A DNA stretch of 28,845 nucleotides from positions 1 to 28,845 of the IMG/VR virus record IMGVR_UViG_3300046468_000223, one strand, 5' to 3'. Both the position numbers and the translations under genes were made by a program. Positions 1 to 28,845 of this stretch are shown here, one piece after another. This stretch comes from a virus. Under the pieces are notes generated by a model that saw nothing but the letters and a program-made list of their open reading frames with translations, was not told the origin of the DNA and did no database searches. Position 1 is the stretch's first letter. Each line of letters opens with the position of its first letter.

Positions 1-2
1 CT

Positions 3-629
3 GCTTATAGAGGATATATTGGTTACGACCACAGTAATGATTCTATGAATTTTGCGTCTAATGATTACATGAACTTTTATACTGTTGGTTTAGAAAGAAT
101 GCGTATTGATTCTTCAGGCAACTTGTTAGTGGGTACTACTAATACTAATCCAGCAGAAAACAACACTACAGGTGCGTCTATATTAGGTGGAGGAGATGGA
201 AGATTATTAGTTTGTGTTGATAATAATGAGGTTGCACAATTTAATAGAAAAACAACTGATGGAACAATATTAGTATTTAGACAAAATGCTGTTGCAAGAG
301 GTTCAGTATCTATTAGTGGTGCTAACACTTCATACAACACAACCTCAGATGCAAGACTCAAAGATGTTACAGGTGAAGCTAGAGGTTTAGAAGTTATTAA
401 CGAACTCAACCCAGTAGCTTATAACTGGAAAGAATCAGGACAAGCTGACGAAGGTCTTATAGCTCAAGAAGTTATGGACATAGTACCAAATGCTGTATCA
501 GGTTCAGAAGAAGAGATGTACCAAATGGATTACAGCAAATTAGTAGTACATTTAGTTGCAGGAATGAAGGAACAACAAGCACAGATTGAAGCCTTACAAT
601 CTGAAATTAACTTACTTAAAGGAGAATAA
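3..629 (+). CDS. Tail fibre/spike C-terminal part with S74 intramolecular chaperone (5' partial)
   Basis: The frame is open to the left edge of the window, so only the last ~208 residues are present. The visible part starts in fibre-like sequence with the motif RMRIDSSGNLLVG, which recurs in phage fibre shafts. It ends in a Peptidase_S74 domain that begins at SDARLKDV (the SD-x-R-x-K signature that carries the self-cleavage serine), continues through a GLIAQEV segment and finishes with a short C-terminal coiled coil (EQQAQIEALQSEINLL). In the family this domain trimerises the fibre, then cleaves itself off. The next gene starts two bases after the stop, behind an AAAGGAG sequence lying inside this gene's end. 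Receptor binding is the likely role, but the receptor-binding part lies outside the window. Confidence 0.9.
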   Translation, partial: AYRGYIGYDHSNDSMNFASNDYMNFYTVGLERMRIDSSGNLLVGTTNTNPAENNTTGASILGGGDGRLLVCVDNNEVAQFNRKTTDGTILVFRQNAVARGSVSISGANTSYNTTSDARLKDVTGEARGLEVINELNPVAYNWKESGQADEGLIAQEVMDIVPNAVSGSEEEMYQMDYSKLVVHLVAGMKEQQAQIEALQSEINLLKGE

Positions 630-630
630 T

Positions 631-972
631 ATGGCAAATACATATACATGGGATTGCAAAACAGTTGACACATATCCAACACACGACAGTCATTCAGACG
701 TTGTTTACAACGTACATTGGCGATTAAACGCAGAGAGCGATCAACAAGACGCTGAAGGTAATAACTATTCAGCTTCTGTTTATGGTACTCACAGCGTTAA
801 TGCAGACGATATATCAAGTTTTGTACCCTTTGCAGATCTTACCAATGACACAGTTACTGGTTGGGTTACAGCAGGTATGGGTGATGATGAAGTCGCTAAT
901 CTAAAAACTGGATTAGATGCACAAATCGCATTATTGATTACACCAACATCTGTTACTAAAACTATAGGTTAA
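631..972 (+). CDS. Small tail-associated protein, DUF7936-like
   Basis: A 113-residue protein. The frame is open further upstream, but the ATG at 631 is preceded by AAAGGAG at 618-624 with ideal spacing, so I use it. It begins MANTYTWDCKTVDTYP and has a central region rich in aromatic and Asp residues (YNVHWRLNAES, ASVYGTHS, FADLTNDTVTGWV) followed by a helical end. This layout resembles a small protein often found beside tail-fibre genes in marine phages; I recognise the pattern from memory and cannot confirm the family. No catalytic motif is visible. A structural or fibre-assembly role is inferred only from position between the fibre and the gp10-like gene. Confidence 0.8.
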   Translation: MANTYTWDCKTVDTYPTHDSHSDVVYNVHWRLNAESDQQDAEGNNYSASVYGTHSVNADDISSFVPFADLTNDTVTGWVTAGMGDDEVANLKTGLDAQIALLITPTSVTKTIG

Positions 973-975
973 ACA

Positions 976-2484
976 ATGGCACTATTGCCTGTAACTCCGC
1001 CAGCTGGCATAGTCAAAAACGGTACTGACTATGCTAACAAAGGTCGTTGGGTTGACGGCAATCTTGTGCGTTTTGAAAACGGCTATCTTAAACCGATTGG
1101 CGGTTGGTCTAAACTAAAAACTACAGCACTTGATGGTGAGCCTATAGGTATGTATGCCTATAAGGACAACCTGGGTGCATCTGTTTTAGCTGTTGGTACA
1201 AGACAAAAGGTTTATGTTTTATACGACAACACATGGACTGATATAACACCATCTGGTTTTGTAAACGATGCTTCTAATGATCCTCTTGGTTATGGTGCAT
1301 ACCACTATAACGTAGAAGATTATGGCGATGCTAGAAGTCAATCTGGACTACCTCTTGATACAGGTCATTTCTCCTTTGATAACTGGGGTGAGGATTTAGT
1401 CTTTTGTTTTTCTGGTGATGGCAAGATATACAAGTGGAGGCCAGTTTCAGGTGGAACAGCTGATACTATTGGCACAGTCGTAACAAACGCTCCTACAGGC
1501 TGTCAGGCTGTCCTAGTAACTAATGAAAGGCATTTAGTTGCTATTGGTTCTGGTGGAGATCCTAGAAAAGTAGCATGGAGTGATAGAGAAGATAGAAACA
1601 CTTGGACATCTAAAGCTACTAATACAGCAGGTGATGTGCAAATACCAACAGGTGGTCGTGCATTACTAGCAGTCAAATACCAAAACGATGTTATGGTTTT
1701 TAGTGATACTGGTATTGATAGAATGAGTTATGTAGGCTCACCTTTTGTTTATGGTATAACCGCAGCAGGTGCAAACTGTAAAGCAGTTAGTAGAAGATCA
1801 GTCGTACAAACAGGAAACTTTTTAGCGTGGATGGGTGAAAACTCATTCTTTGTTTACGATGGTGTTGTTAGAGAAATACCATGCGATGTGCATGATTATG
1901 TATACGACCAACTAAATGTACCAGGAAGAAAAGCATGTTGGGGTGGACATAATTCTAACTTTAACGAAATATGGTGGGGTTTCCCAAGCGGTGATGGTAT
2001 ATATCTACCAAACAAATATGTAATATGGAATTACTTAGAAAACACTTGGTCTATAGGCTCAATGGATAGAGGCTGTTGGATTGACCAAGGTGCGTTTGAT
2101 TTTCCTATTGCTGGTGATTCAAATGGTTTTATATACGAACACGAATCAACCACATTATCTAACTCGCCAAACTTAAATAGTGATGTGCCTTTTTGCACAA
2201 GTGGTCCAATAGAACTAGGTAATGGTGATAACTATGTGCAATGTAATCAGATTATTCCAGACGAAGAAGCAAACACATTACCAGGTGTAACAATAAGTTT
2301 TAAAGGTAAGTTTACCCCATTAGGTAGCGAGACAGACTTTGGTAGTTTTACCTTTGAAAGCGATGGATATACCGATGCTAGGTTTACAGCAAGACAAGTA
2401 CAAATGACTGTAACAGGTAGCACAACACAGGATTTCCAAGTTGGTAATATAAGACTTAATTTAAGAAACAGAGGTAGAAGATAA
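976..2484 (+). CDS. P22 gp10-like head-closure/DNA stabilisation or tail protein
   Basis: A 502-residue protein beginning MALLPVTPPAGIVKNGTDYA. Early segments GRWVDGNLVRFENG and PIGGWSKL, followed by many short beta-strand, Gly/Asp-rich repeats (GAYHYNVEDYGDAR, FSGDGKIYKWRPV, HLVAIGSGGDPRKVAWSD), suggest a beta-propeller-like fold. Proteins of this type in podovirus-like phages are annotated as packaged-DNA stabilisation (P22 gp10-like) or tail-tube proteins, which seal the head after packaging and connect portal to tail. The presence of a P22-like portal elsewhere in the window fits. The stop overlaps the next start by one base (TAATGG). The gene call is very safe; the specific role is moderate. 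Confidence 0.85.
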   Translation: MALLPVTPPAGIVKNGTDYANKGRWVDGNLVRFENGYLKPIGGWSKLKTTALDGEPIGMYAYKDNLGASVLAVGTRQKVYVLYDNTWTDITPSGFVNDASNDPLGYGAYHYNVEDYGDARSQSGLPLDTGHFSFDNWGEDLVFCFSGDGKIYKWRPVSGGTADTIGTVVTNAPTGCQAVLVTNERHLVAIGSGGDPRKVAWSDREDRNTWTSKATNTAGDVQIPTGGRALLAVKYQNDVMVFSDTGIDRMSYVGSPFVYGITAAGANCKAVSRRSVVQTGNFLAWMGENSFFVYDGVVREIPCDVHDYVYDQLNVPGRKACWGGHNSNFNEIWWGFPSGDGIYLPNKYVIWNYLENTWSIGSMDRGCWIDQGAFDFPIAGDSNGFIYEHESTTLSNSPNLNSDVPFCTSGPIELGNGDNYVQCNQIIPDEEANTLPGVTISFKGKFTPLGSETDFGSFTFESDGYTDARFTARQVQMTVTGSTTQDFQVGNIRLNLRNRGRR

Positions 2485-2849
2485 TGGATCTATCCTCACA
2501 AAGACAATATATACAGCGTGCAATTAATGTTAAATATTCTTTTGCAGCTACAACACAACAAACCATCTATACTGCACCAACTGGTGATGATTTTACTTTT
2601 GCTATTATAAAAGGTTTTTTAGTTTGCGATCATGGTAATCAGCAAACTAATTTAGATGTATCTATAACTGATACAGGCTCTAATGAGTTTTTTATTTATA
2701 AACAACACAATATAACAGCACACGCTACTGACGAGTTGCAAACCAATGCAGGAATCGTATTACAACAAGGCGAAATATTAAAAGCACAAGTAAACCATGC
2801 AAACATACATTTAGTTTTAAGCATTATAGAATATGGCAAAGGCGACTAA
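2484..2849 (+). CDS. Small putative virion protein, unknown
   Basis: A 121-residue protein translated from an ATG that overlaps the stop of the upstream gp10-like gene by one base. It has alternating hydrophobic and polar residues suggesting an all-beta sandwich (YSFAATTQQTIYTAP, FTFAIIKGFLVCD, LDVSITDTGSNEFFIY), with no transmembrane segment or catalytic motif. Small beta-rich proteins in this position are often tail or head-completion proteins; that is an inference from context only. Its 3' end overlaps the next gene by 17 bases. Confidence 0.8.
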   Translation: MDLSSQRQYIQRAINVKYSFAATTQQTIYTAPTGDDFTFAIIKGFLVCDHGNQQTNLDVSITDTGSNEFFIYKQHNITAHATDELQTNAGIVLQQGEILKAQVNHANIHLVLSIIEYGKGD

Positions 2850-3240
2850 TAAAGTAGTAGACATACAAGAGGCTAAAAGAGAGCCTTGGGAAGTTGAATG
2901 GGAAAGGTGTAAGCCTTATATAGCAAAAGCTGTAAAACATCAAGATTCCTATACAATTGATGACATAGAGGATAAAATAAGGAATGGAATATTCCATTTA
3001 TGGCCAGGCAAAAAGTCTGCATACATAACAGAATTTGTAATATATCCACAGGTGAAAGCCATGAACCTTTTATTTTGTGGTGGTAATTACAAAGAATTAG
3101 AAGAAATGCTGCCTTATATAGAAGAGTTCGCTAAGAAAGCTGGCATAAAAAGGCTTTACGGCGGTGGCAGAAAAGGATGGATTAGAAAGATAAAACATCT
3201 AGGATTTGAAACAGAATATTTAATTAGAAAAGACTTATGA
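2833..3240 (+). CDS. T7 gp13-like / GNAT-fold protein
   Basis: A 135-residue protein starting inside the end of its upstream neighbour. The segment FHLWPGKKSAYITEFVIYPQ followed by LLFCGGNYKELEEMLPYIEEFAKKAGIKRLYGGGRKGW and ending LGFETEY matches the pattern of small GNAT-like proteins encoded among phage tail and internal virion genes (T7 gp13-like). They contain the core strands of the acetyltransferase fold. In this family an enzymatic acetyl-CoA role has not been clear, and many act in virion assembly. The start of the next gene overlaps its stop (ATGA), so the two are probably translated together. Confidence 0.8.
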   Translation: MAKATNKVVDIQEAKREPWEVEWERCKPYIAKAVKHQDSYTIDDIEDKIRNGIFHLWPGKKSAYITEFVIYPQVKAMNLLFCGGNYKELEEMLPYIEEFAKKAGIKRLYGGGRKGWIRKIKHLGFETEYLIRKDL

Positions 3241-4589
3241 GTAAAGGAAAAACCACAACAATATCAGAAGCAAGTTTACCAGCTTTCCAAGAAGCACAAT
3301 TTAAAGAGCTTTTTGGTGCAGCTAAAGGTGTATCACAACAACCATTCTTACCCTATACAGGACCAATGGTTGCTGGTTTCTCACCAGATCAACTACGACA
3401 GTTTCAAGCTACTAGAGGTATGTTTGAATCTGGTATGGGTTATGACCCAACACAAGCCTTACAAGGTATGGCACAAGATCAATTTAAGCCTACCATACAA
3501 CCTGTTACTGGTTTTGAAGCACCAACCATAGAAGCAACACAATCTCCAGGCGCAGCTCAAATAGGTCCAGTATCTGCTCCACAGTTCAGGGGTTTACTAA
3601 GCCAGGACATAGGAGCCTATCAATCTCCGTATCAACAACAAGTCATAGATTTAGCAATGGGCGACATACAGCGACAAGCTGACATAGCGCGTGGCGGTGC
3701 GCAGGATAGAGCAATTAGAGCAGGTGCTTTCGGCGGTTCAAGATCTGCATTATTAGAGTCTGAATCACAAAGACCTTACGCAGAGCAAATGGCTAGAACA
3801 GCAGCTGGTTTAAGACAATCTGGTTTTGAGCAGGCGCAAGCGGCAGCGCAGTCTGACTTAGCAAGACAACAACAGTTAGGTATGTTTGGTTCAGAGCAAC
3901 AGCAACAGCGTGCATTACAACAAGCACAACTTGGTCAACAAGCAGGTATCTTTGGCGCAGAACTAGGACAGCAAAGACGGATGCAACAGGCACAGCTACA
4001 ACAACAAAGACAGATGGGTGGCTTAGACATTGCTGGCAGAGCAGCTTTAGCACAACCATCACTAGAGATGCAGGCAAGACAACAAAGAGCAGGCTTGCTA
4101 GGTGGCTTACAAGGACAGCAAATACAACAATTAGGATTGCTAGGAGGCGCAGGTGCGCAGCAGCAGGCGCTACAGCAAAGAGCAATCGATGCACAAAGAG
4201 GCGAGTTCCAAAGAGCGCTTGGTTATGGACCACAGCAAATTGGTTTATTACAAGCTGGCATGGGTACACCTCTTATAAGTCAAACCACAACAGGTCAGCA
4301 AAAAACTGGTTTAGGTGATGTTTTAGGAACAGCAGCACAATTAGCAGGTATGTATTTCATGGGGCCTACAAGTGGTTCAGATAAAAGAATGAAAAAAGAT
4401 ATTACGTTTATTGGTAAGGAAAAAGGACATAATATATATTCATGGAATTGGAAAGATGAAGCAAAATCTATGGGATGGGATAAATATCCAACAACAGGCG
4501 TTCTAGCACAAGAGGTTATAAAGTATATGCCAGAAGCAGTAACCAAAAATGCTAATGGTTATTACATGGTTAATTACGGAGTTTTATAA
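3237..4589 (+). CDS. Gln/Ala-rich virion protein with C-terminal S74-like chaperone domain
   Basis: A 450-residue protein. Residues ~135-320 are extremely rich in Gln, Ala, Gly and Arg (for example QQQRALQQAQLGQQAGIFG and QRRMQQAQLQQQRQMGG), forming a long helical, repeat-like segment. The last ~70 residues begin SDKRMKKDITFIG (Ser at about 381) and contain TTGVLAQEVIKYMPEAV and YYMVNYGVL. This is the Peptidase_S74 signature with the nucleophilic Ser kept, but it ends without the usual coiled-coil tail. The gene lies upstream of the two large ejection-type genes, so it may be an internal or tail-tip protein that uses the S74 end for trimerisation. Its start overlaps the upstream stop by four bases (ATGA). 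Confidence 0.85.
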   Translation: MSKGKTTTISEASLPAFQEAQFKELFGAAKGVSQQPFLPYTGPMVAGFSPDQLRQFQATRGMFESGMGYDPTQALQGMAQDQFKPTIQPVTGFEAPTIEATQSPGAAQIGPVSAPQFRGLLSQDIGAYQSPYQQQVIDLAMGDIQRQADIARGGAQDRAIRAGAFGGSRSALLESESQRPYAEQMARTAAGLRQSGFEQAQAAAQSDLARQQQLGMFGSEQQQQRALQQAQLGQQAGIFGAELGQQRRMQQAQLQQQRQMGGLDIAGRAALAQPSLEMQARQQRAGLLGGLQGQQIQQLGLLGGAGAQQQALQQRAIDAQRGEFQRALGYGPQQIGLLQAGMGTPLISQTTTGQQKTGLGDVLGTAAQLAGMYFMGPTSGSDKRMKKDITFIGKEKGHNIYSWNWKDEAKSMGWDKYPTTGVLAQEVIKYMPEAVTKNANGYYMVNYGVL

Positions 4590-5899
4590 TGGTTTTTGAT
4601 TTTACAAATCCATATGGGATGGTAGGTAGCCAGCCTAGTATTGGACCAATAACACCACAAATGCCACAACCACAACCAACACAAACACCCAATCCTATGG
4701 GCGGTGGCAAAAACGATAAACTTGCATTAATGCTTTATGCTTTAGGCGGTGCTTTAAAGGGCGACAAAAACTTTGTACAAAACACCATGCAGTTGCAGAA
4801 TATACAAGACGCAAAAAAAAGAGAAAAAGAAATGAAAGAGAACTGGCAAAAAGTTCTCGGAAATTTAGAAGGAGATATAAATCCTACATTGCTTGAATTA
4901 GCAAGAGTTGTCGGTCCAGAAAAAGGCGCTGGATTAGTTGCGTCTGGATTATCAACAGGTACAAAAGATTCAGTAGAAAGGTTTAGTATATTTAGTAACA
5001 AGGCTGGTAGGGTAATTGGTAGTGTTTTAAAAACAGATGCAGAAGGCATTGCTGCTGTTCAAGCAGATCCTGATAAACAAATAGCTCCATTATCAGCTCC
5101 ATCAACATCAAAAAGCGCTGTATCAGACCCTTTAAGAACAATAACCAAGGATGGTAAAGTTGTAAAAAATGTTAGAGACAGTGAGCTTACTGCTGAAAAA
5201 ATAACTAAAATTAACCAAGCTGGACAGGTTATTCAACCATTAGGATTTACTGAAAAATTTGAAAGCAGTAAAGATGTAGATTTTAATCCTATAAAATCTA
5301 AATATTTGGCTACACAAAATATTATAATTAAAGCATCTGAATTATCAGATAAATTTGTCAGCGAACCATCTTCAGCGCTAGCTGTAGGAACTGCTGCACA
5401 ATTTATTGATGGTGTCATACAAAATTTAGATGCAGGTGCAGATTTATTATCTTCTGCAAAAGATAAAAAAGCTTATCAATATATGCAAAAAACAAGCACC
5501 TCTTTACAAGGTAAGGACTTTGGAGATGCAATTAAACAAGCATCAAAAGATTCAGGAGTAGCTGAATCAAGAATTAGAGATTTAGCTTATTTGTTTGCAG
5601 CGGCAAGAGGTCAAGAAGGCAGAGGATTGTCAGATAAAGACTTTGAAAATGCTTTAAAAATTGTAAGCGGAGGTGTGGGTGCCGAGGGAAGGGGAGCTGT
5701 GTTAAAAGATGTTTCCAACAGCTTGAGAGAAGAATTTTACAGAGATATAAATTTTGATATTGCTACAAGCGAAAATGAAGCTTATGTTAATAAGTTAAAA
5801 GGTTTGCCAGAATTACCATATTATGTAGATCCATTTGCACAACAAACATCAACAACCCAAACAACAGACGGCATACCAAGAGTTAGAATAAAGTTATAA
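4589..5899 (+). CDS. Putative internal/ejection virion protein, unknown family
   Basis: A 436-residue protein. The N-terminal ~45 residues are Pro/Gln-rich (ITPQMPQPQPTQTPNPMGGG), followed by a hydrophobic/Ala stretch (KLALMLYALGGALKG) and then mainly helical sequence with lysine-rich coiled segments. A GGAG sequence sits eight bases before the ATG, which overlaps the upstream stop. The late-residue region RIRDLAYLFAAARGQEGRGLSDKDFENALK has a regular helical pattern. I do not recognise a named family. The position between an S74-ended protein and a 706-residue protein, together with size and composition, suggests a capsid-internal protein ejected with the DNA. Confidence 0.8.
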   Translation: MVFDFTNPYGMVGSQPSIGPITPQMPQPQPTQTPNPMGGGKNDKLALMLYALGGALKGDKNFVQNTMQLQNIQDAKKREKEMKENWQKVLGNLEGDINPTLLELARVVGPEKGAGLVASGLSTGTKDSVERFSIFSNKAGRVIGSVLKTDAEGIAAVQADPDKQIAPLSAPSTSKSAVSDPLRTITKDGKVVKNVRDSELTAEKITKINQAGQVIQPLGFTEKFESSKDVDFNPIKSKYLATQNIIIKASELSDKFVSEPSSALAVGTAAQFIDGVIQNLDAGADLLSSAKDKKAYQYMQKTSTSLQGKDFGDAIKQASKDSGVAESRIRDLAYLFAAARGQEGRGLSDKDFENALKIVSGGVGAEGRGAVLKDVSNSLREEFYRDINFDIATSENEAYVNKLKGLPELPYYVDPFAQQTSTTQTTDGIPRVRIKL

Positions 5900-5900
5900 A

Positions 5901-8021
5901 ATGGCACAAGTAATATATGAATTTGAATTGCCTGACGGTTCAATTTTAGAGATTGAGGGTGATGAAGGTAAACAGGCTGAAGCTACTGCAAAAGCGAAGG
6001 AATATATTGCTGCGCAACAACCAACACCTTTAAGTAGAAAAGAACGAGCAGAGGACTACCTAAGATCAGCAGCAGGTGGAGGATATATGGGTTTGTCATA
6101 TATACCTGGTGCGGCTGGTGACATAGAACAATTAGGAAAAGCAATACCAGGTAGGTTTGGTAAATTTTTGACAACTCCAATAAGAGAATTAGTTACTGGC
6201 AAAAAAACAGAACCAGCAAAAATATTTCCAACATCTGCTGAAGTTAGAGAAAAGGTAGAAGAGTTTGTACCAGGTTTGAAAGAGGTTGGTGAATATGATC
6301 CACAAACTACAATGGGTGGTTATTTAAAAACTATACCAGAATTTGCAGCTCCTGGTATTTTAGGAAAAACAAAACAAGCAAGAAAGTTTGGTCTTGGTTT
6401 GGGTGCTGCTTCTGGCGGTGTTTATGAAACTGTAGAAAGCGCAACAGGCAGTCCTCTTACAGCGACTGGCATAACACTACCTTTTGCAATAGCTACTGGT
6501 AAGTTGTTTGGTCCATCTACGGCTGCTGGATTATCAGAAAAATCTTTAAAGGGAATAGATAAAGCTGAACTAGATGAAGCAATAAAGTTAGAAAATTTAG
6601 CAAAAACAGAAGGCATAAAGCTTTTACCTGGTGAAACTTTAGATAACAAATTGGTAAACCAATTAACGCAAGATGTATTAAGAAGTGAAAAAGGTGGACC
6701 ATACATATATGAATCTATAAAAGGAAGGCCTGTTGATGCTTTAAATTTAGCTACAAGCAAGGCTGCAAAAATTGCAGATATACCAGAAAGTCAAAGAAGG
6801 GTTTTAGAATCAATACAAAAAACAGCAAAATCAGCTATTACTAGTTCTGAAAAAAGAAGATCGCAGGAAGCATTTAATCAAGGTTATAGACTTTCAAATG
6901 TTGAAACAATAGCACCAGGACAGGTTTTAAATATTATAAAAAACATTGATAATTTAATTGCAGATTCTTCACCTAATAGTTTGAATCAAAGAAAATTAAA
7001 ACAAATAAGAAAAGAACTAATTGTTAAAGAAGGCATAGATGATGGTGTCAAATATACAGTTCCTGTAACTAATATAAATAAGTTAGACTCAACCTTTAAA
7101 ACTTACAGAGATGCCGTACAGGACTCTAGAAAAAATGTTGCGGACCCAAGAAGATTTGTGCAAAAAGATTTAGGTGCAAAATTATTTAACTCAGACGGAT
7201 CTGGTGCTTTAGATGTATTAAAAAGCCAACTAAATACAAATACAAATTATAGAAAAGCCAATCAAGTTTACGAAGATTTAACAAAAAATGTAGTTAATAT
7301 TATAAAAGATAATACTGGTACATTAGCAAAAGAAGGTATAGATTTAAATACAATAGAAAAATTTATTTTTAATTCTGCAAAAGCAGACAGTGTAGATATA
7401 AACAATACATTAAAAACATTAAATGCTGTTAATCCAGAAGCAACAAAACAAATTGCAAATTTATATTTTAGAAATGCAATTAATAACGCTTTTCCAATTG
7501 TTAAACAAGGCGAGGATTTAAGTCAAGGCTTCAAATTAATAGAATCAATTGCAAAAACTGGCAAACAAAGAAATAATTTTTTAACTGTTATAGATAATGT
7601 TGCAGATGCGCACGGAGTAAATAGAAAAGATTTTAAAGTTGGTTTTGAAAATATGATTAATATTTTAGATAGAACTGGTAGAATTTCTAATATTAATAAA
7701 CCTGGATTTGATGTCCAGGGTATTGCGGCAAGGACACTCGCTAAAGATTTGGCCATGATGAAAACTTTTAATCCATTGGTTAGGTTGGCAACAAAGTATG
7801 GAGAATTTAAATCTGCGCGTGCAATGGGTGAGTTAGGAAAAATCATGGCAAACGATGACGCTGTAGCTACTTTAGTTATGCTGGGTAAAACAAATCCACA
7901 ATCAAAACAAGCAATACAATATACCTTAAATATTATAAACAGCGTTTCCCCAACAACTGAAAGATTGCAAAGACAGGAATATTTACAATCTCTTTCTCAA
8001 CCACAGCCTTTACTAGAATAA
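5901..8021 (+). CDS. Large putative ejection/internal virion protein
   Basis: A 706-residue protein that begins with a small beta-hairpin-like module (YEFELPDGSILEIEGDEGKQ) common at the start of phage internal proteins. Next come Gly/Ala-rich, weakly hydrophobic segments at ~55-75 and ~150-210 (AAGGGYMGLSYIPGAAG, FGLGLGAASGGVYETVESA) that could insert into membranes. The rest is long, charged helical sequence up to residue ~700. This composition is typical of podovirus ejection proteins that form a conduit across the envelope. I see no transglycosylase motif. No ribosome binding site is evident before the ATG, so translation is probably coupled to the upstream gene, which ends two bases earlier. 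Confidence 0.8.
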   Translation: MAQVIYEFELPDGSILEIEGDEGKQAEATAKAKEYIAAQQPTPLSRKERAEDYLRSAAGGGYMGLSYIPGAAGDIEQLGKAIPGRFGKFLTTPIRELVTGKKTEPAKIFPTSAEVREKVEEFVPGLKEVGEYDPQTTMGGYLKTIPEFAAPGILGKTKQARKFGLGLGAASGGVYETVESATGSPLTATGITLPFAIATGKLFGPSTAAGLSEKSLKGIDKAELDEAIKLENLAKTEGIKLLPGETLDNKLVNQLTQDVLRSEKGGPYIYESIKGRPVDALNLATSKAAKIADIPESQRRVLESIQKTAKSAITSSEKRRSQEAFNQGYRLSNVETIAPGQVLNIIKNIDNLIADSSPNSLNQRKLKQIRKELIVKEGIDDGVKYTVPVTNINKLDSTFKTYRDAVQDSRKNVADPRRFVQKDLGAKLFNSDGSGALDVLKSQLNTNTNYRKANQVYEDLTKNVVNIIKDNTGTLAKEGIDLNTIEKFIFNSAKADSVDINNTLKTLNAVNPEATKQIANLYFRNAINNAFPIVKQGEDLSQGFKLIESIAKTGKQRNNFLTVIDNVADAHGVNRKDFKVGFENMINILDRTGRISNINKPGFDVQGIAARTLAKDLAMMKTFNPLVRLATKYGEFKSARAMGELGKIMANDDAVATLVMLGKTNPQSKQAIQYTLNIINSVSPTTERLQRQEYLQSLSQPQPLLE

Positions 8022-8025
8022 CCTC

Positions 8026-8439
8026 ATGCCACGCCAATCTGAAAGAGTTGGCCGATCTGGAGAATACCTAGTAGCCTCGCTACTTTCTTTACACGCAGAC
8101 ACTGTAATGATAGTTCCACACAGCGCGGAGGCAGACATCATCTTTGATGTTGACCATACTCTATATAAGTGCCAGGTTAAAACACAATCAAAAATACAAA
8201 ACTGTAGAGTGTCATGGATATATGACTTTAGGCGCGGTGCTTATACCAAAGAAAGATTCTATTCAGAAAATGCTATAGATGTTTATGCTTTGGTTGCTTT
8301 AAAACATCAAACAGTTAAGTTTATGTTTCCAAATGGTCTAAAGCAGATAAGTTTTAAAGACGAGGATGTTCAAGCGTGGGACACGCTGAAGAATACAAAA
8401 GACCTATTTAAAGAGCTTCGATGTCAACAGACACTTTAG
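8026..8439 (+). CDS. Small PD-(D/E)XK-like nuclease (Holliday-junction-resolvase type)
   Basis: A 137-residue protein with a plausible PD-(D/E)XK core. There is an early glutamate in GRSGEYLVASLL (E13), an acidic residue in AEADIIFDV (D37) and a QVK triad end in YKCQVKTQSK (Q50, K52). The order and spacing match small archaeal/phage resolvase-like or Mrr-like endonucleases that act on branched or foreign DNA. Glutamine replacing the usual E or D of the ExK motif is accepted in some branches. It closes the structural operon and its last 32 bases overlap the convergent gene on the other strand. Catalytic activity is inferred, not shown. Confidence 0.7.
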   Translation: MPRQSERVGRSGEYLVASLLSLHADTVMIVPHSAEADIIFDVDHTLYKCQVKTQSKIQNCRVSWIYDFRRGAYTKERFYSENAIDVYALVALKHQTVKFMFPNGLKQISFKDEDVQAWDTLKNTKDLFKELRCQQTL

Positions 8440-8623
8440 GTTCTTTGTAATGCTTTACAGAGTTCATACCCAAAGATATTAGATACTCAACCACCTTGTG
8501 TGGTTCTTTCTGTTCGCTCTCACAAAAATCCTTAAACTTTTTAGCAAGATGTTTGTTTACATATATAGGCTTTCTTCCGTTCCTTTCGTTTAAGATACGA
8601 TCATCAAACTCATATAAATTCAT
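8408..8623 (-). CDS. Small protein with ribbon-helix-helix-like pattern
   Basis: A 71-residue minus-strand protein preceded by GAGGTAGCT just upstream of the ATG. The segment RKPIYVNKHLAKKFKDFCESEQKEPHKVVEYLISLGM has the order strand-helix-helix typical of ribbon-helix-helix DNA-binding proteins, but I cannot assign a family. Its 3' end overlaps the convergent nuclease gene by 32 bases. It is the second gene of a two-gene minus-strand unit with the DUF3310 gene 13 bases upstream. A regulatory role is possible. Confidence 0.65.
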   Translation of the reverse strand: MNLYEFDDRILNERNGRKPIYVNKHLAKKFKDFCESEQKEPHKVVEYLISLGMNSVKHYKEPKVSVDIEAL

Positions 8624-8636
8624 AGCTACCTCATGG

Positions 8637-8969
8637 TTATAGAGAAACTTCTACTGAATAATCTCCTATATTATTACCTTTAGCATCTGTTCCGTAAACC
8701 ATCTGTAATTCAAGATCTATAAAGTGTTTGGCTTTTAACAAGTCAGTCACCCTATCCTGTTTCTCTCCTTTACTTCTGGTTATATATTTTAAACAACTAC
8801 CTAGGTTATAAGACAGGTTGTTAGCGTATATATAATCAATAGGCTGTATCTTGGACTGCTTATAGTGCGTTCCAGCTACTTGGTTATTGGTTGCAAGCTG
8901 ATCTATCTCTTGATCCCAATCCTTTTCGTTTCCTATGTTAGTATGTGCGTATACTGTTTTATTCATCAT
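8637..8969 (-). CDS. DUF3310 phage protein
   Basis: A 110-residue protein. The core motif HYKQSKIQPIDYIYANNLSY, then GSCLKYITRSKGEKQDRVTDLLKAKHFID, is characteristic of DUF3310, found in many phages. It is sometimes described as a nucleotide-kinase accessory or MazG-like helical protein, but its biochemical role is unproven. The start has GGGAGA nine bases upstream. The N-terminal ~27 residues before the core look disordered and charged. It diverges from the replication operon across an 87-base region holding a palindrome, suggesting early expression and possibly shared control. Confidence 0.85.
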   Translation of the reverse strand: MMNKTVYAHTNIGNEKDWDQEIDQLATNNQVAGTHYKQSKIQPIDYIYANNLSYNLGSCLKYITRSKGEKQDRVTDLLKAKHFIDLELQMVYGTDAKGNNIGDYSVEVSL

Positions 8970-8991
8970 TAATTTCTCCCAAATTTTATTA

Positions 8992-9017
8992 AATATTACT
9001 TGATAATTAGTAATATT
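8992..9017. repeat. Perfect 9-bp inverted repeat in divergent promoter region (candidate operator)
   Basis: AATATTACT (8992-9000) and its exact reverse complement AGTAATATT (9009-9017) are separated by eight bases. The element lies midway between the divergent DUF3310 and HTH genes and overlaps the -35 hexamer of the plus-strand promoter. That is where an autoregulator such as the HTH protein encoded at 9057 could bind. The binding protein is an inference. Confidence 0.6.
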
Positions 9018-9027
9018 GGTTTATTAT
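9000..9027 (+). promoter_or_regulatory. Putative sigma70-type promoter for the replication operon
   Basis: TTGATA at 9000-9005 (5 of 6 to TTGACA) and TATTAT at 9022-9027 (5 of 6 to TATAAT) are 16 bases apart, about 30 bases before the ATG at 9057. The ribosome binding site AAAGGGA lies at 9045-9051. A TATAAT on the opposite strand (9028-9023) could serve the divergent minus-strand genes but lacks a good -35. No experimental start site is available. Confidence 0.45.
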
Positions 9028-9056
9028 AAACAAAAATATTAATAAAAGGGAAATTT

Positions 9057-9272
9057 ATGGAAATATTAGAAAAGAATTTTGACATATCAAATACCATAGA
9101 AGTTGACGAACTAGCAGAGAGATGGGGAGTCAGCAAGAAAACAATCGATAATAGAAGGTACAGAGGACAAGGTCCAAGCTATTTTAAGATTGGCGGTAAG
9201 ATTAAATACGATCTTGATGATGTGAAAAGAATGGAAAACGACTCTTATATTTCTGTCCATGGCGCACGCTAA
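9057..9272 (+). CDS. Small excisionase/MerR-type helix-turn-helix regulator
   Basis: A 71-residue protein with a single helix-turn-helix of the HTH_17/excisionase type: EVDELAERWGVSKKTIDNRRYRG (residues ~15-37), followed by the wing-like KIGGKIKYDLDDVKRM. Such proteins are DNA-binding regulators or excisionases. No integrase is visible here, so transcriptional control of the adjacent divergent promoters is the more likely role. It is the first gene of the replication operon. Its last 14 bases overlap the next gene in another frame, which suggests coupled translation. Confidence 0.85.
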   Translation: MEILEKNFDISNTIEVDELAERWGVSKKTIDNRRYRGQGPSYFKIGGKIKYDLDDVKRMENDSYISVHGAR

Positions 9273-9993
9273 ACTCTCACCTTCAGCAGCAAAGATTTGG
9301 ATGGCTTGCCCTGGCATGCCACAACTCTTGGCGAGTATGCAGGTTGAATATAAAGTAGGCATACCAGCAGCGACAGGTACATTAATTCACGAAATGGTTG
9401 AGACATTGCTGAAAGGTAGGCTAAACAACCTTACCTTAGAAGAATACTACTTAGACACAACACATCATGTAGAGGACTTTGATATCACAGTAGACCAAGA
9501 GATGATTAATTGTGCTAACACTTATGTAGATTACATAGACCAAAGAATGATGGACTTGGATGTAGCAAGACCATTGATTGAAGAAAGAGTTAACATGCCA
9601 GAAATACATGCAGACCTATGGGGAACAGCAGATGCAATACTCATTGGTAAAGACATGATAGAGATAATAGATCTTAAATCTGGTAAGTGGGCGGTAGAAG
9701 CAGACAACCCACAAATGCGTATCTATGCACTTGGTGCATTATCAAGATACGGAGATGACTGCACAGTTCAAATGACCATAGTACAACCAAGAGGTTGGCA
9801 CAAAGATGGTCCTATTAGATCATATTCCATATCAGCTATTAACTTAGTTGAATGGGCCTATGAAACTTTAAAGCCAGCTGCTGAAGCTTGCTTTGAGGAA
9901 ATACCCACATACAACTATAGCAAAGACGGATGCCGTTGGTGTAATGCTAAAGATGCGTGTGATACCTATAAACAAAACCAAATGGGAGACTAA
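9259..9993 (+). CDS. DUF2800 / Cas4-RecB-like PD-(D/E)XK nuclease with 4-Cys cluster
   Basis: A 244-residue protein starting with MAHAKLSPSAAKIWMACPG, the typical DUF2800 opening. Nuclease features in order are TGTLIHEMVE (His44/Glu45), GTADAILIG (Asp124) and EIIDLKSGK (Asp138, Lys140). Cys17 together with Cys225, Cys228 and Cys234 (GCRWCNAKDAC) gives the four-cysteine pattern that holds an iron-sulfur cluster in Cas4 and AddB-type nucleases. It probably resects DNA ends for recombination-dependent replication, working with the AAA ATPase and SSB-like protein encoded just downstream. All key residues appear present. It overlaps the upstream HTH gene by 14 bases. Confidence 0.9.
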   Translation: MAHAKLSPSAAKIWMACPGMPQLLASMQVEYKVGIPAATGTLIHEMVETLLKGRLNNLTLEEYYLDTTHHVEDFDITVDQEMINCANTYVDYIDQRMMDLDVARPLIEERVNMPEIHADLWGTADAILIGKDMIEIIDLKSGKWAVEADNPQMRIYALGALSRYGDDCTVQMTIVQPRGWHKDGPIRSYSISAINLVEWAYETLKPAAEACFEEIPTYNYSKDGCRWCNAKDACDTYKQNQMGD

Positions 9994-9994
9994 A

Positions 9995-10258
9995 ATGGTA
10001 GAAGAAAATAAAACTGAAAGCGTTGAAGAACCAACGATTAAGTTTGCAGATGATGGCAAAGAACATAAGATAAATGAAATGCCAGACAATGCAAAAGAGT
10101 TGATGGTTAGATGGCAGGAGAAAAAACAAGTGAGAGACGAGTTTATTGTCAAAGCTAACAATGATATTGACGACTTAAATACTTTACTTGGTTCTTATGA
10201 AGCTCGTATGAAAAACATATTAGAGCCAGCAGAAGAAAAAAAGATTGAGGTGCAATAA
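9995..10258 (+). CDS. Small charged helical protein, unknown
   Basis: The frame is open upstream, but ATG 9995 with GGGAGA at 9984-9989 follows the upstream stop directly, giving an 87-residue protein MVEENKTESVEEPT... It is acidic at the N-terminus. Its central and C-terminal helices (AKELMVRWQEKKQVRDEFIVKANNDIDDLNTLLGSYEARM) look like a coiled coil. No domain is recognised. The stop overlaps the next ATG by one base. Its place between nuclease and ATPase suggests an accessory role in the same recombination module. Confidence 0.75.
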   Translation: MVEENKTESVEEPTIKFADDGKEHKINEMPDNAKELMVRWQEKKQVRDEFIVKANNDIDDLNTLLGSYEARMKNILEPAEEKKIEVQ

Positions 10259-10986
10259 TGTCGTTAGCTAATATTAGGCAAAAGGCAAAACTAAAACCAC
10301 CAATCTTAGTATTGTATGGTCCTGGTGGAATCGGTAAAACATCTTTTGGTGCAACTATGAACAAACCAATCATAGTACAAGCAGAAGATGGCATTGGTAA
10401 GATTGAGTGTCCTCATTTTCCTGTAGCTAAAACTTATACAGAATTAGAAGGAAACTTAAAATCTTTAATAGAAGAAGATAGCGAATTTAAAACTGTCATA
10501 GTGGATAGCTTGGATTGGTTAGAAACTTTAATGCAAGACTATGTTTGTGAAAAGAATGGTTGGCCAGACATCAGTTCACCAGCATACGGAAAAGGCTATG
10601 CCGCTTGTTTAGAGATATGGAAAGAGTATCTTGCTTTACTTAATCAGTTGCGAGATAAAGGCTTTACTGTCTTACAGATTGCACATAATGAAGTAAGAAG
10701 GTATGAAGATCCATCAAGCGAACCCCATGATCGGCATCAAATAAAGCTGCACAGAAAAGCCGCTGATCTAGTCATAGAACACAGCGACGCAGTATTTTTT
10801 GCTAATTACAAGATAGGTACTATCCAAGTAAAAGGTAAAGGCGGTGGTATGACAACCAAACTAAAGCAAGGAGACAGAACTATCTTTACACAAGAGACAC
10901 CTGGCTTCCAAGCTAAGAATAGATTTGGTCTTGATAATGAAATGCCTTTTGAATGGCAGGCCATTAGGGAGCAAATGTTAAAGTGA
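10258..10986 (+). CDS. AAA/RecA-like phage ATPase (AAA_24 / Sak4-like)
   Basis: A 242-residue ATPase with Walker A GPGGIGKTS (residues 21-29) and Walker B KTVIVDSLD (D83). These are followed by a helical middle, the IAHNEVRRYEDP segment, a sensor-like region and a C-terminal half with the EHSDAVFFANYK strand. The length and motif order match phage single-domain RecA-like proteins (AAA_24; Sak4-type), which promote strand annealing or exchange together with SSB. Adjacent genes encode a Cas4-like nuclease and an SSB-like protein, supporting a recombination/replication module. It ends in TGA overlapping a GTG start of a small gene. Confidence 0.85.
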   Translation: MSLANIRQKAKLKPPILVLYGPGGIGKTSFGATMNKPIIVQAEDGIGKIECPHFPVAKTYTELEGNLKSLIEEDSEFKTVIVDSLDWLETLMQDYVCEKNGWPDISSPAYGKGYAACLEIWKEYLALLNQLRDKGFTVLQIAHNEVRRYEDPSSEPHDRHQIKLHRKAADLVIEHSDAVFFANYKIGTIQVKGKGGGMTTKLKQGDRTIFTQETPGFQAKNRFGLDNEMPFEWQAIREQMLK

Positions 10987-11108
10987 TTGATACTAAAGAA
11001 CTTAACGAACACTTTTGCGATGATGAGCCACAATACGATGAGGACGGATATTGTCGTCATTGTGGATCAAAAGAGGATGAGTGTTCAGAATATAAATGTT
11101 GGATTTAA
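10983..11108 (+). CDS. 41-residue zinc-ribbon-like microprotein (GTG start)
   Basis: A short frame starting at GTG that overlaps the ATPase stop as GTGA, with AGGGAG 11 bases upstream. The product has five cysteines: Cys12, then CRHC (24-27), Cys34 and Cys39. It is very acidic (DDEPQYDEDGYC, KEDECSEYK). The CxxC-x6-C-x4-C arrangement suggests a zinc-binding knuckle. No family is recognised. Its coding nature is supported by the stop/start overlap, the Cys pattern and the clean fit before the AAGGAG of the next gene, but it remains a prediction. Confidence 0.6.
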   Translation: MIDTKELNEHFCDDEPQYDEDGYCRHCGSKEDECSEYKCWI

Positions 11109-11121
11109 AAAGGAGTAAAAA

Positions 11122-11616
11122 ATGGATTTAACAAATTTTAATGTAGATGCCTCTAACGAAGGCAAGTCGGCAGTTGAGCCAGGTAGACATGTTCTGCATT
11201 GGCAAGGCGAAGAAGAAGCGTTGGTAGAAGGTAGAAACGGATGGCGTGGGTGCAAGATGTATTTTGAGATTGATGGCAGTAGCATCAGATTGAATCATAC
11301 CTTTACTGTTGGCCACGATAATCCCAAGTATGTAGATAGCGGTGTTAAGTCAATGCTACTCATGGCGCAAGCGATGGGTTTAAAAGAACCACCAAAAGAT
11401 ACATCTACTGCCTTCATGGGTAAAAGTGTATCAGCTGAGTTAGTCAAAGATGACAATGGTTATTTAAAGATTAATGAAGATTGGGGTAAGACTTGGCAGG
11501 CTACTAATCAAAAGCCGAAACCTGTGGAGAACGACAATATAAAAGCTGGTCCTAGTGAAGCAGACTTAGATGCAATGGGTACTACAGTGGCGAGCGAGGA
11601 TGACGCACCATTTTAA
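11122..11616 (+). CDS. SSB-like DNA-binding protein (DUF669-like) with acidic DDAPF tail
   Basis: A 164-residue protein starting after an ideal AAGGAG. The first ~110 residues form beta-rich sequence (GRHVLHWQGEEEALVEGRNG, CKMYFEIDGSSIRLNHTFTV) similar to DUF669-type phage proteins often placed beside phage recombination ATPases. The C-terminal ~40 residues are flexible and end SEDDAPF, closely resembling the DDIPF tip of bacterial SSB, which recruits partner proteins. It probably coats single-stranded DNA during replication. The tail similarity is seen directly; the binding activity is inferred from family and context. Confidence 0.8.
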   Translation: MDLTNFNVDASNEGKSAVEPGRHVLHWQGEEEALVEGRNGWRGCKMYFEIDGSSIRLNHTFTVGHDNPKYVDSGVKSMLLMAQAMGLKEPPKDTSTAFMGKSVSAELVKDDNGYLKINEDWGKTWQATNQKPKPVENDNIKAGPSEADLDAMGTTVASEDDAPF

Positions 11617-12004
11617 TTTTGATGGTAAGAACAGACCCACGCTGTGTGCTTATTGTAAAGCACCAGCTGGGCCTTTTTTAAGAAAGGATGGAGAACACTG
11701 GCTTGGAGCGTGCTGTATGGCTCATTTAAAAAAGATTGGGGAGGGAGAAAGACTACCCAACAAAGCACAACTGAATGATACAGGAATAGAATATTCCATA
11801 GCACAAACCAAAGATATTTATTTAGAACTAGCAGGAAAGGAAGATCAAAAACCATTGCACAAATGGGATAGAGATAACAGGAAAAGGATCTTTACAACTA
11901 TTGTTAGGGAATATCTAAACTGGGCGAATGTGCAAGCGCAGTTAGATGACGAGAGAGCTGCAAATGGATTTAACAAAGTACCTGAAAAAGGACATACTCT
12001 ATAA
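11600..12004 (+). CDS. Zinc-motif protein of the replication module, unknown
   Basis: I chose ATG 11600, overlapping the SSB-like gene by 17 bases; an upstream in-frame ATG at 11570 would overlap more. The product (134 residues) has a CAYC pair followed by GACC about 20 residues later (LCAYCKAPAGP, WLGACCMAHL), consistent with one zinc site near the N-terminus. The rest is charged helices with a conserved-looking HKWDRDNRKRIFTTIVREYLNW. I do not recognise the family. It sits between SSB and primase-helicase and may be a replication accessory factor. The 3' end overlaps the next gene by 41 bases. Confidence 0.7.
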   Translation: MTHHFNFDGKNRPTLCAYCKAPAGPFLRKDGEHWLGACCMAHLKKIGEGERLPNKAQLNDTGIEYSIAQTKDIYLELAGKEDQKPLHKWDRDNRKRIFTTIVREYLNWANVQAQLDDERAANGFNKVPEKGHTL

Positions 12005-13790
12005 CGACCTTGGTTTTAGCACAGGTAAGAGTACACATGATTTAATAAACGAGATGCAAGCACAGGGGTTGCTTGTAGACTTTTTAGAAATTACTGGCGA
12101 TATAATACGAGTACCAGTAAAAGCAATAGGCGGTAAACCAGATACAGGCGGTCAGAAGTCTGGGTATTATGCTGTCAACCAGGTTGGCGGACACATGTTC
12201 TGCACTTATGGTAATTGGAAAACTGGTTTTGAGGGCAAGTGGTCAAGCATAGATACTAACCAACTTAGTATTGTAGATAGACAAGAACTACAAAAACAAA
12301 TGGAAGAGGCTAGTGCTAAGTCGCGTGCCGAAAGGAAGCAAAGACAAGATGAAGTTGCAGTTGAAATGCAAGAAAAGTTTAAGATTTGCCACGAAGCCAT
12401 TGACCATGAATATCTCACGAATAAAAAAGTTAAAAGTTATGGGTTGAAGCAATTAAACGGTAGATTAATTGTTCCTGTATATAATACCACAGGACAGATT
12501 CGCTCTCTACAGTACATAGACAAAAAAGGGGAGAAAAGATTTGCTTCCGCCTCAGAAATCAAAGGTAATGTATTTTTAATCGGCACTACCTTACAAGATC
12601 TAAACAATACAGAAAAATTAATTTTAGTTGAAGGCTACTCAACTGCCGCTTCAGTATATGAAGCTACCCAAATTCCTGTAGCTTGCGTTTTTAGTGCCAA
12701 CTTCTTGTTGGATGCAGCCTCTAATTTACGCAAGCTGACAGGTGCTAGATTTATTCTTGCACTTGATAATGATGAGAGTGGAGTGGGAGAGAAGAAGGCG
12801 CAAGAGTGCGCGAGTGCTGTGGTTAATAGTGCGGTGCGATTACCTAGTGAAGTTGGCGATTATAACGACCTGTATTTAAAACATGGTTTAGATAAAGTTA
12901 GAGCTGAACTTATAGATCATAAGTTAGGCATACAAAAATATGCGATTCGTAATCTTATTGGTAAGCCAGAAGCACAGAAGTTTTTAGTTGACGGTCTTAT
13001 TCCTATTGGTAAGCCTGGAATCCTTGCCGCAGTTGGTGGTGTGGGTAAGTCGCTAAGTGTCATACAGTTGGCGTTAGCGGTGGCGTGCGGTGGCAGGTGG
13101 TGGGGGAAGGATGTGAAAGAGCGTGGCAACACAGTTATATTTTGTGCGGAAGATGATTTAATGGAAATACATAGGCGATTAGACTTGCTGGACCCTAACG
13201 GCAAGAGATTTAACTCCTCCTATGAAGTCTATGTATTTCCTGTCCCAGAACAAAAAGAACCAATGATACTGTTAAGAGAAGAAGGCATAACACCTATAGC
13301 GCAGGAGCTAGTAGAAGAATTACAAGCCATACCAAATTTAAAGTTGGTTTGTTTTGATCCTCTCCAGGCATTTACAACAGGTAATGTATCAAGCAGTAAT
13401 GAAGCAGGCCAATTATGGGGTTCTTATTGTGCAAACATAAGCGCCAGACTTGGTTGTTCTACCCTTACTATTCATCATCTTAATAAAGGTGCATTAGCGA
13501 ATGATAGCGATGATGCTATGAGCCATAGAGCTGAGATTCGTGGTGCAAGTAGTATTACTGACAGCGTGCGGTGGGCGATAGCTATGTGGCTTGCGAGCGT
13601 GGAGGATTGTGAGCGTATTTGTGAAGAACAGCGAGTGGCTTATGAAAGAATGAGCGTAGTTAAAGCCGCTCTTGTTAAATCTAATTCTGGTAATGTTGAT
13701 TACAGTACCAAAACATTATTTAGAAAGAATGGTGTACTTGAACCATTAGAAGAATTACAAAATCCCATGGCACTTTATGACCAATTTTAA
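11964..13790 (+). CDS. Toprim-RepA-like primase/helicase
   Basis: Starts are possible at 11946 or 11964. I prefer 11964 because GAGAG lies upstream at suitable distance. In order (numbering from 11964): an N-terminal region with a possible degraded zinc/primase part; a Toprim domain with LILVEGYSTAASVYEA (catalytic Glu ~223) and ILALDNDESG (Asp ~268/270); and a RepA/AAA_25 helicase domain with Walker A AAVGGVGKS (~355-363), Walker B KLVCFDPLQAF (Asp ~465) and the RGASSITDSVRWAIAM motif. This is the fused primase-helicase layout of many phages that use the host polymerase. It is the main replication enzyme in the window, expressed with the recombination genes upstream. Confidence 0.9.
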   Translation: MDLTKYLKKDILYNDLGFSTGKSTHDLINEMQAQGLLVDFLEITGDIIRVPVKAIGGKPDTGGQKSGYYAVNQVGGHMFCTYGNWKTGFEGKWSSIDTNQLSIVDRQELQKQMEEASAKSRAERKQRQDEVAVEMQEKFKICHEAIDHEYLTNKKVKSYGLKQLNGRLIVPVYNTTGQIRSLQYIDKKGEKRFASASEIKGNVFLIGTTLQDLNNTEKLILVEGYSTAASVYEATQIPVACVFSANFLLDAASNLRKLTGARFILALDNDESGVGEKKAQECASAVVNSAVRLPSEVGDYNDLYLKHGLDKVRAELIDHKLGIQKYAIRNLIGKPEAQKFLVDGLIPIGKPGILAAVGGVGKSLSVIQLALAVACGGRWWGKDVKERGNTVIFCAEDDLMEIHRRLDLLDPNGKRFNSSYEVYVFPVPEQKEPMILLREEGITPIAQELVEELQAIPNLKLVCFDPLQAFTTGNVSSSNEAGQLWGSYCANISARLGCSTLTIHHLNKGALANDSDDAMSHRAEIRGASSITDSVRWAIAMWLASVEDCERICEEQRVAYERMSVVKAALVKSNSGNVDYSTKTLFRKNGVLEPLEELQNPMALYDQF

Positions 13791-13800
13791 TAAAATCGTT

Positions 13801-13835
13801 GGGAACTTTAGGGACATACTAGGGAAGCTAAGGGA
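13801..13835 (+). repeat. Four GGGA-centred iteron-like repeats (candidate origin)
   Basis: GGGA occurs at 13801, 13811, 13822 and 13832, that is every 10-11 bases, each in a similar setting (GTTGGGAACT, TTAGGGACAT, CTAGGGAAGC, TAAGGGACAA). An inverted pair TACCCT (13843-13848) / AGGGTA (13864-13869) follows. Phasing by one helical turn, directly after the helicase gene and before a winged-helix gene, is what an iteron-type origin would look like. A short open frame also runs through this stretch, so a coding explanation is possible. Confidence 0.4.
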
Positions 13836-13892
13836 CAAACTATACCCTCAGATGCCCAACACTAGGGTAGGAGATGCCCATATATCCATACA

Positions 13893-13906
13893 TATACATA
13901 TGTATA
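13893..13906. repeat. Perfect 14-bp palindrome
   Basis: TATACATATGTATA is its own reverse complement. It lies between the GGGA repeats and the strong hairpin, upstream of the winged-helix gene. It may be a protein-binding site or an easily melted AT element of an origin. Confidence 0.5.
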
Positions 13907-13907
13907 G

Positions 13908-13939
13908 GAGAGCAATCCCCTTTAGGGGGATTGACTCTC
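13908..13939 (+). promoter_or_regulatory. Strong stem-loop upstream of winged-helix gene
   Basis: GAGAGCAATCCCC (13908-13920) pairs with GGGGATTGACTCTC (13926-13939), with a single bulged A at 13934 and the loop TTTAG. Thirteen base pairs with a GC-rich top make this one of the strongest hairpins I found in the window. No T-run follows, so a classical terminator is unlikely. RNA processing, attenuation or an origin structure are alternatives. The AGGAG of the following gene is 22 bases further on. Confidence 0.5.
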
Positions 13940-13970
13940 TGGAAAGAGCGCACGCTTGCGCAGGAGAAAG

Positions 13971-14408
13971 ATGAGAAGATTCGGACAAATAGACAAAGCC
14001 TATTGGTGGATTACAGCGCATGCGGAGGCGGAGGAGAAAACAGCGCTGATTCCGATCGCGCTTGCGCGGAAAGAATCAGACTTCTCGCGTGTGCGCCAGA
14101 TCGTATGGCATTGGTATCGTAGCGAAGTCGCAGGCAATGAGTCGTTGTCCATGACAGCTCGCTTTGTTGGTTGGGCATTGTGCGAGCGGTGGCGGTATGA
14201 AACTTGGTCCTCGCATGATGCGATTAGTTATTATGCGAAGATGACAGCAGTTAATAGAAAAAGCGTTGGGCGAGCGCTAGCGGAGTTGAGCGAGGCAGGG
14301 TTGATATGGATTGTTTTGGAGGGAGAGCCGAAGCGGTTGAGGAAGTCCCAGAGCGGAGGGAAGAAACATTTTTTGTTGGTTGGTTTAGCGGACTTAGTTC
14401 GTGAGTAG
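13971..14408 (+). CDS. Winged-helix replication/regulatory protein (HTH_36-like)
   Basis: A 145-residue protein from ATG 13971 with AGGAG at 13962-13966; an in-frame TTG at 13956 is a weaker start. The central segment LSMTARFVGWALCERW, then YYAKMTAVNRKSVGRALAELSEAGLI (residues ~58-108) fits the HTH_36 winged-helix pattern used by phage replication initiators and regulators, where the helix NRKSVGRALAELSE is the recognition part. The C-terminal ~35 residues are basic. The base composition is clearly more GC-rich than the surroundings (many GCG, CGC and GAG codons), hinting at separate ancestry. It directly follows the iteron-like region, so origin binding is an attractive inference. Confidence 0.75.
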   Translation: MRRFGQIDKAYWWITAHAEAEEKTALIPIALARKESDFSRVRQIVWHWYRSEVAGNESLSMTARFVGWALCERWRYETWSSHDAISYYAKMTAVNRKSVGRALAELSEAGLIWIVLEGEPKRLRKSQSGGKKHFLLVGLADLVRE

Positions 14409-14426
14409 CGCGAGGAGGTGCGAGAG

Positions 14427-14485
14427 GAACGCGCGAGAGCTTTTAGGGGGGGTTATCTTTTGGAGAAGATATCTCTCACGCGTTC
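14427..14485. terminator. Nested inverted repeats between convergent genes
   Basis: Outer arms GAACGCGCGAGAG (14427-14439) and CTCTCACGCGTTC (14473-14485) match at 12 of 13 positions; the odd pair becomes a G-U wobble in the minus-strand transcript. An inner perfect stem TATCTT/AAGATA (14454-14459, 14466-14471) is nested inside. It fills the 91-base gap between the plus-strand operon end (14408) and the minus-strand methyltransferase end (14500). A bidirectional transcription stop is therefore likely, though without a clear T-run. Confidence 0.5.
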
Positions 14486-14499
14486 AAACTTATTGCTGA

Positions 14500-15057
14500 T
14501 TATACTTCATTCCCCCAGACATCCCAACCTGGAGAAGTTTGTCTTGCAAATAATTCTATTCTTGGTAAATCGCCAAACAATAATTCAATTCGGTTTCTTA
14601 CCTCTTGCGGTTTCTTGCTGTGCTTGGTGCGTTCTGCTATTACCAATGATTCTATGTTGTTGGCCTGTTTATATTTAGACATAGTACCCTTTACACCTAG
14701 CAAACAAATTTCACTACTTTTCATAGTCCAAGGTGCTACGTTTTTACAGTAGTTGCCTTTTGATGTAGTTTTAATCCAATTAAATGCAATGGTTTTATAT
14801 TTGAATCCCCATGCTTTGTATATTTCTAATGCTTCGTTAATGTGTGAATCTGTAGCCCACATAAAACATACCGCGTCATCTTTTGTTATATTGTTTATCG
14901 GTAATGCTTTTAGTTCTGTAAGACTCATGGTGTTGTAATGGTCGCTTAGTGGTTTTATATCACTACCAGTCGTATTATTAACTGCTGACTTGCTTCCATA
15001 ATGCCATGGCGGATCCGCATAGATAATATTATATTTTTTGTTTGGTAGTTCGTTCAT
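14500..15057 (-). CDS. MT-A70 family N6-adenine methyltransferase
   Basis: The frame extends to 15093, but ATG 15057 follows AAGGGGGAAAC, an excellent ribosome binding site, giving 185 residues. The catalytic motif DPPW is at residues 15-18 (IIYADPPWHYG). It is followed by DHYNTMSLTELKALP, a CFMWATDSHINEALEIYKAWGFKY segment and FNWIKT, then the SSEICLLGVKG and PGWDVWGNE end motifs. This is the compact phage MT-A70 form that methylates adenine N6 using SAM, usually in DNA. No cognate restriction gene is visible, so a role in protecting phage DNA or altering host marks is likely. It ends the minus-strand cassette. Confidence 0.92.
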   Translation of the reverse strand: MNELPNKKYNIIYADPPWHYGSKSAVNNTTGSDIKPLSDHYNTMSLTELKALPINNITKDDAVCFMWATDSHINEALEIYKAWGFKYKTIAFNWIKTTSKGNYCKNVAPWTMKSSEICLLGVKGTMSKYKQANNIESLVIAERTKHSKKPQEVRNRIELLFGDLPRIELFARQTSPGWDVWGNEV

Positions 15058-15076
15058 GTTTCCCCCTTTTTTTAAC

Positions 15077-15181
15077 TTATTGCTTGCGGTCAATTATTAC
15101 TATCGCGAGCGCGGTTAGAAATATCATAACAGCGAATGTTATTGTTACTCCTGCGAATATGTTAATAATTAGTTCAAGCAT
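15077..15181 (-). CDS. 34-residue single-span membrane microprotein
   Basis: Begins at an ATG overlapping the stop of the upstream gene by eight bases and ends 19 bases before the methyltransferase start. The product is almost one hydrophobic helix: MLELIINIFAGVTITFAVMI followed by FLTALAIVII and the charged end DRKQ. It has no ribosome binding site of its own, which fits translational coupling. Such peptides may act in the inner membrane as regulators or inhibitors; no family is recognised. Confidence 0.6.
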   Translation of the reverse strand: MLELIINIFAGVTITFAVMIFLTALAIVIIDRKQ

Positions 15182-15389
15182 TGGTAGTTGTGGTTAAAAA
15201 TACTAGTTTATCTTCTTTGTGTAATTTTTCAACATAATTCCTCATTTCATCTATTGAGGGATGTCCTGGCATTTCAAATTCTATTGCTACCTTGGTTATT
15301 TGTTTCTTGTCGCGCTTTTTAAAGATACTATCCCAATTATTTCGTATCTTGTTTATATCTTCTATGCGCCTTCCTGATCCTTTACCCAT
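15174..15389 (-). CDS. Small charged early protein, unknown
   Basis: A 71-residue protein beginning MGKGSGRRIEDINKIRNNWD, a start often seen in small phage proteins. A helical, basic middle (IFKKRDKKQITKVAIEFEM) and a Thr-rich end (FLTTTTNA) follow. The ATG overlaps the upstream TAA by one base, and GGAGA lies about nine bases ahead. No domain is recognised. It belongs to the chain of small minus-strand genes between the methyltransferase and the promoter near 17.0 kb. Confidence 0.75.
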   Translation of the reverse strand: MGKGSGRRIEDINKIRNNWDSIFKKRDKKQITKVAIEFEMPGHPSIDEMRNYVEKLHKEDKLVFLTTTTNA

Positions 15390-15601
15390 TAGACTAGATC
15401 TCCAATTGTTTGCTCGTAAAAAATACTTTCCGCTATGTATTCTAATATTTCGTCTCGGTCATCGTCTGGGTGCAAGCCGTAAGTTATAACCATATCTGTT
15501 ATTTGCTTTTCTAATAGGCCTTTTCTATCTTGCTCTAATACATAGCTTTGTATGTTTTCCAGTTCTTGCTCGTTATGTTGCTCGTTGTAGTGATTGCTCA
15601 T
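15389..15601 (-). CDS. Small acidic protein, unknown
   Basis: A 70-residue, strongly acidic and Gln/Glu-rich protein (NEQHNEQELENIQSYVLEQD, HPDDDRDEILEYIAESIFYE), predicted to be helical. An AGGAA lies seven bases before the ATG. The ATG overlaps the stop of the 29-residue upstream gene as ATGA. Small acidic phage proteins are often inhibitors that mimic DNA or bind host factors, but nothing more specific is visible here. Confidence 0.7.
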   Translation of the reverse strand: MSNHYNEQHNEQELENIQSYVLEQDRKGLLEKQITDMVITYGLHPDDDRDEILEYIAESIFYEQTIGDLV

Positions 15602-15687
15602 ATTGGATTCCTAAATAAATGAAACAATGCTTTTAATTGTTCTTTGGTTAGATGTCGTAAATGTTTTGGTATGTCCTCTCGCTTCAT
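15598..15687 (-). CDS. 29-residue microprotein
   Basis: Overlaps both neighbours by exactly four bases (ATGA at each end), the strongest hint that this very short frame is translated. The sequence MKREDIPKHLRHLTKEQLKA continuing LFHLFRNPI is an amphipathic basic helix. No domain is recognisable. It is shorter than usual gene-calling limits. Confidence 0.55.
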   Translation of the reverse strand: MKREDIPKHLRHLTKEQLKALFHLFRNPI

Positions 15688-15890
15688 GTAAGCCTCACAG
15701 TTCCATTGGGGGAGACTGTGCCTAGCCTTTCCCCTGTTATTGTTAATAAAAGCCATGTACCGCATGTCTGTTGCTTAGACGTATCTTTATTTGGGTATAT
15801 GATCTCGCCAGTGTGTCCTAGCTCATCTCTTAGATGCTTGGCGTATGAAAATTCAGCCATAGCAAAAGTTATTGTTTTATATGGTTTCAT
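15684..15890 (-). CDS. Small hypothetical protein
   Basis: A 68-residue protein with GAGG well placed before the ATG. The sequence runs MKPYKTITFAMAEFSYAKHL, then a beta-rich end TCGTWLLLTITGERLGTVSPNGTVRLT. This mixed alpha/beta pattern suggests a folded domain, but I do not recognise the family. It overlaps the upstream gene by 14 bases and the 29-residue downstream gene by four. Confidence 0.7.
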   Translation of the reverse strand: MKPYKTITFAMAEFSYAKHLRDELGHTGEIIYPNKDTSKQQTCGTWLLLTITGERLGTVSPNGTVRLT

Positions 15891-16083
15891 TGTTTACCTC
15901 TATCATTCTTTTATTGTTATTAAAATCAAAGTTAGTTAAAAATATAGACTTTTCGTAAGGATCTTTTTGCCATACATGAACGTAATCTTCTGCACATCCT
16001 GGGGAGTGTTCTATATATATGGTTAAGTTTCCTGTTTCTATATATGTAGAGTATTTACTGCGCTTATCTATTTTTATGCTCAT
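15877..16083 (-). CDS. Small beta-rich hypothetical protein
   Basis: A 68-residue protein, MSIKIDKRSKYSTYIETGNL, predicted as short beta strands (LTIYIEH, YVHVWQKD, SIFLTNFDF). An AAGGA sits about nine bases ahead of the ATG. The ATG overlaps the stop of its upstream neighbour as ATGA. No known domain is evident. Confidence 0.7.
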   Translation of the reverse strand: MSIKIDKRSKYSTYIETGNLTIYIEHSPGCAEDYVHVWQKDPYEKSIFLTNFDFNNNKRMIEVNNETI

Positions 16084-16238
16084 TGGTCTTGATCCTTTAA
16101 ATAGTTTTCTACTATGGTTAATTGGTTTTGTATGTGTTCCAGGTCTTTGTCTAATTCTTTTGTGCTTTCAAAATTATCATCTTGTAAACAAGCTACAGAA
16201 ATACTTGCTTCTTTTACCGCTTTTATTACTTTTTCCAT
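16080..16238 (-). CDS. 52-residue helical protein
   Basis: A frame too short for common cut-offs. It is supported by AAGGGGA before the ATG and by tight overlaps: its ATG overlaps the upstream TAA by one base, and its TGA overlaps the downstream ATG as ATGA. The product MEKVIKAVKEASISVACLQD, then a run of acidic and Gln-rich heptads (STKELDKDLEHIQNQLTIVE), looks like a coiled coil. Function is unknown. Confidence 0.65.
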   Translation of the reverse strand: MEKVIKAVKEASISVACLQDDNFESTKELDKDLEHIQNQLTIVENYLKDQDQ

Positions 16239-16417
16239 TATTTTCCCCTTTGTGATGGTTTACCATTAGGAAAGGTAAGCGCCATGCTAAACGCTTGCCA
16301 GTCCTCTGGTGTCATTATTTGTTCTACCTTGTGTATTGGCGTGTTATCTTTTAGGCCGTACTTCTTGCGCAGTTGTCCTATGATGCTTTTGTGTGTTCTT
16401 GTTTTTGGTATGCTCAC
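16238..16417 (-). CDS. 59-residue protein with GTG start
   Basis: Starts at GTG 16417 overlapping the upstream stop as GTGA and ends overlapping the next ATG by one base. The product MSIPKTRTHKSIIGQLRKKY continues with HKVEQIMTPEDWQAFSMALT and a basic C-terminus. The THKSIIGQLRKKYGL segment may be a small DNA-binding helix, but this is weak. The clean overlaps at both ends support translation. No family is recognised. Confidence 0.65.
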   Translation of the reverse strand: MSIPKTRTHKSIIGQLRKKYGLKDNTPIHKVEQIMTPEDWQAFSMALTFPNGKPSQRGK

Positions 16418-16638
16418 GATTGCACCGCCTCTAATTTGAATAAATTACTTATCATTTCGTCTGAGTACCCAAGTTCATTTTCTAAATAGTCTTTAAATTC
16501 TTTTTCAGACATTTTATTCACTTCGTTTTTAAAGTGGTCATATAAAACACTCATTATAAATTTATAATCATCAAAACTATCTTCTACTTGCTCTTGAATG
16601 AAAATGTCTTTTGCTTTGTTTAATGTTGAATTACTCAT
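16414..16638 (-). CDS. Small acidic helical protein, unknown
   Basis: A 74-residue protein with AGAGGT before the ATG. The sequence is helical and acidic (IFIQEQVEDSFDDYKFIMSV, MSEKEFKDYLENELGYSDEM). No motif or membrane span is seen. It follows the first gene of the cassette after a 42-base gap. Confidence 0.7.
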   Translation of the reverse strand: MSNSTLNKAKDIFIQEQVEDSFDDYKFIMSVLYDHFKNEVNKMSEKEFKDYLENELGYSDEMISNLFKLEAVQS

Positions 16639-16680
16639 TATGCTACCTCTTGCTCTTGTGTTTTTTGGTTTTAATAGTCA

Positions 16681-16941
16681 TTATTTCCATCCTAAATGTT
16701 CCATAGTGGAGTTATGTTCTGTTAAATTTACATCCCTTTGATTAAGAATGTCATTGTCAAAAGTCCAGCATTTCATAAAACGATTATAAGATCCTGTATT
16801 CCATCCGTTGGTTAATGATGTTCCATTAGCGCAGTATTCCCAGCCGTTTCTAATTAGATGGTTTCTACCCTTAACTAGTCCAGCGTTCATAATATAATTT
16901 TTGCTGTTAAGTGTTTCTTGTGTTTCTATTGGTATATACAT
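16681..16941 (-). CDS. First gene of the minus-strand cassette, unknown
   Basis: An 86-residue protein starting MYIPIETQETLNSKNYIMNA, with GGAGA seven bases before the ATG. It is rich in Asn, Gly, Trp and Thr (GWEYCANGTSLTNGWNTGSY, RFMKCWTFDND), an unusual composition that suggests a compact beta fold. There is no signal peptide. It is the most promoter-proximal gene and so should be expressed first and most strongly. Position and size fit an early host-takeover or anti-defence gene, but that is inference only. Confidence 0.7.
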   Translation of the reverse strand: MYIPIETQETLNSKNYIMNAGLVKGRNHLIRNGWEYCANGTSLTNGWNTGSYNRFMKCWTFDNDILNQRDVNLTEHNSTMEHLGWK

Positions 16942-16960
16942 GTTTACTTCTCCAAAGTAT

Positions 16961-16978
16961 CAAAGCTTAATTGCTTTG
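16961..16978. repeat. Inverted repeat in the minus-strand leader
   Basis: CAAAGC (16961-16966) and GCTTTG (16973-16978) flank TTAATT, between the minus-strand promoter and the first gene. It could be an operator or a small leader hairpin. Confidence 0.4.
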
Positions 16979-16986
16979 TAATACCC

Positions 16987-17014
16987 ATTATAAAGATAGA
17001 TTTATAAAAAACAA
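16987..17014 (-). promoter_or_regulatory. Putative sigma70 promoter of the minus-strand cassette
   Basis: Read on the minus strand, TATAAT at 16992-16987 matches the -10 consensus perfectly. TTGTTT at 17014-17009 (4 of 6) lies 16 bases upstream. It would start a leader about 40 bases long before the gene at 16941. This is the best match to a sigma70 promoter that I saw in the window. Confidence 0.6.
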
Positions 17015-17034
17015 TAGTTTTACTCAATAAATAT

Positions 17035-17061
17035 GCAATTAATTGCAATTATTTAGCTAAA
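17035..17061. promoter_or_regulatory. Two adjacent palindromes upstream of terS
   Basis: GCAATTAATTGC (17035-17046) and TTTAGCTAAA (17052-17061) are both perfect palindromes, in the divergent region between the minus-strand cassette and the small terminase gene. They may be binding sites for a late regulator or for the terminase itself. No convincing plus-strand promoter with both hexamers was found. Confidence 0.4.
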
Positions 17062-17087
17062 ATGTGCAAAATACCCTAAAATAAAGC

Positions 17088-17549
17088 ATGGAAAAGGGAA
17101 AACCAGGCAGAAAAAGAAAGTTAGCTCAACTAACTGAAGATGAGTACAAACAAATATCGCAATGGTCTGGCGATGGCTTAAATGAAAGTCAAATCGCTAC
17201 ATTGCTCAATGTAAACATTTCAACAATTACCAGAGAAAAGAAAAGAAACGAGCAATTTGCAGAGGCTATAAAAAAGGGAAAGTACAAAGCAGTCCAACTG
17301 GTAGCAAACAAAGTATTTCAAAACGCAATGGACGGCAAAGAAACAAGCGCGATATTTTTCCTAAAGAATCGCGACCCAGACAACTGGGCGGATCGCCAAG
17401 AAATTAATTACAACCTAGATCTTAAAAATGTTCTCACTGACGCACGCGCCAGGATAATAGATCACGCGCCAGCTCGCGCACTGCCCAAGCGAGCGCAAGC
17501 GCTGAGCAAAAATGCACAAGCGAGCGAGGGCGAGGGCGCTAATGAATAA
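17088..17549 (+). CDS. terS: Terminase small subunit
   Basis: A 153-residue protein: a basic N-terminus (MEKGKPGRKRKLAQLTEDEY), a helix-turn-helix at ~22-52 (ISQWSGDGLNESQIATLLNV, NISTITREKK), a helical oligomerisation region and the FFLKNRDPDNWADRQE motif typical of small terminases. It recognises the packaging site and directs the large subunit, encoded 158 bases downstream. The last ~35 residues (DARARIIDHAPARALPKRAQ onward) are Ala/Arg-rich, coded by strikingly GC-rich DNA with repeated GCGAGCG. In P22-type phages the pac site lies inside this gene. No Shine-Dalgarno sequence precedes the ATG. Confidence 0.85.
   Translation: MEKGKPGRKRKLAQLTEDEYKQISQWSGDGLNESQIATLLNVNISTITREKKRNEQFAEAIKKGKYKAVQLVANKVFQNAMDGKETSAIFFLKNRDPDNWADRQEINYNLDLKNVLTDARARIIDHAPARALPKRAQALSKNAQASEGEGANE
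17486..17526 (+). repeat. Direct repeat CAAGCGAGCG at the 3' end of terS
   Basis: CAAGCGAGCG occurs at 17486-17495 and again at 17517-17526, 31 bases apart, inside a GC-rich block. A G-rich stretch follows (GGG runs at 17528, 17534, 17555, 17559-17563 and 17571). By analogy to P22-like phages, where pac is inside the small terminase gene, this is a candidate packaging-initiation region. Confidence 0.4.
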
Positions 17550-17707
17550 ATATAGGGTGGGGGCGGATGCGGGCAGTAGTTTTTACACTCCCTTTTTAAC
17601 TAATGCAAGATACTCTCAATAAATCGCATTTGACCCCCCCTTTCGTTGCGTGGCGGTGGTGATATATGTATAACTACTCAACTAAAATTTTTTAATTTTT
17701 TTTTAAT
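17550..17707. other. 158-bp gap between terS and terL
   Basis: No gene was found. The left part is G-rich (GGGTGGGGGCGGATGCGGG). A run of seven C (17634-17640) follows, then AT-rich sequence with long T runs up to the terL ATG. It has no Shine-Dalgarno sequence and no clear promoter. The strong strand asymmetry (G block, then C block, then T block) is unusual next to packaging genes. Confidence 0.5.
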
Positions 17708-19240
17708 ATGAAATACGGCGTAAAACTAGAAAAAGAACTCATGACCGAACTATGGTCAGGACCAATCAAAGACAACCCAGTAAACTTTGTTAAGTATGTA
17801 TTCCCATGGGGTCAGAAAGACACCCCCCTCGAAGATTTTAAAGGACCAAGGAAGTGGCAGGAAAAAATTTTACGAGAAATGGCAATACACATTGAGCGAA
17901 ACAATGTATTAGATTTGCCAGAGATGTTTAGACTAGCCGTAGCATCAGGTCGTGGTATTGGTAAGTCCGCACTTGTCGCATGGATCATAATATGGATGTT
18001 ATCTACTAGACTTGGTTCTACCATAATCGTAACCGCTAACACCGAGCAACAGCTTAGATCAAGAACATGGGCGGAGTTAGGTAAGTGGCTCACACTATCT
18101 ATTAACTCTCATTGGTTTACCAAGACAGCTACCACGATTAAACCAGCACAATGGTTTGAAGATGCGCTAATAAACGACCTAAAGATTGATACTGGTTATT
18201 ATTACGCGCAGGCACAGTTATGGAGCGAGGAAAACCCAGATGCGTTTGCAGGCATCCACTCATCATACGGCGTATGCTTGATTATGGATGAAGCATCAGG
18301 TATTCCTTCTCCTATTTATTCGGTCAGTGAGGGGTTCTTCTCCGAACCCACGCGCGACCGCTATTGGTTTACTTTCTCCAACCCACGCCGAAACACTGGG
18401 CCATTCTACGACAGCTTTAACTCTAAGCAATCATTCTGGAAGAACGAGCAGATAGACTCGCGCACGGTCGAAGGCACAGACCAAAAGCTCTTTCAAACCA
18501 TGATTGAGCAGTATGGCGAAGATTCCACAGTCGCGCGCGTGGAGGTGATGGGCGAGTTTCCATCCGCGGATGATGATACTGTCATACCTATGTCTTTAGT
18601 CAAAGCAGCAGTCGATAGGGATGTATCTCTTACAGCTAATGCACCTATTATATGGGGATTGGATGTCGCTAGGTTTGGCGGAGATAACTCTGCGCTATGT
18701 GTGAGGCAAGGAAACCATGTGATGAGTATTAAGTCCTTTAAGTCTATGGATTTGATGCAATTATGTGGTGTGATTAAGAATATGTATGACGAATCTACTG
18801 CGATAGAGAAACCACAGGAAATATTGGTAGATGTAATCGGATTGGGCGCAGGCGTGGTGGATAGACTCGCGGAGCAGAACTTACCTGTGCGCGGAATCAA
18901 TGTTGCCGAAGCACCATCAAGCAAGAAAAATTATTTAAACCTACGCGCTGAATTATGGTTTGCGATTAAAGACTGGTTGGTGCAAAGAGATTGCAGGCTT
19001 CCGCAGGACGATGAGTTAGTTGCAGAACTAGCAGCGCCTCTGTATAAATACACTTCGACTGGTAAGATTAAGATAGAGAGTAAAGACGAAATGCGCAAGC
19101 GTGGAATCAAGTCTCCAGACAAGGCGGATGCGCTCGCGCTGACGATGGCATCAAGTGCTGCAAGTTTTGGTGGAAGCACGAGCTTTTTAGGTTATAATTT
19201 CAGACAACCGCTTAAATCAAGAATAATCAGAGTAGGATAA
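17708..19240 (+). CDS. terL: Terminase large subunit (ATPase and nuclease)
   Basis: A 510-residue protein with the complete motor and nuclease. Walker A SGRGIGKS is at ~80-87, Walker B VCLIMDEAS at ~189-197 (Asp194/Glu195), and the coupling region FTFSNPRRNTGPFYDS follows. RNase-H-like nuclease acidic residues are in WGLDVARFGGDNSAL (Asp319), ILVDVIGLGAGV (Asp375) and SPDKADALALT (Asp471/474). It cuts and translocates DNA into proheads through the portal encoded next. Length and motif order are typical. Several stretches use GC-rich codons (around 18340, 18460 and 18530). No ribosome binding site is seen before the ATG, preceded by a T-rich tract. Confidence 0.95.
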   Translation: MKYGVKLEKELMTELWSGPIKDNPVNFVKYVFPWGQKDTPLEDFKGPRKWQEKILREMAIHIERNNVLDLPEMFRLAVASGRGIGKSALVAWIIIWMLSTRLGSTIIVTANTEQQLRSRTWAELGKWLTLSINSHWFTKTATTIKPAQWFEDALINDLKIDTGYYYAQAQLWSEENPDAFAGIHSSYGVCLIMDEASGIPSPIYSVSEGFFSEPTRDRYWFTFSNPRRNTGPFYDSFNSKQSFWKNEQIDSRTVEGTDQKLFQTMIEQYGEDSTVARVEVMGEFPSADDDTVIPMSLVKAAVDRDVSLTANAPIIWGLDVARFGGDNSALCVRQGNHVMSIKSFKSMDLMQLCGVIKNMYDESTAIEKPQEILVDVIGLGAGVVDRLAEQNLPVRGINVAEAPSSKKNYLNLRAELWFAIKDWLVQRDCRLPQDDELVAELAAPLYKYTSTGKIKIESKDEMRKRGIKSPDKADALALTMASSAASFGGSTSFLGYNFRQPLKSRIIRVG

Positions 19241-19243
19241 TTT

Positions 19244-21397
19244 ATGGCAAAGAAATATAACGAAGAAGAAATCATCGCTAAAGTACAAGAAGAAACTGAG
19301 ATGATAGACCTAGTAGGCGTGATTAAATCCGAGATGGATGATGCTAAAGACTTTATACATCAAGTCGGCGCAGAAAGAGCTGAGTCTACAGAATACTACC
19401 TTGGTACAGAGCCAGAAGGAACTAGCTCCTTGCAATCAGAGTTTGTATCTACAGATGTTAGAGAAAGTGTTTTGTTTATGTTGCCATCTATCATGCGTAC
19501 TTTCTTTGGTACTAAAAAGATTGTAGAGTTTGTACCTAAAGGACCAGAAGATATCCAGTTAGCAGAACAACAAACAGATTATATTAACTATCTGATTAGA
19601 GAAAAGAATCCAGGATTCCAAGTTTTGTATGACGTTTTTAAAGATGCTTTAGTTAGAAAGACTGGTTTTGTAAAAGTATTTTGGGATGACAGCGTAAACG
19701 CAACGACACACGAATATAGCAACATAGACCCACAATCCTACCAAGCATTAATCTTAGATAAAAACGTAGAGGTAATAGAAGAATCAGTTACCAACGAAAC
19801 AATCATAACCATGGACCCAATAAGCGGTGAAGAGGTAACGCAAGAAATACCAGCAAGTTATGATCTAACCATTAGAAGATTAAAACCAAAAGACCAAGTA
19901 TGTATTGAGTCTGTACCACCAGAAGAAATATTAATATCAAGACACGCGCGCGATATAGACACAGCTTCTTATGTTGCACACCGCATGATTAAATCTGTGT
20001 CCGACCTAGTAGCTATGGGTTACGACCAAGAAGAGATAGAGCAGTATGCAGGTTATGGCGGTAGCGCACTTGACCCAGAAAGCTACGAAGAACAAGAAGC
20101 AAGAAACCCATTTGACAACATGGTATACCCAGATAGAAACGATGCTGGTGGTAAAGATGTTTTATACGTTGAGCATTACTTATACTATGATTTTGATGGT
20201 GATGGTATTGATGAACGAATCAGAGTCTGCACAGCAGGTAACGGTTTAGAAGTTTTAAACGTAGAACCTTGGGATGAACTACCAATATGTATGTTCTGTC
20301 CTGACCCAGAACCACACACAGCAATAGGATCTTGTCCTGCTGATTACTTAAAACCAATCCAAGCAGCTAAATCACAAATTATGCGTGATACCTTAGATTC
20401 ACTAGGTCATTCTATTTTCCCAAGAATGGGAGTGGTTGAAGGTCAAGTAAATATAGACGATGTACTTAATACAGATATTGGTCAGCCAATTAGAATGAGA
20501 GCGCCAGGAATGGTACAACCATTTGCTGTACCTTTTGTTGGTAAAGAAGCTTTCCCAGTTCTAGGATATTTAGACGAATCCAAAGAAAACAGAACTGGTG
20601 TATCTAAAGCAAGTGCAGGATTAAACGCAGAAGCATTACAATCTACAACTTCCGCAGCTGTAACTGCTACTATGAGTGGTGCGCAAGGTAGAGTAGAACT
20701 TATATGCAGACATTTTGCTGAAGGTGGCTTAAAAGCTATGTTTAAAACAGTAAATAACTTGGTAATCAAGCACCAAAACGCACAAGATGTCTTTAGATTA
20801 AACGGTAAATTTATACCTGTAGACCCAAGATATTGGGACTCAGACAAGGATATGGTAGTCAATGTAGCTATATCTAAGTCATCAGACGAGGAAAAATTCC
20901 AAGTTTTAACAGGCTTAGCATCAAAACAAGAACAAATCATGCAAACACTAGGGCCACAGAATCCTCTAGTGTCAATGCAACAATATGCTAACACCCTAAC
21001 AAGAATGATCGAGCTAGCAGGCTTCCAAGATGCACAATCCTTTGTGAATACAGAAGTTCCGCCCATGCCTCCGCAACCGCAAGAGCCACCTAAACCAGAT
21101 GCAGCAGAAATGCTTGCACAGGCTGAAGCAATGAAGGCACAAGTAAGCGCACAGAAAGCTATGATTGATGCTGAAACAGATAGAATGAAAATCATCATGG
21201 ACGATGACAGACAAAGAGATATAGAAGAAGCACAACTAAGAGTAAAAGCTATGGAGCTACAAGCTAAGTACGGCGCACAAATAAACATTGCAGAAATTAA
21301 TGCGGTTATGGAACGAGATAGAGAAGGAATAAGACAAAATGCAAAAGCTCAAGCTCAAGGATTATTTACAAACAATGGCCCACAACAAAATATTTGA
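19244..21397 (+). CDS. Portal protein (P22-like)
   Basis: A 717-residue protein three bases after terL, with AGGA seven bases before the ATG. Early segments ESTEYYLGTEPEG, STDVRESVLFMLPSIMRTFF and DYINYLIREKNPG followed by FKDALVRKTGFVKVFWDD are typical of large P22-like portals. A YVEHYLYYDFDGDGIDERIR segment and a CPDPEPHTAIGSCPADYLKP region follow. The last ~120 residues are Pro-rich then long helical (QAEAMKAQVSAQKAMIDAET), consistent with the helical barrel that extends into P22-type heads. It forms the dodecameric DNA channel and docks the terminase. Confidence 0.92.
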   Translation: MAKKYNEEEIIAKVQEETEMIDLVGVIKSEMDDAKDFIHQVGAERAESTEYYLGTEPEGTSSLQSEFVSTDVRESVLFMLPSIMRTFFGTKKIVEFVPKGPEDIQLAEQQTDYINYLIREKNPGFQVLYDVFKDALVRKTGFVKVFWDDSVNATTHEYSNIDPQSYQALILDKNVEVIEESVTNETIITMDPISGEEVTQEIPASYDLTIRRLKPKDQVCIESVPPEEILISRHARDIDTASYVAHRMIKSVSDLVAMGYDQEEIEQYAGYGGSALDPESYEEQEARNPFDNMVYPDRNDAGGKDVLYVEHYLYYDFDGDGIDERIRVCTAGNGLEVLNVEPWDELPICMFCPDPEPHTAIGSCPADYLKPIQAAKSQIMRDTLDSLGHSIFPRMGVVEGQVNIDDVLNTDIGQPIRMRAPGMVQPFAVPFVGKEAFPVLGYLDESKENRTGVSKASAGLNAEALQSTTSAAVTATMSGAQGRVELICRHFAEGGLKAMFKTVNNLVIKHQNAQDVFRLNGKFIPVDPRYWDSDKDMVVNVAISKSSDEEKFQVLTGLASKQEQIMQTLGPQNPLVSMQQYANTLTRMIELAGFQDAQSFVNTEVPPMPPQPQEPPKPDAAEMLAQAEAMKAQVSAQKAMIDAETDRMKIIMDDDRQRDIEEAQLRVKAMELQAKYGAQINIAEINAVMERDREGIRQNAKAQAQGLFTNNGPQQNI

Positions 21398-21551
21398 TAT
21401 TGAAGTTATGGTTGATGACATGGTTTATGTAGGTAAAGAAATAAGAGCAAAAAATAAAAATCATGCCCTGCAAATTATGTCGGTCATGTCAGGCGGTGAA
21501 GTAAGTAAAGATTCTGAAATCATATATTATGAAGAGAGGACAATACACTAA
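21375..21551 (+). CDS. Small protein downstream of portal, unknown
   Basis: An open frame begins at 21339, but the ATG at 21375 (MAHNKIFDIEVMVDDMVYVG) gives a more sensible start with a 23-base overlap with the portal gene. The product is 58 residues, mixed alpha/beta, with a KNHALQIMSVMSGGEVSKDS middle. It may be a small folded domain; no family is recognised. Its stop overlaps the next ATG by one base. Confidence 0.6.
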   Translation: MAHNKIFDIEVMVDDMVYVGKEIRAKNKNHALQIMSVMSGGEVSKDSEIIYYEERTIH

Positions 21552-21679
21552 TGAAATATATTACTAAAGCATGGGTATGGTTAAAAGCAACCATACATAA
21601 ATTTTTAAACTGGTTTGACAATCTTATGACACCAGCACCAGTTGTTAAAAAAAGAGGTAGACCAAGGAAGAAGAAATAA
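21551..21679 (+). CDS. 42-residue protein ending in an AT-hook
   Basis: A short gene joined to both neighbours by one-base TAATG overlaps. The first half is aromatic and amphipathic (MKYITKAWVWLKATIHKFLN). The end KKRGRPRKKK contains the classic AT-hook core GRP flanked by basic residues, which binds the minor groove of AT-rich DNA. A membrane-peripheral helix joined to a DNA-binding hook is an unusual pairing. Function is unknown. Confidence 0.65.
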   Translation: MKYITKAWVWLKATIHKFLNWFDNLMTPAPVVKKRGRPRKKK

Positions 21680-21936
21680 TGGCAACACCAAGAAAAGGCA
21701 AAGCAAAAGTAAAGATAACTAAATCTGGTAAAAAGGTTAGTTACGGTCAAGCAGGTAAAGCCAAAGGTGGTGGCCCTAGAGTTAAGCCAGGAACATCTAA
21801 AGGTGATTCATATTGCGCTAGAAGTCTTGGTATAAAGAAAAGATTATCTAAGAAAAAACAAAACGATCCCAATACTCCAAACAACCTATCAAGAAAAAGA
21901 TGGAAATGTTCTGGAGCTAAATCAAGAAGAAAATAA
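21679..21936 (+). CDS. Highly basic small protein, unknown
   Basis: An 85-residue protein in which 28 residues are Lys or Arg (MATPRKGKAKVKITKSGKKV, IKKRLSKKKQNDPNTPNNLS). Two cysteines occur (YCARS and WKCSG). The composition suggests nucleic-acid binding; similar small basic proteins occur in marine phages, but no tested role is known to me. It sits after the AT-hook gene in a run of basic proteins between portal and the csg genes. Confidence 0.75.
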   Translation: MATPRKGKAKVKITKSGKKVSYGQAGKAKGGGPRVKPGTSKGDSYCARSLGIKKRLSKKKQNDPNTPNNLSRKRWKCSGAKSRRK

Positions 21937-21946
21937 GGAGATAACT

Positions 21947-22096
21947 ATGCCAAAAGGACTATACGCAAACATCCACGCTAAAAGAAAAAGAATCAAAGCT
22001 GGTTCTAATGAAAAAATGAGAAAGCCTGGAACTAAGGGCGCACCTACAGCTAAAGCTTTTAAGAAAGCTAAGAAAACAGCTAAGAAAAAAAAGTAA
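21947..22096 (+). CDS. 49-residue lysine-rich protein
   Basis: A short gene with AAGGAG seven bases before its ATG. MPKGLYANIHAKRKRIKAGS, then MRKPGTKGAPTAKAFKKAKK and a lysine tail, gives 19 basic residues of 49. Proteins starting MPKGLYANIHAKRKRI are frequent in marine phage genomes as far as I recall, with unknown function. DNA condensation or packaging assistance is a possible role. Confidence 0.7.
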   Translation: MPKGLYANIHAKRKRIKAGSNEKMRKPGTKGAPTAKAFKKAKKTAKKKK

Positions 22097-22099
22097 ACC

Positions 22100-22450
22100 A
22101 TGAATGATGTCGTAGTTCTTATAACCGAACTAGGATTTCCTATTGCCGCAGCGCTAGGCCTTGGTGCTTTTGTTTGGAAACTTATCAACAGAATCATTGA
22201 CGGTATGGAGACTAAACTTGATACCGTAGATGATAAAGTCAACACATCCATAAATGCCATGGAAGATCGCCTTGGCACAAAACTAGACACACAACACGGT
22301 ATTCTAGTAGCATTAATAGATAGAGTTAGATCTTTGGATAATGAAATCATTAGACAAGATACTATGATTAAAACAATGCTAGGCGTACCTCAGTTAATTG
22401 ACACTAACAAGATTGCCAAAGCAGGAAGAAAAGATAAAAGGAAGGACTAA
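22100..22450 (+). CDS. Membrane-anchored coiled-coil protein
   Basis: A 116-residue protein. Residues ~3-30 are hydrophobic (VVVLITELGFPIAAALGLGA). A helical, heptad-like region with NTSINAMEDRLGTKLDTQ and a charged C-terminus (KAGRKDKRKD) follow. The layout (N-terminal span, coiled coil) resembles phage holin-accessory or spanin-like proteins, and a second such protein is encoded at 28072. It lies immediately before csgF with a one-base overlap. It could belong to either the lysis or the export module. Confidence 0.75.
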   Translation: MNDVVVLITELGFPIAAALGLGAFVWKLINRIIDGMETKLDTVDDKVNTSINAMEDRLGTKLDTQHGILVALIDRVRSLDNEIIRQDTMIKTMLGVPQLIDTNKIAKAGRKDKRKD

Positions 22451-22974
22451 TGGCAAGTGTGTATAAAAGAAAACTTACAAGAAGAGAAATAGAACAAGAA
22501 GAAGCTGCTAAAACTAGAATAGCTATATGGTGTTGTTTTATGGGTGCAATAATGTTTTTAATGGTTATTGGTCAAAGCTTAAATGCAGACGAGATGGTAC
22601 ATAAGTTTAAGTCGCCATCATTCTCTGGTGTAGGCACATCTGCACATTATCTAACCATAGAGAACCAACAGTTTAATCGTAAGCAAGCGCTTAAAGCAGA
22701 AATAAAAGCATTACAAGAAGAGATAGAAAGAGATAAAGAAAACACCACTCTTGCAAGATTTATAAGAAACCTAGAGTCAAGAATCTATGCACAACTATCA
22801 AGACAACTTGTAGAAAATTTATTTGGTGAAACTCCAAGTGATAGTGGTGTTTTAAGTTTAGAAGGAAATACTATAGAGTATAATGTTGTAGACGGAATTA
22901 TAACTTTAAACATAACTGACTCAGATGGTAATACGACAACTATATCTCTTCCTATCGGTAGCTTTACTTTCTAG
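22450..22974 (+). CDS. csgF: CsgF-family curli assembly protein
   Basis: A 174-residue protein matching CsgF. After a hydrophobic export segment (~24-46, ending SLNA) the mature part starts DEMVHKFKSPSFSGVG, the region that in CsgF plugs into the CsgG pore. Then come TIENQQFNRKQALKAEIKAL, ENTTLARFIRNLESRIYAQL and LEGNTIEYNVVDG, and the protein ends with the beta segment ITLNITDSDGNTTTISLPIG. In bacteria CsgF sits on the outer face of the CsgG nonamer and couples secretion to nucleation of the amyloid. The N-terminal 23 charged residues before the export segment are longer than usual. It has AAGGA before the ATG and overlaps csgG by 50 bases. Confidence 0.88.
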   Translation: MASVYKRKLTRREIEQEEAAKTRIAIWCCFMGAIMFLMVIGQSLNADEMVHKFKSPSFSGVGTSAHYLTIENQQFNRKQALKAEIKALQEEIERDKENTTLARFIRNLESRIYAQLSRQLVENLFGETPSDSGVLSLEGNTIEYNVVDGIITLNITDSDGNTTTISLPIGSFTF

Positions 22975-23746
22975 TTGCGCGTTAATAATAGATCCGTTAG
23001 AAAATAATCTACCTCCAATTCAAAAAATAGAAAAGCCAACGATAGGCTCGTTGCTTGTACCTGAACTTGCAAACATAAAATCAAACAACAAAGTAAAGCC
23101 AGTCGTAGCTATATATCAAGGTTCTTTTACAGACCAAACAGGACAAAGAAGAAGCAATAGTGCTTATGCAACCTTTTCATCTGCGGTAACGCAGGCACCA
23201 GATGCCTACCTGATTAGAGCCTTAAAACACGCAGGCAGTAGTAATAATGGCTTCTTTGATGTGGTTGAGCGTGTTGGTTTAGACAATGTAACCAAAGAGC
23301 GACAAATCATTAGGAGCGCCAGGCAACAAAACAAAGAAAAGCAGAAGTTACCAGATTTATTGTTTGCTGGTTTGATAATGCAAGGTGGCGTGATATCATA
23401 CGAAAGTAATGTAAAGTCTGGGGGTGCAGGCGCTAGGTATTTAGGCATTGGAATGTCTAGGCAATACAAGCAAGACACCGTAACCATATCTTTACGAACT
23501 GTATCTGTAAGTACAGGTAGGGTGTTACTAGAAGTATTAGTAACTAAAACGATATTAAGTGCATCTATCGATCAAGATATATTTCGTTTTATTACTGACA
23601 ATACCGAACTAGTGGAAATAGAAAACGGTTTAGTCAGGAACGAGTCAATCAATATAGCACTACAAACAGCAATAGAAACCGCTGTTTTAGAAACAATTAA
23701 AGAAGGAACAACCAGAGGATATTGGAATATTGATGAGCAAGAATGA
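22925..23746 (+). CDS. csgG: CsgG-family outer-membrane lipoprotein pore
   Basis: A 273-residue protein with a lipoprotein signal: MVIRQLYLFLSVALLSSCAL (lipobox LSSC, Cys18). The family signature YESNVKSGGAGARYLGIG (~159-176) is almost exactly as in bacterial CsgG. The DTVTISLRTVSVSTGRVL strand, TKTILS, and the end TAIETAVLETIKEG with RGYWNID are also present. CsgG assembles as a nonamer, forms a beta-barrel in the outer membrane and exports curli subunits. Length is normal, so the pore should be functional. Near the constriction the segment RSNSAYATFSSAV differs from E. coli at the Tyr and Asn positions. It starts inside csgF and overlaps the next gene by 14 bases. Confidence 0.93.
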   Translation: MVIRQLYLFLSVALLSSCALIIDPLENNLPPIQKIEKPTIGSLLVPELANIKSNNKVKPVVAIYQGSFTDQTGQRRSNSAYATFSSAVTQAPDAYLIRALKHAGSSNNGFFDVVERVGLDNVTKERQIIRSARQQNKEKQKLPDLLFAGLIMQGGVISYESNVKSGGAGARYLGIGMSRQYKQDTVTISLRTVSVSTGRVLLEVLVTKTILSASIDQDIFRFITDNTELVEIENGLVRNESINIALQTAIETAVLETIKEGTTRGYWNIDEQE

Positions 23747-24467
23747 TTTAGGAATAATAAGTTACTACAGCATATTGGGATTAACCCTTGCTGGTTTATC
23801 TGCGTATGCAGCTGACAATGAAATATATGTTGACCAAAGCGGTAACACAGCAAACATTGACTTAGAACAACTTGGTTCAGGTAATATTATTGGTGGTCTA
23901 TTAAGTACGGCAGGCAGTATGACTGCATTAGACCTTGATGGTATAAGTCTAACATTAGACATAAACCAATTAGGTGATACTAACAAATTTTTAGGTGATA
24001 TATACGGTGATTCTGTAACAGGCTTATTTGAGTTTGACGGAGATACTAATACGTTCACTATACAAGCTGATCCTACAAACACCTTTGGTATAGATAACTC
24101 AAACTATAATGTAGATGTAACTGGTAGCACTAACACATTCACACTTGATACAGGAACAACAGCTTTAGCATCTGGTCTTGATTTAGACTGGGTTATCAAC
24201 GGTGACGGCAACACTTTTGATTTTGATATAAACTATGATGGTGCTACTAACTATGTTGATGTAGACGGAGATAGTAATACAGTAAACTTTACAGGAAGCG
24301 GATATGCAGGCGGATATTTTTATCTTGACCAAACAGGCAACAGCAGAACTTTTAATATACAGCAACTAAGTACCCAAGATAATGACTGGCTTAAAATTAT
24401 ATCTAATGGCAATAATGGTACTATTTGCGTCATTCAAAACGACCAGGGTACAAGCACAAGCTGTTGA
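23733..24467 (+). CDS. Curlin-like secreted repeat protein (putative CsgG substrate)
   Basis: A 244-residue protein with an export signal (IISYYSILGLTLAGLSAYAA, cleavage near ADN) and a mature part made of Asn/Gly/Asp/Thr-rich beta repeats. Curli-type x-Q-x-G-x-x-N units are visible (YVDQSGNTAN, LEQLGSGN, INQLGDTN, YLDQTGN). Degenerate GDxN/GSTN units are spaced in between (FDGDTNTFTI, TGSTNTFTLD, NGDGNTFDFD, DGDSNTVNF). This is a beta-solenoid amyloid pattern as in CsgA/CsgB, but longer and more acidic. Two cysteines near the end (TICVIQNDQ and STSC) could form a disulfide. Its position right after csgG marks it as the exported cargo. The last 86 bases overlap the FecR gene. Confidence 0.82.
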   Translation: MSKNDLGIISYYSILGLTLAGLSAYAADNEIYVDQSGNTANIDLEQLGSGNIIGGLLSTAGSMTALDLDGISLTLDINQLGDTNKFLGDIYGDSVTGLFEFDGDTNTFTIQADPTNTFGIDNSNYNVDVTGSTNTFTLDTGTTALASGLDLDWVINGDGNTFDFDINYDGATNYVDVDGDSNTVNFTGSGYAGGYFYLDQTGNSRTFNIQQLSTQDNDWLKIISNGNNGTICVIQNDQGTSTSC

Positions 24468-25497
24468 CGTAGGAAACATATCTGAATTAACTGGCAAAGC
24501 TAGTGTTGTTAGAGATAAACCTTATAGTGCTGAACTAGCATTTAACATCCAACAAAACGATGAAGCCGTAACGACTGATGGTCGTATGGCTATTAGGTTT
24601 ATAGACGATTCACAAGTAAAACTAACCGAACATTCGCAACTTACCATAGATGAATACATCTTTGACCCCAACCCTAGCAAATCTAAAATGGCCATTACCT
24701 TTGGTCTTGGTACGGCTAGGTTTATTACTGGCGGTCTAAACAGGATAGATAAAAACAATATAGATCTTAAAACACCCACAGCAAATATAGCAATTCGTGG
24801 GACTGATTTTACAGTTACCGTAGATGAAATAGGCAGGTCTTTGCTAATACTTTTACCAGATGAATTTGGTAATTCTAGTGGTGAGATATTAGTAACTACA
24901 GCCATGGGTACAGTTACACTAAACAAGCCCTACGAAGCTACAACGGTAGATGTCTTTGAGAAATCACCCAGCTCACCTGTCATCTTAGACCTAACACTAG
25001 ACCTTATAGACAACATGCTTATTGTTAATCCTCCTAAAGAAGAGGTAGTTGCAGAAGAAACAACACAAACCAAAAAGAAAAACATATTAGACTTTGATGG
25101 TTTAGATGAGGACTTTTTAGAAGAAGATTTCCTAGACTCAGAAAAAGAACTAGAGTTTACAGAGTTAGATATAAACTATCTTGATGTAAACTTCTTAGAA
25201 GATTTACTAGATGTCATAGACGCACTACAAGAAATACAACAAGAAGATCAGCTGGCACAAGATGCCACATCTACTAATATTGTTGGTACTAAACTGGGTC
25301 AAGACTTAGGCACCCAAATAACATCTTTTATAACAGGAGAAGTATTAACACTTATGCGTAGCGTGAGTGATACAGCTAGAGTAGATATAGACTCTGCTGG
25401 TAGTTATACTGTTATCTTTATACAAGATGGTGCATCCAATGTTATTAAAATAAATGGTGGTACTGGCAGCACTATCAAAATCACTCAAAGTAATTAA
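24382..25497 (+). CDS. Exported FecR-domain protein
   Basis: A 371-residue protein with a signal peptide (LYLMAIMVLFASFKTTRVQA, mature from ~26) and a FecR domain at ~30-190: GNISELTGKASVVRD, DGRMAIRFIDDSQVKLTEHS, then TPTANIAIRGTDFTVTVDE. FecR domains are periplasmic sensing or ligand-binding modules, and in bacteria they are often encoded next to CHASE2 cyclases, as here. A strongly acidic linker (~230-300, with LDEDFLEEDFLDSEKELEF) follows, then a C-terminal beta part ending NVIKINGG and GSTIKITQSN, which echoes curlin repeats. It starts 86 bases inside the curlin-like gene, in another frame, and ends with a TAATG overlap to the cyclase. Confidence 0.85.
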   Translation: MTGLKLYLMAIMVLFASFKTTRVQAQAVDVGNISELTGKASVVRDKPYSAELAFNIQQNDEAVTTDGRMAIRFIDDSQVKLTEHSQLTIDEYIFDPNPSKSKMAITFGLGTARFITGGLNRIDKNNIDLKTPTANIAIRGTDFTVTVDEIGRSLLILLPDEFGNSSGEILVTTAMGTVTLNKPYEATTVDVFEKSPSSPVILDLTLDLIDNMLIVNPPKEEVVAEETTQTKKKNILDFDGLDEDFLEEDFLDSEKELEFTELDINYLDVNFLEDLLDVIDALQEIQQEDQLAQDATSTNIVGTKLGQDLGTQITSFITGEVLTLMRSVSDTARVDIDSAGSYTVIFIQDGASNVIKINGGTGSTIKITQSN

Positions 25498-27284
25498 TGA
25501 AGCGACTACTATTCACCATACTTATAATACTAGTGTTGCCTGTCTTATATCAGTCAACGCCAACAGAAACATTAAAACTAAAAGTATTTGACTATCTTGT
25601 ACCTACACAAGATCCTTCTGGCTACTTTACTATTCTTAACATAACCGAAGAAGATATAGATACAGAAGGCGGTTGGCCTATACCAAGGCAAAGACTAGGT
25701 GAAATACATAAACAGATTATAGATGCTGGTGCATTAGGTGTAGGTTGGGTTGTTAGTTTTCCGCACCCAGATAGATTTGGTGGTGATGAATTTTTTGCGG
25801 AGTCCTTAAGACATGGTACATCGATTTTGGCTTCATTTGAATACCCAAATGAAATATACCCAAAAACAGTTGGTACAGTCATCAAAGGACCTGATGTTGG
25901 TGGTATGCTTGCAAAGGGTGTAGTACAGAATACTCACAACCTTAGAACTAACTATATACAAGAAGGTATATCTGCTGCACCCACCGATGTTGATAATCTA
26001 GTCAGAAGAATACCCTTACTACTTAAAACACCAGATGGTTATGTTTCTTCTTTTGGTACAGAAGTATTAAAAGCACTAACAGGTGCAAGAACTTATATTA
26101 TAAAAACCAGTGATAATGGAATACAGGAAATATCAGTCAGAGGAATACCACCGATCAAAACAGACAACCTTGGTCGTAAGTGGATTAGTTGGGTAGATAC
26201 ACCACAAACAGATTTACAAGAAATGAATGTTGCTGGTAAGTTTGTATTTCTTGGAATTACCGCACCAGGAATCATGCCACAAATTGCAACTCCAACTGGA
26301 TTATTAGAACCACACAAAATTCAAGCAGCATTATCTGAGTCAATTCTTATAGAAAACTCTCCAAGGATTCCAGAATGGTCATTGGTGGCTGAAATTTTGA
26401 TTTTTGGAATTTTCGTGTCGTTGACATGGCTTGTAATCAATTATCTCGGTGTAATTAAGGGTCTAAGTATCGCTGTAATTTTGCTCTTCACCACAGGCTT
26501 CTTAGAAGCTTTTAGCGTTCAGAAAGGTTATTTGATAGATTTTTCATGGACTTTTATCTCACAAATCATAACTTCTACTATTGCCTTCTATATTAACTAC
26601 AAAAAGCAATATAAATTGCGTCAACAAATTAAAAAACAGTTTGAACATTACTTAGATCCAAGACAAGTAAAACAATTACAAGACAATCCTAGTTTGTTAA
26701 AACTTGGTGGTGAGAAAAAAGAAGCAACATTTTTATTTACAGATGTTAGAGGTTTTACATCTTTATCAGAAAGATTAACTCCAGAAGAAGTAACTGAGAT
26801 TATGAACAAGGCTTTGACCATACAATCAGATGCAGTACAAAAATATGGTGGCATGGTAGATAAGTATATTGGTGATGCAATGATGGCTATATTTAATGCA
26901 CCCATAGATTTAGACGATCATAGAAACAAAGCAGTAGAAACAGCAATAGAAATAACCAAAAACATGAAGGAAGCAGGACTAGGCATAGAAATAGGTATAG
27001 GTATTAATACTGGTGAAGCTGTTATAGGCAACATGGGGAGCGATACTAGGTTTGATTATTCTGCTATTGGTGATTGTGTAAATACAGCAGCAAGACTAGA
27101 ATCAGCAACCAAAGAAGTAGGAAAAGACATATTGATTGGTTATTCTACTGCCATAAATTGTAAATTTAAGTTAAAATTATTAAAACCGATAAGTGTTAAA
27201 GGCAAAAGCCAAAAACTATCGATATATACAATAGACGAGGAAACATTATGCCAAAAGGAAAAGGAACATACGGAAGTAAAGTAG
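25497..27284 (+). CDS. CHASE2-type membrane class III adenylate cyclase
   Basis: A 595-residue protein. TM1 (~4-20), a large periplasmic region (~21-293; CHASE2-like, with FTILNITEEDIDTEGGWPIP and FVFLGITAPGI), then three TM spans (~297-316, 318-338, 343-367), a short coiled linker and a class III cyclase domain (~405-580). Catalytic residues are all in place: metal Asp416 in FLFTDVRGFT and Asp460 in DKYIGDAMMAIF; adenine-selecting Lys456 and Asp526 (SAIGDCVNTAARLE); Asn529 and Arg533 for the transition state. It should make cAMP from ATP in the host cytoplasm in response to a periplasmic cue, probably sensed with the FecR protein. A full-length cyclase is exceptional in a phage. Confidence 0.93.
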   Translation: MKRLLFTILIILVLPVLYQSTPTETLKLKVFDYLVPTQDPSGYFTILNITEEDIDTEGGWPIPRQRLGEIHKQIIDAGALGVGWVVSFPHPDRFGGDEFFAESLRHGTSILASFEYPNEIYPKTVGTVIKGPDVGGMLAKGVVQNTHNLRTNYIQEGISAAPTDVDNLVRRIPLLLKTPDGYVSSFGTEVLKALTGARTYIIKTSDNGIQEISVRGIPPIKTDNLGRKWISWVDTPQTDLQEMNVAGKFVFLGITAPGIMPQIATPTGLLEPHKIQAALSESILIENSPRIPEWSLVAEILIFGIFVSLTWLVINYLGVIKGLSIAVILLFTTGFLEAFSVQKGYLIDFSWTFISQIITSTIAFYINYKKQYKLRQQIKKQFEHYLDPRQVKQLQDNPSLLKLGGEKKEATFLFTDVRGFTSLSERLTPEEVTEIMNKALTIQSDAVQKYGGMVDKYIGDAMMAIFNAPIDLDDHRNKAVETAIEITKNMKEAGLGIEIGIGINTGEAVIGNMGSDTRFDYSAIGDCVNTAARLESATKEVGKDILIGYSTAINCKFKLKLLKPISVKGKSQKLSIYTIDEETLCQKEKEHTEVK

Positions 27285-27325
27285 GTAGACCACCTAAAAA
27301 GAAAACCAAAAAAAATAAAAAATGA
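27248..27325 (+). CDS. 25-residue AT-hook-like microprotein
   Basis: A very short frame lying in the 3' end of the cyclase gene (37-base overlap) and ending ATGA over the holin start. The product MPKGKGTYGSKVGRPPKKKT plus KKNKK contains GRPPKKK, close to an AT-hook core. Proteins starting MPKGKGTYGSK are familiar to me from phage genomes. Translation is supported by the exact ATGA overlap. Function is unknown; DNA binding is plausible. Confidence 0.6.
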   Translation: MPKGKGTYGSKVGRPPKKKTKKNKK

Positions 27326-27702
27326 TTGACAAGCTAATAGGTCCAGTAAGCGACATAGTTAGTAAGCTAGTACCTGACAAGGACTTACAGGCAAAACTAA
27401 ACCATGAACTTAAAACAGAACTACATAAAGCAAATATGGCTCAAGTGGAAATTAATAAAATTGAAGCTGGCCATAAGTCTATATTTGTTAGCGGCTGGCG
27501 GCCATTTGTGGGTTGGACTTGCGGTATTGCTTTGCTTTATCACTTTTTGCTTCAGCCTATTATTATCTTCGCACTCTCAGCATTTGGAATATCTTTTGTA
27601 CTACCATCCTTTGACATGGGATCGCTAATGACTGTATTGATGGGTATGTTAGGACTTGGCGGACTTAGAACATTTGAAAAAACTAAAGGAGTTGCTAGAT
27701 GA
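27322..27702 (+). CDS. Holin (GTA-type 3-TM holin family)
   Basis: A 126-residue protein with a charged helical N-terminus (DKDLQAKLNHELKTELHKAN), then the motif SIFVSGWRPFVGWTCGIALL and hydrophobic spans at ~58-88 and ~92-117. This is characteristic of the GTA_holin_3TM family. It would perforate the inner membrane at lysis to release or activate the endolysin encoded next, which it overlaps by four bases (ATGA). A KTKGVAR tail remains cytoplasmic. Confidence 0.88.
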   Translation: MIDKLIGPVSDIVSKLVPDKDLQAKLNHELKTELHKANMAQVEINKIEAGHKSIFVSGWRPFVGWTCGIALLYHFLLQPIIIFALSAFGISFVLPSFDMGSLMTVLMGMLGLGGLRTFEKTKGVAR

Positions 27703-28070
27703 GTTGGGATAACTTTAAACTAGAAGAATTTGCTTGTAAGCATTGTGGTGAAAACAAAATAGAGCATGAGCTTATAGACAAACTACAAGCGCTTAGAACT
27801 GATTGTGGTTTTCCATTTAAAATAACAAGTGGTTATAGATGTGCTGAACATCCTGTAGAAATAAACAAATCAAAACCAGGCACACACGCTGTTGGTTTAG
27901 CAGCTGATATAGGTGTTAGAGGCAAGCAGGCATTAGAGATTATATCCAAAGCTAGAGACTATGGTTTTACTGGTATTGGAGTTAACCAAAAAGGTGGTGC
28001 TAGGTTTATACACTTAGATATATCTAAAGATTCACAAGGCCGACCAAGACCACATATTTGGAGTTATTAG
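27699..28070 (+). CDS. M15-family peptidase endolysin
   Basis: A 123-residue protein matching the phage Peptidase_M15_3 type: an N-terminal LEEFACKHCG (Cys13, Cys16), KITSGYRCAEHP, then the zinc ligands GTHAVGLAAD (His63, Asp70) and FIHLD (His105). It cleaves peptide cross-links in peptidoglycan (D,D- or L,D-type). No signal peptide is present, so it needs the adjacent holin for access. Length is normal for a single-domain endolysin. Confidence 0.92.
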   Translation: MSWDNFKLEEFACKHCGENKIEHELIDKLQALRTDCGFPFKITSGYRCAEHPVEINKSKPGTHAVGLAADIGVRGKQALEIISKARDYGFTGIGVNQKGGARFIHLDISKDSQGRPRPHIWSY

Positions 28071-28071
28071 C

Positions 28072-28305
28072 ATGGACCCAATGATGTATTGGAATATAAT
28101 TATTACTTTAATCTTTGCTCCTATAGTCCACAGCATAAGAACTAACGCGACAGAATTAAAAAGAGTTGATATACTTCTCAATAAGACTCGCGAAGAAGTT
28201 GCAAAAGATTATGTAACTAAGGTTGAATTAACAATCAGCATAGACAGAGTTATAGATCGTTTAGACAAACTAGACGAAAAAATGGACAAGTTAATAACAG
28301 GTTAA
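28072..28305 (+). CDS. Membrane-anchored coiled-coil protein (lysis accessory?)
   Basis: A 77-residue protein with one N-terminal hydrophobic span (MMYWNIIITLIFAPIVHSI) and a charged helical, heptad-rich C-terminus (ISIDRVIDRLDKLDEKMDKL). Its layout is similar to an inner-membrane spanin subunit or a small holin accessory, and its place right after holin and endolysin supports this. No outer-membrane spanin lipoprotein is seen next to it. Confidence 0.75.
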   Translation: MDPMMYWNIIITLIFAPIVHSIRTNATELKRVDILLNKTREEVAKDYVTKVELTISIDRVIDRLDKLDEKMDKLITG

Positions 28306-28306
28306 T

Positions 28307-28845
28307 ATGGCAATAAAATCAGAAGATCCTAGGGAATATATAGCAGCATTAGGCGATATCAGTTCGTTATTAGGCGGTAACTTAGGTTTAGGCTCTGCTA
28401 ATATAGCTAACTTAAATAATGTTGGTAGAGGCAAAGGTTCTTTTCTTGGTCAAATTGCAGACATACGACAACAACAACAAGGACCACAATTAGGTCCAGA
28501 TGATTTTGGTAGTTACACAATACCAATGTCTGACCCAACATATTCAAGTGGTTTTGACTATGCGCGTTCTATAGCTGGCGGTATGCCAATGTCTCAAGTC
28601 ATTGCACCAGGCGTGGGTTATTCCCCAGAAAAACCAATGGGTTTTACACAAGAACAATTAAACATACCTAAAGACATGCCAGCACCACCACCACGTTCTC
28701 GCTCTATAGATCGCAGCCGTGATGATGTTGATTTTTTAGAAAGAGGTATTGGTGGTGTAAATATACCTGTAGATAGAAAACAAGACTTTCCTCCTTTAAG
28801 TAACTTACTAAACATAGGTAAATTATTTGGTGGTGGTTTTGACCA
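28307..28845 (+). CDS. Unknown protein, 3' partial
   Basis: The gene runs off the right edge; 179 codons are visible, beginning MAIKSEDPREYIAALGDISS. It is rich in Gly, Pro, Gln and Asn with low-complexity parts (ADIRQQQQGPQLGPDDFGSY, PAPPPRSRSIDRSRDD), no signal peptide and no catalytic motif. The next gene or genes, possibly capsid assembly, are not seen. A structural or scaffold-type role is only a guess. Confidence 0.7.
   Translation, partial: MAIKSEDPREYIAALGDISSLLGGNLGLGSANIANLNNVGRGKGSFLGQIADIRQQQQGPQLGPDDFGSYTIPMSDPTYSSGFDYARSIAGGMPMSQVIAPGVGYSPEKPMGFTQEQLNIPKDMPAPPPRSRSIDRSRDDVDFLERGIGGVNIPVDRKQDFPPLSNLLNIGKLFGGGFD

Follow-up and report, generated by a model that had tools for sequence, protein, structure and literature searches.

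A curli-type gene cassette with a FecR protein and a CHASE2 cyclase in a podophage-like lineage whose portal is of the SU10 type

The window considered here, i.e., the whole stretch of 28,845 nucleotides of viral DNA that was analyzed (IMG/VR record IMGVR_UViG_3300046468_000223), is an additional phage lineage, podophage-like and with an SU10-type portal, carrying a cassette known from marine phages. The gene set itself is known already; additions made here include the SU10-type backbone, the occurrence in integrase-bearing records and the curlin-like tail of the FecR protein. The reading that we favor, with somewhat more confidence than doubt, is that of a mobile late cassette that would place amyloid on infected cells, with FecR linking the fiber and the cyclase. 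The curlin-like protein would be exported by Sec, leave through a CsgG-CsgF pore and polymerize on the infected cell; FecR would remain at the envelope, where its curlin-like tail may engage the substrate or the fiber and thereby connect the fiber to the cyclase through the CHASE2 domain of the latter; the cyclase would signal the state of secretion by making a cyclic nucleotide. The phage would probably benefit at the cell surface, with sibling cells held together or superinfection blocked, both ideas deriving from the accessible parts of published papers. Fiber export is the probable part of this scheme, and an amyloid coat on infected cells is plausible. In the accessible texts of three published papers we found no experiment demonstrating export, a fiber or a nucleotide in these phages, nor did the open PubMed Central literature yield a demonstrated function for the curli cassettes that are reported to be widespread in ocean phages.

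Gene content and late-gene context of the cassette

The six genes of the cassette are co-directional (forward strand) and lie among late genes. The backbone upstream comprises the terminase large subunit (17708..19240; phrog_2, 1.1e-47) and the SU10-type portal (19244..21397; PF23899, 8.4e-192), while downstream are a GTA_holin_3TM holin (27322..27702; PF11351, 3.1e-17) and an M15 peptidase, a putative endolysin (27699..28070; PF08291, 9.7e-14; phrog_894 endolysin), all on the same strand. Following the first gene, discussed below, the cassette encodes a CsgF homologue (22450..22974; PF10614, 8.8e-18; phrog_35372, 2.6e-44), a CsgG homologue predicted to be an outer-membrane pore lipoprotein (22925..23746; PF03783, 1.7e-47; lipobox LLSSC, by eye), a curlin-repeat-like protein, predicted to be exported and presumably the CsgG substrate (23733..24467, with the ATG at 23733 of the open reading frame 23730-24467), a FecR-domain protein, presumably periplasmic (24382..25497; PF04773, 2.2e-9), and a membrane class III nucleotide cyclase with a CHASE2 domain, predicted to be of the adenylate type (25497..27284; PF05226 [CHASE2], 6.1e-26; PF00211 [Guanylate_cyc], 1.3e-20). 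From csgF to the cyclase gene, each open reading frame overlaps the next one.

The initial annotation had placed these five genes at 22450-27284, overlapping one another between the portal and the holin and endolysin genes, and our analysis confirmed the coordinates, the identities, the overlaps and the late-gene placement. The Pfam search that it had proposed returned CsgF, CsgG, FecR, CHASE2 and Guanylate_cyc and gave no Curlin_rpt match for the curlin-like copy of the window. The assignment of the genes, and of the set to type VIII (curli) secretion, is almost certain as far as sequence can tell, and the sequence likewise supports the proposed union of an outer-membrane exporter and a membrane cyclase on one cassette. 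A promoter scan performed at chance level (25 found versus 27.0 expected), and a terminator scan found 7 versus 4.3 expected.

The set, however, consists of six genes and not five, since the gene upstream (22100..22450, forward strand; PHROG 18771, 1.9e-15) belongs to it as its first member. It encodes a small membrane-anchored coiled-coil protein of 116 amino acids, with a hydrophobic stretch near residues 4 to 29 and a coiled coil judged by eye; it is present in all 94 contigs with room upstream, and relatives carry one or two copies. Judged by position and copy number, it apparently corresponds to the position named "histidine kinase" in the available text of Wittmers 2022. For 14 representatives searched at E values of 1 or lower, 25 of the 27 families were listed and none of these is a kinase catalytic domain; different from the published label, we reject a histidine kinase reading of this gene. 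One family member gave a sub-threshold match to the kinase sensor domain ArlS_N (E, 0.057).

A Pfam scan of 20 window proteins gave no match to CsgE, CsgC or CsgD, in a record that may be incomplete. The lack of a match to the gate protein CsgE, which is also reported missing in the accessible sections of Wittmers 2022 (PMC9599517), where alphaproteobacterial modules lack CsgC, CsgD and CsgE, fits an option raised in the same paper, namely an import of nutrients or cofactors through the pore, regulated by the other genes. Such a function would leave unexplained the curlin-like protein and CsgF, which occur wherever there is room for them, and we regard it as highly improbable.

Published relatives and spread among viral contigs

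According to the parts of Wittmers 2022 (PMC9599517) available, the same gene combination occurs in HTVC023P-type podophages and in pelagimyophages, curli-type cassettes are widespread in ocean phages, and their expression is detected in ocean metatranscriptomes. The pelagiphage cassette described there has the same genes in the same order ("HK," CsgF, CsgG, CsgA/B, FecR, a second curlin in some cases, and adenylate cyclase), and the window fits this arrangement of one or two small genes followed by csgF-csgG-curlin-fecR-(curlin)-cyclase; different from it, the window lacks the second curlin gene and has a backbone that is neither HTVC023P-type nor that of a pelagimyophage. In particular, the portal has its best matches, at 42 to 44% identity, in Manatee Spring records and in Sinorhizobium phage phiM5, with Venkman and HTVC106P further down, and the HTVC027P terminase has no match in the window. 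The combination had initially been presented as known from no characterized phage, which does not hold, since besides that description two cultured isolates, the Pelagibacter phage HTVC008M and the Methylophilales phage Melnitz, carry all of the cassette genes in the order of the window. Both are filed under Kyanoviridae, with genomes of 141 to 147 kb, and their five proteins are 30 to 43% identical to ours; unlike the window, they have an extra curlin gene between fecR and the cyclase gene. The Melnitz authors, in the accessible part of their paper, observed no clumping in culture.

In a sample of 140 distinct viral contigs, with each gene counted only where the contig leaves room for it, the cassette was nearly invariant (csgF, 107/107; coiled-coil gene, 94/94; curlin, 125/125; fecR, 121/121; cyclase, 63/66). 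Since the portal, the five genes, the holin and the M15 peptidase occur together on 26 of the 140 distinct related contigs, a chimeric origin of the window is unlikely. Furthermore, three records (L018, a 29-kb fragment, L052 and L069) that match neither the portal of the window nor the HTVC027P terminase encode cassette proteins about 63 to 97% identical to those of the window, and an integrase is present in two cassette-bearing records. The spread over several backbones, one of them with an integrase, shows a mobile cassette whose genes stay together. A profile search of genome contigs with the CsgG alignment recovered 5 loci from 68 stretches.

The direct position of the window cassette before the holin and M15 peptidase genes, together with the joint presence of the cyclase and a window-type holin on 48 of the 140 contigs, would suit the pinholin/secretin idea of the Melnitz paper, in which the CsgG-CsgF pore times lysis rather than exporting a fiber. 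The accessible text of that paper builds its case on structure models and on synteny with thyX and ssrA; its argument from missing csgA/B conflicts, however, with the Melnitz record itself, where two curlin-repeat proteins are annotated. Moreover, neither HTVC008M nor Melnitz has an annotated lysis gene within a few kilobases downstream of the cassette, and a curlin-like gene accompanies the pore in every contig with room (see above). We therefore consider lysis timing very unlikely and retain fiber export as the preferred reading.

The secretion components and the curlin-like tail of FecR

Three elements of type VIII secretion, CsgG, CsgF and a curlin-repeat substrate, are recognizable in the window, and these are shared with bacterial curli secretion as in E. 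coli. Solved CsgG chains are recovered by the CsgG profile (7.2e-61 to 4.5e-60), and CsgF shows a weak match to solved CsgF (residues 5 to 48; E, 0.017). In the curlin-like protein, repeats are visible by eye and the bacterial-curlin matrix gives a score of 27.4; Curlin_rpt, searched at E values up to 10, was detected in 6 of 12 family representatives, the best match having an E value of 8.6e-6, and the Q.G..N pattern is present in all 109 unique phage copies. Its AF2 model is almost all beta (pLDDT, 75.7), and a fold search with this model against the PDB returned nothing at E <= 0.001.

The FecR domain was found in all 16 representatives examined. In 74 of 107 copies, the C terminus of the protein, corresponding in the window to residues 342 to 371 (25405..25494, forward strand), is a curlin-like repeat, with Q-x-G-x-x-N in surroundings like those of curlin; shuffles gave a mean of 2.4 and a maximum of 7. 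With the bacterial-curlin matrix, 75 of the 107 tails exceed the 99th percentile of shuffles. The Pfam curlin family (Curlin_rpt) matched the tail in none of 16 representatives at E up to 10, and an hhalign comparison of the tail with the curlin profile was negative. The structure model of FecR is poor (pLDDT, 53), and no solved structure matched the protein at E up to 1. The strict repeat pattern applied to the tails occurs in just 6 of 109 phage curlins. The available main text of Wittmers 2022 (PMC9599517) does not mention the tail, and the string "C-termin" is absent from it. Binding of curlin by the tail has, in our estimate, nearly even chances, and the tail provides a specific connection, amenable to testing, between secretion and signaling in the cassette.

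The resemblance of this extreme C-terminal segment to one curlin repeat also suggests that FecR might be a fiber anchor or nucleator, an analogue of CsgB whose tail would template curlin at the pore, the cyclase being separate or secondary. All three cyclase-less cassettes (two of them nearly identical) retain the tail, and the window cassette does without the second curlin gene found in HTVC008M and Melnitz. On the other hand, the cyclase is kept in 63 of 66 cassettes, so that FecR and cyclase are usually retained together, and FecR lies beside a CHASE2 cyclase in 4 of 30 alphaproteobacterial loci, from genomes without a strong CsgG match (G077 has a weak one, 2.8e-11). We consider an anchor of this kind rather unlikely and continue to favor a FecR that links fiber and cyclase. 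In the bacterial FecR proteins beside CHASE2 cyclases, Q.G..N is absent from the three with an intact C terminus, the fourth being cut.

Within the flanks retrieved, none of 38 bacterial curli loci (37 genomes; two CsgF places, G003, a fragment, and G173, below the cutoff, were left out) contained a phage-type FecR, a CHASE2 cyclase or the coiled-coil gene, and we accordingly reject the idea that all six genes came as a set from cells. Where MAG loci do have these extra genes, as in L194, L195 and L298, all three carry independent phage genes.

The cyclase and possible readers of its signal

The catalytic residues of the cyclase, which we take to be two metal-binding Asp, a purine-binding Lys, a Thr/Ser/Asp position, an Asn and an Arg, as in class III enzymes, are intact: all 97 rows have Asp, Lys, Asp and Arg, 96 of the 97 have Asn, and the variable position is S in 72, T in 24 and D in 1. 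The best solved-structure matches are adenylate cyclases, and we predict an enzyme of the adenylate type.

A cNMP_binding domain was detected in 4 of 79 genomes of a Pelagibacter-type family, which may not be that of the host of the window phage (2 of the positive frames measure 246 amino acids or less, the others at least 870). It was detected in none of 12 phage records that carry the cassette, several of which are fragments. The cyclase is thus left without a known reader in most of the Pelagibacter-type genomes tested and in these 12 records. The proposed rewiring of cAMP-CRP control is unsupported for such hosts, and this scarcity of receptors turns it into the question of a signal without a known reader.

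Signaling from FecR to the cyclase is a tentative part of the favored scheme, drawn from a co-occurrence that does not require interaction. It is possible to hypothesize, as an unlikely extension, that the curlin-repeat FecR senses the amyloid made by the phage, or the secretion of that amyloid, and thereby switches the CHASE2 cyclase, a wiring not seen in the sampled bacterial curli loci; because the hosts seem mostly to lack cyclic-nucleotide receptors, the signal would then leave through the pore or be read by a phage protein. FecR also occurs near a CHASE2 adenylate cyclase in clusters of Campylobacterota, which, according to the accessible text (PMC9239204), include a phosphodiesterase and a TPR protein, unlike the phage cassette.

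Composition and earlier records of the cassette

The run of csgF, csgG, a curlin-like gene, fecR and a CHASE2 cyclase gene reported in the initial annotation is real (22450-27284, plus strand, each gene overlapping its neighbour), and Pfam profiles support four of the five proteins. The window's own curlin-like protein gave no Curlin_rpt match in the Pfam profile search; this profile matches 6 of 12 representatives of the curlin-like family (E up to 10; best 8.6e-6). A sixth cassette gene, missed in that annotation, lies at 22100-22450; its 116-aa product has a hydrophobic segment at the N terminus, and the rest looks by eye like a coiled coil.

The joint occurrence of these genes was borne out in 140 distinct viral contigs, selected by CsgG similarity and hence biased, which came from two scans (77 loci in the first; the best 80 of 583 in the second, with 71 new loci, 8 of them on contigs already sampled). 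Counting each gene only in contigs with room for it, we found csgF in 107/107, the curlin-like gene in 125/125, fecR in 121/121, the cyclase gene in 63/66 and the coiled-coil gene in 94/94; a csgG call was absent from one of the 140. In one locus (L045) the cassette genes appear twice, the first copy being incomplete and split over several frames, which reflects either an assembly error or a duplication. A CsgG with 39% identity to that of the window is encoded by OR851715.1, a record of 1.5 kb that is named Salmonella phage and lacks annotation; this record is possibly host DNA.

The claim that the combination occurs in no characterised phage does not hold, as the GenBank records of two cultured isolates, Pelagibacter phage HTVC008M and Methylophilales phage Melnitz, have the same gene order, and the cassette is already in print: in nine HTVC023P-type podophage genomes and, on re-examination, in pelagimyophages, Wittmers 2022 (PMC9599517) describes CsgF, CsgG, CsgA/B and FecR along with an adenylate cyclase and a "histidine kinase". 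For pelagimyophages and Melnitz, the presence of CsgF and CsgG is also reported in PMC7029224 and PMC9004378. In the Melnitz cassette (L003, MZ577097.1 43171-59956), two curlin-associated repeat proteins are annotated in GenBank, contrary to the Melnitz paper, where csgA and csgB are said to be missing. PHROGs families match CsgF, CsgG, FecR and the cyclase, all without a function name. The cassette is real, widespread and previously described; the window, a further member, adds another backbone to the published picture, and the new structural clue from this cassette is the FecR tail.

Backbones and bacterial curli loci

The window's portal is of the SU10 type by Pfam profile. No match of at least 60% identity was present in 340 phage records, where the best (42-44%) came from Manatee Spring records and Sinorhizobium phage phiM5, followed at lower rank by Methylophilales phage Venkman (35%) and Pelagibacter phage HTVC106P (36%). 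Among 30 cassette-bearing records, the window-type portal occurs in 10 (window included) and the HTVC027P terminase is matched in 4 (in two of these at just 35-36%); none has both and 16 have neither, many of these being fragments. The long records among the 16, G324 and G329, both carry an integrase, and their cassette proteins (L069 and L052) are about 63-88% identical to those of the window. Because such similar cassette proteins sit on different backbones, the cassette moves as a unit, and this movement extends the published cross-family transfer. G324 (52 kb; L069, L299, L300) and G329 (47.6 kb; L052, L301) show a podophage-like backbone, a tyrosine integrase and an ORF of >2,200 aa, and are possibly temperate carriers. 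In the window, a 706-aa ORF (5901-8021) has only a marginal match to the major head protein family phrog_2522 (E 0.029); no clear capsid gene was identified for its lineage, and the 28,845-bp IMG/VR record has no end repeats.

Of 398 bacterial genomes (phylum sampled), 37 have CsgF; of 241 (class sampled), 23 gave CsgG matches, three of them strong (E below 1e-60). Three of the 41 loci in the bacterial set, fetched with flanks of up to about 8-10 kb (shorter at contig ends), are phage contigs, judged by independent genes. The fetched flanks of the remaining 38 (37 genomes) contain no phage-type FecR, CHASE2 cyclase or coiled-coil gene, in line with the statement in PMC9599517 that bacterial curli operons lack these genes. 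The same profiles recovered bacterial CHASE2 cyclases in 30/30 loci, four of which have a FecR within about 1.5 kb. On one cassette-bearing phage contig, a member of the NifU-like Fe-S assembly family phrog_8429 (L298, 9081-9539, minus strand) adjoins the terminase small subunit.

The upstream gene and the cyclase

Judged from its position and its copy number, the coiled-coil gene should be the "histidine kinase" of Wittmers (PMC9599517). No kinase catalytic domain was found among the families listed for 14 representatives of this gene (25 of 27 at E up to 1), one member giving a sub-threshold match to the kinase sensor domain ArlS_N (E 0.057).

All 97 aligned cyclase rows retain the catalytic residues, apart from an Asn-to-Ser change in Melnitz. 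The pairing of Lys with Ser/Thr points to an adenylate-specific enzyme. Within 79 genomes (completeness not given) from the family of G001, a MAG titled Candidatus Pelagibacter, cNMP_binding, the only receptor type covered, occurs in four; it is present in none of 12 cassette-bearing phage records by profile search. Guanylate_cyc occurs in three of the 79, one match being below cut-off and two lying on phage contigs (G001 C1, with an HTVC027P-type terminase, and G288 C11), a count restricted to this cyclase class, since the E. coli control gives no match. The only two CsgF matches in the family are on the same phage contigs.

The C-terminal tail of FecR

The last 30 residues of the window's FecR (342-371) can be read as a curlin-like repeat, then a second strand ending in I-x-I-x-Q. 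In 74 of 107 unique viral FecR proteins the Q-x-G-x-x-N motif, noticed before being tested, falls within the C-terminal 45 residues (mean of 2.4 and maximum of 7 in within-tail shuffles); these sequences are related, so that the counts do not represent independent events. The motif is also found in 1/107 FecR bodies, 109/109 curlins, 2/112 CsgG and 3/20 portals, and in none of the CsgF, cyclase, coiled-coil or terminase proteins. A stricter alternating pattern occurs in 74/107 tails (shuffle mean 0.02), yet in only 6/109 curlins, and so describes FecR tails rather than curlins at large.

Scored with a matrix derived solely from 381 bacterial curlin repeat windows, 75 of the 107 tails exceeded the 99th percentile for shuffled tails. 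In 86 of the 107 proteins the best-scoring window lay near the C terminus; the median score was 9.6 for FecR and 24.3 for phage curlins, with the other families at -0.2 or below. The tail has no Pfam curlin match, its hhalign comparison with curlin was negative, and the predicted FecR model is of low confidence there. In HTVC008M and Melnitz the motif is present in degenerate form only. The tail is kept in three cyclase-less cassettes, two of them nearly identical, and this retention favours a role at the fibre.
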